In this document: piece by piece, positions 1 to 56,666 of the stretch | Numbering within the stretch: position 1 is the stretch's first letter | How the letters are laid out: each line of letters begins with the position of its first letter | NCBI GenBank assembly: GCA_022791495.1 | Contig: JAAVZE010000060.1 | Coordinates: 1-56,666 of the forward strand | DNA: 56,666 nucleotides | Direction of reading: 5' to 3' | Source: Eubacterium sp. | GTDB taxonomy: Bacteria; Bacillota; Clostridia; Lachnospirales; Lachnospiraceae | Made by a program: the position numbers and the translations under genes | The notes under the pieces: generated by a model | Databases searched by the model: none | What the model was told of the DNA's origin: nothing | What the model saw: the letters and a program-made list of their open reading frames with translations, nothing else

Positions 1-39
1 GGTATTTTGTCAGAAAACAGTAAAACAGGCAGTTGTTTG

Positions 40-68
40 TTGACAACATAGGAAATGTATTTTATACT
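40..68 (+). promoter_or_regulatory. Sigma-A-type promoter at the head of the polysaccharide locus
   Basis: TTGACA at 40-45, a 17-base spacer and TATACT at 63-68 form a near-consensus vegetative promoter. Transcription would start near 75, leaving a leader of about 60 bases before the TTG start at 138. It is the only strong promoter I see before the 29-kb run of + strand genes. No factor-binding site is evident beside it. Confidence 0.65.
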
Positions 69-137
69 ATTGAAAGATGTGTCAGATGGTTAGGATTGCC
101 AATGTTTTGGGAAAAAGGAGAAGAGGAGGAAGAAATC

Positions 138-1895
138 TTGAATTCAAGAATACAAAATATAAAAAAAGAAGGATTCTCTGTTCTTATTCTGTTTGCATTG
201 GTTTTTATTGTGCTTTTTCTTTCCTTTGGCTTTCCTGAATATAATATATCTATGCCAATTGCCTATAATGGCGGGGATGATTTTTCCGTTTATAAAAACG
301 CGAAAATGCTTTCAGAAGGGTCCGGCTGGATTAGTGAAACCCAGCGTCTGGGGGCTCCTTATGGGGCAGAATATTATGACTTTATGCCGGATGCCCTAAT
401 GAATGTAGATAATTTATTAATCAAATTTTTTGGAATTTTTACAGATGATATCATTTTAAATGTAAATCTTACTGTATTTTTTTTGTTTTTTGTCATTGCG
501 GCAACTGCCTACTATGCGTTGCGTCAGATGGGAGTCAGAAATGATTTTGCCATTATGGGGGCAGTGACCTTTGATTTTATGTATTATCATTTCATGCGGA
601 TGATCTCGCATTTTTCACTGGGAGCCTATGAGTTTATTCCGTTTTCGGTACTTTTGTGCGTGTGGCTCTGGAAGGATGAGAAGCTCTTTGTGTTCGGGAA
701 AGAGTTCTTCCGCTATAAGAAAAATTATCTTGTTATTTTGTTTGCTCTGCTGATCGCGAATAACGGTATTGCTTATTATGCTTTTTTCACTTGTATGTTT
801 TTGGGCATAACAGGAATATCCAAGACCATAAAAGAAAAGAAATTTCGATATCTGGCAAAAATGTGTGGAATGATTGCACCGATCATCCTTTTTATGGCGT
901 TGTCTTTGATTCCATCGATGCTGTATCAGCTGAAGAATGGTTTTCTTCTTACCTCCCGGCATATCGGGGATTCTGAACTGTATGCGATGAAGATCATACA
1001 GCTCCTGATCCCGTATAAGGATTATGGAATTCAGAAGCTTCAGGATTTTCATGGCGAATATTATGAAGTATTTACTTTTACAGAAGCCTTTATGTCATAT
1101 CTGGGACTGGTGGCTGGGGCTGGTTTTCTTTTCCTTCTTTTTGCTATTTTACGGAAAAGAACGAAGGAAAGTGACAATAAAAGTGTTTTGACGTTATTGG
1201 TAGAATTGAATGTATTTGCGGTGCTGTTTGCCACAATGGGTGGATTTAGCAGTATTTTTGCCAATTTTGTTATAGGATTGATCCGGGGAGTGAACCGGAT
1301 ATCTATTTTTATCGGCTTTTTCTCAATCGCGGCACTTTGCATTGTGATGACAAAGATGGTACAACATGAATTTGTTCGGTTTAAGAGGGCAAAAGGTATC
1401 CTTTATGTCCTGTTTGTTGTGTTTGTGGTATTGGGCCTCAAAGATCAGATTCCGGATCATGTTACGGGGAATTCCGCAGTATACGCAGAAGAAAGAGCCT
1501 CCGATGAGGAATTTATCCAGAGTATCGAGAGACAGCTGCCGGCGGGGGCCATGATCTATCAGCTGCCCTATCATCCGTATCCAGAGGGAGGACCAGTATT
1601 GGATCTTGCAGACTATCATCTGCTGATCGGCTATCTGTATTCTGATACCCTGCGTTGGAGTTATGGAGGCAGCAAGGGAAGAAAGGGTGATGAGTGGAAC
1701 AGGGAGATGTCAGAAAAAGAGCTGCCTGAGATGGTAGAGGCATTGAAGGAAGAAGGATTTGCCGGGATTTATCTGGACAAGCGTGCATATGAGGAGGCTG
1801 TGTTTGACAATATATATAATGTTATCAATGTATGTCTTGGATACGAGCCCGGCCATAGCAAAAATGAAAATTTATACTTTTGGAAATTTGAATAA
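138..1895 (+). CDS. Polytopic membrane protein, GT-C/YfhO-like putative glycosyltransferase
   Basis: A protein of about 585 residues with many hydrophobic segments. The first membrane helix lies at about residues 13-32. It is followed by an outside loop containing an acidic GGDD motif, the usual place of the catalytic Asp in GT-C enzymes, then roughly ten more helices and a soluble C-terminal domain. By family, such proteins take a sugar from a polyprenyl-phosphate carrier outside the membrane. Donor and acceptor cannot be read. I chose TTG at 138 because GAGGAGGA lies 7 bases upstream. The open frame continues back to 33, but a promoter sits inside that stretch (40-68) and the run of Glu codons there is the ribosome site itself. 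ATG at 102 is the alternative. It is followed after 23 bases by rfbF. Confidence 0.7.
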   Translation: MNSRIQNIKKEGFSVLILFALVFIVLFLSFGFPEYNISMPIAYNGGDDFSVYKNAKMLSEGSGWISETQRLGAPYGAEYYDFMPDALMNVDNLLIKFFGIFTDDIILNVNLTVFFLFFVIAATAYYALRQMGVRNDFAIMGAVTFDFMYYHFMRMISHFSLGAYEFIPFSVLLCVWLWKDEKLFVFGKEFFRYKKNYLVILFALLIANNGIAYYAFFTCMFLGITGISKTIKEKKFRYLAKMCGMIAPIILFMALSLIPSMLYQLKNGFLLTSRHIGDSELYAMKIIQLLIPYKDYGIQKLQDFHGEYYEVFTFTEAFMSYLGLVAGAGFLFLLFAILRKRTKESDNKSVLTLLVELNVFAVLFATMGGFSSIFANFVIGLIRGVNRISIFIGFFSIAALCIVMTKMVQHEFVRFKRAKGILYVLFVVFVVLGLKDQIPDHVTGNSAVYAEERASDEEFIQSIERQLPAGAMIYQLPYHPYPEGGPVLDLADYHLLIGYLYSDTLRWSYGGSKGRKGDEWNREMSEKELPEMVEALKEEGFAGIYLDKRAYEEAVFDNIYNVINVCLGYEPGHSKNENLYFWKFE

Positions 1896-1918
1896 ATACG
1901 AGTTAGGAGGTAAGAAAA

Positions 1919-2695
1919 ATGAAGGCAGTTTTGCTTGCAGGTGGATTTGGGACGAGAATCAGCGAGGAGAGTTATCTGAAACCAAAACCAATGGTTGAGA
2001 TTGGAGAGAAACCTATTTTATGGCATATCATGAAGCTGTATGCCCATTACGGCATCGATGAGTTTGTAATATGTGCTGGCTATAAGCAGCATGTGATTAA
2101 GGAATGGTTTGCCGATTATTTTCTTCATAACAGCGACATTACCTTTGATTATACCAGGGGTGGCGAGATGATTGTCCACAGTAATATTGCAGAACCATGG
2201 AAGGTAACGATCGTGGACACCGGACTGAATACGATGACTGGCGGCCGTGTGAAAAGAATTAAAAAATATATTGGGGATGAGCCCTTTCTACTAACCTATG
2301 GCGATGGTGTCAGTGATATCAATATCAAAGAGCTCATCGAATTTCACAAGGGACATGGTAAGATCGCTACCATGAGTTCTTATAATGTAGGGCAGCAGTT
2401 CGGCGTGCTGGATGTAGATGACAATGGCCTTGTCACGGCATTCCGGGAAAAGTCCAATATCGATGGCGGATTGATCAACGTAGGTTACATGGTTCTCGAA
2501 CCGGCAATCTTTGATTACATTGAAGGAGATTCTACGGTGTTTGAGAAAAAACCGTTGGAAATGCTGGCAAAAGAAGGACAGCTGGTATCACGTAAACACG
2601 ACGGTTTCTGGCAGTGCATGGATACTCAGAGAGATAAGATGAAGTTAGAGGAGATGTGGACCGACGGAAATGCTCCGTGGAAGGTCTGGGAATAA
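1919..2695 (+). CDS. rfbF: Glucose-1-phosphate cytidylyltransferase
   Basis: A protein of 258 residues that makes CDP-glucose from glucose-1-phosphate and CTP, the first committed step towards CDP-3,6-dideoxyhexoses. The N-terminus has the nucleotidyltransferase signature LLAGGFGTR followed by the KPKPMVEIG block that marks this subfamily (residues about 4-31). A central YGDGVSD segment is the metal-binding site, and FWQCMDTQRD lies near the C-terminus. Length and motifs match RfbF/DdhA throughout. It starts after a good AGGAGG site, and rfbG and rfbH follow directly, which fixes its role. The phosphohexomutase at 17168 could supply glucose-1-phosphate. Confidence 0.95.
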   Translation: MKAVLLAGGFGTRISEESYLKPKPMVEIGEKPILWHIMKLYAHYGIDEFVICAGYKQHVIKEWFADYFLHNSDITFDYTRGGEMIVHSNIAEPWKVTIVDTGLNTMTGGRVKRIKKYIGDEPFLLTYGDGVSDINIKELIEFHKGHGKIATMSSYNVGQQFGVLDVDDNGLVTAFREKSNIDGGLINVGYMVLEPAIFDYIEGDSTVFEKKPLEMLAKEGQLVSRKHDGFWQCMDTQRDKMKLEEMWTDGNAPWKVWE

Positions 2696-2740
2696 AAGTT
2701 TCAGGTACCGGCCCTGCAAAGCAAATATGGAGGAAAATAT

Positions 2741-3790
2741 ATGATCGATTTATCGTTTTTTAAAGGAAAGAAGGTTCTGGTGACAGGTCATACCGGATTC
2801 AAGGGGACGTGGATGTGCCGCACCCTGATCGGAGCTGGGGCAGAGGTGACAGGATATTCTTTGGAACCGCCCACAGATCCCAATCTGTTTGCTATGGCTG
2901 AGATAGAAGATAAGATGAATTCTGTGATCGCAGATATCAGAGATCTGGACAAGCTCTCCAGAGTATTTCGTGAGTCTGCACCAGAGATTGTGATCCATCT
3001 CGCTGCACAGCCTATTGTCCGGGACTCCTATAAGGAACCGGTCTATACTTATGAGACGAATGTGATGGGGACTGTAAATATATGTGAATGCGTGAGACAG
3101 AATGAATGTGTGAAGAGCTTTTTGAATGTCACCACGGATAAGGTCTATGAGAACAAAGAATGGGAGTGGGGATACCGGGAAAACGAACCTCTTGATGGGT
3201 ACGATCCCTATTCTAACAGTAAATCCTGTTCCGAGCTGGTGACTCACAGCTATAAAAATTCCTTTTTTACCGACGACCGGGTGGCAGTATCTACTGCAAG
3301 GGCCGGCAATGTCATCGGCGGCGGAGATTTTGCCAATGACCGCATTATCCCGGACTGTGTCAGGGCGGCGGAGCAAAAGAAAGATATCATTATAAGAAAT
3401 CCCTTTTCTACCAGGCCCTATCAGCATGTGTTGGAGCCGGTGATCGCGTATCTGATGATCGTAAAAGAACAGTATGAGAATCACGAGCTTCAGGGATACT
3501 ATAATGTAGGACCGGATGAGGTGGATTGTGTGACCACGGGAGATCTGGTAGAAATGTTTGTGGAAAAATGGGGAGAGGGTCTTAAGTGGATCAATCAATA
3601 TGATGGAGGCCCCCATGAGGCAGGTTTCCTTAAGCTGGACTGCTCCAAACTTAAGAAAACCTTTGGATGGAAGACGACATGGTCTGTTTCGGAAGCTCTG
3701 GATAAGACGGTGGAGTGGACCAAGGCGTGGTTTGCCGGTGAAAATATCGCGGATGTGATGGATCGTCAGATCCAGGAGTTTGTTGGATAA
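2741..3790 (+). CDS. rfbG: CDP-glucose 4,6-dehydratase
   Basis: A protein of 349 residues, an extended short-chain dehydrogenase that converts CDP-glucose to CDP-4-keto-6-deoxyglucose with bound NAD. The Rossmann motif GHTGFKGTW lies at about residues 16-24. The catalytic triad region reads TTDKVY, and YSNSK gives the Tyr-x3-Lys pair at about residue 160. The YENKEWEWGYRE segment is typical of this enzyme and differs from dTDP-glucose dehydratases. It lies 45 bases after rfbF with its own GGAGGAAAA site and just before rfbH, so the three act in sequence. Confidence 0.95.
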   Translation: MIDLSFFKGKKVLVTGHTGFKGTWMCRTLIGAGAEVTGYSLEPPTDPNLFAMAEIEDKMNSVIADIRDLDKLSRVFRESAPEIVIHLAAQPIVRDSYKEPVYTYETNVMGTVNICECVRQNECVKSFLNVTTDKVYENKEWEWGYRENEPLDGYDPYSNSKSCSELVTHSYKNSFFTDDRVAVSTARAGNVIGGGDFANDRIIPDCVRAAEQKKDIIIRNPFSTRPYQHVLEPVIAYLMIVKEQYENHELQGYYNVGPDEVDCVTTGDLVEMFVEKWGEGLKWINQYDGGPHEAGFLKLDCSKLKKTFGWKTTWSVSEALDKTVEWTKAWFAGENIADVMDRQIQEFVG

Positions 3791-3822
3791 AGATAAAAAC
3801 GGAAGTGAAAGGAAATGATATT

Positions 3823-5163
3823 ATGTTTGAAAATATGAATGAGGCACAGGCGAGAGAGAGCATTTTAGAGCAGGTAAAGGAGTATTGTGATAAATACCAC
3901 AATCAGGAAAAGCCTTTTGAAGAGGGAGACCGAATTCCCTACGCGTCTAGATATTATGGACATGAAGAGATGGTGAATCTGGTAGACAGTTCCTTGGAAT
4001 TCTGGCTCACCTCCGGCCGTTATACGGATAAATTTGAAAAAGAATTTGCGCAGTATCTGGGAATCAAACATTGTTCTCTAGTGAATTCTGGTTCTTCTGC
4101 AAATCTTCTGGCATTTATGGCGCTTACCTCTCCTCTGATGGGAGACCGCAGGATTATGCCGGGAGATGAAGTGATCACTGTGGCAGCCGGATTTCCGACC
4201 ACCATTGCACCGATCATTCAATACGGTGCGGTGCCAGTATTTGTGGATATGACTATTCCACAGTATAATATGGATGCTTCTATGCTGGAGGAAGCTCTTT
4301 CTGATAAGACCAAGGCGATCATGATCGCTCATACACTGGGAAATCCATGGGATCTGGGTACCATCCGGGAATTCTGTGATAAGCATGGCTTGTGGCTGGT
4401 AGAGGATAACTGCGATGCACTGGGTTCTAAGTACACCATCAATGGAGAAGAGAAGTTTACAGGAACCATCGGTGATGTGGGAACTTCCAGCTTCTATCCA
4501 CCGCATCATATGACCATGGGAGAGGGTGGAGCTGTCTATACCAACAATCCGCTGATCCATAAGGCAGTTCGTTCACTAAGAGACTGGGGAAGAGACTGCG
4601 TGTGTCCTTCCGGCCGGGATAATATGTGCGGACACCGTTTTGATAAACAGTACGGGGAACTTCCCCTGGGCTACGATCACAAGTATGTGTATTCCCATTT
4701 CGGATATAATCTGAAGGCAACGGATATGCAGGCAGCAGTGGGATGTGCGCAGCTGGAAAAATTCCCTTCTTTTGTGGAAAAGAGAAGACATAACTTTGAC
4801 CGTCTGAGAAAGGCATTGGAGGATGTGGAAGACAAACTGATCCTTCCGGAAGCTTGTCCAAATTCCAAGCCAAGCTGGTTTGGATTCCTGCTTACCTGCC
4901 GTGAGGGTGTGGATAAAAATAAAGTTGTTCAGTATATTGAGGACCATGGCGTACAGACCCGTATGCTGTTTGCCGGTAATATCGTAAAACAGCCATGTTT
5001 TGATGAGTTCCGTGCTTCCGGCAAAGGCTACCGTGTGGTCGGTGATCTTGCGGTGACGGACCGGATCATGAAAGATACATTCTGGCTGGGAGTATATCCA
5101 GGCATGACAGATGCGAAGATCGATTATATGGCAAAGGTGATCAAAGAGGCTTTGCAGCAGTAA
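3823..5163 (+). CDS. rfbH: CDP-4-keto-6-deoxyglucose 3-dehydrase (E1, PMP/iron-sulfur)
   Basis: A protein of 446 residues of the sugar aminotransferase fold. It removes the C3 hydroxyl to give a 3,6-dideoxy sugar intermediate. The residue that would be the PLP lysine in aminotransferases is His: the motif is YPPHHMTMGEGG. This marks the dehydrase E1/RfbH branch. Cysteines lie as C-x61-C-x1-C-x7-C, close to the iron-sulfur ligand pattern known for E1. The family needs an electron-transfer partner (E3, a ferredoxin/flavin reductase), which is not in this window, nor is the final 4-ketoreductase. ATG at 3823 is preceded by AAAGGAA; an in-frame GTG at 3805 has no good site. Confidence 0.93.
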   Translation: MFENMNEAQARESILEQVKEYCDKYHNQEKPFEEGDRIPYASRYYGHEEMVNLVDSSLEFWLTSGRYTDKFEKEFAQYLGIKHCSLVNSGSSANLLAFMALTSPLMGDRRIMPGDEVITVAAGFPTTIAPIIQYGAVPVFVDMTIPQYNMDASMLEEALSDKTKAIMIAHTLGNPWDLGTIREFCDKHGLWLVEDNCDALGSKYTINGEEKFTGTIGDVGTSSFYPPHHMTMGEGGAVYTNNPLIHKAVRSLRDWGRDCVCPSGRDNMCGHRFDKQYGELPLGYDHKYVYSHFGYNLKATDMQAAVGCAQLEKFPSFVEKRRHNFDRLRKALEDVEDKLILPEACPNSKPSWFGFLLTCREGVDKNKVVQYIEDHGVQTRMLFAGNIVKQPCFDEFRASGKGYRVVGDLAVTDRIMKDTFWLGVYPGMTDAKIDYMAKVIKEALQQ

Positions 5164-5178
5164 CAGAATGGAGAAATT

Positions 5179-6141
5179 ATGAAAAAAGTAATCAGTATAC
5201 TTGTACCGACGTACAACGAAGAGGAAAATGTAGAACCATTGAGCGAGGCGATCATAGAAGAAATGGGGAAAAATCTTCCCCAATATGATTACGAGCTCGT
5301 GTTTATTGATAACGATTCCAATGACCGGACGCGGGAGAAGATCCGGGGGCTGTGTGCGGGGAATCCTAAGATTCGGGCTATTTTTAATGCAAAGAATTTT
5401 GGGCAGTTTAATTCCCCGTATTATGGCCTGCTACAGACCAATGGTGAATGTACGATATTAATGTGTGCAGATTTTCAGGATCCGATCTATATGATCCCCA
5501 GGCTGGTACATGAGTGGGAACAGGGCAATAAGATCGTTATTGGAATCAAGTCCAGGAGCAAGGAAAACAAGATCATGTATTTCCTTCGGAGCTGTTATTA
5601 TAAGTTGATTAAAAGGATGTCCAGTGTGGAACAGATCGAACATTTTACCGGTTTTGGGCTCTATGATAAAGAGTTTATCGACGTGCTCAGGGAATTGGAT
5701 GATCCCACTCCTTTTTTACGGGGGATCGTGGCCGAACTTGGTTACAAGAGAAAGGATATCGAGTATCAGCAGGAGAGACGCAGGGCGGGCAAAACTCATA
5801 ATAACTGGTATAGTCTGTACGATGCTGCGATGCTCAGCTTTACTTCCTACACCAAAGTCGGCATGCGTATCGCTACGATCCTGGGCTTTATCCTGTCGGG
5901 GATAAGTATACTGGTAGCGTTGGTTTATCTGGTCATGAAACTGGTTTTCTGGGAGCGTTTTGTGGCAGGTATGACACCGATACTTTTAGGCATTTTTATA
6001 TTTGGATCGATTCAGCTGTTCTTTATCGGCCTGTTGGGAGAGTATATCATGAATATCAGTTCCAGAGTGACAAGAAGGCCCCTTGTTATAGAGGAAGAAC
6101 GTGTGAATTTTGATAAAGCAGAATTAGAAGAAAAAAAGTAG
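5179..6141 (+). CDS. GT2 polyprenyl-phosphate glycosyltransferase with two C-terminal membrane helices
   Basis: A protein of 320 residues. Residues 1-225 are a GT-A domain opening with SILVPTYNEEENV and carrying a CADFQDP segment at the DxD position. Two strongly hydrophobic helices follow at about residues 235-258 and 268-292, then a short basic and acidic tail. This architecture (GtrB, CsbB, ArnC type) transfers a sugar from a nucleotide sugar to undecaprenyl phosphate on the inner membrane face. It starts 15 bases after rfbH, so a CDP-dideoxyhexose-derived donor is possible. This is inference, since substrate cannot be read from the motifs. Confidence 0.88.
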   Translation: MKKVISILVPTYNEEENVEPLSEAIIEEMGKNLPQYDYELVFIDNDSNDRTREKIRGLCAGNPKIRAIFNAKNFGQFNSPYYGLLQTNGECTILMCADFQDPIYMIPRLVHEWEQGNKIVIGIKSRSKENKIMYFLRSCYYKLIKRMSSVEQIEHFTGFGLYDKEFIDVLRELDDPTPFLRGIVAELGYKRKDIEYQQERRRAGKTHNNWYSLYDAAMLSFTSYTKVGMRIATILGFILSGISILVALVYLVMKLVFWERFVAGMTPILLGIFIFGSIQLFFIGLLGEYIMNISSRVTRRPLVIEEERVNFDKAELEEKK

Positions 6142-6166
6142 ATGGTTTAGAGAGAGAGTATAGAGT

Positions 6167-8317
6167 ATGAAGATAAGAAAAAGAAAGCATTGGCTTGAGA
6201 GTTTTTTATTGGGGATGTTGCTGGGAGCTGTATTTTTTGTTATTATATATGGCTTTGATGTTTTAGATGTCACAAATGATTCATGGCTTTTAACAGGCAG
6301 GGATCTTCAGCAGCATTACATCGGATGGAAATTTTTCAGGAATGCCGACTGGACATTTCCCATCGGTATGCATAACGGCCTAACCTATCCGTATCATGTC
6401 AGCGTACTCTATACGGATTCCATCCCATTATTTGCCATATTTTTCAAACTCTTTTCTCCGATTTTACCAGAGACATTTCAGTATTTTGGGCTTTTTGGTC
6501 TGATGTGTTTTATGCTCAACGGTGGAATCGGAGCGCTGCTGGTTGCAAAAATTAATAAAAGCAGGTTGTTTTGTCTCTTTGGAACGATCTTTTTTATCCT
6601 CTCTACACCAGTTCTCCAGAGATTATTTGGTCTGTTGTCGGAAGATTCCAGACATACCTCTCTGGCGGCTCATTTTTTGATTTTGGCGGCACTTGGGATC
6701 TGGATGTATAAAGAAACTTTTGAAAAATATTGGAAAGCAGCCCTGGCTTTTAGTGTTCTTGGTGTTCTGTGTATCCTGATCCAGATGTACATTATTTTTA
6801 TGGTGGGAGGAATTATGTGCGGATATCTCCTGCACTATCTTTTGAAATATAAAGATTGGAAACGGCTGGTGATCGTATTTCCAAGTTTTATGATATGTTC
6901 GCTGGCTGCTTTTTATGTGGTAGGAGGGTTTTCCAATATCTTGAAATCTACGGCGGGTGGTTTTGGTCTGTATTCAGCCAATATCAATGCATTGGTGAAT
7001 CCATTTAATTATTCGACATTTTTCCATAAATTACCCTGGCATTCCGGCCAGTATGAAGGATTTTCCTATCTTGGGCTGGGGATCATCTTACTGTATCTGG
7101 TCTGTGCTGTGCTGTTGGTGGTAAAGATCGTAAAGCTTGGTGGAGTTCTGGCTGCCAGGAGATGTCTTCTGGATAAATACTGCAGGCACAGAGCCGGCGT
7201 GATTTCCCTGGCGGTAGTAGTGATTGTATTCTGGCTGCTGGCGCTTACGGCATCGGTTTATTTTGGCAGCCGGATGGTAATGTGGGTATATATTCCCGAT
7301 AAACTGTTGGAACTGCTTGCGGTGATCCGTTCTTCCGGCAGATTTATGTGGGTGATTATGTATCTGTTGATGCTTTTGGGACTATATGTGGTCACCCGGT
7401 TCATTCGGAACAAGAAACTTCAGAAAATAATATTGCTGGTTTGCGTTTTTCTTCAGATCGCTGATCTGGCAAAACCTATTGTTAAAATACACAGTCAGTA
7501 TACCGGAGAAGCGGTAGAAGAGGACATATACGCAAAGGACGCTTTTTGGACAACCCAGCTTGGCAATTATCGTCATATCGTGTATTATCCCTTGGACTCC
7601 TGTAGTTTTTATCATATGCTTCAGATCGGAACGAAGGCGTCGTATTTTAATATGGATATGAATTATTTTTACATGTCCCGCTATTATAAAGATAAGCTGG
7701 CAAAGCAGGAAGACCGGAAAAACAAAAAGGTGTTTGAGGAAAATCAGCTGGCGGAAGACACGGTCTATATTACCGATTATGCCAATGCCCATAAATTTAA
7801 AGATAGATGTCATCTATATTTGGTTGATAATCTGATTCTTGCTCTGAAAAAACCGGTGGAGGGTCTGAAACCTTACAATGATGTCTACATCAGCAAAGAG
7901 GATCCTTATTTGGAAATGGACTTTTCTTATACTGGACAGGCGAGGCGGTTTGCTCACAATGGATGGAATCTGCCGGATTATGGAGAAGAGGGAATGTGGA
8001 CTACCAAACAGAGCGTACTGCGCCTCTATTCCGGCGGAGCGAAAAAAGTGCGTATCACATTGGAATATGAAGCGGGTAAAAAGCGGGGAAAGACTACGGT
8101 TAAAATCAATGGAAGCAAAAAACTGAGTATCAATAATAAGCAGTCTGGTACCGTCTCTTTTGATACGGAGCTAAAGGAAACTGTCGATGAGAAACGGCGG
8201 ATCGGTGTAAACTGGCTGTTTTTGAACACAGATGATATATTCGAGGTGAAGCAGAATGGTTCAGAGGAAGACCGGGGAATTTTCGTGAAGAAGATGACAG
8301 TGACGTATCTAGAATAG
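6167..8317 (+). CDS. Large polytopic GT-C-like membrane protein (DUF6311/YfhO-like)
   Basis: A protein of 716 residues. A first helix at about residues 12-30 precedes an outside loop with the GRDLQQHYIGW block, resembling DUF6311/YfhO-type GT-C proteins in which an acidic residue after helix one is thought catalytic. About ten more helices run to residue 445. A C-terminal soluble region of about 270 residues should lie outside the membrane and looks beta-rich towards its end. It is likely a glycosyltransferase using a lipid-linked sugar made by the preceding GT2. The ribosome site is a modest GAGAGAG. The next gene follows after 17 bases. Confidence 0.75.
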   Translation: MKIRKRKHWLESFLLGMLLGAVFFVIIYGFDVLDVTNDSWLLTGRDLQQHYIGWKFFRNADWTFPIGMHNGLTYPYHVSVLYTDSIPLFAIFFKLFSPILPETFQYFGLFGLMCFMLNGGIGALLVAKINKSRLFCLFGTIFFILSTPVLQRLFGLLSEDSRHTSLAAHFLILAALGIWMYKETFEKYWKAALAFSVLGVLCILIQMYIIFMVGGIMCGYLLHYLLKYKDWKRLVIVFPSFMICSLAAFYVVGGFSNILKSTAGGFGLYSANINALVNPFNYSTFFHKLPWHSGQYEGFSYLGLGIILLYLVCAVLLVVKIVKLGGVLAARRCLLDKYCRHRAGVISLAVVVIVFWLLALTASVYFGSRMVMWVYIPDKLLELLAVIRSSGRFMWVIMYLLMLLGLYVVTRFIRNKKLQKIILLVCVFLQIADLAKPIVKIHSQYTGEAVEEDIYAKDAFWTTQLGNYRHIVYYPLDSCSFYHMLQIGTKASYFNMDMNYFYMSRYYKDKLAKQEDRKNKKVFEENQLAEDTVYITDYANAHKFKDRCHLYLVDNLILALKKPVEGLKPYNDVYISKEDPYLEMDFSYTGQARRFAHNGWNLPDYGEEGMWTTKQSVLRLYSGGAKKVRITLEYEAGKKRGKTTVKINGSKKLSINNKQSGTVSFDTELKETVDEKRRIGVNWLFLNTDDIFEVKQNGSEEDRGIFVKKMTVTYLE

Positions 8318-8334
8318 CGCAAGTGGAGGAAACT

Positions 8335-9780
8335 ATGCAGAAGATCAAAAAGTATTTTAATGATTTCAATCATGTGACGGCAGGTCCCTACCGGGCAGAA
8401 TATATCGTGGGTGCCTTGATTGTTATCGCTGCGGCCTTTATGTTTTGTTTTACAAAGGATTTTAAGCTGACGGTCACACAGTCCCTGGATTTTAATGATT
8501 GTTTATTCCATGGGAAACTGTTCCGTTATTACAGTGAGATCAATGAACTGGCGCTGTCAGGACATTACAGCAAGGCATGGCCTCAGACACTTCTGGCAGG
8601 AGCCAATTATTCGATTATTAATTATGCAACGGTTGGATTGATCTGTCTGCCGGTATATATTTTTGATCGGCTTTTTGATCTTTCGGTTTCTTTTCTTGTG
8701 TATGAAGCGCTTGTGAAAGCTGCCTTTGCGGCTATCATGATCTATATGTCAAAGATCGTGTTTGATATTGGTAAGATTCTGAAATCAGATGAGAAGGATG
8801 CTGGCTGGACGGCCCTCTGCTTTTTGACATCCCCGGTATTTCTGTTTGCCTCGATTATTATTTCACATCTGGATATTTTTTCGATTCTGTTTCTGCTTCT
8901 TGGCATAAAATATATGGCCAAAGGGAATCACTGGCTGGAACTGCTGTTTTTTATGCTGGCTGCTTCCTATAAGCCATTCGTGCTGCTGGGGATCATCCCG
9001 ATCCTGCTTCTGCGTGAAAAAAGGATTCTTTATCTGCTCCGGGATGCTGTTGCTGTGATGTTTGGTATCCTCCTGCAGAATGTGGTTTATAGTTTTGATC
9101 CTGGATATCAGGAGACACAGAAGTTCATGAGTGAAACCTATGGTTTTATCGGGAGATTTTTTGGCGTGGGATTTGCTTTTAAGAGAAATTGTTATGATTC
9201 TACCGTAAGCTATTTTATCGTTGCTTTTGTGCTGATCTGCACAGCTGCCTATATGATCCGAAAGGTGAGATGGGAACTTGTATTTGCCCTGCCTTTTACG
9301 GTGATGGGAGCTTTTGTGATGTTTGTCCAGTGGCATCCGAACTGGATGGTGCTGGTGGTTCCCTTTGGTACTTTGATGCTTTTGTATACGTGCAATATCC
9401 GTATTACATGTATCTTTGAATGCCTGTTTTCTTTGCTTATCATTCTTGTGACAGCACTGGGCTGGCTTCACAATTATGATGTGAGGATGCTCAATGGAGG
9501 CGTTATTCCAAAACTGCTTGGGCTTGAGATCAACAAGAATTATATGATACACAAAGTGTTACTGAGGAAATTTCCAGACATTCCTATAGATATCTATTCA
9601 TCCCTTCTTTGCGGGGTTGTACTGGGGATGATCGGTGTCTTTGCCTACGACTGCATCAAGCGGAAGAATATGTGCGAGGCGGCAGAGAAAATGAGAAAAT
9701 GGGAGAGATATGCTGTCTGGTGCAGAGTGCTTCCCGTCGTCGGGTTTATGGCATATTCCTTGTTGATCTGTTTTCTATAA
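8335..9780 (+). CDS. Polytopic membrane protein, putative GT-C/GT87-like glycosyltransferase
   Basis: A protein of 481 residues with roughly eleven predicted membrane helices. A first helix is followed by an outside loop containing QSLDFNDCLFHGKLFRYY, whose acidic residues sit where GT-C enzymes bind donor phosphate. A YKPFVLLG segment in the middle recalls GT87-type mannosyltransferases. No confident family name can be given without a profile search. ATG at 8335 is chosen because GGAGGAA ends three bases before it; an in-frame GTG at 8323 lies inside that site. It sits between two other GT-C-like genes. Confidence 0.7.
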   Translation: MQKIKKYFNDFNHVTAGPYRAEYIVGALIVIAAAFMFCFTKDFKLTVTQSLDFNDCLFHGKLFRYYSEINELALSGHYSKAWPQTLLAGANYSIINYATVGLICLPVYIFDRLFDLSVSFLVYEALVKAAFAAIMIYMSKIVFDIGKILKSDEKDAGWTALCFLTSPVFLFASIIISHLDIFSILFLLLGIKYMAKGNHWLELLFFMLAASYKPFVLLGIIPILLLREKRILYLLRDAVAVMFGILLQNVVYSFDPGYQETQKFMSETYGFIGRFFGVGFAFKRNCYDSTVSYFIVAFVLICTAAYMIRKVRWELVFALPFTVMGAFVMFVQWHPNWMVLVVPFGTLMLLYTCNIRITCIFECLFSLLIILVTALGWLHNYDVRMLNGGVIPKLLGLEINKNYMIHKVLLRKFPDIPIDIYSSLLCGVVLGMIGVFAYDCIKRKNMCEAAEKMRKWERYAVWCRVLPVVGFMAYSLLICFL

Positions 9781-9817
9781 AAACAGGCTTTGCTTAGGTT
9801 TGTTATGAGGAAAATTT

Positions 9818-11290
9818 ATGGAGAAAAAAGATAAGTTTTGCAACTGTATCTATGTGGTCATTGCTGCACTGGCTTTTGGGGGTATGCTGGCATATTCCGG
9901 GGTTCAGGAGTTCTGGTATGATGAAGTGTATCAGCTTGGGCTGGTGGGACCAGATAAGGGGATCGGAGAGGTGTTTCGATCCTATATGCAGTTAAAAGAT
10001 TATACACCTCCATTGTATGCTGTCATAGTATGGATATGGAGAGCTGTGGTTCCATTTTCTTTTCCCTGGCTGCTGCTGGTGTCAGAAGGATTCACCGCTG
10101 CTGGTATTTTTTTTACCGCCCTTGCCGGCAGGGAGCTGGGGGGAAAAAAGCTTGGGCTCCTGGCAGAGATCTTGTCTGCCTCATCTGCGGTGTTGATTTT
10201 ATATGCAGGATACGAATTCCGTTCGTATTCCCTGTATTTTTTGTCGGCGGCCCTGCTGGCCTGTGCCCTGGCAAAACGGATCCGCAGTTCAGGGAAGAAA
10301 GGTTATATTTTATTGACGATTTCTCTGCTTTTACTTTTGTATTCCCATTATTATGGCTGTGTGATAGCGGGGGTGCTTTTCCTTTTTGAGATGGTCTTAG
10401 TAATTGCCAGAAAGCAGAGTTTCAAAAAAATCTATCCATATTTTGCAGCGGGTGCAGGATTTGCGCCCTGGCTGCTGCTGGTTTTTATCAACCATACCAG
10501 AAGTATCACAGAATTCTGGATCCAGCCTCCAGATCTGAGATCACTATTTGATCTCCTTCGTTTTTTGTGCAGTGAGAATAAGTTTCAGCTCTGGACTCTC
10601 TGTCTGGGGATCGCAGGATGCCTTGTGTGCTTTTTAGCGAAGTGTCGTTTTGGCAGGTTTTCTTTTGAAAATGATGCGGAAAAACTTTATCTGCCCGGAC
10701 TTGTGGTTGCAGTACCCGCTGTCATTTATTTTTACAGCACTGTGGTCAATCCCTCTGGAGGAATCTTTTATAACCGTTATTTTATTGGATTGCTTCCTTT
10801 TTGCTATCTGCTGATGGCACAGGCGGTACTCTGGGGATGGCAGCTGGCTGCCGGCAGGGAGCGGAATCGTGAATTTACAGCGTTATGTGTGGGAATTGCT
10901 CTTGTTTTGGCGGTGCAGAATGGAACTTTACTTCTGGAAGAGCTTTATAAGGAGCAGGAGATATCCTATCGTGGTTCCATAAGTATACTGGCAAAAAAGG
11001 ATGATATTACAGATGAGGGCGTTGCCGTTGTAATGACGGATAATTCTTATGTCCGAGCCGGGATAGAGATGTATTTTGAAGGATTTTACAGAGTCGTGCC
11101 CGAAGTTATTTCCCAGCATGATAATAATTTCCAGGAAATTGTAAAAAATTATAAGAAAGTGTATTTATTTATCGGGAAACAACCTGTGGAGGATGAAACC
11201 AGAACGCTGTTATCAGAGTACAAGATGATTTCTAGGAATAAGAAAAACAGGATACGGGAATATGTTTTGGAACAAGTGGAAGACGAATAG
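9818..11290 (+). CDS. GT39/PMT_2-type membrane glycosyltransferase
   Basis: A protein of 490 residues with many membrane helices. After helix one comes FWYDEVYQ, the acidic pair (Asp-Glu) conserved in protein-mannosyltransferase/ArnT-type GT-C enzymes. TPPLYAVIVWIW and YEFRSYSLYFL follow, both familiar from this family. It should transfer a sugar from a polyprenyl-phosphate carrier to a surface polymer on the outer face of the membrane. It starts behind GAGGAAA and is followed after 15 bases by a GtrA-like gene, consistent with a three-component extracellular glycosylation set. Confidence 0.8.
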   Translation: MEKKDKFCNCIYVVIAALAFGGMLAYSGVQEFWYDEVYQLGLVGPDKGIGEVFRSYMQLKDYTPPLYAVIVWIWRAVVPFSFPWLLLVSEGFTAAGIFFTALAGRELGGKKLGLLAEILSASSAVLILYAGYEFRSYSLYFLSAALLACALAKRIRSSGKKGYILLTISLLLLLYSHYYGCVIAGVLFLFEMVLVIARKQSFKKIYPYFAAGAGFAPWLLLVFINHTRSITEFWIQPPDLRSLFDLLRFLCSENKFQLWTLCLGIAGCLVCFLAKCRFGRFSFENDAEKLYLPGLVVAVPAVIYFYSTVVNPSGGIFYNRYFIGLLPFCYLLMAQAVLWGWQLAAGRERNREFTALCVGIALVLAVQNGTLLLEELYKEQEISYRGSISILAKKDDITDEGVAVVMTDNSYVRAGIEMYFEGFYRVVPEVISQHDNNFQEIVKNYKKVYLFIGKQPVEDETRTLLSEYKMISRNKKNRIREYVLEQVEDE

Positions 11291-11305
11291 ATAAAAGGAT
11301 GAAAG

Positions 11306-11842
11306 ATGATGAATGGAATTAGTGAAAAGTTATGGGGCATAATAGAAACGATAGTAAGAGGAATCTTTGGTGTGATTTTCAAGCTTATTAAAATGGATCC
11401 CACGGAGGAGCAGTGGGATGCTCTGCTCCAATTCGTAAAATTCGGTTTGGTAGGTGTATGGAATACCGTATTTTCCTATACAATAAATGTCTTGTGTCTG
11501 CTTTTATTTAAAAAAGCAGGAGTTCTGCAGACCGCAGACCTGGATATGTATGTATCCAACACCATTGCCTTTATAATAAGCGTTCTGGTATCTTTTCTTC
11601 TCAACAGCAGATTTGTGTTTACGCTGGAGGAAGGTCAGAGCCGCAATTTCTGGAAGGCACTGATGAAGAGCTATCTGTCCTATGGTTTTACAGGAATCAT
11701 TTTGAACAATCTCCTCGCTTATTTGTGGGTGAATGTGTTGGGAATATCCAAATTTATAGCGCCGCTGATCAGCCTGATCATAGCGATACCGATCAACTTT
11801 GTGATGAATAAGCTTTGGGCATTTAAAACGGAAAACAAGTAA
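11306..11842 (+). CDS. GtrA/GtcA family small membrane protein
   Basis: A protein of 178 residues with four membrane helices in its C-terminal two thirds, beginning with KFGLVGVWNTVFSY, the typical GtrA entry motif (residues about 45-58). The first 35 residues look amphipathic. GtrA proteins are thought to move polyprenyl-phosphate-linked sugars across the membrane for use by GT-C enzymes. Its place between GT-C genes and a GT2 gene (12130) fits that role. It starts with tandem ATG codons behind AAAGGATGAAAG. Downstream is a 287-base spacer rich in hairpins. Confidence 0.88.
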   Translation: MMNGISEKLWGIIETIVRGIFGVIFKLIKMDPTEEQWDALLQFVKFGLVGVWNTVFSYTINVLCLLLFKKAGVLQTADLDMYVSNTIAFIISVLVSFLLNSRFVFTLEEGQSRNFWKALMKSYLSYGFTGIILNNLLAYLWVNVLGISKFIAPLISLIIAIPINFVMNKLWAFKTENK

Positions 11843-11848
11843 AAATCC

Positions 11849-11877
11849 TTTTCAAATGCGCCAACATATGGTAAAAT
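11849..11877 (+). promoter_or_regulatory. Possible extended -10 promoter before the GDP-rhamnose block
   Basis: TTTTCA at 11849-11854 and TAAAAT at 11872-11877 are 17 bases apart, and TGG immediately precedes the -10 hexamer as in extended -10 promoters. The -35 match is weak (four of six). Transcription would begin near 11884, at the edge of the hairpin cluster, so that cluster would be the leader of the next transcript. Confidence 0.4.
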
Positions 11878-11880
11878 GAA

Positions 11881-12078
11881 CGCATAAGCACGAACGCACC
11901 TTCTCCTGGAGACAGCCTCCTGCTTGCAGGAAAGGCTGTCTCCAGGAGAAGGTATGTGAGTGCAACGAACACTAAGCTCCTTCGGGGCACCGAAGGAGCT
12001 TAGTGAGTGCTTATGCGTAAGAAGCACGAACGCATCTTATGCGGGTAAGCACGAAGCTGCTTATGCGTAAGAAGCACG
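11881..12078. repeat. Intergenic hairpin cluster with nested inverted and direct repeats
   Basis: Hairpin one has perfect 21-base arms at 11898-11918 and 11933-11953, and its loop contains a second 5-base stem, so the whole is almost one 26-pair stem. Hairpin two has perfect 16-base arms at 11970-11985 and 11990-12005 around the loop GGCA. An 11-base inverted repeat (CGCATAAGCAC at 11881, its complement ending at 12017) encloses both. A 21-base direct repeat lies at 12008-12028 and 12058-12078. No U-run follows either hairpin, so they are not ordinary terminators. Confidence 0.85.
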
Positions 12079-12129
12079 GAAGTGCTGACATGTAGATGAA
12101 GATAGTAAAATAAATTTGGAGGAAAGCTC

Positions 12130-12837
12130 ATGGGAATCAGTGTGGTTCTGCTGGCATACAAAGAAGAGGAGAATCTTAAGGTTCTTTTGCCGCAGATAAT
12201 CGATAATGTACAAAAGACAGGAGAAGAATTTGAAATTCTTGTGATAGATACGGCGGAGCCGCTGGATAATACCAAAGGTGTCTGCGAGGAATTTGGAGCC
12301 AGATATATCAATCAGGAGGAGCCCGCTTTTGCGGGTGCCTTTAAAACGGGGATCAAATATGCGGAAATGGATAAATTTCTTATCCTGGACAGTGACGGAT
12401 CTCACAATCCTAAATACATCCCTGGAATTTATGAGAAATTTACGAAGGAAAACTGCGATGTGGTCATCGGTTCCCGCTATGTAAAAGGCGGAAAGACCAA
12501 CGATGCCAAGAGTTCCATTATCATGTCTCATATATTGAATGGTATGTTCCGGTTTTTTCTTGGTATTAAAGCGAAGGATATTTCCACGGATTACCGGATG
12601 TATCACACCGATGAGCTTAAAAAGGTGTCGCTGTCCTGCCATAATTATGATGTACTTCAGGAAGTGTTGCTGCGACTTCGTCTGAATAAAAAAGATAAAA
12701 AACTGAAAATCGGCGAGGTACCGATCGAATTTGACAAGCGGATTTATGGGGAATCGAAGAGACGCCTGATTCCGTTTATTATGAGCTATATCAAGACATT
12801 ATGCCGGCTTACGGTGACGCGTATCGTCGGTAAATGA
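12130..12837 (+). CDS. GT2 dolichyl/polyprenyl-phosphate-sugar synthase, soluble type
   Basis: A protein of 235 residues, a single GT-A domain of the dolichol-phosphate mannosyltransferase type without membrane helices. It starts with ISVVLLAYKEEENL and has the nucleotide/metal motif LDSDGSH (about residues 94-100), the GSRYVKGG block and a C-terminal GESKR segment, all characteristic of polyprenyl-phosphate mannose/glucose synthases. It likely loads a hexose on undecaprenyl phosphate, possibly mannose given the GDP-mannose genes that follow. It has a strong TTGGAGGAAAG site and its stop overlaps an ATG of the manA frame. Confidence 0.87.
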   Translation: MGISVVLLAYKEEENLKVLLPQIIDNVQKTGEEFEILVIDTAEPLDNTKGVCEEFGARYINQEEPAFAGAFKTGIKYAEMDKFLILDSDGSHNPKYIPGIYEKFTKENCDVVIGSRYVKGGKTNDAKSSIIMSHILNGMFRFFLGIKAKDISTDYRMYHTDELKKVSLSCHNYDVLQEVLLRLRLNKKDKKLKIGEVPIEFDKRIYGESKRRLIPFIMSYIKTLCRLTVTRIVGK

Positions 12838-12854
12838 TTAGGAAGGTTTATTTT

Positions 12855-13817
12855 ATGTATCCGATGAAATTATCTCCTGTGTATAAGGAATATCTCTGGG
12901 GCGGCAGAGAGCTGGAACGGCTGTACGGCAAGTCTGGAGAAGGTCTCTGCACTGCGGAGAGCTGGGAACTATGCTGCCATCCGGATGGACAGAACAAGAT
13001 TGTCAACGGCAGATTTAAGAGGCAGTTTCTGAGTGATATCGTAAAGGAGTTTCCGGAATACGTATCTCCGGATTTTAAGCCAGAAGATAAATTTCCGATT
13101 TTGATTAAATTTATAGATGCCAAGAAGAATTTGTCCATTCAGGTTCATCCTTCGGATGAAACCGCCCTGCGGGAGCGGGGAGAAGAGGGAAAGGCGGAGA
13201 TGTGGTATGTGGTTTCGGCAAAACCCCGCGCTTTCCTGTATTATGGGCTGAACCGAATGATCAGCAGGGAAGAGCTGGAAAAGAAGATTCAAGACGGTAC
13301 CGTCTGTGAGGTGCTGAATAAAGTTGAAGTACATGCTGGAGATGTGTTCTTCATTCATCCTGGAACGATTCATGCCATCGGGGCAGGGGCTGTGATCGCA
13401 GAGATCCAGCAAAACTCCAACACGACCTTCCGGGTATATGATTATCTGCGGAAGGATAAGGATGGAAATTACCGGGAGCTTCAAGTCGAGCGGGCCATCG
13501 ATGTCATTGACCGGACGCCAGTGATCCCTTCCCAGGTGTTCGACAACAACGAAGTACGTCTCAAATCAGGAAGTCTCCGGAGACTGTTTGAGTGTGATTA
13601 TTTTAGTGTGCTGCGTATCCAGGTAGACAATGGGAAGATTAAGTTCTGGTGTGACAGGAGCAGCTTTCATTCTCTGCTTGTTGTCTCGGGAAATGGATAT
13701 TTGGAGCATGCGGGAAAACGATATGATTTCCAGGCAGGAGACAGTATGTTTATTCCAGCAGGATTTGGGGAGTATTATATACATGGAACGAATGAAATAC
13801 TAATGTCTAAATTATAA
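12855..13817 (+). CDS. manA: Mannose-6-phosphate isomerase, class I
   Basis: A protein of 320 residues, a zinc-dependent cupin isomerase interconverting fructose-6-phosphate and mannose-6-phosphate, the entry to GDP-mannose. The zinc ligands appear in QVHPSDE (Gln96 and His98) and in the FFIHPGTIHAIG block. YLWGG near the N-terminus is typical of the class I family of Firmicutes. ATG at 12855 is chosen because AGGAAGG lies 8 bases upstream. The frame is open to an ATG at 12834 that overlaps the previous stop but has no ribosome site. manC follows after a 61-base spacer with a small hairpin. Confidence 0.93.
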   Translation: MYPMKLSPVYKEYLWGGRELERLYGKSGEGLCTAESWELCCHPDGQNKIVNGRFKRQFLSDIVKEFPEYVSPDFKPEDKFPILIKFIDAKKNLSIQVHPSDETALRERGEEGKAEMWYVVSAKPRAFLYYGLNRMISREELEKKIQDGTVCEVLNKVEVHAGDVFFIHPGTIHAIGAGAVIAEIQQNSNTTFRVYDYLRKDKDGNYRELQVERAIDVIDRTPVIPSQVFDNNEVRLKSGSLRRLFECDYFSVLRIQVDNGKIKFWCDRSSFHSLLVVSGNGYLEHAGKRYDFQAGDSMFIPAGFGEYYIHGTNEILMSKL

Positions 13818-13828
13818 GATAAAGTTTG

Positions 13829-13846
13829 GCCGATGGTGTCATCGGC
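13829..13846. repeat. Small hairpin in the manA-manC spacer
   Basis: GCCGATG at 13829-13835 pairs perfectly with CATCGGC at 13840-13846 across a 4-base loop. There is no following T-run, so it is unlikely to stop transcription fully. It may protect or process the message between manA and manC. Confidence 0.45.
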
Positions 13847-13878
13847 TGGATATAAAGCATTCAGAAAGGAAAAAGAGT

Positions 13879-16019
<2,141 letters not shown>

Positions 16020-16068
16020 ATTGATTTGGCGTCAAACATGGGTGCATGAGGCGCTGTTAAATTGGCTT

Positions 16069-16115
16069 AGCGGCGCGAATTGGAACCCGCCTGAAAACGG
16101 AGAATTCGCGCCGCT
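16069..16115. repeat. Inverted repeat in the gmd-rmd spacer
   Basis: Perfect 13-base arms, AGCGGCGCGAATT at 16069-16081 and its complement at 16103-16115, flank a 21-base loop. It lies in a 176-base gap between two genes of one pathway. No T-run follows. I see no clear promoter in the gap, and the rest of the spacer shows nothing recognisable. Confidence 0.7.
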
Positions 16116-16195
16116 GCCTTATATATTCCTCTATAGAACGAGGGAGTGCAGCATTCCTGTCAGGGCAGGAAAATAAGTGCTAACTGGAGGAAAGA

Positions 16196-17140
16196 ATGAA
16201 AAAAGTATTGATTATCGGCGGTGCCGGTTTTGTGGGGAGGTATCTGGCAGAGTATCTCACCGGGGAATGTGGATATGAGGTCAGTATTACAAAGATGAAA
16301 CAGGAAGTACTGGAGGACGTAAATGGCAAGGTATTGGATATGGATCTTCTGGTAAAAGAAGAGGTGGAGCAGGTGCTGGAAAAGTGTGTTCCGGATTATA
16401 TTTTCCACCTTGCGGCCCAGAGCTCTGTGGCTTTATCCTGGTCCAATCCACAGCTTACGGTGGATGTAAATATTAAGGGGACTTTGAATCTGCTGGATGT
16501 GTTAAAAGAAATAAAGTATCCAGGAAGAGTGCTTTTGATCGGTTCCGGAGAGGAATATGGATATGTCAATCCGGAAGAGGTCCCGATCTCTGAGGATACG
16601 GTTCTGCGTCCTGGAAATATTTATGCTGCCACAAAGGGCTGTCAGAATATGCTGGCGGCGATCTATGCCAGGGCATACCAGCTCAATCTTGTAATGGTCC
16701 GTGCCTTTAACCATGTAGGACCGAGACAGTCTCCCCAGTTTGTGGTATCAGATTTTTGTAAACAGGTAGTGGAAGTGGAAAAGGGACTTCGGGAACCGGT
16801 GATCCATGTGGGAAATCTGAAGGCAAAAAGGGATTTTACAGATGTGAGAGATGTGATTGCTGCCTATGAGTGCCTGGTACGTCAGGGACACGCCGGGGAG
16901 ACCTACAATGTAGGAGCGGGAAATGCGTATTCGATTCAGGAGATTCTGGATCAGATCATCGCCCTATCCGGGCAGGAGATCCGGGTGGAGGTAGAGGCAG
17001 AACGACTGCGGCCCATCGATGTGCCGATTATCTCAGCAGATATAACAAAGATTACAGAACACACAGACTGGACAAGGAAGATCAGTCTGGTGACGACATT
17101 GGAAGATACGCTGAATTATTGGAGAGAGCAGATTTCATAG
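16196..17140 (+). CDS. rmd: GDP-6-deoxy-D-mannose (GDP-4-keto-6-deoxymannose) reductase
   Basis: A protein of 314 residues of the SDR family. The Rossmann motif IIGGAGFVGRYLAEYL opens the protein. HLAAQSSVALSW and GSGEEYG follow, and YAATK gives the catalytic Tyr-x3-Lys. NHVGPRQSPQFV and RPIDVPIISADITK match the Rmd family, which reduces the 4-keto group with retention at C3 and C5 to give GDP-D-rhamnose. No fucose synthase (epimerase-reductase) is present. It is separated from gmd by a hairpin-containing spacer, yet is clearly the next step. The start follows TGGAGGAAAGA. Confidence 0.88.
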   Translation: MKKVLIIGGAGFVGRYLAEYLTGECGYEVSITKMKQEVLEDVNGKVLDMDLLVKEEVEQVLEKCVPDYIFHLAAQSSVALSWSNPQLTVDVNIKGTLNLLDVLKEIKYPGRVLLIGSGEEYGYVNPEEVPISEDTVLRPGNIYAATKGCQNMLAAIYARAYQLNLVMVRAFNHVGPRQSPQFVVSDFCKQVVEVEKGLREPVIHVGNLKAKRDFTDVRDVIAAYECLVRQGHAGETYNVGAGNAYSIQEILDQIIALSGQEIRVEVEAERLRPIDVPIISADITKITEHTDWTRKISLVTTLEDTLNYWREQIS

Positions 17141-17167
17141 CGGAGGATATATAAGGAGGATTGACGG

Positions 17168-18847
17168 ATGATGGATATTATTTCAAAATATAAAAGATGG
17201 ATGGAGCAGGTAAAGGAAGAAGATCTTTTAGAGGAATTAAAGAGTGTGGAGGGAAAGGAAGAGGAGATTAACGACCGCTTTTACCGGGAGCTGGAGTTTG
17301 GCACCGGCGGGCTCCGCGGTGTAATCGGCGCCGGAACCTACCGCATGAATGTGCATACTGTGGCAAAAGCGACCCAGGGCTACAGCAATTATCTGAAAAA
17401 GGTAACGGCAGAACCTTCGGTGGCTATCGCCTATGACAGCCGGATCAAATCCGATGTATTTGCCAGAACAGCCGCCGGGGTATTTGCGGCAAATGGGATC
17501 CAGGTTCACATCTATAAAGAACTGATGCCGACGCCGGCGCTGTCCTATGCAGTGCGCGCCCTTCACTGTGACGGCGGCATCGTGGTGACGGCAAGCCACA
17601 ATCCGGCGAAATATAACGGTTATAAGGTATATGGAGCAGATGGCTGCCAGATCACGCTGGAGGTGGCAGAGGCGATCCTGCATGAGATCGACAGTGTGGA
17701 TGTATTTGATGATGTGGTGCAGATGGATTTTGAAGAGGGATGCGGCCAGGGAAAGATCCAATTTATCGGGGAAGATGTCATCACAGGTTTTATCAATGCG
17801 GTTTCTGAGAGGGCGCTGAACCCGAAAGAAATTGACAAGGATGTATCCATCATATATACGCCTCTGAACGGTACCGGACGTATTCCGGTGACAAGATGTC
17901 TGAGGGAAAACGGGTATACCAGGATCACGATTCCGGAAGAACAGGAGATGCCGGATGGGAATTTTACCACCTGTCCCTATCCGAATCCAGAAATCAGAGA
18001 GGCGCTCGAGGTTGGTTTGAAAAAAGCAAAAGAGATAGGAAGCGATCTGTTGCTGGCGACGGATCCGGACTGTGACCGCGTGGGCATCGCCGTGAAAGAT
18101 GGAGAAGATTATAAGCTCATATCCGGCAACCAGATGGGGATCCTGCTCTTTGACTATATCTGCAAAACCTATACTGCTAATGGAACGATGCCAAAAGATC
18201 CGGTAGCAGTGACTACCATTGTATCCACTAAGATGATCGATAAGATCGCCGCCGACTATGACGTAGAGGTAAGACGGGTGCTTACGGGATTTAAGTTTAT
18301 CGGTGAGCAGATCGGTTTTCTGGAGGCAGCGGGAGAAGCGGACCGCTATGTCTTTGGGTTTGAAGAGAGCTATGGCTATCTCAGTGGCAGCCATGTGAGA
18401 GACAAAGACGGTGTCAACGGATCTCTGCTGATCTGCGAGATGTTCGCCCACTATAAAGCAAAAGGACTTTCATTAGTGGATGTACTGAACGCTCTTTATG
18501 AGAAGTATGGGTACTTTAAGGAGGCACTGCAGTCCATCACTTTTGAGGGCGCCAGCGGAGCGAAGAAAATGACAGAGCTGATGGATTCCCTCAGAAAGAA
18601 TCCGCCCTCAGAGATCGCGGGATTTAAGGTTGAGGGTGTGAAAGATTATGGAGCAGGAGTGGGAGATCTTCCAAGATCCAACGTGCTGGAATTTAATATG
18701 GAAAATGACGTAAATGTGCTGGTAAGACCGTCGGGAACGGAGCCAAAGATCAAGATGTACTATCTGGTGAAGGGAGACAGCGAAGAGGCAGGAGATCGGA
18801 TCACAGCCTCTCTGGAAGCATATTTTACGGAGGTATGTAAGGGATGA
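17168..18847 (+). CDS. Phosphohexomutase (phosphoglucomutase/phosphomannomutase)
   Basis: A protein of 559 residues of the alpha-D-phosphohexomutase superfamily, of the length of the Firmicute PgcA branch. It has the phosphoserine loop TASHNPAKYNGYKVYG at about residue 143, the metal loop DPDCDR, the sugar loop GFEESYGYL and the phosphate-binding RPSGTEPKIK near the C-terminus. It interconverts hexose-6-phosphate and hexose-1-phosphate. In this setting it can feed both manC (mannose-1-phosphate) and rfbF (glucose-1-phosphate). Preference cannot be told from sequence. The start ATG lies 7 bases after AAGGAGGA, and its stop overlaps the next start by 4 bases. Confidence 0.92.
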   Translation: MMDIISKYKRWMEQVKEEDLLEELKSVEGKEEEINDRFYRELEFGTGGLRGVIGAGTYRMNVHTVAKATQGYSNYLKKVTAEPSVAIAYDSRIKSDVFARTAAGVFAANGIQVHIYKELMPTPALSYAVRALHCDGGIVVTASHNPAKYNGYKVYGADGCQITLEVAEAILHEIDSVDVFDDVVQMDFEEGCGQGKIQFIGEDVITGFINAVSERALNPKEIDKDVSIIYTPLNGTGRIPVTRCLRENGYTRITIPEEQEMPDGNFTTCPYPNPEIREALEVGLKKAKEIGSDLLLATDPDCDRVGIAVKDGEDYKLISGNQMGILLFDYICKTYTANGTMPKDPVAVTTIVSTKMIDKIAADYDVEVRRVLTGFKFIGEQIGFLEAAGEADRYVFGFEESYGYLSGSHVRDKDGVNGSLLICEMFAHYKAKGLSLVDVLNALYEKYGYFKEALQSITFEGASGAKKMTELMDSLRKNPPSEIAGFKVEGVKDYGAGVGDLPRSNVLEFNMENDVNVLVRPSGTEPKIKMYYLVKGDSEEAGDRITASLEAYFTEVCKG

Positions 18848-21660
18848 AAAGAAATAAAAAGCAAAAGGCACTCTGCTTTTTGCTTTTATTTTCCGTTGCT
18901 TTTGTGGTAATTTTCGGCTGTACTTATTTTGTATTCTGGAAGAATGGAAAATCCTTTATCTGGGATTACGATGGAATCAAACAGCATTACGCGGCGCTCT
19001 GCTATCTGGGTAGATATTACCGGGAAATTTTTTCTGGTATACTGCGGGGGGATTTTGTACCGCCCATGTTTGACCTCTCCCTGGGAATGGGGGAAGATAT
19101 TATGACCACCCTGAATTTTTATGGGCTGGGAGATCCATTGACCCTACTGGCAGCGCTGGTGCCGGAGGAGAAGACGGAATATCTGTATGATTTTCTGGTG
19201 GTTCTGCGGATCTATCTGGCGGGACTTTCCTTTTCCTGGTGCTGCCGGAAGAAGGGAAGAAGCTGGAGCGCTACCATGATCGGGGCGCTGGTGTATGCTT
19301 TTTCCGGCTATATCCTGCATGTGGCGGTAAAACACCCCTTCTTTGTCATTCCCATGATCTTTCTGCCGCTGGCGGTGGTGGGAGTGGACCGGGCGCTGGA
19401 AAATAAAAAACTGACGCTGTTGATCCTTGTTACGTTTTTTACCGCGTTGAACGGATTTTATTTTTTCTATATGAATACGGTTTTTTTGGGGATTTATGCA
19501 CTGATCCGTATGATCTGCCAGAAAAAACTGTTTGTCCAATGCTGGCGGTGTGTAGCTGCTTATGTTATGGGAACGGCCATGGCAGGGGTGCTCTTTGTCC
19601 CGTCCATCGCGGCGTATCTCTCCAGTACCCGGAGTGAGAGTGCTTTTGATCCGGGGAATCTGCTTCTTTTCGATGCCAGCCGTTATAATGCTATTTTGAC
19701 GCGGATCATCGGGCCCCCCAGGATTACCTGGGACTATCTGGGGATGGCTTCTCTTGTACTGCCGGCAGTTCTTATGTTCTTTGCCGGTGCACGAAAGAAG
19801 AATCTGGAGCTAAAGGCGAATATTTTGTGTTGGACGATACTGATGCTGGTTCCCTTTGGCGGTTATTTGCTGAATGGTTTTTCTTATGTTTCCGGGCGTT
19901 TTATGTACCTTACCACCTTTGTATTTGCCCTTGGTATGGTATATGGACTGCCAGAGCTTTTAAAACTGACAAGAAAGAAACTCCTGGTATGTTTCGGCGG
20001 GGCTGGGATCTATCTGGTGCTGGTATTCTTTTCAGCAGATATTGATCAGCTTACCGGATGGTTTGGCTTTGCCATGCTGGCGGTGACACTGCTGGTGCTG
20101 CTGTTCTGGAACTGGTGTCATGCAGAAAAGAGCTTTTGTGGAAAACAGCTGCCCCCTTGCCTGGCGGGATGGTTAAAGAAGAATATTTATGTGCTGCTAA
20201 CCCTGACCGTTGCCTTGAATATCATAGGCAGCGGGTGGCTCCTGTTCAGTAATAAGGGACAGGGGTATGCGGAGAGTTTTATCGACCGGGGAAGGGCATA
20301 CCAGTACGTCGCAGCCTCCCCGGAGGCAGAGGTGGAGAATGCAGCGGCGAAAGAAGCCTCTCAGACCGGTACGGTCAAGGGAATCTACCGGACGGATTCT
20401 CCGGCGAAGCGGACGGAAAACACCGGGATGATCACCGGGAAGAACGGGGTATCCAGTTATTTCAGTATGTCCAATCCGAACCGGATCGAATATCTTCTCC
20501 AGATGCAGGATGGCGGGGTGTTAGACAGTATGTTTAAGATCCAGGGACTGGATGACCGCACCTGGCTGGCAGCCCTGGCATCTGTGGGATACTATGCGGT
20601 GGAACAGGGGAAGGAATTCCAGCTTCCCTATGGATATAAGCTGGTGAGGGAGTTTAAGCGGGGAAAGAAGAGCTATGGGCTATACGAAAATCAGTATTTT
20701 CTTCCCCTTGGCATTACCTATGACAGTTATATGACGGAAGAGCAGCTGGGGAAGGAGACCCAGGAAGACGGCGTGAAGATGCAGGAACTCATGCTTAAGA
20801 CGGCGATACTGAAGGAGGCAGATCTGGCAGATGAGGCTTCTGGTTTTCAAGGGCGGATCGAAAAGGTGAACAAAAGGAGCAGTGCGCCAGAGTTAAACAG
20901 CAGGGAGATCCCCTATGAGATCCAGTCCACGAAACAGGTTGAGATCCGGGGAGGAAAGGCTGTGGTGAAGAAAAATGGGGGGAGCCTTACCCTTCGTCTG
21001 AAGGAGTCCCTGCCGGAAGCAGAGTTGTACCTGCGCCTTCCGGAGTATCAGATGGCTCAGAAAAACCGGACCTATTGTGACATAACAGCGGTCATGGGAA
21101 AGCAGAAGAAGACCATCCGAGCGCTGACAAACCAGTGGAACTGGTACTTTGGCAGGGAGGAATATTTGTTTCATCTCGGCATTACAGAGGGAGAGGGAGG
21201 AGAAACCATCTGTAAGATCCGTTTCCAGTTCAAGGGTAGCTTTGAACTGGGGAAGTTAAAGGTTATCGCCCAGGGGATGGAGGATTATGGAGAAACGATC
21301 CAGGCGAGGAGAGAACACTCCCTGGAACACGTGGTGACCGATAAAAATAGTATAAGCGGTGAAGTGACAGTGCCAGCGGACCAGCTGTTGTTATTATCTA
21401 TTCCTTACAGCGGGGGGTGGAAAGCAGTGGTCAATGGAAAGGAGACTCCGCTCTGCCGGGCCAATACGGCGTATATGGCGCTGCCATTGAAAGCGGGGGA
21501 GAATGCTGTAAAGCTGTATTATGAGACGCCTTATCTCAGGCTGGGACTTGGTATCAGTCTGGCAGGATTTCTGGCATGCGTCGGTTATTGGATTACCTGC
21601 AGCGTTTTGCCGAAGAGGGCAGCAGGAAAGAAGGAGAAAAGCGGTGGAATATCAATATAA
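18844..21660 (+). CDS. YfhO family membrane glycosyltransferase-like protein
   Basis: A protein of 938 residues with about a dozen membrane helices over residues 8-470, then a large outside domain and a last helix near residues 900-920. The block WDYDGIKQHYAAL after helix one and the GLGDPLTLL segment are typical of YfhO. By family, YfhO is the GT-C partner of a CsbB/GtrB-type GT2 and a GtcA-type flippase in lipoteichoic/teichoic acid glycosylation. Length fits the family. It overlaps the phosphohexomutase by 4 bases (ATGA), so translation is probably coupled. Confidence 0.87.
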   Translation: MKRNKKQKALCFLLLFSVAFVVIFGCTYFVFWKNGKSFIWDYDGIKQHYAALCYLGRYYREIFSGILRGDFVPPMFDLSLGMGEDIMTTLNFYGLGDPLTLLAALVPEEKTEYLYDFLVVLRIYLAGLSFSWCCRKKGRSWSATMIGALVYAFSGYILHVAVKHPFFVIPMIFLPLAVVGVDRALENKKLTLLILVTFFTALNGFYFFYMNTVFLGIYALIRMICQKKLFVQCWRCVAAYVMGTAMAGVLFVPSIAAYLSSTRSESAFDPGNLLLFDASRYNAILTRIIGPPRITWDYLGMASLVLPAVLMFFAGARKKNLELKANILCWTILMLVPFGGYLLNGFSYVSGRFMYLTTFVFALGMVYGLPELLKLTRKKLLVCFGGAGIYLVLVFFSADIDQLTGWFGFAMLAVTLLVLLFWNWCHAEKSFCGKQLPPCLAGWLKKNIYVLLTLTVALNIIGSGWLLFSNKGQGYAESFIDRGRAYQYVAASPEAEVENAAAKEASQTGTVKGIYRTDSPAKRTENTGMITGKNGVSSYFSMSNPNRIEYLLQMQDGGVLDSMFKIQGLDDRTWLAALASVGYYAVEQGKEFQLPYGYKLVREFKRGKKSYGLYENQYFLPLGITYDSYMTEEQLGKETQEDGVKMQELMLKTAILKEADLADEASGFQGRIEKVNKRSSAPELNSREIPYEIQSTKQVEIRGGKAVVKKNGGSLTLRLKESLPEAELYLRLPEYQMAQKNRTYCDITAVMGKQKKTIRALTNQWNWYFGREEYLFHLGITEGEGGETICKIRFQFKGSFELGKLKVIAQGMEDYGETIQARREHSLEHVVTDKNSISGEVTVPADQLLLLSIPYSGGWKAVVNGKETPLCRANTAYMALPLKAGENAVKLYYETPYLRLGLGISLAGFLACVGYWITCSVLPKRAAGKKEKSGGISI

Positions 21661-24316
21661 GTTCTCGGTGGTGATACCGGTTTATAACGTGTACGGATAT
21701 CTTCGTGAGACACTGGATTCCGTCATACAGCAGGATATTGGATTTGAGGAAAACATTCAGATCATTCTGGTGAATGACGGAAGCCCGGACCGGAGTGAAG
21801 AGATCTGTCTGGAGTATCAGAAACGGTATCCGGATAATATTGTCTATCTAAAGCAGGAAAACCAGGGAGTGAGCGCGGCCAGAAACCATGCCATTCCCTA
21901 CGTTCAGGGAAAGTATGTAAATTTTCTGGATTCGGATGACAAGTGGACGAAAAACAGTTTCCAGGCAGTGTATGAGTTTTTTGAAAAGCGCCAGGATAAA
22001 ATAGATCTGGTCTCCTGTCCCCAGAAATTTTTTGAGGCAAGAGAGGAGTATCACTGGCTGCGGTTTAAATATGAAAATGGGAGCCGGATCATCGACGTGC
22101 TGGATAAGTACAATTTTATTCAGATGCATGTTACTGCCTCGTTTGTAAAGGCGGAGGTGCTGGAACACCATCGTTTTGATGAAGACCTGAAATTTGCAGA
22201 GGATTCCAAGTTTGTGACCTCGGTTATCCTGGAGAAGCTCAAGTATGGGGTGGTGGCAGAGGCGCTTCACCTGTACCGAAAGAGGGTAAATGCCTCTTCG
22301 GCGATTCAGAATAAGGGGACTTCCAAGGAGTGGTATCTGGATACTCCCAGACATTATTATCTGGAGATCATCCGGGAGTCCATCGAAAAATATGGAAGTG
22401 TGCTGCTCTACATCCAGTACCTGATCCTCTATGATTTCCAGTGGAGGCTGCGGGACGATCTGACGAGGATCCTGACAGAAGAGGAACAGGGCTGGTATAA
22501 AGACTGCCTGAAAGAAATGCTGTCTTATATGGACGATGATCTGATCTGCCATCTGGATAAGATGTATGCCGAATACAAGATTTATGCTCTTTCCCTGAAA
22601 TACGGATACGACATCCGAAAGGAATTGAAGTACCGTAAGGGGAGCCTGTATTTTAATAACATTAAGATCTACAGCCTGCAGGCGAAATCTCTCTTTACGG
22701 TGGATGTTCTGCAGATCCGGGATGGCATGCTGTATCTCTCAGGACGGATCTGGTGTCCCTTTGCGGAGGATCTTACCATCACTATAGAGAATGACCAGGG
22801 AGAATGCTATGAGGTGCAGTCCCAGCCCGCCGGTTTCCGAAAAGCGGTGGTCTTTGGGGAAGAGCTGGTCCGGGTGCGGGGGTATGAGGTCCGGCTTCCA
22901 TTAAAAAAAGGGGTGAAGCAGTTTTGTGTATATGGTCAGTATAAGGATAAATACCCACAGAAGCTGTATATCCGGGTGGGGAAGTTTTCCCATCTGAGCC
23001 AGGAGGTACCGGAGCTCTACTATCATGAGGACGGATATATGGTCAGCTACGACGAGAAGGGAGCAAGGCTCTGCGTCCGCAAAAAGCATGCGCTGCCCCA
23101 CTTGGGAAAAGAGCTGAGGCTGCTTCTGCGCTGTGTGCGGAACAAAAGATATGAGATCGCCGGCTATCGGTGTCTGTATCATCTGGTAAAGCCTTTTCTT
23201 CGGAAAGAGCGTTGGATCGTTATGGAGAGGATCAATGTGGCGGGGGACAATGCGGAACACTTTTTTAAGTTTCTGCAGGAACACGGCGGCAGGGATATAA
23301 AATCCTATTTTACCATATCCGAGGACAGTGACGATTATGAAAAAATGTGCCGCATCGGCAGGGTGCTTCCCTTCCGAAAGTTTCGATATAAGTTAAATGT
23401 ACTTTTAGCAAAAAATATAATTTCTTCCCAGGGTGAGGATAATATTTTTAATCCCTGGGATAAAGACAGCGTTTATATCCGGGATCTTTATAAGTATCAC
23501 TTTGTATTTCTGCAGCATGGCATCATCAAAGATGATCTCTCGGAATGGCTGAACAAGTTCAATAAAAACCTACAGATGTTTGTGACCTCGGCAAAACCGG
23601 AATATGAGTCCATTTTAAAAGGAGATTATTTTTATGATGAAAGGGTGGTGCGGCTGACTGGTCTGCCCAGATATGATAATTTAAAACAGGATATAGCACC
23701 GGAGAAGTCTATCATCTTTATGCCCACCTGGCGGTTTTCCCTGGCCTGCCGGTTGAACAACGATACTGGGGAGAGGATCTATAATCCCCTCTTTAAACAG
23801 TCGGAGTTTTTTCGCTTTTATGACCAGCTGATCCACGATAAGAAGCTGAACCAGGTACTGAAAGATAAGGGGTATACGGGGAAATTTTTCCTGCACACCC
23901 ACCACAAAGTTCAGATCGGGGATTTCACCGACGGCGAGGCAGTGAAGGTGCTCCGGGAGGGCATTGATTATCAGAAAGAATTCCAGAACAACGCCCTGCT
24001 GATCACAGATTTTTCCAGCGTGGCATTTGATTTTGCCTATCTGAAAAAGCCGGTGATCTATACTCAGTTTGATATCGATACCTTTTTTCAGGGGCAGGTT
24101 TATTCAAAAGGCTATTTTGAGTACGAGAGGGATGGGCTGGGGCCGGTGTGCTATGATTATGAGACTACCCTGCAGACCATCATTGATTATGTGGAGAACG
24201 ACTGCCGGCTGGACCCGGTTTATGATGAGAGAGGGAATCGTTTTTACCGCTGGTTTGATGCGGAGAACTGCCGGCGGGTTTATGATGATATTAGAGGACT
24301 GGATCACCAGTCATAA
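21644..24316 (+). CDS. Bifunctional GT2 - TagF-type polyol-phosphate transferase
   Basis: A protein of 890 residues. Residues 1-220 are a GT2 domain (FSVVIPVYN, DSDDKW). Residues about 230-515 are a beta-rich linker. Residues about 520-885 are a CDP-glycerol/ribitol phosphotransferase domain with LQHGIIKDD (His626-region), FLHTHHK and ITDFSSVAFDF, the usual His and phosphate-binding motifs. It would add a sugar and a polyol phosphate alternately or build a repeating unit. GTG at 21644 is chosen: AAGGAG lies 8 bases upstream and the GT2 fold begins at once. It overlaps the YfhO gene by 17 bases. The next gene is a free-standing copy of its linker. Confidence 0.88.
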   Translation: MEYQYKFSVVIPVYNVYGYLRETLDSVIQQDIGFEENIQIILVNDGSPDRSEEICLEYQKRYPDNIVYLKQENQGVSAARNHAIPYVQGKYVNFLDSDDKWTKNSFQAVYEFFEKRQDKIDLVSCPQKFFEAREEYHWLRFKYENGSRIIDVLDKYNFIQMHVTASFVKAEVLEHHRFDEDLKFAEDSKFVTSVILEKLKYGVVAEALHLYRKRVNASSAIQNKGTSKEWYLDTPRHYYLEIIRESIEKYGSVLLYIQYLILYDFQWRLRDDLTRILTEEEQGWYKDCLKEMLSYMDDDLICHLDKMYAEYKIYALSLKYGYDIRKELKYRKGSLYFNNIKIYSLQAKSLFTVDVLQIRDGMLYLSGRIWCPFAEDLTITIENDQGECYEVQSQPAGFRKAVVFGEELVRVRGYEVRLPLKKGVKQFCVYGQYKDKYPQKLYIRVGKFSHLSQEVPELYYHEDGYMVSYDEKGARLCVRKKHALPHLGKELRLLLRCVRNKRYEIAGYRCLYHLVKPFLRKERWIVMERINVAGDNAEHFFKFLQEHGGRDIKSYFTISEDSDDYEKMCRIGRVLPFRKFRYKLNVLLAKNIISSQGEDNIFNPWDKDSVYIRDLYKYHFVFLQHGIIKDDLSEWLNKFNKNLQMFVTSAKPEYESILKGDYFYDERVVRLTGLPRYDNLKQDIAPEKSIIFMPTWRFSLACRLNNDTGERIYNPLFKQSEFFRFYDQLIHDKKLNQVLKDKGYTGKFFLHTHHKVQIGDFTDGEAVKVLREGIDYQKEFQNNALLITDFSSVAFDFAYLKKPVIYTQFDIDTFFQGQVYSKGYFEYERDGLGPVCYDYETTLQTIIDYVENDCRLDPVYDERGNRFYRWFDAENCRRVYDDIRGLDHQS

Positions 24317-24334
24317 GCACGAGGAGGGAAAAGG

Positions 24335-25486
24335 ATGGAAGAGTTTGTCTGCCTGGCACTCTATACCAAGGCATACCGTGGACCAGAAGGAGGCGGGACA
24401 GTGGATGAGCAGTGTGAACGGAGGTTGTCCAGTGTGAAGAAAAGGATGGATCCGGCGATGAACCTCCTTGTTTTTACCGAAAAGTCCTGTGAATGCCGGA
24501 ACCACATCGCAGATGTAAGGGAACACTATGAATTCGCCACGGTAGATCCGGCGAGGATTTATCTGCGTAAAAACCTGGCAGAGAAACTATTCCCCCTGGA
24601 TTTTCCCGGACTCTGCCGGCTGTTTGCGAAAGAGGGGCGTTTTGCTGTGTGGGAGCTGGATCCAGGGCAGATGGAGAAAAAGGGTTATCCCTATGAGAAG
24701 CGGGATGAGGGAAGTTTTGGAACTGCGCCGGAGAAATACATGGAGTTATGCGGTGAACTGCGGGAAAGATACGGGGAGCTTCTTCCCTTCTTTCAGAATA
24801 TGATCATCAAGGATATGCTCCCTCTGTTTTTTGGGGAGGATGGCAGCCAGAAACCTCTTCTGAGACAGATTCTTGTCAGTATCGATGACGATATCTTATG
24901 CGGCACTGGTTGTATTTACGAGGATGTGCTGCTTAAGATCCTTTCTCTCAAGTATGGGGAGGATGTGGAAAAAGGGCTGGTTTACCGGAGCGGAAAACTG
25001 AAATATCAGAATCTCTCTTTGTTTCCTCTGAAAGAAATCCCCTTTGTGGTGACGGAAATCAAATTGGTTAAAGACAGAATTAATATATCTGGCCATGTCC
25101 TTCTGCCCCTGGAATACAGTGAGATCGAGTACTATTGTATGGACAACCGGAACCGCCGCTATGAGCTGTCCCTGGAACAGGACGGGGAAATATGTTTTCT
25201 CGGTGAGCTACTTCACAGGAGGAAACGGTTCCTGGTGGAATTTCCTGCTGGGAAGAAACCGCAGGGGATAAGGTTTATGTACTGTTACCGGGGAATGTAC
25301 CAGGCGAGGGTGCGGATGGAGTTTGCAGAGCAGCTTGGCATGGTGCCGGATACCAGGTATAATTTCCGGCTGCAGGATGGGTATCTGTGGAAGGCAGAAA
25401 AGAGGATCCTGTTTGCGGCGCCTCTGCAGAAGAGAACGCGGATAAAGCTTTTCTTTACATTTCTATGGAAAAGCTTTAAAATATAG
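24335..25486 (+). CDS. Stand-alone paralogue of the GT2-TagF linker, no catalytic domain
   Basis: A protein of 383 residues with no recognised catalytic motif. From about residue 145 onward it aligns with the middle region of the preceding GT2-TagF protein: DDD, a Tyr, then LSLKYG-x-D, YR-x-G-x-L and N in the same spacing, followed by beta-rich segments. The N-terminal 110 residues have no clear counterpart and lack the GT2 DxD site. It may be a scaffold or oligomerisation partner, or a decayed paralogue. The frame is intact and has a GGAGGGAAAAGG site, arguing against a pseudogene. Beta-sandwich regions of TarS-type enzymes are a possible analogy. Confidence 0.7.
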   Translation: MEEFVCLALYTKAYRGPEGGGTVDEQCERRLSSVKKRMDPAMNLLVFTEKSCECRNHIADVREHYEFATVDPARIYLRKNLAEKLFPLDFPGLCRLFAKEGRFAVWELDPGQMEKKGYPYEKRDEGSFGTAPEKYMELCGELRERYGELLPFFQNMIIKDMLPLFFGEDGSQKPLLRQILVSIDDDILCGTGCIYEDVLLKILSLKYGEDVEKGLVYRSGKLKYQNLSLFPLKEIPFVVTEIKLVKDRINISGHVLLPLEYSEIEYYCMDNRNRRYELSLEQDGEICFLGELLHRRKRFLVEFPAGKKPQGIRFMYCYRGMYQARVRMEFAEQLGMVPDTRYNFRLQDGYLWKAEKRILFAAPLQKRTRIKLFFTFLWKSFKI

Positions 25487-25519
25487 TTTGAAATAAATTT
25501 GAACCAATTGGAGGAAACT

Positions 25520-26221
25520 ATGATATATGGAGTAGTACTTGCCGGCGGAGTGGGAAGCCGTATGGGAAATGTGGGAAAACCCAAACAGTATCTTTTGATC
25601 GGGGACAAGCCAATCCTCATTCACACCCTGGAAAAATTTTATATGCAGAGTGAGTTTGAAAAGGTTCTTGTGCTCTGTCCGGTGGAATGGCTCAGCCATA
25701 CAAAGAATCTGATCCGCAGATATATTCCCGACAAGGACCGGATCGTGGTGTTAGAAGGCGGAGATACCCGCAACGAGACGATCATGAATGCCATTGATTA
25801 TATCGAACAGGAGGGGAATCTGGACCAGGAGACGATCATCGTCACCCATGATTCGGTGCGTCCTTTTGTTACCCAGAGGATCCTGGAGGAAAATATCCGC
25901 TATGCCAAGAAATACGGGGCGTGTGATACCGCGGTGGCGGCGACAGATACCATCGTGTGCAGTGAGGACAATGTGGTGATCAGTGATATTCCGGAACGGC
26001 GGAAGATGTACCAGGGCCAGACGCCCCAGACTTTCCAGGCCATGAAGCTCAAAGAGCTGTACCAGGCACTGACGCCGGCGGAGAAAGAGCTTCTCACCGA
26101 TGCGGCAAAGATCTTTGTCATGAAGGGGGAGAAGGTACACATCGTGGAGGGAGAGGTATTCAATATAAAGATTACCTATCCTTATGATCTGCGGGTGGCA
26201 GAAGCATTGTTGAAAGTGTGA
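25520..26221 (+). CDS. tarI: D-ribitol-5-phosphate cytidylyltransferase (IspD/TarI family)
   Basis: A protein of 233 residues. The nucleotidyltransferase signature VVLAGGVGSRMG with KPKQYL is at the N-terminus. THDSVRPFV and the GQTPQTFQ block are shared by TarI and IspD. The adjoining reductase gene (tarJ) and TagF-type genes make CDP-ribitol the likely product; IspD of isoprenoid synthesis is the alternative by sequence alone. ATG at 25520 directly follows TTGGAGGAAACT; an upstream in-frame TTG at 25499 lacks a site. Confidence 0.87.
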   Translation: MIYGVVLAGGVGSRMGNVGKPKQYLLIGDKPILIHTLEKFYMQSEFEKVLVLCPVEWLSHTKNLIRRYIPDKDRIVVLEGGDTRNETIMNAIDYIEQEGNLDQETIIVTHDSVRPFVTQRILEENIRYAKKYGACDTAVAATDTIVCSEDNVVISDIPERRKMYQGQTPQTFQAMKLKELYQALTPAEKELLTDAAKIFVMKGEKVHIVEGEVFNIKITYPYDLRVAEALLKV

Positions 26222-26223
26222 AT

Positions 26224-26327
26224 GAAACTACGGATTCGTAAAAACCTCATCACGTAGTTTCTCGCAAGGCGCCGCTTGCAGCACCTTGCTCTATTCACAC
26301 AGGTAGAATCCGCAAAGCGGATTCTAC
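26224..26327. repeat. Hairpin cluster between tarI and tarJ
   Basis: Three stems lie in this 161-base spacer: GAAACTACG at 26224-26232 with its complement at 26253-26261; GCAAG at 26264-26268 with CTTGC at 26275-26279; and GTAGAATCCGC at 26303-26313 with a perfect complement at 26317-26327 around AAA. None is followed by a run of T. The arrangement resembles the cluster at 11881-12078, although the sequences differ. Confidence 0.75.
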
Positions 26328-26382
26328 GCCACTGATTCAAGTATTGTTTGTGCCGTTTGTGGCGGCATGTTTGGAGGAAAAT

Positions 26383-27426
26383 ATGTTAAATGCAGTGTAC
26401 CGCCTTGTGGCGCCGAGACGATTCGAGGTGGAATTTACAGATATAGACCTGTGCAGCGGGGCTGTGATCGTGCGCCCTACCCATCTGTCGATCTGCAATG
26501 CAGACCAGAGATATTATCAGGGGAAGCGGGCCAACGATATTCTGCGGCAGAAGCTGCCTATGGCGCTGATCCATGAGGGTATTGGTGAAGTGGTGTATGA
26601 TCCGGAAGGCGAATTTGTGGCGGGGGAGCGGGTGGTCATGATCCCCAATACCCCAAAGCAGACTGCAGAGGACGTGGCTGACGGGGATGTGGTGGCAGAA
26701 AATTACCGACTGGATTCCCGGTTCCGCGCCAGCGGTTTTGATGGTTTTATGCAGGATGCGGTGGATATCCGACGGGACCGGCTGATCCGGCTTCCGAAGG
26801 GCATCGATCCCTGTGTGGCGGCCTTTACTGAGATTGTGACGGTGAGTGTCCATGCCCTGAGCCGTTTTGATGAGATCGCCCATAAGAAGCGGGATGCAGT
26901 AGGGATCTGGGGGGATGGAAACCTTGGTTATATCACTTCGCTGCTTTTTAAGGCGATGTTTCCGGAGACAAAATTATATGTCTTCGGGCTGAACTGGGAC
27001 AAGCTGTCGGATTTTACCTTTGCCGACGATACCTTTCTCGTGACACACATTCCGGCGGGACTGGAATTTGACCATGCCTTTGAGTGCGTGGGAGGAGAGG
27101 GCTCTCCGAAAGCCATCAATCAGATCATCGACAATATTCTGCCAGAGGGGACGATCTCGATCCTTGGAGTTTCCGAGAATGAGGCGGCGATCAATACGCG
27201 GATGATGCTGGAAAAAGGGCTTCGGATGTTTGGCAGCAGCCGCAGTGGAAGGGCGGATTTTATCAGAACCATTGAACTTTATCAGTCCAATCCGGAGATT
27301 CCTGCCTATCTGCAGAATCTGATCGGAGTCCGGATGAGAGTGCGGACCATCGAGGATATGAAGAAGGCATTTGAAGCTGACATTTATAAAGAATTTGGAA
27401 AAACGATTATGATCTGGGAGGCTTAG
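26383..27426 (+). CDS. tarJ: Ribulose-5-phosphate reductase (zinc alcohol dehydrogenase family)
   Basis: A protein of 347 residues of the medium-chain dehydrogenase family. It reduces ribulose-5-phosphate to ribitol-5-phosphate with NADPH, feeding tarI. The SICNADQRYYQG segment and HEGIGEV carry the likely zinc ligands, and GIWGDGNLGY is the nucleotide-binding loop. These match TarJ rather than ordinary alcohol dehydrogenases, in line with the tarI neighbour. ATG at 26383 follows TTGGAGGAAA; the frame runs open to 26344 without a ribosome site. A TagF-type gene begins 3 bases after its stop. Confidence 0.87.
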   Translation: MLNAVYRLVAPRRFEVEFTDIDLCSGAVIVRPTHLSICNADQRYYQGKRANDILRQKLPMALIHEGIGEVVYDPEGEFVAGERVVMIPNTPKQTAEDVADGDVVAENYRLDSRFRASGFDGFMQDAVDIRRDRLIRLPKGIDPCVAAFTEIVTVSVHALSRFDEIAHKKRDAVGIWGDGNLGYITSLLFKAMFPETKLYVFGLNWDKLSDFTFADDTFLVTHIPAGLEFDHAFECVGGEGSPKAINQIIDNILPEGTISILGVSENEAAINTRMMLEKGLRMFGSSRSGRADFIRTIELYQSNPEIPAYLQNLIGVRMRVRTIEDMKKAFEADIYKEFGKTIMIWEA

Positions 27427-27428
27427 TA

Positions 27429-29483
27429 ATGAGTGGTTTTCTATCTAATAAGACAAAACGGTTTTTAAAAAAAAGGCTGAAATTCTGGTTTTACTGTCTG
27501 ACACATCCGATCCTGAATGAACATCTCATCGTGTTTGAGGCATTCAGCGGTAAGCGGTGTGGCGGCAATCTCCGGGCGATCTATGAAGAACTGATGGAGG
27601 ATGAGCGTTACCGTGATTTCCGCTTTGTTTGGATTGTAAATGACGTGGAAGCTCATACTGATCTAAAAGTGAGACGGCATACACGGGTTGTACTGAAGGA
27701 CTCCCGTTCTGCTTTTATTTTATATGCCAAGGCAAAGTACTGGTTCAACAATGTGGCTCTTCCCAACTACCTCATTCCGAGACCTCATCAGGTATATGTG
27801 GAGACCTGGCACGGAACTCCTCTGAAAAAGCTGGGAAATGATATCCGGTATGAGGTGGATCCGAGACAGTCTCTGGCAGAGATGCACAAAAAATATTACA
27901 TCAAGGGAAGAAAGATGGATTATTTGATCTCTCCCTCCCGATTTTATACCGAGAAAATGATCTCATCCTTCCGGTTGGACAAGTCACATAAAGAAAATAT
28001 TATTTTAGAGACCGGTTATCCGAGAAATGATGCTCTGTTTAAATTTACCGAAGAGGATGTGGCACGCATCAAAGAGGAGATCGGAGTGCCAGAGGGAAGA
28101 AAAGTGGTGTTGTATACACCGACCTGGCGGGACAACCAGTTTAAAAAGGGAGAGGGGTTCCAGTACAATACAGAGCTGGACTTTCAGACTCTTATGGAGG
28201 AACTGGGGGAGGAATATGTCCTTTTATTCCGGGCCCATCATCAGATCGGCTTTAAGAATGTGGCTTCAGATGTACCGGGCGTGATTGATGTGACGGAGGT
28301 GGATGATGTCAATGATTTGTATATCATCAGTGACCTGATGATCACGGATTATTCTTCTACCATGTTTGATTACGGCGATCTCAGGCGCCCGATGGTATTT
28401 TATATGTATGATCTGGATGAGTACCAGGGGGAGATCCGGGATTTCTATTTTGATATCAATGAGCTTCCGGGTCCCATCGTCAAGACCCAGCCCGAACTGG
28501 TGAAAGCAGTCAAAGACCAGTTTGAGAACTTCGTCTATGATGAAAAATACCGCGCTTTTACGGAAAAATTTAATTATCTTGACGATGCCCACGGTGCCAG
28601 AAGGGTCATCGAAGCGACGATCAAAACCCAAATGGGCCCTGCCTTTCGGTTTTATAAATGGGTGATCCATACGAAAAATGTTATCCGCAAGGCCTTTCGT
28701 GACGGATACATCGCCTTTTCCGGTATGCTTCGCTGTATGGGACTCTGCCGCACGGAGAACAGCAAGCTCCTGTATTCTTATAAGAATAAACATAAGGGAC
28801 AGAGATGTTTCCTCGTGGGAAATGGTCCCAGTCTGCAGCTATCTGACCTGGAAGGACTGCAGAAAAAAGGCGAAATTACCTTTGGGTGCAATCTGGTGAC
28901 GAAGGTATTTGGCGAGACCAGCTGGCGTCCGGATTATTATTTTTTGATCGACCGCATCTGTGCAAAATTCCAGAGTGAGGAGATCAATGAGGCCATCGGG
29001 GAGATTCCATTGTTTACGAATATCACCACCTACAATATTTTTCGTGAAAAGCCTAAAAATCCGGTGATTCTTTATAATATTGCCAAAGATAAATATAAGG
29101 TGAAGCGTTCTCCACTGGCATATTATATTCCGTCGGGCTCTACGGTCATGTCACTGATGATCGAGATGGCGGTGTACATGGGATTTTCCGAGATCTATCT
29201 GATCGGCTGTGACTGTACCTCTACCTTTAGCGGCAATACTCACTTTATCAAAGGATATACGGATGAAAAGTTGAAGGCAAGAGATGCGAAAAAGATTGTT
29301 GACCGGATGCGTCGGCTGGGAATCCAGAGTGATGATTATGAAAAATATTTTCTGGATGGTTCACTGAATGCCTATACGCTTTTGAAAGAGCATGCCATCA
29401 AACGCGGTGTGACGATCTATAATGCCACCAGAGGCGGGGCATTGGAGGTGTTTGACCGGGTGGATCTGGATGATTTTATCTGA
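27429..29483 (+). CDS. TagF/TarL-type polyol-phosphate transferase fused to a DUF115/GT42-like domain
   Basis: A protein of 684 residues in two parts. Residues about 30-400 are a CDP-glycerol/ribitol phosphotransferase with WHGTPLKKLG (His128), FRAHHQIG (about 268) and ITDYSSTMFDY (about 305). Residues about 455-680 begin CFLVGNGPSL, then FGCN, and later GFSEIYLIGCD, the pattern of DUF115/Maf and GT42 sialyltransferase-like domains that use CMP-sugars. With tarI and tarJ directly upstream, CDP-ribitol is the likely phosphotransferase donor. The second domain may add a CMP-activated acidic sugar (inference). A close paralogue lies at 32685-34787 on the other strand. Confidence 0.88.
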   Translation: MSGFLSNKTKRFLKKRLKFWFYCLTHPILNEHLIVFEAFSGKRCGGNLRAIYEELMEDERYRDFRFVWIVNDVEAHTDLKVRRHTRVVLKDSRSAFILYAKAKYWFNNVALPNYLIPRPHQVYVETWHGTPLKKLGNDIRYEVDPRQSLAEMHKKYYIKGRKMDYLISPSRFYTEKMISSFRLDKSHKENIILETGYPRNDALFKFTEEDVARIKEEIGVPEGRKVVLYTPTWRDNQFKKGEGFQYNTELDFQTLMEELGEEYVLLFRAHHQIGFKNVASDVPGVIDVTEVDDVNDLYIISDLMITDYSSTMFDYGDLRRPMVFYMYDLDEYQGEIRDFYFDINELPGPIVKTQPELVKAVKDQFENFVYDEKYRAFTEKFNYLDDAHGARRVIEATIKTQMGPAFRFYKWVIHTKNVIRKAFRDGYIAFSGMLRCMGLCRTENSKLLYSYKNKHKGQRCFLVGNGPSLQLSDLEGLQKKGEITFGCNLVTKVFGETSWRPDYYFLIDRICAKFQSEEINEAIGEIPLFTNITTYNIFREKPKNPVILYNIAKDKYKVKRSPLAYYIPSGSTVMSLMIEMAVYMGFSEIYLIGCDCTSTFSGNTHFIKGYTDEKLKARDAKKIVDRMRRLGIQSDDYEKYFLDGSLNAYTLLKEHAIKRGVTIYNATRGGALEVFDRVDLDDFI

Positions 29484-29501
29484 TCATTCATTAGACAAGA
29501 A

Positions 29502-29550
29502 AGAGGCTGCCCTCACTATGAAGAAATAAATCATAATGAAGGCAGCCTCT
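29502..29550. terminator. Bidirectional intrinsic terminator between convergent operons
   Basis: AGAGGCTGCC at 29502-29511 pairs perfectly with GGCAGCCTCT at 29541-29550, and the 29-base loop can extend the stem imperfectly. ATTTT follows on the + strand and a T-rich TCTTTCTTGTC follows on the - strand. It sits between the ends of the + and - strand operons. Confidence 0.75.
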
Positions 29551-29587
29551 ATTTTCAATTCAGTTTCGTTTCGTCGGGTTGTGTTCT

Positions 29588-30091
29588 TCACAAATCAAGA
29601 AACTCGCTGAAATCATATCTTTCTTTTAGGATCATATCAATGGCTTCCCGTACTGGCGCCTGTCCTGCGGGTTTGGTCAGGAGGATGTCGATGTAGGGTT
29701 TCAGGCTCTCAGCGCAGTCTGAGGGGGCAAAGGTGATCCCGGCAGTCTTTATGGCGCTGAGATCGTTCATATCATCCCCGATGTAGGCAGTCTGCTCCAC
29801 AGTGAGACCATATTGATCCATGAGTTCTGTGAGCTTTGCCGCTTTATTTTTCACACCCTGATGGAATTCGGTCAGGCCCAGCTCAAGACAGCGGTTGGCG
29901 ACGATCTGAGAATTTCTTCCTGTTATAATGGCAGGAACGATGCCGACGTCTTTTAGGAGCTTGATACCGAGACCATCTTTGACATTAAACGCTTTGAACA
30001 GCTCTCCGTCGTTTCCCATATAGATCTTGCCATCGGTGAGAGTACCGTCTACGTCCATGGCAAATAATTTGATTTCTTTTAGGTTTTTCAT
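29588..30091 (-). CDS. KdsC-like HAD phosphatase (3-deoxy-ulosonate-phosphate phosphatase type)
   Basis: A protein of 167 residues, a cap-less C0-type HAD phosphatase of KdsC length. Motif I is DVDGTLTDG with nucleophile Asp13 and acid/base Asp15. TGRNSQ carries motif II, GVKNKAAKL the motif III lysine and IGDDMNDL motif IV. In the Kdo and sialic acid pathways such enzymes remove phosphate from the 3-deoxy-ulosonic acid phosphate before CMP activation. It is last in a four-gene operon with an aldolase and a KdsB-like enzyme, which supports that role. The start is fixed by TGGAGGAAAAGT. The exact substrate is unknown. Confidence 0.88.
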   Translation of the reverse strand: MKNLKEIKLFAMDVDGTLTDGKIYMGNDGELFKAFNVKDGLGIKLLKDVGIVPAIITGRNSQIVANRCLELGLTEFHQGVKNKAAKLTELMDQYGLTVEQTAYIGDDMNDLSAIKTAGITFAPSDCAESLKPYIDILLTKPAGQAPVREAIDMILKERYDFSEFLDL

Positions 30092-30124
30092 ACTTTTCCT
30101 CCATTTTATCTTAGTGCCGTGGAG

Positions 30125-31735
30125 TTATTGGTTGATCTCAAACCGGGATGGTGTCAGGAACTGGATCGGGCAGGCGGACTGTCTGGTGTTCAGATAGTCT
30201 TCCAGCATACTCTGGACATCGCGGTTTGCCTCATCGGCATTTTTGATATTTCGTGTCTTTTCCATTTCCTTGTGCATGTAGTTGTTGCTGCTGGAATCGT
30301 GGCTGTAGCCGTCGAAGCCCGCCATGGCGATGGAAGCGGGATCCAGTTCGTCCAGAAGACGAAGGAGCAGGATGCCGGAATTGTCCAGCTGATCCCAACC
30401 GCATTTTACCAGCCTTGTAAAATCGATGATATGCTGATTTTTATCTTCGATGTTCGTCACATTGGAGGTGACGATTTTTTTGTATTCTTTGAAGCGGCTC
30501 GCGTTTTTCCAGTAATTATACCGCTTTTTATTGCTGAAATACACATAGTTGATAGGATAATCGTGGGAAAGCAGATTGACACTGACCACTACAGGTTTCT
30601 TTTCCCGGCAGTATTTTAGGATCTCTTCTTTGTGAGTGACGATGCTGTGTCCCGGAAGCAGCATCAGAATATCCTTGCCCTGAAGATTTTCTTTTAGCAG
30701 TGCCACATCTTTTTCATCATCACGGATCGTCCCGTTATATTCCATGTAAGTTTTTTCCAGAAGGTCATAGTCATAACGCTTTCTGGCGTCACTGCCGATG
30801 CGGTTCAGGATATAATTGATATCCCGGCTGGATATTCCGGCTTTTGCTGTCAGATAAGCGATGTTGTTGACATGGGCACTGTAAGATCCAGCGAGGAAAT
30901 ACGGGGTGGAGTATCCCCAGCTGCAGGTGTTGCGGATTCCGTCCACGTAGTTGTCAATGAGATCGAGAACGACATCGATATCATAGCCGGCATTGTACTT
31001 GCGGTTCATGTACTGCATGACCAGTTCAGTATTGGTGTTGCCGGCACCCCGGCCCATGCCCGCCATGGTGGCATCAATGACTACCTTTCTCAGCCCCTGG
31101 GTCATATCCACAAATTCCTGGGATAAGGAGAAGGACATCTGAAGATTATTGTGGGAGTGGAAGCCGATGCGGGAAGAGGCATTCAGATTTCGGTCGATCA
31201 GGTAAAATACCCGCCGGAGATCTTCCTTGTACATAGATCCAAAAGTGTCTACGATACTGAAGGCATAGGGCTCCAGTGGATTAATTTTTTCGATTAGTTC
31301 CAAAAGCTCGGCGTCGGAGTACCCCAGGATATCTACGGGCTGTACATAGAGCTTATAGCCCTTTTCTGTGATCTCCCGGCAAAAATCAATCACATCATAG
31401 CGTTCATTCTTAAAGAAACAGGCGCGGACGCCGTCGATGGAAGTGCCGTCAAAGGGTTCCAGATTGGAAATTGTATAACGGCTGTAGTCTGCCAGACAGA
31501 CATAGGAGGCCTGGCGGCGGTCCTCCGGCAGAAATGGCCGCAGCTGCGCCGCATTGTTAAATATCGTACTCCCCTTTTCGTGAGGCTCGTCTTTTAAAAA
31601 ACCGCATTCCACCACATCAATGCCGCTTTCTGCAAGACCCTTGATCATTCCTTTGATCACTGTATTTCCAAACTGGGCATCTACGAGATATCCCCCATCC
31701 CGCAGTGTACAGTCCAATAGTTGTACTCGTTTCAT
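30125..31735 (-). CDS. DRE-TIM pyruvate-aldolase-like enzyme with a C-terminal Rossmann-like domain
   Basis: A protein of 536 residues. Residues 1-340 form an HMG-CoA-lyase-like aldolase barrel: DCTLRDGG at 8-15 gives the metal Asp, HSHN at 193-196 the metal histidines, and DATMAGMGRGAGN at 221-233 matches 4-hydroxy-2-oxovalerate aldolases. Residues about 352-536 are a second domain with LLPGHSI, VSVN and MAGFDGY, reminiscent of the DUF115/GT42-like domains of the TagF fusions here (weak, by eye). It probably joins pyruvate to an aldehyde, making a 3-deoxy-2-ulosonic acid (phosphate) in place of KdsA. ATG at 31735 follows GAAAGGATTAAAAGGT; an earlier ATG at 31801 lacks the conserved start. 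Confidence 0.8.
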   Translation of the reverse strand: MKRVQLLDCTLRDGGYLVDAQFGNTVIKGMIKGLAESGIDVVECGFLKDEPHEKGSTIFNNAAQLRPFLPEDRRQASYVCLADYSRYTISNLEPFDGTSIDGVRACFFKNERYDVIDFCREITEKGYKLYVQPVDILGYSDAELLELIEKINPLEPYAFSIVDTFGSMYKEDLRRVFYLIDRNLNASSRIGFHSHNNLQMSFSLSQEFVDMTQGLRKVVIDATMAGMGRGAGNTNTELVMQYMNRKYNAGYDIDVVLDLIDNYVDGIRNTCSWGYSTPYFLAGSYSAHVNNIAYLTAKAGISSRDINYILNRIGSDARKRYDYDLLEKTYMEYNGTIRDDEKDVALLKENLQGKDILMLLPGHSIVTHKEEILKYCREKKPVVVSVNLLSHDYPINYVYFSNKKRYNYWKNASRFKEYKKIVTSNVTNIEDKNQHIIDFTRLVKCGWDQLDNSGILLLRLLDELDPASIAMAGFDGYSHDSSSNNYMHKEMEKTRNIKNADEANRDVQSMLEDYLNTRQSACPIQFLTPSRFEINQ

Positions 31736-31820
31736 ACCTTTTAATCCTTTCTCTCCGGAGGTTCCGGAGTGCAGGCGGCCATATTCCCTGTCGTCATACA
31801 TCCTGCTGCACAGGGCCTGG

Positions 31821-32561
31821 CTAGTCTAATGTATCGATTCCCTGGATCACCCGCTCCACTTTTTCAATGTGCTCAGGAAGATCTACACCGATAGAGGAGT
31901 GTTTTGTCTCTTTGAGGCGCATTTTATAACCTCGTTCCATGGCGCGCAGTGGTTCAATTCCCTCTCCCAGTTCCAGCTCGGTCTGGGTCATTTCCGAAAA
32001 TTCTTTGAGAAAATCCCGTTTGTAGGCGTAAATTCCCACATGGCGGAATACTCTTGCCAGATGTCCGTCTTTGACGTTGGAAGGGATGACAGAGCGGGAG
32101 AAGTACATGGCATCTCCCCGCTGATCTGTAACGACCTTTACTGTGCTGGTTGCTTTGATCTCTTCCGGATCGGTGATCTCTTTTTTCAGGCTTCCAAAAT
32201 AAACGGAATCGTCCTCGAAAAAGATAGAGATGACTTCCTGGATCATCTCGGGATTGATGACGGGCTCATCCCCCTGAATGTTGATGAACAGGTCGCCTTC
32301 TACTTTGGATGCCACCTCAGCCACCCGGTCGGATCCGGTTTCGTGCTTATCTGAGGTCATAATTACTTTCATAGTATGCTCGTCACAGGCTGCTTTGATA
32401 CGCTCATCGTCGGTAGCTACATAAACTTCATCGAATTCAGGGACTTTTTTTGCCTGCTGGTATACCCACCAGATCATTGGTCTGCCACAGATATCTACCA
32501 GTGGCTTGCCGGGAAAACGGCTGGATTTATAACGTGCAGGGATTACTCCAATAATTTTCAT
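31821..32561 (-). CDS. kdsB: KdsB-like 3-deoxy-ulosonate cytidylyltransferase (CMP-sugar synthetase)
   Basis: A protein of 246 residues that activates a 3-deoxy-2-ulosonic acid with CTP. Motifs follow KdsB order: PARYKSSRFPGKPL near the N-terminus, ATDDERI, ETGSDRVAEVA, NIQGDEPVI (metal Asp), YFSRSVIP, RHVGIYAY and LGEGIEPLRAME. Length equals that of the family. Kdo itself is the usual substrate, but KdsA and arabinose-5-phosphate isomerase genes are missing here, so another ulosonic acid is possible. The start follows AGAAAGAAGG. Its first bases are part of a 108-base tandem duplication shared with the end of the upstream gene. Confidence 0.9.
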   Translation of the reverse strand: MKIIGVIPARYKSSRFPGKPLVDICGRPMIWWVYQQAKKVPEFDEVYVATDDERIKAACDEHTMKVIMTSDKHETGSDRVAEVASKVEGDLFINIQGDEPVINPEMIQEVISIFFEDDSVYFGSLKKEITDPEEIKATSTVKVVTDQRGDAMYFSRSVIPSNVKDGHLARVFRHVGIYAYKRDFLKEFSEMTQTELELGEGIEPLRAMERGYKMRLKETKHSSIGVDLPEHIEKVERVIQGIDTLD

Positions 32562-32761
32562 GAATATACCTTCTTTCTATTTCATTTTCTTATGGTTACC
32601 CGGATCTGGTTTTTCAGTAGCGAGAACATCTTCCAGCCTGACTCTTGGAAAGACTCCGATAATTTTCATGAATATACCTTCTTTCTATTTCTTTTTCTTA
32701 TGGTTACCCGGACCTGGTTTTTCAGTAGCGAGAACATCTTCCAGCCTGACTCTTGGAAAGA
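32546..32761. repeat. 108-base tandem duplication over a gene junction
   Basis: Two head-to-tail copies, 32546-32653 and 32654-32761, differ at only three positions. Each spans the 3' end of the TagF-DUF115 gene, the intergenic ribosome site and the first six codons of kdsB. The copy nearer the TagF gene serves as its true end; the copy nearer kdsB supplies the kdsB start. Nothing suggests a mobile element. Confidence 0.93.
32577..32669 (-). pseudogene. 30-codon chimeric ORF created by the tandem duplication
   Basis: Reading leftwards from the ATG at 32669 there is an intact copy of the kdsB ribosome site and its first six codons (MKIIGV). These are fused to the last codons of the TagF-DUF115 gene (FPRVRLEDVLATEKP and a basic tail), ending at 32577. 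It is translatable in principle but is a by-product of the duplication. It could lower or tune kdsB translation by coupling. Confidence 0.7.
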
Positions 32762-34787
32762 CTTCGAGATTTCCACCCCGGGTAGCATTGTAGATTTTGA
32801 TGCCATGCCGGTCGGCGTATTTTTTCAGCAGCCGGTAGACAAACAGGGACCGGTCAATGATATGTTCCCCGATCTGTTCCGTGGTTACATTTTCTTTGTT
32901 CATACGGGTCTTGATACGGGAAATGTCAGTCTGGGCAATCTCTTTTGTCGTATAGTTGGCGGTAAAATGCCCCCCGGCGGCATGGGGATTGGTGCAGTCC
33001 ACTCCCAGCAGATAGATTTCTGAGAATCCCATATGAAAGGCAAACTCGGCGGCAAGAGACAGAACTGTTGCCTTCACCATACAGTAGGCAAAGATATTTC
33101 CTCTCACCTTATACCGCTCGCTGGCGATGGTGTGGACATAAGTAGTGTCCAGCGTCCGCTTGGTCATTTTGTGATAGGTTTTCTCAATGGTAAATAAGGG
33201 TGACTTTACATTGTTATACAGCTCGTCCCGCAGTTTTGTCGCATAGATGCTGTCGGATACGCAGTGGAAACTGGGGCGCCAGTCGGTTTTGTCAAATATT
33301 TTATATACCATATTTGTCCCGAAGGTGTACTCGTCTTTTAACAGGTGGAGATCCTCCGGCGACAGGCTGGGACCGTTGCCGATCAGAAAACACCGTTCTC
33401 CTTTGTGGCAGTCTTTCATGTCCATGAGGCGTCTTCCATTGTTGTTCAGGAAAAAACCGTGCATATTAAACCATCCGGTAATGTTGTAGCGGACGATCAT
33501 GTATACAATGCGGATACGGTTCATATTCTTTTTGAAGGTCTGAATCAGGCATTCCCACAGTCCGGGCTTGTGGGCCGGAATGGCAATACAGTTGTCGATG
33601 ACCCGCCTGGCAGCCTGTCCATCCTCCCATTGATTAAATTTATGATGAAAGGCCTGATATTTGGCATCCTTGCTGTAATCAAAGTGTTCCAGTTGTTGTA
33701 TGACCGCCTGGGCAAGCGATGTCTCATCTTCGGTGATGGGACCTGGCAGCTCCGAAAGATCAAAGTAGAAGCCCCGGATATTATTGGCATACTCTTCTCT
33801 GTCATACATATGAAATACCATGGGGCGTTTCAGTACGCTGAAATCAAACATGGTAGAAGAGTAGTCCGTGATCATCAGGTCACTGATGATATACAGATCA
33901 TTGATATCGTCTATGTCAGTAACATCGATGATCTGGGATGTGTTTTCAATAATGCCGGAGAGCCCGATCTGATGATGGGCGCGGAAAAGAAGCACATAAT
34001 CCTCTGGCAGACCCTTCACCACTTTTTCCAGATCTACAGAAGCATTGTAATGGAAGCCGGACTGTGCCTGAAAGTCTGTATCTCTCCAGGTGGGAGTATA
34101 GATGATCACCTTTTGTTCCGCCCGGATTCCCAGCCCTTCACGGATCTGTGCAATGTCTTTCTCGCTGTAGTGGAAAAGAGCATCGTTTCTGGGGTAGCCG
34201 CATTCAACGAACCGGTTTTCCTCCGGATGCTCCAGACCAAAGGCTGAGGCAATCTTTTCACTATAATAGGGGGAGGGGGAGAGGAAATGGGTCACTTTTT
34301 TTCCCTTTTTCCGGTAACGTTTGTGCATACGCTCTCTGGACTGTCTTGGATCGCTGTCCGTCTCGATATCACAGCCCAGCCGTTTCAGTGGTGTGCCGTG
34401 CCAGGTTTCGATATACACCTGATGTCTTCCGGGAATCAGAAAGTCGGGAACGCTTACATTATTTACCCAGAACCGGGAGGCAGCCGCATAGCGGAAATAA
34501 TCCCGGCTGCCCTTTTTTACCAGGATCGTATGGGGATTTTCTGCCAGTTCCCTGTGCTTTTTGGGATCCGTAAATGCCCACACAAAAGTGTAGTCCCGGA
34601 AAGCTTCATCCTCTGCCATTTCTTCATATATAGCTTTTACGCTGTCTCCGCAGCGTTTTCCATGATAGGATTCAAAAAAGACCATTTTATCCTGAGTGAC
34701 ATAAAAAATCCGGCACAATTTGTATTTGATCCGGTTTTTTATAAAAGACAGATCTTGTCGTAATCTATATTTCAATCGTTTATCCAT
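32685..34787 (-). CDS. TagF-type polyol-phosphate transferase fused to a DUF115/GT42-like domain
   Basis: A protein of about 700 residues, a paralogue of the 27429 gene with the same two-domain order. The phosphotransferase half shows WHGTPLKRLG, FRAHHQIG and ITDYSSTMFDF; the C-terminal half shows CFLIGNGPSL, FGTN and GFSEIYLLGVD. It heads the operon that encodes the KdsB-like, aldolase and KdsC-like proteins. The second domain is therefore the best candidate in the window to use the CMP-ulosonic acid (inference). Start choice is open: ATG at 34787 or TTG at 34805, neither with a strong ribosome site. The 3' end lies inside the tandem duplication. Confidence 0.87.
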   Translation of the reverse strand: MDKRLKYRLRQDLSFIKNRIKYKLCRIFYVTQDKMVFFESYHGKRCGDSVKAIYEEMAEDEAFRDYTFVWAFTDPKKHRELAENPHTILVKKGSRDYFRYAAASRFWVNNVSVPDFLIPGRHQVYIETWHGTPLKRLGCDIETDSDPRQSRERMHKRYRKKGKKVTHFLSPSPYYSEKIASAFGLEHPEENRFVECGYPRNDALFHYSEKDIAQIREGLGIRAEQKVIIYTPTWRDTDFQAQSGFHYNASVDLEKVVKGLPEDYVLLFRAHHQIGLSGIIENTSQIIDVTDIDDINDLYIISDLMITDYSSTMFDFSVLKRPMVFHMYDREEYANNIRGFYFDLSELPGPITEDETSLAQAVIQQLEHFDYSKDAKYQAFHHKFNQWEDGQAARRVIDNCIAIPAHKPGLWECLIQTFKKNMNRIRIVYMIVRYNITGWFNMHGFFLNNNGRRLMDMKDCHKGERCFLIGNGPSLSPEDLHLLKDEYTFGTNMVYKIFDKTDWRPSFHCVSDSIYATKLRDELYNNVKSPLFTIEKTYHKMTKRTLDTTYVHTIASERYKVRGNIFAYCMVKATVLSLAAEFAFHMGFSEIYLLGVDCTNPHAAGGHFTANYTTKEIAQTDISRIKTRMNKENVTTEQIGEHIIDRSLFVYRLLKKYADRHGIKIYNATRGGNLEVFPRVRLEDVLATEKPGPGNHKKKK

Positions 34788-34836
34788 ATTCTTATTCTTT
34801 CTCAAAATCTTTCTTCATAAACGTGCATCTCAATCT

Positions 34837-34864
34837 ATTTTACCATATTTGTATTTTATGTCAA
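34837..34864 (-). promoter_or_regulatory. Promoter of the - strand ulosonic-acid operon
   Basis: On the - strand TTGACA (34864-34859), a 16-base spacer and TAAAAT (34842-34837) with TGG just before the -10 form a strong extended -10 promoter. Transcription would begin near 34830, about 43 bases before the ATG at 34787. Confidence 0.65.
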
Positions 34865-34903
34865 TTCCATAAGGAAATATCTTATGTAAAAGCAAAGTCA
34901 GGT

Positions 34904-34944
34904 GTATGAGAATACATTATGCCTGCATGAGGGTATTTTCATAC
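34904..34944. promoter_or_regulatory. Inverted repeat between divergent promoters
   Basis: GTATGAGAATAC at 34904-34915 and GTATTTTCATAC at 34933-34944 are complementary at 11 of 12 positions, with 17 bases between. The repeat lies upstream of both the - strand promoter at 34837-34864 and the + strand promoter at 35034-35062, where a shared regulator could bind. The rest of this 288-base gap shows no gene. Confidence 0.4.
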
Positions 34945-35033
34945 ATTTGGCGCACCACCAAAATGAGCAGCCGGTTTTTACACACTCGATGGCCTCACCG
35001 AACCAGTTAAAACATTCTGCCAGTATTTTAAGT

Positions 35034-35062
35034 TTGACAAGCAGGGCAACAATGTATAAAAT
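35034..35062 (+). promoter_or_regulatory. Promoter of the 35-kb GT2 gene
   Basis: TTGACA at 35034-35039, 17 bases, then TAAAAT at 35057-35062 (TATAAA at 35055 is an alternative with a 15-base spacer). The start would be near 35069, about 25 bases before the ATG at 35094. It is divergent from the operon promoter at 34837-34864. Confidence 0.6.
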
Positions 35063-35093
35063 GAAAACAAATATACGATATGGGGGAAAAAAT

Positions 35094-36050
35094 ATGAAGG
35101 AAAAAAGTACGCTTTATCTTGTGGTGCCCTGCTACAATGAGGAGGAGGTACTGGATGAGACGGCAAAGCAGCTGACCCGGAAAATGGAAGACCTGATCAC
35201 TGCGGGGAAGATCAGCGAAACCAGCCGGATTGTCTTTGTAAATGATGGATCGAGGGACCAGACATGGCTCATTATCAAACGTCTGTATGGGGATCACCGG
35301 TTGGTGAGCGGGCTTAATCTATCCCGGAACCGGGGGCACCAGAATGCGGTACTGGCGGGACTGATGTATGCCAAAGAGCATGCAGATGTGGCGATCTCTC
35401 TCGATGCCGACCTGCAGGATGATGTGAACGCCATCGATGAGATGATAGATAAATATTATGCTGGAAATGATGTGGTCTACGGGGTGAGGAGCAGCCGGAA
35501 AAAGGATACATTTTTTAAAAAGACCACAGCTGAGGGCTTTTATAAAATGATGAAATGGATGGGAGTGGATATCGTATTCAATCACGCAGATTACCGGCTG
35601 ATGAGCCGGCGTGTGCTGGAGCAGCTGGAGGATTATAAAGAAGTCCATCTGTTTTTGAGAGGGATGATTCCGTTGATCGGTTATCCATCAGATACGGTGT
35701 ATTATGAAAGACACGAGCGGTTTGCCGGAGAGAGTAAGTATCCCCTGAAAAAAATGCTGGCGTTTGCCTTTGACGGAATTTCTTCCTTTAGTGTCAAGCC
35801 CATTCGTTTTATCGTATGGCTTGGATTCGTTGTATTTTTTATCAGTGTTCTCATGCTGTTTTATTCTATTATGCAGTTTGTATTAGGTGATACAGTGCCG
35901 GGGTGGAGCAGTCTGATCGTTTCCATCTGGGCACTGGGAGGGCTGCAGCTTCTCGCCATCGGTATCGTGGGAGAATACATCGGGAAGGTGTATATGGAGG
36001 CAAAGGGAAGACCCAAATATGCCATCCAGGACATATTGGATGATAAGTAA
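35094..36050 (+). CDS. GT2 polyprenyl-phosphate glycosyltransferase with two C-terminal helices
   Basis: A protein of 318 residues. The GT-A domain opens with YLVVPCYNEEEVL and has SLDADLQDD as the metal/nucleotide motif. Two helices follow at about residues 234-260 and 268-292, with a basic end. This is the GtrB/CsbB type that puts a hexose on undecaprenyl phosphate. It is a single-gene unit with its own promoter. ATG at 35094 follows GGGGGAAAA; the frame is open far upstream, but those codons overlap the promoter. It converges with a GT2-GtrA fusion on the other strand, 20 bases apart. Confidence 0.87.
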   Translation: MKEKSTLYLVVPCYNEEEVLDETAKQLTRKMEDLITAGKISETSRIVFVNDGSRDQTWLIIKRLYGDHRLVSGLNLSRNRGHQNAVLAGLMYAKEHADVAISLDADLQDDVNAIDEMIDKYYAGNDVVYGVRSSRKKDTFFKKTTAEGFYKMMKWMGVDIVFNHADYRLMSRRVLEQLEDYKEVHLFLRGMIPLIGYPSDTVYYERHERFAGESKYPLKKMLAFAFDGISSFSVKPIRFIVWLGFVVFFISVLMLFYSIMQFVLGDTVPGWSSLIVSIWALGGLQLLAIGIVGEYIGKVYMEAKGRPKYAIQDILDDK

Positions 36051-36070
36051 AGTATATGCAGTGGGAAATT

Positions 36071-37171
36071 TTACTTTCGTTTTTTAAATACCCATTCCCT
36101 CTGGATCTGGAAACTGACAGTAAATAAGATCGTATCTATAATGCATTTGCGGATGGTGGATGAGAAAATAAACGTCAAAGCCTTGTCCACCAGCAGTGCA
36201 GATATGATCAGCTGGCAGATGCACAGGGTGTAATATTTTAATATAATTTTAATATCCTTTGACTCATTGTGGAATACCTGGCGTTTGTTGATAGTAAAGT
36301 TATACAGGGAAGATCCCAGCCTTGACAGGACGCTCCGCAGCAGAATAAACAGCGAGATTTCCAGACCGAAAAAGGAAATCTGGACCTTGTCGCCGATCAG
36401 CGGGCGGAAGATCAGTCCCAGCACGTAATACAGAGCGATATCAATGACAAAGCTGGAAAGAGAGCTGAGCATAAATTTGAAAAATACCTTATAGATCCGG
36501 ATGGAATCGATAAAGGGGTTAAAATGGGAGCTCTCATTATTTTCCAGGTAAATGGTGCGGATAGGAAATTCCAGAATGGGGATCTGGCACTCCCTGGCAC
36601 AAAGGAGCATGTTCATTTCATATTCATAGCGCTCCCCTTTCGTCTTGGCAAAATATTCATGTATCAGCGTCCGGGACATGCCTCGCAGCCCAGTCTGGGT
36701 ATCGGATACGTTGATCCCGCACAAAAGTTTGATAAAATGCCTTGTAAATTTGTTGCCAAAACGGCTGCGCAGGGGAATTTCCTTATCGTCAAACTGGCGG
36801 CAGCCAAGGATCAGGTGATCCGGATGTTCGTGCACCAGTCTGGCGCAGGTGAGGATATCTTCGATCACGTGTTGTCCGTCACAGTCCACAGTCACAGTGC
36901 CGTTTATATCAGGACGGTTGTCCAGTATGTGATTAAAAGCAGATTTCAGTGCGATTCCCTTTCCAAAATTGATGACGTGCCGTATGATACGACAGTTATA
37001 TTCTTCTTTACAGGTCTTAAAGTATTTTCGATTATTGATCTCACTGCCATCGTCCACCAGAATGATATTCTCAAAACCGGCCTCTGTCAGTTCTCTTACC
37101 AGAGTGATCATCCGGTCATCCGGATTCAGGGCGGGAATAACAATGGCTATTTCGTGATAAAATGTCCCCAT
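36071..37171 (-). CDS. GT2 polyprenyl-phosphate-sugar synthase fused to GtrA
   Basis: A protein of 366 residues. Residues 1-225 are a dolichyl-phosphate-mannose-synthase-like GT-A domain (IAIVIPALNPDD, VDCDGQH, SDTQTGLRGMS). Residues about 230-362 are four membrane helices of the GtrA type, ending in EWVFKKR. One chain would thus both make and help move a polyprenyl-phosphate sugar. The second helix region has an extra loop. The start follows TAGGAGAAG. The gene stands alone, with a candidate promoter at 37298-37326. Confidence 0.88.
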   Translation of the reverse strand: MGTFYHEIAIVIPALNPDDRMITLVRELTEAGFENIILVDDGSEINNRKYFKTCKEEYNCRIIRHVINFGKGIALKSAFNHILDNRPDINGTVTVDCDGQHVIEDILTCARLVHEHPDHLILGCRQFDDKEIPLRSRFGNKFTRHFIKLLCGINVSDTQTGLRGMSRTLIHEYFAKTKGERYEYEMNMLLCARECQIPILEFPIRTIYLENNESSHFNPFIDSIRIYKVFFKFMLSSLSSFVIDIALYYVLGLIFRPLIGDKVQISFFGLEISLFILLRSVLSRLGSSLYNFTINKRQVFHNESKDIKIILKYYTLCICQLIISALLVDKALTFIFSSTIRKCIIDTILFTVSFQIQREWVFKKRK

Positions 37172-37297
37172 AATCTTCTCCTATTAATTCCGGCGCGCCG
37201 CCGAAGGGTGGAAAAAAATTCCGCAAGTACTAATTTTTATGTTAATATAATGATATGAGGGTCAGTATGTTTTTTGCCCCAACATCAATATATCTAA

Positions 37298-37326
37298 AGT
37301 ATAAACCTTTCGGAACGGAAGGGCAA
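37298..37326 (-). promoter_or_regulatory. Candidate promoter of the GT2-GtrA fusion gene
   Basis: On the - strand TTGCCC (37326-37321), a 17-base spacer and TATACT (37303-37298). The -35 match is partial. The leader would be about 120 bases to the start at 37171; it includes an A/T-rich stretch and a GC-rich palindromic patch (GGCGCGCC near 37192). Confidence 0.4.
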
Positions 37327-37347
37327 GAAGTTTTTCCGGGGAAGGAC

Positions 37348-37376
37348 TTGCATGTATGAAAAGGGTACTTTATAAT
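37348..37376 (+). promoter_or_regulatory. Promoter of the GT2-LicD-LicD-GT2-GT4 operon
   Basis: TTGCAT at 37348-37353, a 17-base spacer and a perfect TATAAT at 37371-37376. The transcript would start near 37383, which places the in-frame ATG at 37381 before the message and supports the TTG start at 37399. Confidence 0.6.
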
Positions 37377-37398
37377 TGGGATGAAAAGAGGGATAGCT

Positions 37399-38445
37399 TT
37401 GAAGGTTTCAGTTGGCATCGTCGCCTATAATGAAGAAAAAAATCTTCCGAAGATTCTGGAGGATCTGATAAAACAGACATTTCCCCACGATCAGATGGAA
37501 GTGGTGCTGGTGGACAGCCGGTCTGAGGATAGTACCAGAGATTTGATGCAGAAATTTGCGGAAGAGTATAAAGAAGAGTTTTTCAATATCCAGGTGGTGG
37601 ATAATCCCAAACGGCGCCAGAGCTGTGGCTGGAACCATGCCATCCGGGCGTTTACCACGGAGGTACTGATCCGGGTGGATGCCCACAGCAGCATTCCGCC
37701 GGAATTTGTGGCGGAAAATGCAGCGGCATTGGAAGAAGGAGAGATGGTGACGGGAGGCGTCCGGCCCAATATCGTAGAAGATGAATCTCCCTGGCAGCAG
37801 GTTCTTCTCACCGCCGAGAGTTCTATGTTTGGCAGCAGCGCCGCGGGATTCCGCCGGGTGGGGAAAAAAGCTTATGTGAAGTCATTTTTTCACGGGGCTT
37901 ACCGCCGGGAAGTGTTTGAAAAGGCAGGGGTATTCCGGGAGGATCTGGGGCGGACGGAGGACAATGAATTTCATTACCGCCTGCGCCAGAACGGATTTCG
38001 GCTCTGTATGGTACCAGGGATTATTTCCTACCAGAAGATCCGGCCGGATCTGAGGAAGATGTGCCGTCAGAAATGTGCCAATGGCTATTGGATCGGGCTG
38101 ACGGTGGGAGTCTGTCCCGGCTGTCTGTCTTTGTATCACTTTGTGCCCTTCGTCTTCGTGTGTGGGATTCTCTTTACTTCCCTTCTGGCATGGTTGTCAT
38201 ACCCTCAGCTGGCGGTGCTGATGTGGTCATTGTACTGGCTGCTGGCTGTAGGGATGGCGCTTCTGGCTGTCAAAGGACAGAAAAAATATCCAGGGCATCT
38301 TTTGCTGCCGGTGCTGTTCTTTTTATTGCATGTGAGTTACGGGACGGGGACGCTGGCGGGGCTGGCAAAGATGCCATTCTGGCGGAGAAAACATACAGGC
38401 ACAGCCAGTAGCCTGGCTTGTGGAGACCAACCGGAAAAGGAATGA
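37399..38445 (+). CDS. GT2 glycosyltransferase, ExoA-like, with C-terminal membrane helices
   Basis: A protein of 348 residues. The GT-A domain begins VSVGIVAYNEEKNL and carries VDAHSSIP at the metal site; the acidic TEDNEFHYRLRQNG segment is typical of the ExoA-like group that elongates exopolysaccharide units. Three or four hydrophobic helices follow from about residue 235 to 320. TTG at 37399 is chosen because GAGGG lies 7 bases upstream and the promoter at 37348-37376 would start transcription after the ATG at 37381. It is first of five genes in a row on this strand. Confidence 0.83.
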   Translation: MKVSVGIVAYNEEKNLPKILEDLIKQTFPHDQMEVVLVDSRSEDSTRDLMQKFAEEYKEEFFNIQVVDNPKRRQSCGWNHAIRAFTTEVLIRVDAHSSIPPEFVAENAAALEEGEMVTGGVRPNIVEDESPWQQVLLTAESSMFGSSAAGFRRVGKKAYVKSFFHGAYRREVFEKAGVFREDLGRTEDNEFHYRLRQNGFRLCMVPGIISYQKIRPDLRKMCRQKCANGYWIGLTVGVCPGCLSLYHFVPFVFVCGILFTSLLAWLSYPQLAVLMWSLYWLLAVGMALLAVKGQKKYPGHLLLPVLFFLLHVSYGTGTLAGLAKMPFWRRKHTGTASSLACGDQPEKE

Positions 38446-38449
38446 GGAA

Positions 38450-39316
38450 ATGATGGAACAGAGAGAATATACGGAAAAGGAATTAGAGGGACTGCACCGG
38501 GTGAGCCTGGAGATGGCAGAGGTGTTTGTAGCGTTCTGTCAGGAACGGGGGCTGGTCTGCTATTTCTGTGGAGGAGGATGTATCGGGGCGCTGCGGCATA
38601 AAGGGTTTATCCCCTGGGATGATGATCTGGATTTTTTTATGCCAAGAGAGGACTATGAGGTATTTGTGAGCCAGTGGCGGTCCTATGAAAAGGGAAAGCG
38701 CTATCTTCTGTCGGATACCACAGAGGATTATGTGGACCGGAACAATTTTGCCACCCTCAGAGACAGTATGACCACTCAGGTGAAGCCCTATCAGAAGGAT
38801 CTTGCTATCCCTCACGGAGTGGCATTGGATGTGATCCCCCTGGACGGGTATCCAGAGGGACGGTGGCAGAGAAAGTTTCAGTGTATGTGGGCACTGATCT
38901 ATTCGCTGTTTCGTGCACAGACTGTGCCGGAAAAGCATGGGGGGCTGATGGCGGCCGGAAGCCGCCTGCTTCTTGGGATCTTCCGGGGAAGGAAAATCCG
39001 TTATCGGATCTGGAAGCTGGCAAAGAAAAGGATGACCCGCTATCCGATCCGGGAATGCCTCTATATTACCGAACTCTGTTCGGGACCATATTACATGAAA
39101 AAGAAATATCGGAAGGAGTGGTTTGAGAGGGCCGTTTATGTGGATTTTGAGGGACGGAAGATGCCTGTTCCCATCGGTTATGACGGATATCTCAGAGAAG
39201 CTTTTGGCGATTATATGCAGCTGCCACCAAAGGAAAAACAGAAGGCACATCATGACTGCGTCCTGTTGGATCTGGACAAGCCCTGTGTTCCGGCGGGAGA
39301 CAGAAAAGAAATGTGA
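38450..39316 (+). CDS. LicD family phosphotransferase, copy 1
   Basis: A protein of about 289 residues of the LicD/fukutin nucleotidyl-phosphotransferase fold. CGGGCIGALRHKGFIPWDDDLDFFMPREDYE (key residues at about 38-68) contains the conserved Gly and the DDDLD metal site. By family these enzymes transfer phosphocholine or, in the fukutin/FKRP branch, ribitol phosphate from a CDP donor to a glycan. Choline kinase and CCT genes (licA, licC) are absent here, whereas CDP-ribitol genes are present. ATG at 38450 follows AAAAGGAATGAGG, and ATG at 38453 is equally possible. An almost identical fold follows in the next gene. Confidence 0.87.
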   Translation: MMEQREYTEKELEGLHRVSLEMAEVFVAFCQERGLVCYFCGGGCIGALRHKGFIPWDDDLDFFMPREDYEVFVSQWRSYEKGKRYLLSDTTEDYVDRNNFATLRDSMTTQVKPYQKDLAIPHGVALDVIPLDGYPEGRWQRKFQCMWALIYSLFRAQTVPEKHGGLMAAGSRLLLGIFRGRKIRYRIWKLAKKRMTRYPIRECLYITELCSGPYYMKKKYRKEWFERAVYVDFEGRKMPVPIGYDGYLREAFGDYMQLPPKEKQKAHHDCVLLDLDKPCVPAGDRKEM

Positions 39317-39325
39317 GGACAAACT

Positions 39326-40210
39326 ATGCTGAGTGAAAAAGAGCTGGCGGAATTAAAGGAAATTCAGAAAAAATGTCTGGAGATCACGCTGGTGTTTCAG
39401 GAATTTTGTGAGAGACATCATCTGCTGTTTTATCTATGCGGCGGCGGTTGTATTGGCGCGCTGCGCCATGGAGGGTTTATTCCCTGGGACGATGACATCG
39501 ATGTATTTATGCCCAGGGAGGATTATGAGAAAATGTGCCAGCTGTGGAAGCAGGAGATGGATGAGAGCAAGTACCGGCTGAACCGGACCAGTGAAACGGA
39601 ATTCTTACGGTCTCAGCTCACCGCGATCACCGATGAGGAGACCACCTTTGTAAAGGAAAGGCAGATGGATCTGGACATGGCTCATGGCGTCCGGCTGGAG
39701 ATCCTGCCTCTGGATGGCTGCCCTTCCTCCCGCTGGAGACGCAGGTGCCAGCTTCTGTGGGGACTTGCTTATCAGATTTATATCAACCAGGAGGCGCCTA
39801 CCAGCAAGGGAAAGCTCTTGTATGCCGTCGGAAAGTGCATGTTAGCGCTGGCTCCAGGATGGAAGAACCGCTGGCGGATGGCGTGTATGTGTGAACGTCA
39901 TATGTCCCAGTATCCCATCCGCGACTGCGACTATGTGACGGAACTCTGTGTGCGTTACAATTATATGGTGAATGAATATCCAAAGGAAATCTTTGAATCT
40001 GCCGTGTACAAAGACTTTGAGGGATACAAACTGCCCATTCCCACCGGCTATGACACATATCTTAAAATGGCATTTGGAAATTATATGGAGCTGCCGCCGG
40101 AGGAGAAGCAGGTTCCCTCCCATGACGGCGTGTGTGTGGATGTTCATAAGGGCTACAAAGAGTACCGGGGAAAAAGTTATCCGGTGAAACGTATATCAGA
40201 AAAACCATGA
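39326..40210 (+). CDS. LicD family phosphotransferase, copy 2
   Basis: A protein of 294 residues, paralogous to the preceding gene over its full length: the same CGGGCIGALRH and IPWDDDIDVFMPREDYE blocks, the TELC segment and the PIPTGYD end motif recur. The two copies have diverged in the middle, so they probably act on different acceptors or positions rather than being a recent duplication. Predicted donor is a CDP-polyol or CDP-choline. It begins 9 bases after copy 1 with its own TGAGGACAAACT site and is followed after 16 bases by a GT2 gene. Confidence 0.87.
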   Translation: MLSEKELAELKEIQKKCLEITLVFQEFCERHHLLFYLCGGGCIGALRHGGFIPWDDDIDVFMPREDYEKMCQLWKQEMDESKYRLNRTSETEFLRSQLTAITDEETTFVKERQMDLDMAHGVRLEILPLDGCPSSRWRRRCQLLWGLAYQIYINQEAPTSKGKLLYAVGKCMLALAPGWKNRWRMACMCERHMSQYPIRDCDYVTELCVRYNYMVNEYPKEIFESAVYKDFEGYKLPIPTGYDTYLKMAFGNYMELPPEEKQVPSHDGVCVDVHKGYKEYRGKSYPVKRISEKP

Positions 40211-40226
40211 GAGGAACGAGGGGAAG

Positions 40227-41219
40227 ATGAACAAAGGGCTGCTATCTATTATTATTCCGGTTTACAATTCCAGGGACCGGCTGGCAGAATGTTTTGAGAG
40301 TATCGTAAATCAGAATTTTCAGAGACTGGAGGTTATCGTGGTGGATGACTGTTCCAGTGATGGAAGTCTGGAGCTGTGTCAGGAGTATGAGAGAAACTAT
40401 GCTTATTTCCATGTGTTCACAAAGGAAAATGAGGGTGTATCGGCGGCACGAAATTATGGTCTTGCCAGGGCACAGGGGGAATACATCCAGTTTGCAGACA
40501 GTGACGATATGTTGTATCCGGATGCCTGCCGTCATCTGGTGGAACGAATGGAGCAGGATGCCAGTGATCTTGTGATCTGCGGCTATTATAACGAAAGAGA
40601 GCAAAAGAAGGTTCTGCCTCTGGACCTTTTGCTGAAGGGCCGGGAGGGCATCCGGGAGCAGTTTTCCTCTCTTTTTACCCGGTTTTTGATTCATGTTCCC
40701 TGGAATAAGCTGTACCGGAGAAGGGTGCTGGAGCAGGCGGAGGCGGCATTTCCTCTGGATCTTAATAAAGGTGAGGATCTTCTGTTTAACCTGAAGGTGC
40801 TGGAACAGGCGGATAAGATCAGCCTGTTGCCGGAGGCGCTGTATTTTTATCATAATGTGAATGATCAGTCTCTCTCCTTCAAGTTCCGGGAGGATTCCAT
40901 GGAGATCGAAGAGCGGTTGTTCCAAAATGTGGAAGCTTTCTGGGATCATTGTGGAGGAAAGCCGGATCCCGAATTTTTATCTCATTTTTATCTGACCGCG
41001 GTGAAAAATAAATTATATGCCCTGGTGGGGAGATCGGGATTTGATGCCAGAACCTGTCAGGAGTACATGAAAAAATGGGCAAAAATGAAAAGTGTGCTCA
41101 GGATTTATGACAGGAGGCAGTGTTTCGGGTTAAAGGACAGAATACTGTTATATCTAATGAGGCGCCAGAGGACAAGAGTTTTGTACCTGTATTATAAATG
41201 GATGGGAGACAGATCATGA
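40227..41219 (+). CDS. GT2 family glycosyltransferase
   Basis: A protein of 330 residues. The GT-A domain opens with LSIIIPVYNSRDRL and has FADSDDML (about residues 88-95) as the DxD motif, with VSAARNYGL before it; this is the common WcaA/EpsJ-like group. VPWNKLYRR and a KGEDLLFNL segment are typical of its second half. There is no membrane helix. It adds a sugar to the growing repeat unit inside the cell; the sugar cannot be told. It is in the operon of the LicD pair. Its stop overlaps the next start by 4 bases. Confidence 0.85.
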   Translation: MNKGLLSIIIPVYNSRDRLAECFESIVNQNFQRLEVIVVDDCSSDGSLELCQEYERNYAYFHVFTKENEGVSAARNYGLARAQGEYIQFADSDDMLYPDACRHLVERMEQDASDLVICGYYNEREQKKVLPLDLLLKGREGIREQFSSLFTRFLIHVPWNKLYRRRVLEQAEAAFPLDLNKGEDLLFNLKVLEQADKISLLPEALYFYHNVNDQSLSFKFREDSMEIEERLFQNVEAFWDHCGGKPDPEFLSHFYLTAVKNKLYALVGRSGFDARTCQEYMKKWAKMKSVLRIYDRRQCFGLKDRILLYLMRRQRTRVLYLYYKWMGDRS

Positions 41220-42331
41220 AAATAAAAATAGGATTTGTGAATTTTGATATGAGTATACGCGGCGGGGGGCAGCAGGTGCTCTGCAATATCGCCAATGCAC
41301 TGGCTGATGTGGATCCCAGGTGGGAGAAGTATGAAATTTATGTCATAAGCCTGATCCATGAAAAGGGAGATTGCGCCTATGAGCTGAGAGAGGGAATCCA
41401 TTATTATAATATATTTCCCTATAAAGCGAGGATCCGGGAAGTGATGTCGAAATCTGGAAAGTGTTTCCGCAGATATTGCGAAGAGCAGGGCATCGGGCTG
41501 TTGTTCTATGTGGGGGTCTATGCGGGATTCTGTGCCGGGATTCCGGGAAGAAAGCTGGGTATACCAAAAGTATTCTGTGATCATGGGGCACTTATGAACC
41601 AGTGGGATGACATAGTGGTGCGTTTTATGCGCCGCATGGGATCCAGGTATTCAGACCGGACTGTCGTTCTTACCAGACAGAGTGAGAATGCCTATTATGA
41701 GAAGTTTCATTATCAGCCGGGGCGGGTCATCACGATCTACAATTGGATTGATGATGTGATCCTAAGAGAGACTGGGGACTATGATGCGGACAGCCGGAAG
41801 ATACTGACTGCGGGACGTTTTTCCAGGGAGAAGGGAATGGATCTTCTGGTGGATACAGCGGCGGCATTGCAAAAGAAGACAAAAGATTTTGTGTGGGAGG
41901 TATATGGAGACGGGGAACTGTGGGAAGAGATCCGTCAGCGGATTCGGGAAGAGGGATTAGAAGAATATGTGAAACTCATGGGGCTCACCAACGAAATGGA
42001 GCGTTGTTACCGGGGACACAGCATGTATGTGCTCACCTCTTACCGGGAGGGACTTCCTCTGGTCCTTTTAGAGGCGAAAGCCAATTATCTGCCACTGGTA
42101 AGCTTTGATATTGTATCGGGACCAGGGGAGATCATAGAGAATGGAACAGACGGCATATTGATACCGCCCTATGACACAGAAGAGATGGCATGTCAGATCT
42201 ATGAGCTGCTGTGCAGCCAGGAGAAGCGGATCCGGATGTCCGAGTGTTCTGGCAGGAATCTTAAAGAATTCGGAAAAGAAAAAATCCTCAGCCAGTGGAT
42301 GGCACTGATCGAGGATATGGTGTCAGGCTGA
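41216..42331 (+). CDS. GT4 family glycosyltransferase
   Basis: A protein of 371 residues with the GT-B fold. The N-terminal GGGQQV loop is followed by the second-domain signature TAGRFSREKGMDLL and the donor-binding SYREGLPLVLLEA motif (E-x7-E type) near residue 280. It is a retaining enzyme that works with a nucleotide sugar in the cytoplasm. ATG at 41216 overlaps the previous stop (ATGA). Its 3' end overlaps the convergent ligase-like gene by 9 bases. Confidence 0.88.
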   Translation: MKIKIGFVNFDMSIRGGGQQVLCNIANALADVDPRWEKYEIYVISLIHEKGDCAYELREGIHYYNIFPYKARIREVMSKSGKCFRRYCEEQGIGLLFYVGVYAGFCAGIPGRKLGIPKVFCDHGALMNQWDDIVVRFMRRMGSRYSDRTVVLTRQSENAYYEKFHYQPGRVITIYNWIDDVILRETGDYDADSRKILTAGRFSREKGMDLLVDTAAALQKKTKDFVWEVYGDGELWEEIRQRIREEGLEEYVKLMGLTNEMERCYRGHSMYVLTSYREGLPLVLLEAKANYLPLVSFDIVSGPGEIIENGTDGILIPPYDTEEMACQIYELLCSQEKRIRMSECSGRNLKEFGKEKILSQWMALIEDMVSG

Positions 42332-43684
42332 CTGCGTTGCCAAGCTTCCCTTGTTGCTGCAGTGGAGATAGCCGACGGCGGTATATAACAGCATGGTCTC
42401 AATATTTACTGTAAAGAATACATCGTGAAAGCACATTAGGAAGATCAGTATGGACACAGTCAATGAGGCAAAAAATAAGTAGCTCTCACTGGCTGTTTGT
42501 TTTTCCCGGAGTTGGTTGAGGCACTGCAGGGCGGTAAGCAGGAAAAACGCGCCCATCACGCAAAAACCGACGGCTCCGGTCTCCATCAGAAGGGAGAGAT
42601 AGCCATTGTGGGTGACATACTGGGTCTTTGCCAGATAGCTGTCTGGGTACTTGTCTGTTACATAGGGAAGGGCACTCCTGACAGAAAAGCCAAACAAAGG
42701 CTTTTCTTTATACAGAGACATATAATTTTTCCATATGGTAGAACGGTTATTCGTGATGTTATCGGCAACCACATCCTCGCGGACCATGTCATTCACAGCC
42801 CGCTCCGGTTCCATCATCTGCCCGACCTGGCGCAGCGGGAAAAAGATTAGAGAGTAGACCACGATCATGGCAGCCAGGGCGATCAGCCCTCTCTTTGTGC
42901 TCTGGATAAAAAATCTGCCCAGGTCGATATCCTCCCTGCAGCGGTGCTGTTTGTAGGTGATGAGAACCACGGCAAATAAGATCGTACCTGCGGCTGCGAT
43001 AAAGATCGTCCTGGAGTTAGACATAATAATATAACAGGTATTGATCACGATACTTGCCCAGCTGTAGATCTTAAATGGTAAGAAGCTGGTCTTCCGGATC
43101 GCAAATAGTAGAAGGAGAATCAGGATCAGGGAGGTGAAGGAGGCAAAATTCGGATCTGAAAATAGACCAAACAGCCTGCCGTCGACAATGCCCTGCCGGA
43201 TCCTGTGTCCTTCTGGATTTAAGATCGTATAGTGGATATTTTTTATATATTGCCAGAGAGAGGCGACGCATCCCATGTTCCAGAAAAAAGAGGTAAAAAA
43301 TGCCATAAACCGGAGACAGCGCACAAGCCTGTCCTCTGTCATGATCTTTGGCAGAAAATAAAAAAGGATCAGCTGGGAAGCAAAGGTAGCAAGCCCAAGT
43401 ATATTGCCTGCCAGTTCGTATTTATAATTTAACAGGGAAGAGATACCGAGAACCAGGATAAATAGGCCTAGAAGAATGGTCTGGGCATCCGGTCTACGGC
43501 TGTTCCGCAGAATATACAGGCAGAAGAGCGAGAGAATCCCGCCTCCGATAATGATAGTTTTATATAAAATATCTGCTGCCGGCCCTTCCCACAGCACTGA
43601 CGTTGGCACAAACCGGGTTGAGACGCTGTATAGAGCATAAAAGACAATATAACAGCAGATAATACGTTGTAATTTGTTTTTCAT
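42323..43684 (-). CDS. O-antigen ligase/Wzy-like polytopic membrane protein
   Basis: A protein of 453 residues with about ten helices and a larger outside loop between about residues 260 and 350. The loop has a NNRSTIWKNYMSL segment followed by GFSVRSALPYV and THNGYLSLLMETG, the pattern of the Wzy_C/O-antigen ligase domain with its conserved His. It would polymerise or ligate lipid-linked repeat units on the outside of the membrane. ATG at 43684 follows GGAGGATCATC. Expression is probably shared with the capD-like gene through the palindromic operator at 43705-43734. Confidence 0.85.
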   Translation of the reverse strand: MKNKLQRIICCYIVFYALYSVSTRFVPTSVLWEGPAADILYKTIIIGGGILSLFCLYILRNSRRPDAQTILLGLFILVLGISSLLNYKYELAGNILGLATFASQLILFYFLPKIMTEDRLVRCLRFMAFFTSFFWNMGCVASLWQYIKNIHYTILNPEGHRIRQGIVDGRLFGLFSDPNFASFTSLILILLLLFAIRKTSFLPFKIYSWASIVINTCYIIMSNSRTIFIAAAGTILFAVVLITYKQHRCREDIDLGRFFIQSTKRGLIALAAMIVVYSLIFFPLRQVGQMMEPERAVNDMVREDVVADNITNNRSTIWKNYMSLYKEKPLFGFSVRSALPYVTDKYPDSYLAKTQYVTHNGYLSLLMETGAVGFCVMGAFFLLTALQCLNQLREKQTASESYLFFASLTVSILIFLMCFHDVFFTVNIETMLLYTAVGYLHCSNKGSLATQSA

Positions 43685-43704
43685 GATGATCCTCCATTTC
43701 ATCC

Positions 43705-43734
43705 TGAGAGTACACTCTTGAGAGTATACTCTCA
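43705..43734. promoter_or_regulatory. Tandem palindromic operator between divergent promoters
   Basis: Two adjacent 14-base near-palindromes lie at 43705-43718 and 43719-43732, TGAGAGTACACTCT then TGAGAGTATACTCT. Together they form a 30-base near-perfect palindrome. They cover the -10 of the leftward promoter and end 5 bases before the -35 of the rightward one. Two half-overlapping dimer sites for one regulator are likely. The regulator is not identified in the window. Confidence 0.7.
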
Positions 43735-43751
43735 AATGTTGATTTTTTCAA
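43723..43751 (-). promoter_or_regulatory. Promoter of the ligase-like gene
   Basis: On the - strand TTGAAA (43751-43746), a 17-base spacer and TATACT (43728-43723). The -10 lies inside the second palindrome, so binding there should block this promoter directly. Confidence 0.55.
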
Positions 43752-43767
43752 CTTTTTTTTATATAAT
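43739..43767 (+). promoter_or_regulatory. Promoter of the capD-like operon
   Basis: TTGATT at 43739-43744, 17 bases, then a perfect TATAAT at 43762-43767. Transcription would begin near 43774, with about 95 bases of leader to the ATG at 43870. The spacer holds a T-tract with a short GTTG/CAAC inverted repeat. Confidence 0.6.
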
Positions 43768-43869
43768 AATCGTATAAAAGGAAAATAATGAGAATGAGAA
43801 AGGGAAAACATCCAGTGGTGCAGCAGCGCCATGAGGCTAATAAGGATTGACGGAAATGGAGGAAGAGAA

Positions 43870-45840
43870 ATGCGCTGGTTTAAAAAATATGTGGAAAGTG
43901 GCAGGCTGTCCATGATCTATCGGATTCTGCTGGTAGTCTGGGACGCAGCATGTATCAATCTGTGTTCGTTTGCGGCGCTGTTTATCCGCTATGAGCTGCG
44001 ATGGGACCGGTTCATAAAAAGCGGTATCACTTCGGATTATCCCCAGGGATATGTGACGACACTGCAGGAGCTTATTATCATTAATACACTGATCACCCTG
44101 CTGATCTTCGCCCTGTTCCGTCTGTATAACAGCCTCTGGCGCTATGCCAGCCTTGGAGAGGTGTTGAATATTGCTGTAGCATGCGCGTTGTCTGCGGTGG
44201 TCCATTTTCTGACGGTATTTGGAACTTACCGGAGACTGCCGAGATCTTATTTTGTGATCTACCTGCTGCTTCTGTTTATTATGACGCTGGGCGTCCGGTT
44301 TTCCTACCGGATCATCCGGCTGTTGTACAACGAAAATGTTCATGGTGTAGGAATGCGCAATACGATGGTGATCGGAGCGGGAGAATCCGGCAATATCGTG
44401 ATCAATGAGCTGAAGATGAGTAAGAAACTGGACAGTAACATTTGCTGTATCATCGACGACAATAAATCCAAGCACAACACCTTTATTAACGGTGTGAAGG
44501 TGATCGGAGGCAGAGAACGGATCCTGGATGCAGCAAAGTATTTTGCCATCAACGAGATCGTGCTCGCCATGCCCAGCGCCCCGAAAAAGGATGTGAAAGA
44601 GATCCTGGAGCTGTGCCAGCAGACGGGGGCGGAGTTAAAGATTCTTCCAGGAGTATATCAGTTTGTAAATGGCGAGGCGGCGGTAGAAAAGCTCCGTCCG
44701 GTACAGATCGAGGACCTTCTGGGGCGGGAACCAGTGGAGACCAACCTGGAATCCATCACCGGTTATGTGAAAAATAAAGTGGTGCTGGTCACCGGCGGGG
44801 GTGGCTCCATAGGCAGCGAGCTGTGCCGGCAGCTGGCGGCAAATCAGCCGAAGATGTTGATCATCTTTGATGTATATGAAAATAATGCTTACGACATTCA
44901 GCAGGAGCTGCGGGCGAAATATCCCCATATGCATCTGGAGGTGCTGATCGGATCTGTGCGCAACACCAGCCGGGTGGATAAGATTTTTGAACAATACCGG
45001 CCGGATATCGTTTATCATGCTGCAGCCCACAAGCATGTGCCGCTAATGGAGGACAGCCCCAACGAGGCGATCAAAAATAATGTTTTTGGTACCTATAAGA
45101 CTGCCCTGGCGGCGGATAAGTATGGCGCCAAAAAGTTTGTGTTAATTTCTACTGACAAAGCAGTGAATCCTACGAACATCATGGGGGCTTCCAAACGGAT
45201 CTGTGAAATGATCGTACAGGGCTTGAACCGGCAGTCTTCTACAGATTTTGTGGCAGTCCGTTTTGGAAATGTTCTGGGCAGCAATGGAAGTGTGATTCCG
45301 TTGTTTAAAAAGCAGATCGAGGCAGGAGGACCGGTGACAGTGACGGATAAGAACATCATCCGGTATTTTATGACGATACCGGAGGCGGTTTCTCTTGTGC
45401 TGCAGGCAGGAGCCTTTGCTAAGGGCGGTGAGATCTTTGTTCTTGATATGGGGGAGCCGGTGAAGATCGACGACCTGGCTAGAAATCTGATCAAGCTCTC
45501 TGGATATGTTCCTGACGAGGATATAAAGATCGTTTACACCGGACTTCGTCCAGGGGAGAAACTTTACGAAGAGATTCTTATGGATGAGGAGGGGCTGACG
45601 GAGACAGAAAATGCCCTGATTCATATTGGGAAGCCAATTCAGTTTGATGAAGCTGCATTTTTTGACCAGCTGGAGCGATTGTATGAAGAGGTTTACAGTG
45701 AGGTCCCTAATATCAAAGAAATTATTTCGGATCTCGTACCTACCTATCACATAAAAGAAGAGGAACGAAGACGGGAGAAAAAGAGCCTGGATCACAAATT
45801 TACAGAATTTTATGAATCCAGCAAAAAACTTCCGCAATAA
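43870..45840 (+). CDS. Membrane nucleotide-sugar 4,6-dehydratase (CapD/PglF type)
   Basis: A protein of 656 residues. Four N-terminal membrane helices (about residues 15-125) are followed by a Rossmann-like domain (GAGESGNIV) and a C-terminal SDR domain with VTGGGGSIGSELC (about 306), HAAAHKHVPLME and STDKAVNPTNIMGASKR, where Met replaces the usual catalytic Tyr as in PglF/CapD. It most likely converts UDP-GlcNAc to the 4-keto-6-deoxy product used for bacillosamine-type or 2,4-diamino sugars. No aminotransferase follows, so the product may be used elsewhere. ATG at 43870 follows GGAGGAAGAG. Confidence 0.9.
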   Translation: MRWFKKYVESGRLSMIYRILLVVWDAACINLCSFAALFIRYELRWDRFIKSGITSDYPQGYVTTLQELIIINTLITLLIFALFRLYNSLWRYASLGEVLNIAVACALSAVVHFLTVFGTYRRLPRSYFVIYLLLLFIMTLGVRFSYRIIRLLYNENVHGVGMRNTMVIGAGESGNIVINELKMSKKLDSNICCIIDDNKSKHNTFINGVKVIGGRERILDAAKYFAINEIVLAMPSAPKKDVKEILELCQQTGAELKILPGVYQFVNGEAAVEKLRPVQIEDLLGREPVETNLESITGYVKNKVVLVTGGGGSIGSELCRQLAANQPKMLIIFDVYENNAYDIQQELRAKYPHMHLEVLIGSVRNTSRVDKIFEQYRPDIVYHAAAHKHVPLMEDSPNEAIKNNVFGTYKTALAADKYGAKKFVLISTDKAVNPTNIMGASKRICEMIVQGLNRQSSTDFVAVRFGNVLGSNGSVIPLFKKQIEAGGPVTVTDKNIIRYFMTIPEAVSLVLQAGAFAKGGEIFVLDMGEPVKIDDLARNLIKLSGYVPDEDIKIVYTGLRPGEKLYEEILMDEEGLTETENALIHIGKPIQFDEAAFFDQLERLYEEVYSEVPNIKEIISDLVPTYHIKEEERRREKKSLDHKFTEFYESSKKLPQ

Positions 45841-45842
45841 TT

Positions 45843-47012
45843 ATGAAAAAATTGGGAAAAATAATTAAAAAGATATTTATAGTAATCTTTCGGATCCTTC
45901 CATTGACAAGAGCTGTTATTTTTGAGAGTCATCCGGACTTTTCAGATAATTCTTTTGCCTTATACCAGGAATTTTTGAGGCGGGGAATTCAGCGACGGTA
46001 TCGTCTGTACTGGATGAAGACCTTTCGGGGTGGTGAAATACCAGAACTTCCCGAAGGGGTAACGGTCTTTGAAAATGAGCCCAGAGGTTTGGCAGAGACG
46101 ATCCACAGAACTTATGTCCTGAATACATCAAAGTATATCATCGACTGCAATTCCTTTGTTTACAAGCGGAGAAAGGGGCAGATTCGTATTCATCTGGGGC
46201 ATGGCATGCCGGTGAAGATAGATCTGAATTATAGCAGAAAATTTGGAGACTGTGATCAATACCTGGTGCTGTCAGCGTTTTGGAAAGAAATCTATACAAA
46301 GCAGATTCTTGTCCCGGAACAGAAGTTATGCTGTCTGGGTTATCCGAGAAATGATGTGCTGGTAAATCCGCCTTCCTGTCCAGTATGGAAGGAAGCGGTG
46401 GCGGCTTACCGCAGGGTGATCGTCTGGATGCCGACCTACCGTCAGCACCGACGGCATCTGGAGGGAGCCATGGCAAATGAATACCCCTACGGTATGCCCT
46501 GTATCCACGACAAGGAGGAGTTGGAAGCCTTTCACCGGGTACTCGGTGAGAAAAATGTCCTTGTTTTGTTTCGGCCTCATCCGGTGCAGGAACTGTCTTT
46601 GTTCCGGGACAGCGGGTTGACACATATCCGCATCGCAGATGATGCGTATCTGGGAGAATTCCAGATGACACTGTATGAGCTTCTGGCAAATTCAGGGGGA
46701 TTGATCACCGATTATTCTTCGGTGTATTTTGACTATCTGCTGACGGATCAGCCGGTGGCGCTTACCATAGGGGACAGAGAAGAGTACTTCCGGCACTTTA
46801 CCCCGGCATTTCCAAATTATAAGGCGTATATCAAGGGATTTTATATTGAAAATGCAGAGGATCTTATCCGGTTCATCCGGGATACGGCGGAGGGTACTGA
46901 TTCTGGCAGGACAGAACGAATGGGCGCAAAGGAAATGTTCCATTCTTATGTGGATGGAAGGTCAGCAGAACGGATTGTTGATATGCTGGAAGATGAATAT
47001 GGACTGCAATAG
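45843..47012 (+). CDS. TagB-like CDP-glycerol/ribitol phosphotransferase
   Basis: A protein of 389 residues, a single TagB/TagF-type phosphotransferase domain. It has LGHGMPVKIDL (His120), VWMPTYR, FRPHPVQEL and ITDYSSVYFDY, the full set of family motifs. The length matches priming enzymes such as TagB that add the first polyol phosphate, rather than the long polymerases, though some short proteins polymerise. The N-terminal 25 residues are hydrophobic and basic, suggesting membrane association. It begins 3 bases after the capD-like stop without a clear ribosome site, so translation is likely coupled. Confidence 0.87.
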   Translation: MKKLGKIIKKIFIVIFRILPLTRAVIFESHPDFSDNSFALYQEFLRRGIQRRYRLYWMKTFRGGEIPELPEGVTVFENEPRGLAETIHRTYVLNTSKYIIDCNSFVYKRRKGQIRIHLGHGMPVKIDLNYSRKFGDCDQYLVLSAFWKEIYTKQILVPEQKLCCLGYPRNDVLVNPPSCPVWKEAVAAYRRVIVWMPTYRQHRRHLEGAMANEYPYGMPCIHDKEELEAFHRVLGEKNVLVLFRPHPVQELSLFRDSGLTHIRIADDAYLGEFQMTLYELLANSGGLITDYSSVYFDYLLTDQPVALTIGDREEYFRHFTPAFPNYKAYIKGFYIENAEDLIRFIRDTAEGTDSGRTERMGAKEMFHSYVDGRSAERIVDMLEDEYGLQ

Positions 47013-47042
47013 AACGAATTTTTATTACCTTATGAAGGAGAG

Positions 47043-48989
47043 ATGAAATTGGATTACGCCAATATGAACTATATCATATATTTTGATTATGCTTCTCTGA
47101 TTGTCATGTCTGTGCTGATCATATCCTTTTATATGATAAAGCACCTGGACAATATGCAGAACCGGATGCTTAAGGTTATGCTGATAAGCCATTTTCTGGT
47201 TATTGGTATGGATATCATCAATGTGATCGGACCGAAGCTTACCCTGCCTTTTATCTATCAGATTTTGTATGGCTCCTATTTGTTCTATTTTCTGCTGCAT
47301 AATGTAACGGCATTTGCCTTTTTTTTCTATTGCTGTTTTATGGTGGACCAGTACGGTGCAGGGAAGCGGTGGCTCCAGGTTATTACCTGTCTTCCAATGA
47401 TAGGTATTTTTGTATTGGTGGCATCGAATTTCTGGACGGGATGGATCTTTCGTCTGGATGAGAACTTAAGTTATTACCGGGGAAATCTAATCCTGGTAGT
47501 TTATGCTGTTGTGCTGTTTTATGTTCTGTTATCACTTGTTATGATCAGCAAATACCGGAAAAGATTATCCTGGCTTCAGAGGGTGGTTACATATTTTTAT
47601 ATTATGCTTTGTATCGTAAGTGCCGGGGTTCAGTATTTTTATCCGAAGCTTCTGGTAGAATGCTTTGGGGTCACGGTGGCACTTATGATTCTGTTTTTTT
47701 CTACAGCGAAATTATCTGATTTTTATGACGAAGATTTTAAGGTGCTGAATCGTCATGCCTTTATGGATATTATTGACAGCAGCTTAAACTGGATCGGCAG
47801 AAGGTATCTTTTTGTGATCAAGGTTCATGATTTCCAGCTGTACCGGGTTACCTTGGGGAAGGATTTTCAAGAACGGCTGGCACAGACCATTATCCTGTAT
47901 CTGCAGGAAGCATTTCCCAAAGGGGATGTATTTCATTATACCAACAGCCAGTTTTTGCTTGCTTTTAAAAAAGATTTTGGACAGGGGACGGCAGACAGAA
48001 CTCTGCAGCGGCTGAATGAGAGGTTCAGCGGGGTATGGCAGATCGGAGATAACCAGATTCGGTGTGCTTATCATATCGGCATGTTTTCCTGGGGAAAAGA
48101 TGAAGAGCTCAATCAGCCGGGAAAGCTGAAAGAGTGTCTGGATTATATCAATGATTACTCCCGCCTCATCGATCATCCGATACTGACAGTTAAAGATATG
48201 AAGATCGGGGCGGTGGCACGAAGTCTTCTGGTGCAGAAGTTAATTCAGGAAGCGGTAGACCAGGATGGATTTGAGATGTTTTACCAGCCGATCTATTCGG
48301 TGGAGGAAAAACGTGTTGTATCGGCGGAAGCGTTGATCCGACTCAAAAATACAGAACACGGTTTCATATCCCCGGAGGAATTTATTCCTATCGCAGAACA
48401 GAATGGGCTTATTATGAAGATTGGGGAGTTTGCCTTTCGATCCGTGTGCCAGTTTATCCGGGCCCAGGGGCTGGAACAGTATGGTGTCCGTTTTATCGAG
48501 GTGAATCTGTCCGTGGTGCAGTGTATGCAGGAGCGGCTTCACAAGCAGCTCTGGGATATTATGGCGGAGTACGGAGTGGAAGCAGACCAGATCAATCTGG
48601 AGATCACGGAGACTGCCGAGGTAACCCAGATGGGGGCTTTTCAGGATAATGTATCTGCTCTGAACCAGAAGGGAATAGGCTTTTCTCTGGATGACTACGG
48701 AACCGGATACTCAAATATCGGTTTCTTATACAAATTCCCTTTTCGTATTGTCAAGATTGACAAAAGTCTTCTATGGGGGGCTTTTGAGAATGAAAAGGCT
48801 ATGATTACACTGGAGAGCAGCATTGAACTTGCCAAGCGGCTGAACCTGCAGGTGGTGGTAGAGGGCGTTGAAAATGAACAGCATCAGGATAAATTGACGG
48901 AGATGGGCTGCGATTATCTTCAGGGATATTATTTTTCCAAGCCGATGCCGGAGTCTGAGTTTATTCATTATATACAACAACAGTGTTAA
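47043..48989 (+). CDS. Membrane EAL-domain c-di-GMP phosphodiesterase
   Basis: A protein of 648 residues. Seven or so membrane helices (residues 10-225) precede a degenerate GGDEF-like region (about 240-400) without an intact GGDEF site, then an EAL domain (about 405-645). The EAL domain keeps its catalytic motifs: AEALIRL (about 430), ITETAEV, DDYGTGYSN (about 550), KIDKSL, VVEGVE and QGYYFSKPM, so it should hydrolyse c-di-GMP. It starts 30 bases after the TagB-like gene. ATG at 47043 lies close to GAAGGAG; a TTG at 47049 has better spacing. Confidence 0.9.
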   Translation: MKLDYANMNYIIYFDYASLIVMSVLIISFYMIKHLDNMQNRMLKVMLISHFLVIGMDIINVIGPKLTLPFIYQILYGSYLFYFLLHNVTAFAFFFYCCFMVDQYGAGKRWLQVITCLPMIGIFVLVASNFWTGWIFRLDENLSYYRGNLILVVYAVVLFYVLLSLVMISKYRKRLSWLQRVVTYFYIMLCIVSAGVQYFYPKLLVECFGVTVALMILFFSTAKLSDFYDEDFKVLNRHAFMDIIDSSLNWIGRRYLFVIKVHDFQLYRVTLGKDFQERLAQTIILYLQEAFPKGDVFHYTNSQFLLAFKKDFGQGTADRTLQRLNERFSGVWQIGDNQIRCAYHIGMFSWGKDEELNQPGKLKECLDYINDYSRLIDHPILTVKDMKIGAVARSLLVQKLIQEAVDQDGFEMFYQPIYSVEEKRVVSAEALIRLKNTEHGFISPEEFIPIAEQNGLIMKIGEFAFRSVCQFIRAQGLEQYGVRFIEVNLSVVQCMQERLHKQLWDIMAEYGVEADQINLEITETAEVTQMGAFQDNVSALNQKGIGFSLDDYGTGYSNIGFLYKFPFRIVKIDKSLLWGAFENEKAMITLESSIELAKRLNLQVVVEGVENEQHQDKLTEMGCDYLQGYYFSKPMPESEFIHYIQQQC

Positions 48990-49127
48990 GATACGTTTTC
49001 CAGTCGCAATCTGAATTTTGCTGCATATATTATTCATGACATCTGCCGCCCGGCATTATGATCCCGGTAACTCTGGAATCATTGTACTGGTTTTGCTCTG
49101 GGGGCAAGAAATAAAGAAAGGGTTGTT

Positions 49128-50252
49128 ATGGAAATCTATGTAGTGAGGCCGGGGGATTCTGTGGACCGGATCGCCCAGGAATTTTCTGTATCGGCAGAGA
49201 GTATCATCTGGAACAACCAGCTGGTTTTTCCCTATCCACTGGCGGTGGGGCAGGCGCTTCTGGTGGGAGAGTATGACGAGACAACAGATCCAAGGCGCAT
49301 CGATGCCGGGGGATACGCCTATACCTATATCAGTAACTGGGTTTTGCAGCAGACCATTCCTTTTTTGAACCGGCTATTTATCTTTTCCTATGGCTTTACA
49401 CTGGAGGGGGCGTTGGTCTATCCGCCCAGGGACGAGAGCTGGATGATCGGGTTATGCCAGGAAAATGAAACGATGCCAGTACTGACTCTCACTCCCTTTG
49501 GTATTGACGGCAAATTTAACAATAATTTGATCCATCAACTGGTCACTGATGACGTAGTGTCTGGCCAGCTTTTAGACAATCTGGTGTCTGTCATGCAGCA
49601 AAAGGGCTATGGTGGCATCGATATTGATTTTGAATTCATTTTGGCAGAGGACAGAGATGCCTTTACTGCCTTTGTGGAGAAAACTGTTGAGGTAATGCAC
49701 GAAAATGGTTTTATAGTTTCTGTCGCCCTGGCACCCAAAACTTCAGCGGATCAGAAAGGGCTTTTATATGAGGGGAAAGATTATGGAGCTTTGGGAAATG
49801 CAGCGGATGAGGTGCTGCTGATGACGTATGAGTGGGGCTATAAATACGGTCCGCCGATGGCAGTTGCCCCTCTGAATATGGTACGGCGGGTAGTAGATTA
49901 TGCGGTGACAGAGATCAATCCAGCAAAGATTAATCTGGGAGTGCCAAACTATGGATATGACTGGCCTCTTCCCTTTGTGCGTGGGGAGACGGAGGCGAGA
50001 ACCATAGGAAATGTGGAGGCTGTGCAGATCGCCATTCAAAACGGTGCGGACATTCGTTTTGATGATACGGCGAGAAGCCCTTACTTTGAATATCTGGATG
50101 AGAGGGGAACCGGGCATGTGGTCTGGTTTGAAGACGCCAGGAGCATTCGAGACAAATATGCCCTTCTTCCGGAGTATGGTCTCAAGGGAATCGGTGTGTG
50201 GCAGATTATGCGTTGGTTTCGGGGGATGTGGCTGGCAGAGCAGTTACCTTGA
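49128..50252 (+). CDS. LysM-GH18 peptidoglycan N-acetylglucosaminidase (SleL/YaaH-like)
   Basis: A protein of 374 residues. Residues 1-47 are one LysM domain (YVVRPGDSVDRIAQEF). Residues about 60-372 are a GH18 barrel with the catalytic GGIDIDFEF, giving D165, D167 and the acid Glu169. There is no signal peptide. This combination is typical of SleL/YaaH cortex-lytic enzymes loaded into spores, so the organism is probably a spore former. The start follows AAAGAAAGGG. The 138-base gap before it shows no clear promoter. Its 3' end overlaps the convergent TetR gene by 47 bases. Confidence 0.88.
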   Translation: MEIYVVRPGDSVDRIAQEFSVSAESIIWNNQLVFPYPLAVGQALLVGEYDETTDPRRIDAGGYAYTYISNWVLQQTIPFLNRLFIFSYGFTLEGALVYPPRDESWMIGLCQENETMPVLTLTPFGIDGKFNNNLIHQLVTDDVVSGQLLDNLVSVMQQKGYGGIDIDFEFILAEDRDAFTAFVEKTVEVMHENGFIVSVALAPKTSADQKGLLYEGKDYGALGNAADEVLLMTYEWGYKYGPPMAVAPLNMVRRVVDYAVTEINPAKINLGVPNYGYDWPLPFVRGETEARTIGNVEAVQIAIQNGADIRFDDTARSPYFEYLDERGTGHVVWFEDARSIRDKYALLPEYGLKGIGVWQIMRWFRGMWLAEQLP

Positions 50253-50781
50253 GAAGAAGTTCCTCGGCAAAGCGGGCGATTTCTTCTGTGGGTTCCTGCA
50301 GTCCGTTGTCAAGCCAGCAGCCCAACAGGCCGCCATATCCGTGGGCCAGAAAATAGTACAGCCATTTTTTCTGTGTCTCTGTGAGATGAGGAAAAAACTT
50401 CTGAATTAAAAAGGAAGCATTTTCATAGCAGACCGACAGGATTCGGGAGGCGAACTGGGGATCACCGTGGGAAGAACCTATGATCTGAAACCATTCGCCT
50501 CTTTTTTTCAGGTGTTCCAATAACTGGATGAAGCTCTCCCGGATGCTGAGCTGCTGAAACTGGGACAGGCTGTTAAGAATTTCTTCTAAAAGTTCCTGTT
50601 CTAACTTTTGTAGAAGATCAAATGCATCTTCATAATATTTGTAAAAAGTGGCGCGGTTGATTTCTGCCATTTCACAGATTTTTGTGACGGTGATCTTGGA
50701 TACGGGCTGTTCTTTCAGTAGCTGGATAAAACTCTCCCGGATCATCATTTTCGTATATCTTGTTCTCGCATCGATTCTCAT
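50206..50781 (-). CDS. TetR/AcrR family transcriptional regulator
   Basis: A protein of 191 residues. The N-terminal helix-turn-helix is SKITVTKICEMAEINRATFYKYYED (recognition helix around residues 38-47), and the C-terminal part is an all-helical ligand/dimer domain. It is divergent from the RND exporter, and its promoter -35 region overlaps a perfect inverted repeat, so it probably represses itself and controls the exporter. The exporter's substrate would be the natural inducer (inference). Confidence 0.9.
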   Translation of the reverse strand: MRIDARTRYTKMMIRESFIQLLKEQPVSKITVTKICEMAEINRATFYKYYEDAFDLLQKLEQELLEEILNSLSQFQQLSIRESFIQLLEHLKKRGEWFQIIGSSHGDPQFASRILSVCYENASFLIQKFFPHLTETQKKWLYYFLAHGYGGLLGCWLDNGLQEPTEEIARFAEELLLKVTALPATSPETNA

Positions 50782-50912
50782 TGCTGAATTTCCTTTCGTA
50801 AGCTGGTGTCATCAAACCCGGTAGTTTCCACAAATAATAAACAAATTTTCTGAAAGTGTTGCATATCTAACAGAATGTAAAATACTGTTGGTTGTAATTT
50901 TAGTTGTGAATG

Positions 50913-50941
50913 ATTATAATATAACGCTGTAAGAAAGTCAA
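50913..50941 (-). promoter_or_regulatory. tetR-type gene promoter
   Basis: On the - strand TTGACT (50941-50936), a 17-base spacer and a perfect TATAAT (50918-50913). The leader to the start at 50781 is about 125 bases. The 340-base gap between the regulator and exporter genes (50782-51121) otherwise holds the operator and the exporter promoter; I see no gene in it. Confidence 0.65.
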
Positions 50942-50969
50942 CACCTGTTTAATAACTGTGAACAGGTGT
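50941..50969. promoter_or_regulatory. Probable TetR operator
   Basis: ACACCTGTT at 50941-50949 and AACAGGTGT at 50961-50969 are perfect complements separated by 11 bases, so half-site centres are 20 bases apart, two helical turns. The site touches the regulator's -35 hexamer and lies 27 bases upstream of the exporter's -35, as expected for a local autorepressor. Confidence 0.65.
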
Positions 50970-50996
50970 GTTAACAAAATAGATACATTCTTTTTA

Positions 50997-51025
50997 TTGG
51001 CAAAAAAAAGCAGTTGTGTTACAAT
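50997..51025 (+). promoter_or_regulatory. RND exporter promoter
   Basis: TTGGCA at 50997-51002, a 17-base spacer and TACAAT at 51020-51025. Each hexamer has one mismatch to consensus. The leader to the GTG at 51122 is about 90 bases, ending in AAAAGGAGG. Confidence 0.6.
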
Positions 51026-51121
51026 AAGTCCTATCGGATTTATCCGCGGTTTTTTAGCAAAATTCAATATGTGCCAAAACCAACTTGTGCAAAAAATGCA
51101 CACGAAAAGGAGGAATAAAAG

Positions 51122-54100
51122 GTGTTACCTAAATTAAGTGTAAAGAAACCATATACGGTACTTGTGGCAGTGGTGCTTATTCTGGTACTAGGTTTTTTGT
51201 CCTTTCGGAATATGAGTACGGATCTCATGCCGGATATGGAACTTCCCTACGCCATTGTGATGACCACATATGCGGGGGCCAGCCCGGAAGAGGTGGAGAC
51301 TGCCGTTACGAAGCCGGTAGAACAGGCGATGGCAAGTATCAGTAATATGAAAGAAGTATCATCGGTATCCAACAGCAATGTTTCTGTGGTGATACTGGAA
51401 TTCAATGAAAGTACAGATATGAATGCGGCGACCATTGATATGAGGGAAAGTCTGGATATGGTATCGGCACAGTGGGATGACACCATTGGAAGCCCTACTA
51501 TTATGAAGCTGAATCCAGATATGATGCCGATCATGGTGGCTGCGGTGGATTATGATAAGATGGACAGCACACAGGTTACGGAAAAGGCGGAAAATGACGT
51601 GATTCCGGAGCTGGAGAGTGTGGAGGGGGTTGCGTCAGTCAATGCCTCCGGAAAGGTCCGCAAAAAAGTAGAAGTAATCATCCAGCAGGATAAGATCGAT
51701 AAGATGAATAAAAAGGTCAAAGATGCTGTAGAAGGAAAATTGGATGATGCCAGCAAAAAGATTTCTGATAACAAAGAAAAGATCGAGAGTGGAAAGAAGA
51801 CGCTGAATCAAAAACAGGAAGAGACAGCACAGAAACTTGCTGAGGGGGAGGCAGAGATTGCCAAAAACTCAGAAAAGATGGAAAAGACCCTGGAGACTCT
51901 CAATACCAACCTGAAAACATTGGAGTCCAAAGAAAAGACTGTCCTGGATTCGGAGAAAAAACTGAATGAAGGAATGGTGCAGCTCAGAACCCAGAAAACG
52001 CAGCTGGAGACCACGGTAAAATCCCTTACCTCTGCGAAGGACGGACTGGTACAGCTACAGACAGGACTGAATGGTCTGAATGCCCAGAAAAAAGCGCTGG
52101 AAGCCCAGATTGCAGCCACGGGAGGGAATCAGGAACTGAACATAAAGCTGGAGTCTGTCAAAGCGCAGATTGAAGTGATCCAGGCAAAGCTTAAAGAACA
52201 GGGAATCAAAGAGGAAGATCTCACTGCTAAGATCGCCGAAATTGAGTCTGGGCTTGCCCAGGCGCAGGCTGGTCTTACAAAGATCAACACAGAAGAGACC
52301 AAGCTTGTTAAGAGTAAAAAAGAGATCACTAAGGGTAAGAAGCAGATTCAGGAGGCGAAGAAAAAGCTCACAGATGCGAAGGCAAAACTGCAAAAGGGAC
52401 AGATCTCATTGGAGGAAGCAGCACAGGAGCTCAGCAAACAAAAAGTTTTGGCTGCCATCAAACTCAGTGTAGCGGAGGCAGAGGTCACAAGTGGGGAATC
52501 AAAGCTGAACGAGGCAGAAACCGCACTAAAAGACAGTACCAAAGCGACGAAAGAAAATACAAATCTTGATAAAATAATTACAAAGTCAATGGTTGAACAA
52601 ATTCTTTCAGCCGAAAACTTTGATATGCCGGCGGGATATATCGCGGAGAAGGATGCTTCCTATCTTGTAAGAGTAGGGGATAAGCTGGAATCCGATGGTG
52701 AGATTCAGGATCTGGTGATCTGCGATATGGGATTGGACGGACTGGATCCGATTAAGCTGTCGGATGTGGCAGATGTGGCAGTCACGAACAATGCGGATGA
52801 AGTATATGCCATGGTAAATGGAAATCCTGCAGTCGCGCTGACGATGGAAAAGGCGACGGGATACTCCACCGGAGACGTGACGGACCGGCTTCTGGAACAG
52901 TTTGAAGAACTGGAGGAGTCAGAAGAGGGACTTCATATCAGCGTTCTGATGAATCAAGGTGTATATATTGATCTGGTGGTAGATTCTGTGGTACAAAATC
53001 TGCTGTATGGTGGTATTCTGTCCATCTTGATCCTCCTGTTGTTCTTATGGGATCTTCGACCGACGATCATTGTGGCGTGTTCTATACCGCTCAGTGTGGT
53101 GACAGCTATCGTGCTGATGTATTTCAGCGGCGTATCCCTGAATGTCATTTCACTGTCGGGACTGGCGCTGGGAGTTGGAATGCTTGTAGATAACTCAGTG
53201 GTGGTGATCGAGAACATATTCCGTCTGAGAAATGAAGAGGGATATTCCGTGAAGGAGGCATCCATCGAGGGAGCAAAACAGGTGGCGGGGGCGATTCTTG
53301 CCTCTACATTGACGACTGTGTGCGTGTTTGCGCCTATTATATTTACCGAGGGAATCACCAGACAGCTCTTTACGGATCTTGCTCTGACACTGGCGTATTC
53401 GCTGCTTGCCAGTCTGGTGGTGGGACTGACACTGGTGCCGGCGATGTCCCAGGGAATGCTCCGCAGAACGAAGGAGCACAGGGGGAGATTTCTTCCCAAA
53501 GTTCAAAATGCATATGGAACACTTTTATCAGTCCTTCTGAAAAAAAAGATTTTGGTATTTTTGGGCTCCTTTATTCTGCTCGTACTTTTTGCAGTGTTGT
53601 CAGCATCCAGGGGAACGACCTTTATGCCGGATATGGAAAGTACCCAGATGACTATCACCGTGTCGCCGCCGGAGGACAATAAGGCGATGCCAGAGAGTGA
53701 TCTTCAGGAGATGTCCACAGAAGCGATGAACAGGATCCTTGAAATCGATGGGATTCATACCGTGGGCGCCATGTCCGGAGGTGGAACCATGTCCATGATG
53801 TCCGGTGGAGGAAATGCTGTATCCATGTATGTGCTTCTGGATGAGGATACCCCCCACTCCAATAAGGACTTAAAGAAGGAGATTGAGCGCAAGACGAAGG
53901 ATATCGCCTGTGATATCGAAGTCAATACGTCAGCTATGGATATGGGATCCATGTTTGGTTCCGGCATCACTCTTCAGATCAAGGGAAAAGATCTGGATAA
54001 ACTCCAGAAAATATCCGAAGAAATTATGGCGAAGGTAGAGAAAATAGAGGGGATCGCTGAGGTTTCCAACGGGATGGAAGAAGGCAATAAAGAGTTTCGT

Positions 54101-55066
54101 ATTGCGGTAAATAAAGCGAAGGCGATGAAATATTCCCTTACGGTGGCCCAGGTATTCCAGCAGATCAACGGAAAGATCAAGGATGCGTCTACGGCAACTA
54201 CCGTTTCCACCGATACAGAAGAGCTGAATGTGTATGTCAGCGACGATCAGGATGCGTCCATGAAACGGACGGACATCCAGAAAATGAAGATTGAGTACAC
54301 GGATACGGAGACTCAGAAGACAAAAAAGGTGAAACTGAGCAAAATCGCAGATTTTAGTCTTGCCGATTCACCCAAGTCCATCAACCGCAATAAGCAGACT
54401 CGTTATATGACGGTTTCAGCAGTGGTGGATGACGACCACAATATCGGTCTGGTCAGCAATGAACTCAGAGAGACACTAAAAGATTATGAGATTCCGGCAG
54501 GTTACGAACTGGAATATACCGGAGAAGATGAGAATATCAATGAGTCCATGGGACAGGTGGCGCTGATGTTTATCGTGGGAGTACTGTTTATGTACCTGAT
54601 CATGGTTGCCCAGTTCCAGTCGCTGCTCTCACCCTTTATCATCCTGTTTACGATTCCCCTTGCCTTTACTGGAGGATTTCTGGGACTCTGGGTATCCGGC
54701 AGTGAGATTAGCGTCATCGCAATGATCGGATTTGTTATGCTTTCCGGTATTATCGTAAACAATGGAATCGTGCTGGTAGACTATATCAACCAGTTGAGGG
54801 AGCAGGGAATGAACAAACTGGATGCCATCGTGGAGGCAGGCCAGACAAGGCTTCGTCCGATCCTTATGACCGCCATTACAACGATTCTAGGTCTGGTGCC
54901 GATGGTAGTCAGCGGGGACAGCGGATCAGATATGGTGCGGCCGATGGCCATCGTTACCATTGGAGGACTGATCTATGGTACGCTGCTCACCCTGTTTGTG
55001 GTTCCTTGTATCTATGCGATCCTCAACCGTAAGAAAGATGTTAAGTTTGAAGATTTAGGAAAATAG
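51122..55066 (+). CDS. RND-family exporter with a long coiled-coil insertion
   Basis: A protein of 1314 residues, about 270-290 longer than common HAE1/AcrB-type RND pumps. Helix one (about residues 11-28) is followed by porter sequence (AGASPEEVE). Residues about 190-480 then form a Lys/Glu/Gln/Ala-rich coiled coil, after which the standard RND order resumes, with VDNSVVVIEN in helix four as the proton-relay segment, a second porter half and the final helices. No membrane-fusion-protein gene is nearby. The coil may do the job of such a partner in a Gram-positive envelope (inference). Start GTG follows AAAAGGAGGAATAAAAG. A divergent TetR gene probably regulates it. Confidence 0.9.
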   Translation: MLPKLSVKKPYTVLVAVVLILVLGFLSFRNMSTDLMPDMELPYAIVMTTYAGASPEEVETAVTKPVEQAMASISNMKEVSSVSNSNVSVVILEFNESTDMNAATIDMRESLDMVSAQWDDTIGSPTIMKLNPDMMPIMVAAVDYDKMDSTQVTEKAENDVIPELESVEGVASVNASGKVRKKVEVIIQQDKIDKMNKKVKDAVEGKLDDASKKISDNKEKIESGKKTLNQKQEETAQKLAEGEAEIAKNSEKMEKTLETLNTNLKTLESKEKTVLDSEKKLNEGMVQLRTQKTQLETTVKSLTSAKDGLVQLQTGLNGLNAQKKALEAQIAATGGNQELNIKLESVKAQIEVIQAKLKEQGIKEEDLTAKIAEIESGLAQAQAGLTKINTEETKLVKSKKEITKGKKQIQEAKKKLTDAKAKLQKGQISLEEAAQELSKQKVLAAIKLSVAEAEVTSGESKLNEAETALKDSTKATKENTNLDKIITKSMVEQILSAENFDMPAGYIAEKDASYLVRVGDKLESDGEIQDLVICDMGLDGLDPIKLSDVADVAVTNNADEVYAMVNGNPAVALTMEKATGYSTGDVTDRLLEQFEELEESEEGLHISVLMNQGVYIDLVVDSVVQNLLYGGILSILILLLFLWDLRPTIIVACSIPLSVVTAIVLMYFSGVSLNVISLSGLALGVGMLVDNSVVVIENIFRLRNEEGYSVKEASIEGAKQVAGAILASTLTTVCVFAPIIFTEGITRQLFTDLALTLAYSLLASLVVGLTLVPAMSQGMLRRTKEHRGRFLPKVQNAYGTLLSVLLKKKILVFLGSFILLVLFAVLSASRGTTFMPDMESTQMTITVSPPEDNKAMPESDLQEMSTEAMNRILEIDGIHTVGAMSGGGTMSMMSGGGNAVSMYVLLDEDTPHSNKDLKKEIERKTKDIACDIEVNTSAMDMGSMFGSGITLQIKGKDLDKLQKISEEIMAKVEKIEGIAEVSNGMEEGNKEFRIAVNKAKAMKYSLTVAQVFQQINGKIKDASTATTVSTDTEELNVYVSDDQDASMKRTDIQKMKIEYTDTETQKTKKVKLSKIADFSLADSPKSINRNKQTRYMTVSAVVDDDHNIGLVSNELRETLKDYEIPAGYELEYTGEDENINESMGQVALMFIVGVLFMYLIMVAQFQSLLSPFIILFTIPLAFTGGFLGLWVSGSEISVIAMIGFVMLSGIIVNNGIVLVDYINQLREQGMNKLDAIVEAGQTRLRPILMTAITTILGLVPMVVSGDSGSDMVRPMAIVTIGGLIYGTLLTLFVVPCIYAILNRKKDVKFEDLGK

Positions 55067-55079
55067 AGGGAAAATATAG

Positions 55080-55108
55080 TTGCACAGTATATGCAAACAT
55101 ACTATAAT
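55080..55108 (+). promoter_or_regulatory. Promoter of the racemase gene
   Basis: TTGCAC at 55080-55085, a 17-base spacer and a perfect TATAAT at 55103-55108. Transcription would begin near 55115, inside the left arm of the following hairpin, about 65 bases before the racemase start. Confidence 0.55.
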
Positions 55109-55110
55109 AA

Positions 55111-55146
55111 AAAGGTCACAGGGCATTGCCCAGGTGGCCTTTTATA
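55111..55146 (+). terminator. Hairpin with T-run after the exporter gene
   Basis: AAAGGTCAC at 55111-55119 pairs with GTGGCCTTT at 55134-55142 (one G-T pair), and GGGC/GCCC inside extends the stem. A TTTT run follows. It should end the exporter transcript, but it lies just downstream of the racemase promoter, so that transcript begins within it. Confidence 0.6.
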
Positions 55147-55179
55147 ATAGTAGGAAATATAAAGGAGTGGATATAGAAT

Positions 55180-55992
55180 ATGGATGCACCGATTGGAGTA
55201 TTTGACTCTGGAGTGGGAGGACTGACGGTTGTCAAAGAGATCATGCGGCAGCTGCCGGGAGAAAATCTGGTCTATTTTGGAGACACCGCGAGAGTTCCCT
55301 ACGGAAGCAAATCCAAAATAACGGTATGCAAATACAGCAGGCAGATCGTGCGCTTTCTGCAGACAAAGAATGTCAAGGCTGTGGTAGTGGCATGCAACAC
55401 AGCCAGCGCCCTCGCTCTCGATGAGATCCGGGATGAGATCGATATTCCTGTCCTGGGAGTGGTAGAGCCGGGGGCAGTTATGGCAGCTAAGACCACAAGG
55501 ACAAAAAATATCGGTATCATCGGAACCGAGAGCACGATCAAAAGTGGGATCTATAATAAATTCCTGCATCGCATCGATCCGGATATCACGGTGGTGAGCA
55601 AGGCTTGTCCGCTGTTTGTGCCGCTGGTGGAAGAAGGGCTCTGGGAGGACCGGGTTACAGAGGATATTGTAGGCAGATATCTGCATGAGCTGAAAGAATA
55701 TGATATCGATGCGCTGATTCTTGGGTGTACCCATTATCCCCTGCTCCGAAGGATTATCGGCCAAGAGATGGGAGAAAATGTAAAATTGGTGAATCCTGCT
55801 TATGAAACGGCAAAATCCTTGAAAACACTTCTGACGGAGAAAGATCTGCTGAATACAACAGGAATAGATGAGAAAGAACCTTCATATGATTATTTTGTCA
55901 GTGATGGCGTGGAAAAATTTATTTCCTTTGCCGATGACGTGTTGTCCTGCCATGTGGAAAAGGCGGAGATCATTGATATAGAATCCTTTTAG
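55180..55992 (+). CDS. murI: Glutamate racemase
   Basis: A protein of 270 residues that makes D-glutamate for peptidoglycan. VFDSGVGGLTV opens the protein, PYGSKS follows, and the two catalytic cysteines are in ACNTASA (Cys72) and LGCTHYPLL (Cys183). The length is normal for the family. It begins behind AAAGGAGTGG, with a promoter at 55080-55108. The next gene, a cell-wall peptidase, starts 14 bases after its stop, so the two are likely cotranscribed. Confidence 0.96.
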   Translation: MDAPIGVFDSGVGGLTVVKEIMRQLPGENLVYFGDTARVPYGSKSKITVCKYSRQIVRFLQTKNVKAVVVACNTASALALDEIRDEIDIPVLGVVEPGAVMAAKTTRTKNIGIIGTESTIKSGIYNKFLHRIDPDITVVSKACPLFVPLVEEGLWEDRVTEDIVGRYLHELKEYDIDALILGCTHYPLLRRIIGQEMGENVKLVNPAYETAKSLKTLLTEKDLLNTTGIDEKEPSYDYFVSDGVEKFISFADDVLSCHVEKAEIIDIESF

Positions 55993-56006
55993 CAGGAGGT
56001 TTTTGG

Positions 56007-56666
56007 GTGGGGAATAAGGTAAAAAAAAGAAACAAGGGAATTTTTCACTGGAACAAAAGCGGATTCCGCTGGATTCTTCTTATGTTGTTATGTATTAGTG
56101 TGCCATTGGAGACCGGATGGATCCTCAATGGGGCAAAGGCAGCGAAAGTTCCGGTTTTGTCGGCAGAATCTGAGGAATTTCGGTGTTTTGATATCAAAGC
56201 GGAGGAACTGGCAGAGAAAGCCCCTCTCCGCGAGACGTATTTCCGGGAGCTGGCATTTCGATCCATGTATGGGGAAGCGAAGCGGGTGCCATTATTTTTC
56301 CGCTGGCAGGCAGAGGATGAGGTGGTAAGCTCATACCTGGATGCCTATGGGGCTGTACTCCGTGATATAAGCTGCTTTCCTGTGGCACTGGACGGCAGCG
56401 GAGAAGCGAGCTTTTCCTATGAAAATTCCTGGGGAAATGCCAGAAGTTATGGCGGTGACCGAAGGCATGAAGGGGTTGATATCATGACCTCAAACAATGT
56501 TCCTGGATATTTTCCCGCTGTGAGTATCTGTGACGGAGTGGTAGAAAAAATCGGCTGGCTGGAGCTGGGCGGATACCGCATAGGCATCCGGAGCGAGCAT
56601 GGGCTGTATGCCTATTATGCCCATCTGGACTCTTACCGCCAGGGGCTTGCGTCGGGGGATACAGTA
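56007..56666 (+). CDS. M23 family metallopeptidase, cut by the window end
   Basis: At least 220 residues, open to the end of the window, with no stop seen. A basic N-terminus and a single hydrophobic segment (about residues 20-36, WILLMLLCISVPLE) suggest a signal anchor. From about residue 145 comes the LytM/M23 fold: RRHEGVDIM provides the first zinc ligands (His and Asp), with VSICDGVVEKIGW and LYAYYAHLDSY after it. The final H-x-H ligand motif lies beyond the window. It probably cleaves peptide cross-links in peptidoglycan. GTG at 56007 lies 7 bases after GGAGG and 14 bases after murI. Confidence 0.85.
   Translation, partial: MGNKVKKRNKGIFHWNKSGFRWILLMLLCISVPLETGWILNGAKAAKVPVLSAESEEFRCFDIKAEELAEKAPLRETYFRELAFRSMYGEAKRVPLFFRWQAEDEVVSSYLDAYGAVLRDISCFPVALDGSGEASFSYENSWGNARSYGGDRRHEGVDIMTSNNVPGYFPAVSICDGVVEKIGWLELGGYRIGIRSEHGLYAYYAHLDSYRQGLASGDTV

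Follow-up and report, generated by a model that had tools for sequence, protein, structure and literature searches.

A four-gene operon in a 56,666-nucleotide contig of the Gram-positive Eubacterium sp. (JAAVZE010000060.1; the whole stretch analysed is called the window) probably encodes a pyruvate-aldolase route to a CMP-activated 3-deoxy-2-ulosonic acid other than Kdo. This sugar would be made without a PEP-dependent synthase and would serve a wall or surface polymer. The reactions are inferred from the order and families of the genes, the predicted folds of their products, the recurrence of the arrangement in other genomes and its exchange with KdsA in a relative.

The operon and its surroundings

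An earlier note on this DNA described a TagF-DUF115 fusion, a KdsB-like CTP transferase, an aldolase and a KdsC-like phosphatase. The four genes were found in that order, all on the minus strand (Table 1), and the aldolase carries the motifs DCTLRDGG, HSHN and GMGRGAGN as described. KdsA and NeuB are missing from the window, as also claimed, since queries with both gave no match (phmmer, E up to 1e-5); no ThDP enzyme was found in the window. Two features had gone unreported: the aldolase has a C-terminal domain, and the genome carries two NeuB genes outside the window. The KdsC-like protein passes its subfamily model and reaches 157 of 208 bits for the equivalog NF007019. Gene order suggests the TarJ label given to the neighbouring dehydrogenase, and the TarI-like and TarJ-like neighbours together suggest a ribitol-phosphate polymer as acceptor. 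The second TagF-DUF115 fusion is another possible user of the CMP-sugar.

Table 1. Features of the operon and of its surroundings (window coordinates).
Feature	Position	Strand	Evidence
TagF-DUF115 fusion	32685..34805	-	Glyphos_transf E 2e-99; MptE-like 39.3 bits (cut-off 34.6); TagF among PDB matches
KdsB/KpsU-like CTP transferase	31821..32561	-	TIGR00466 192 bits (cut-off 155.2); exceeds subfamily models NF003952 and NF009905
Two-domain aldolase, 558 aa	30125..31801	-	HMGL-like (PF00682) 67.3 bits (cut-off 29)
Aldolase domain, predicted DRE-TIM metallolyase TIM barrel	30731..31738	-	Arg, Asp, HxH metal site
Aldolase C-terminal domain, predicted sialyltransferase/Maf/MptE-like fold	30128..30703	-	
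KdsC-like HAD phosphatase	29588..30091	-	TIGR01670 161.2 bits (cut-off 106.95)
Second TagF-DUF115 fusion	27429..29483	+	Converges on operon; 45% identity to first fusion
TarI-like D-ribitol-5-phosphate cytidylyltransferase	25499..26221	+	NF001183 359.6 bits (cut-off 166)
TarJ-like dehydrogenase	26344..27426	+	ADH_N and ADH_zinc_N; best models are general alcohol dehydrogenases

Recurrence of the arrangement

Among 110 distinct two-domain aldolase genes, a CTP transferase (KdsB/PseF-like) is found no more than 3 kb away in 72 cases, although only 78 of the 110 loci have flanks of at least 3 kb on both sides. The association of the four genes is therefore more than chance. Fournierella massiliensis An912 (L115), a cultured strain, is one carrier of the CTP transferase-aldolase-KdsC triad. 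Neither KdsA nor NeuB was detected within 8 kb of any of the 110 genes. A YerE-like ThDP ligase lies within 8 kb of 34 of the 110 genes. The two partners occur together at four, and one or the other is found within 8 kb of 108. These searches favour the aldolase context, because the members used to build their profiles were neighbours of the aldolase in the first 41 loci. The loci are also not independent, since contexts cluster by descent in the tree.

Of the 72 CTP-transferase loci, 48 have a phosphatase of the KdsC or HAD type within 3 kb; in the other 24 none was found within that distance, which counts against the proposed route. The neighbour clusters found most often within 5 kb in these 72 loci are the CTP transferase, KdsC, HAD phosphatase, POLYST-like, GT2 and flippase families. 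Among these clusters, which are annotated in part, one (present in 12 loci) has no Pfam match, and no dedicated aldehyde-making enzyme or isomerase was found with the aldolase. The aldehyde is therefore probably a common sugar phosphate.

Short aldolases of 330 aa were considered as part of the same system and rejected: within 3 kb in 20 control loci, out of the many short matches, neither a CTP transferase nor KdsC was found at any and a ThDP ligase at two. This control is not clean, since four of the 20 loci (L091-L094) group on long branches with the long class in the tree.

Exchange with KdsA and the identity of the product

Of the 299 genomes of the family, 27 have a KdsB-like gene. The gene lies within 8 kb of the aldolase in 22 of the 27 (within 200 bp in 16 of these) and within 1.3 kb of KdsA in three, with KdsD adjoining KdsA; one further gene sits at the edge of a contig, with an aldolase fragment after it, and one is unlinked. 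One relative (G264) has an operon in the order DUF115-KdsB-KdsA-KdsD-KdsC, so the aldolase stands in the place of KdsA, or of the KdsA-KdsD pair. With TIGR01362 (E up to 0.001), no KdsA was found in the genome that holds the window (83% complete) or in its congener G108 (99%). KdsA exceeds the cut-off in one of 41 aldolase genomes (G052), on another contig, yet KdsB adjoins the aldolase there, a case against the proposed route. The claim that the aldolase replaces KdsA thus gains from its recurrence, from the G264 operon and from 12 genomes with an aldolase-linked CTP transferase but neither KdsA over the cut-off nor a clear NeuB (see below).

The exchange could be read as a plain replacement, in which the aldolase would condense arabinose-5-phosphate with pyruvate to Kdo-8-phosphate and the operon would yield ordinary CMP-Kdo. 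The position in G264 agrees with this, as do the KdsB-like protein, which passes TIGR00466, and the KdsC-like protein, which passes TIGR01670. However, the KdsB-like protein misses the KdsB equivalog NF003948 (192.9 of 281 bits) and reads EPLR where the Kdo-type enzymes compared read EQLR; the Gln that follows the conserved Glu is found in five of five Kdo-type KdsBs and in none of 40 aldolase-linked KdsB-type enzymes. KdsD (TIGR00393) is over the cut-off in only two of 41 aldolase genomes, which do not include that of the window, and the weaker matches in 37 of the 41 are mostly short SIS-domain stretches. Across the loci of all 110 aldolase genes, the KdsD query matched one protein only, a SIS-domain protein of the ThDP locus L145, and no KdsD was found in the CTP-transferase loci. 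A Kdo product is thus unlikely, and the pathway that the earlier note had called Kdo-like is better read as not Kdo.

NeuB elsewhere in the genome

The earlier note had named a KdsA- or NeuB-type synthase elsewhere in the genome, feeding KdsB, as evidence that would speak against the route. Half of this is present: the genome has two NeuB genes, but each has another partner, a neighbouring ThDP ligase in one case and a CTP transferase of its own nearby in the other. A NeuB might make the ulosonic acid in trans while the aldolase trims a side chain or makes another precursor, and a clear NeuB occurs in 25 of the 41 aldolase genomes. In the congener G108, no CTP transferase was detected around the one NeuB, so pairing of NeuB with KdsB in trans is possible in that genus. 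On the other hand, none is clear in 16 of the 41, of which 12 have a CTP transferase and four a ThDP ligase by the aldolase. In those 12 genomes the CTP transferase lies no farther than 8 kb from the aldolase, no KdsA exceeds the cut-off and there is no clear NeuB; nine of them are 92-100% complete. Supply by NeuB in trans is thus improbable.

The aldolase domain

The aldolase domain is assigned to the DRE-TIM metallolyase superfamily by its HMGL-like domain, its predicted TIM barrel and its putative Asp and HxH metal ligands. In Pfam, HMGL-like (PF00682) is the sole match (E up to 0.1), and the DAHP_synth_1 and NeuB families are unmatched. The metal ligands and the arginine are conserved in 41 of 41 aldolases. 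The best NCBIfam model is the DmpG-type NF006049, at 85.1 bits far under its cut-off of 229, and the DmpG model TIGR03217 likewise stays below its own (73.1 against 286 bits). At the position of His21, which we take to be the catalytic base of DmpG, the two-domain aldolases have Tyr (37 of 41), Arg (three) or Phe (one), so these enzymes might use another donor or another chemistry. We know of no activity described for any two-domain member. Use of a donor that is not pyruvate (a different 2-keto acid or, as in isopropylmalate synthase-like enzymes, an acyl-CoA), which would give an unusual keto or hydroxy acid in place of a 3-deoxy-ulosonic acid, is given little credence.

The aldolase was also considered as a substitute DAHP synthase, as the MAG that holds the window lacks DAHP synthase (types I and II) and chorismate synthase. 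This was rejected, because seven of seven other aldolase genomes checked encode both enzymes, the DAHP synthase being of type I; the gap seems due to an incomplete MAG.

The transferase-like domains

The C-terminal domain of the aldolase has a fairly clear predicted fold class (sialyltransferase/Maf/MptE-like). Pfam gave weak MptE-like matches in five of 41 of these domains (best E 0.0026), and a profile of the domain reached only E 0.031 and 0.27 against PDB sequences. Foldseek placed SteA and HPPK at the top (E 6.6e-5 and 1.5e-4); the best 50 matches listed include neither CstII nor Maf and have a GT29 sialyltransferase at rank 24 (E 0.096). VIA-align ranked Maf and CstII first. These results point to a fold class rather than to a nearest function. 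The catalytic residue of GT42 enzymes is a His, and DUF115 domains have an invariant His in an HF motif (14 of 14). The corresponding residue in the aldolase C-terminal domains, located by its distance from a shared Asp and not by superposition, is Asn in 32, Ser in five, Asp in three and Glu in one of 41; the domain encoded in the window has Asn. The consistent loss of the His suggests that this domain is probably not a working transferase.

The MptE-like C-terminus of the TagF-DUF115 fusion is GT42-like and is the candidate CMP-ulosonate transferase. A profile (A3) of 14 DUF115 domains, including that of the window, matched CstII (2x62) at E 1.3e-7 and Maf (5mu5) at E 1.7e-5, which lends support to the transferase role that the earlier note had proposed for DUF115. 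On the acceptor side, the pathway is favoured by DUF115 or POLYST-like genes, which are found within 8 kb at 40 of the 72 CTP-transferase loci and at none of 30 ThDP-only loci.

Proposed pathway

In the proposed route, pyruvate would react as its enolate with a phosphorylated sugar aldehyde on the divalent-metal aldolase to form a 3-deoxy-2-keto-acid phosphate, which the KdsC-like enzyme would dephosphorylate. The KdsB-like enzyme would then join the ulosonic acid to CMP, and the DUF115 domain would add it onto a polyol-phosphate chain.

YerE-like ThDP ligases use 2-keto acids, and the one ThDP enzyme tested, that of locus L067, has JanthE (8rph) as its nearest solved relative (403 bits, versus 253 for acetolactate synthase). 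For ErwE, the published account gives 4-hydroxy-2-oxo acids as preferred donors (PMC12247030). This is the product type of a pyruvate aldolase and supports the link between the two contexts. The same kind of 2-keto acid may, in the related loci, be passed to a YerE/ErwE-like enzyme that would branch a CDP-4-keto-dideoxy sugar.

A wider interpretation is offered tentatively, as a possibility we rather doubt. The two-domain aldolases may be ulosonic-acid synthases of a third class, alongside the KdsA-like and NeuB-like enzymes, that use pyruvate and not PEP and make 3-deoxy-2-keto acids undescribed in surface glycans for CMP activation or ThDP branching. The fused domain, its transferase His lost, might act in feedback control by sensing cytidine nucleotide sugars, which either context should contain.

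If the proposed route is true, 3-deoxy-ulosonic acids for surface glycans would be made by a pyruvate aldolase besides the PEP-dependent synthases, and unseen acidic sugars would be carried by gut Lachnospiraceae, Oscillospiraceae and some Gram-negatives. CMP-sugar biology would be linked to ThDP-branched sugars by one common kind of 2-keto acid, and the automatic naming of 'KdsB' in aldolase loci would be questionable. The loci would also be a source of aldolases, CTP transferases and ligases for joint in vitro testing.

Comparison with known systems

Kdo-class CMP-linked acidic sugars are best known from Gram-negative bacteria. The Gram-positive setting stressed in the earlier note holds here, but the system is not confined to Gram-positives. 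The canonical CMP-Kdo pathway (KdsD-KdsA-KdsC-KdsB) shares with the operon its KdsB-like and KdsC-like enzymes and a CMP-activated acidic sugar, and the family includes a relative (G264) whose DUF115-KdsB operon contains KdsA. It differs in that the window's genome and its congener have no KdsA or KdsD over the cut-off, an aldolase instead, and EPLR for EQLR.

The 4-hydroxy-2-oxovalerate aldolases of the DmpG/BphI type and the structural-genomics protein BVU_2661 (3dxi) have the same TIM barrel, metal site and GMGxGAGN motif. Most two-domain aldolases, in contrast, have Tyr for His21, and they carry an added C-terminal domain and miss the DmpG model cut-off. Their context is surface polysaccharide, whereas DmpG acts in aromatic degradation. 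Among the GT42 sialyltransferases, Maf, PseD and DUF115 proteins, the DUF115 parts match CstII and Maf, and the aldolase C-terminal domain has a predicted fold of that class; it differs in having mostly Asn (32 of 41), and never His, at the invariant DUF115 His.

YerE, ErwE and JanthE, the ThDP enzymes of C-branched sugars (PMC12247030), have counterparts within 8 kb of 34 of the 110 aldolase genes, but the window has none and the ThDP loci form a sister context. The closest precedent in a Gram-positive is the Kdo gene island of Bacillus coahuilensis, which holds KdsB and KdsC as here, together with KdsA and KdsD (PMC4744853), in whose place the aldolase stands in the window. The titles and abstract beginnings of the literature searched contain no report of a pyruvate-aldolase route to ulosonic acids. 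What is new is thus the aldolase; Kdo genes in a Gram-positive have already been described (PMC4744853).

Organisation and setting of the window operon

The TagF-DUF115, KdsB-like, aldolase and KdsC-like genes described in the earlier note were all found in the order claimed, tightly spaced and co-directional. TarI-like, dehydrogenase (TarJ-like by position) and second TagF-DUF115 genes converge on them, so the predicted setting of the operon is a polyol-phosphate (teichoic-acid-like) locus. The two TagF-DUF115 fusions, in convergent operons, are 45% identical, and one adjoins the TarI-like and dehydrogenase genes. The 383-aa protein encoded upstream of TarI had no Pfam or NCBIfam match. RfbF-RfbG-RfbH-like genes of the CDP-3,6-dideoxyhexose pathway are also present, and no ThDP ligase was detected within the window. 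The window corresponds to contig C151 in G000, a MAG of 2.9 Mb and 83% completeness. Over matched residues, the window aldolase is 100% identical to that of L095, a locus from a MAG whose record title reads uncultured Lachnoclostridium sp.

Features of the window and of related loci
Feature	Coordinates	Strand	Context
TagF-DUF115	34805-32685	-	window operon
KdsB-like	32561-31821	-	window operon
Aldolase	31801-30125	-	window operon
KdsC-like	30091-29588	-	window operon
TarI-like, dehydrogenase, second TagF-DUF115	25499-29483	+	converge on operon
Second TagF-DUF115 alone	27429-29483	+	window
383-aa protein	24335-25486		window
RfbF-RfbG-RfbH-like	1919-5163		window
NeuB-like and YerE-like	L033:3410-6256		G000, contig C115
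NeuB	L176:6916-9412		G108, contig C12; NeuB-like gene near a class II aldolase gene
Aldolase locus with a second, partial aldolase fragment	L163:1-2962		Prevotella-titled MAG

Recurrent neighbours of the aldolase

Two aldolase classes were recovered from 299 family genomes, a short one of ~330 aa and a long two-domain one in 67 genomes (as read off the listed matches), including two (G008 and G153) whose matches extend barely beyond the barrel. Neighbourhoods were examined at 121 loci: the window, the 40 best-scoring family genomes and, from GTDB contigs, the 80 top-ranked named loci among at least 574. Removal of near-copies (6-mer sharing >0.85) left 110 distinct aldolase genes, 78 of them flanked by 3 kb or more on each side.

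Neighbour counts depend on profiles derived from genes that adjoin the aldolase at the first 41 loci; among these sampled best-scoring loci, a CTP transferase lay within 3 kb of 72 of the 110 genes, with 68 of its 73 open frames within 100 bp of the aldolase and all 73 on the same strand. A YerE-like ThDP enzyme lay within 8 kb of 34, both partners were near 4, and one or the other was within 8 kb of 108; the remaining two (L117 and L165) fall inside a mostly ThDP-linked aldolase clade. KdsC-like genes occurred within 3 kb in 36/72 CTP loci vs 1/34 ThDP loci, other HAD phosphatases in 12/72 and 10/34, and either kind in 48/72 CTP loci vs 9/30 ThDP-only loci. DUF115 or POLYST-like genes were found within 8 kb in 40/72 CTP loci, 0/30 ThDP-only loci and 5/8 others. 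KdsA and NeuB queries matched nothing within 8 kb of any of the 110 genes. As a control, 20 short-class loci had no CTP transferase, no KdsC and two ThDP enzymes within 3 kb. At L163, a second, partial aldolase fragment lies upstream of the CTP transferase, and the aldolase frame is broken close to its end.

Exchange with KdsA

Few genomes of the family carry KdsB-like genes (27/299, E ≤1e-15), and in 22 of the 27 genomes they lie within 8 kb of a long aldolase (within 200 bp in 16). Carriage of the two is associated (25/27 vs 42/272 genomes; Fisher p 2.4e-16, for genomes that share descent). KdsA exceeded its cut-off in 4 of the 27, all of which were tested. In three (G116, G264 and G184) it lies ≤1.3 kb from KdsB with KdsD adjoining; in the fourth, G052, it is on a separate contig, yet KdsB is beside the aldolase. 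The order in G264 (DUF115-KdsB-KdsA-KdsD-KdsC) is that of the window operon, with KdsA-KdsD where the aldolase sits. KdsA-KdsD-KdsB genes occur at L175 (G116), L186 (G264) and L187 (G184), with DUF115 directly upstream of KdsB in the latter two. In G236 the contig ends after KdsB with a fragment matching the aldolase (40 bits), and in G129 KdsB is unlinked, an aldolase-like gene lying ~16 kb off.

The proposal of the earlier note remains a well-supported hypothesis: in many genera, an aldolase would take over the position of KdsA in a CMP-ulosonate pathway, every reaction of which we infer. The carriers, of which many are MAGs, are not limited to Gram-positives; going by the titles of their records, they include Bacillota, Bacteroidota, Spirochaetota, Synergistota, Campylobacterota, Pseudomonadota and Melainabacteria. 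Kdo genes including KdsA were already known in a Gram-positive (PMC4744853). No report of an aldolase route was found by full-text searching, whose reach excluded most subscription papers.

Other synthases in the same genomes

A KdsA/NeuB-type synthase elsewhere in the genome could instead feed KdsB. G000 does carry two NeuB genes outside the window, but each has another partner: one is directly beside a ThDP ligase, which its product may feed, and a CTP transferase of its own lies two genes upstream of the other. At the former locus (L033), FabG- and FabH-like genes lie upstream. In the congener G108 (99% complete), the single NeuB gene (L176) has a class II aldolase gene nearby, with no CTP transferase detected around it, so that pairing in trans with the KdsB-like enzyme is possible there. 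Across the 41 aldolase genomes, KdsA exceeded the cut-off in one, with weaker matches far under it in 22 others, and NeuB was clear (E <1e-40) in 25. The remaining 16 comprise four without any NeuB match and 12 whose match is weak (E 1e-6 to 1e-11, over Pfam's low cut-off) and coincides in place with a weak KdsA match; these were taken for a putative DAHP synthase. In twelve of the 16 genomes (nine being 92-100% complete) a CTP transferase lies no more than 8 kb from the aldolase, and the other four show the ThDP context.

Nature of the sugar

The product of the aldolase route is probably not Kdo, because KdsD is rare (over cut-off in 2/41 aldolase genomes) and the Gln of the EQLR motif is absent. 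Where the motif could be aligned, this residue is kept in 5/5 Kdo-type KdsBs (three KdsA-linked, two from the PDB) and in 0/40 KdsB-type enzymes encoded no more than 8 kb from the aldolase. The window protein reads EPLR, as do 10 of 11 others in its subgroup (≥64% identical), the last reading EALR. However, it passes the KdsB model TIGR00466. Within aldolase loci, the KdsD query matched only a SIS-domain protein, in a ThDP locus. Products may differ among loci, since the linked CTP transferases include PseF-like as well as KdsB-like ones. The lack of a sugar-phosphate isomerase or kinase among neighbour clusters annotated from CTP loci suggests that the acceptor is drawn from central metabolism.

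The ThDP context and comparison with known systems

ErwE favours 4-hydroxy-2-oxo acids as donors (PMC12247030). Pyruvate aldolases yield acids of this kind. In a quick tree, four changes were needed between CTP-only and ThDP-only loci, so one aldolase family has switched between two enzymes that use a 2-keto acid. The ThDP context counts as independent evidence. CDP-glucose pathway genes lie within 8 kb in 16/34 ThDP loci and 11/72 CTP loci. The one ThDP enzyme tested (from L067) has 8rph as its nearest solved relative (403 bits vs 253 for acetolactate synthase). This structure is JanthE (PMC12188165), which belongs to the YerE-like enzymes (PMC12247030). The NeuB-ThDP ligase pair of G000 is the mirror of the aldolase-ThDP loci, NeuB being likewise a maker of a 2-keto acid.
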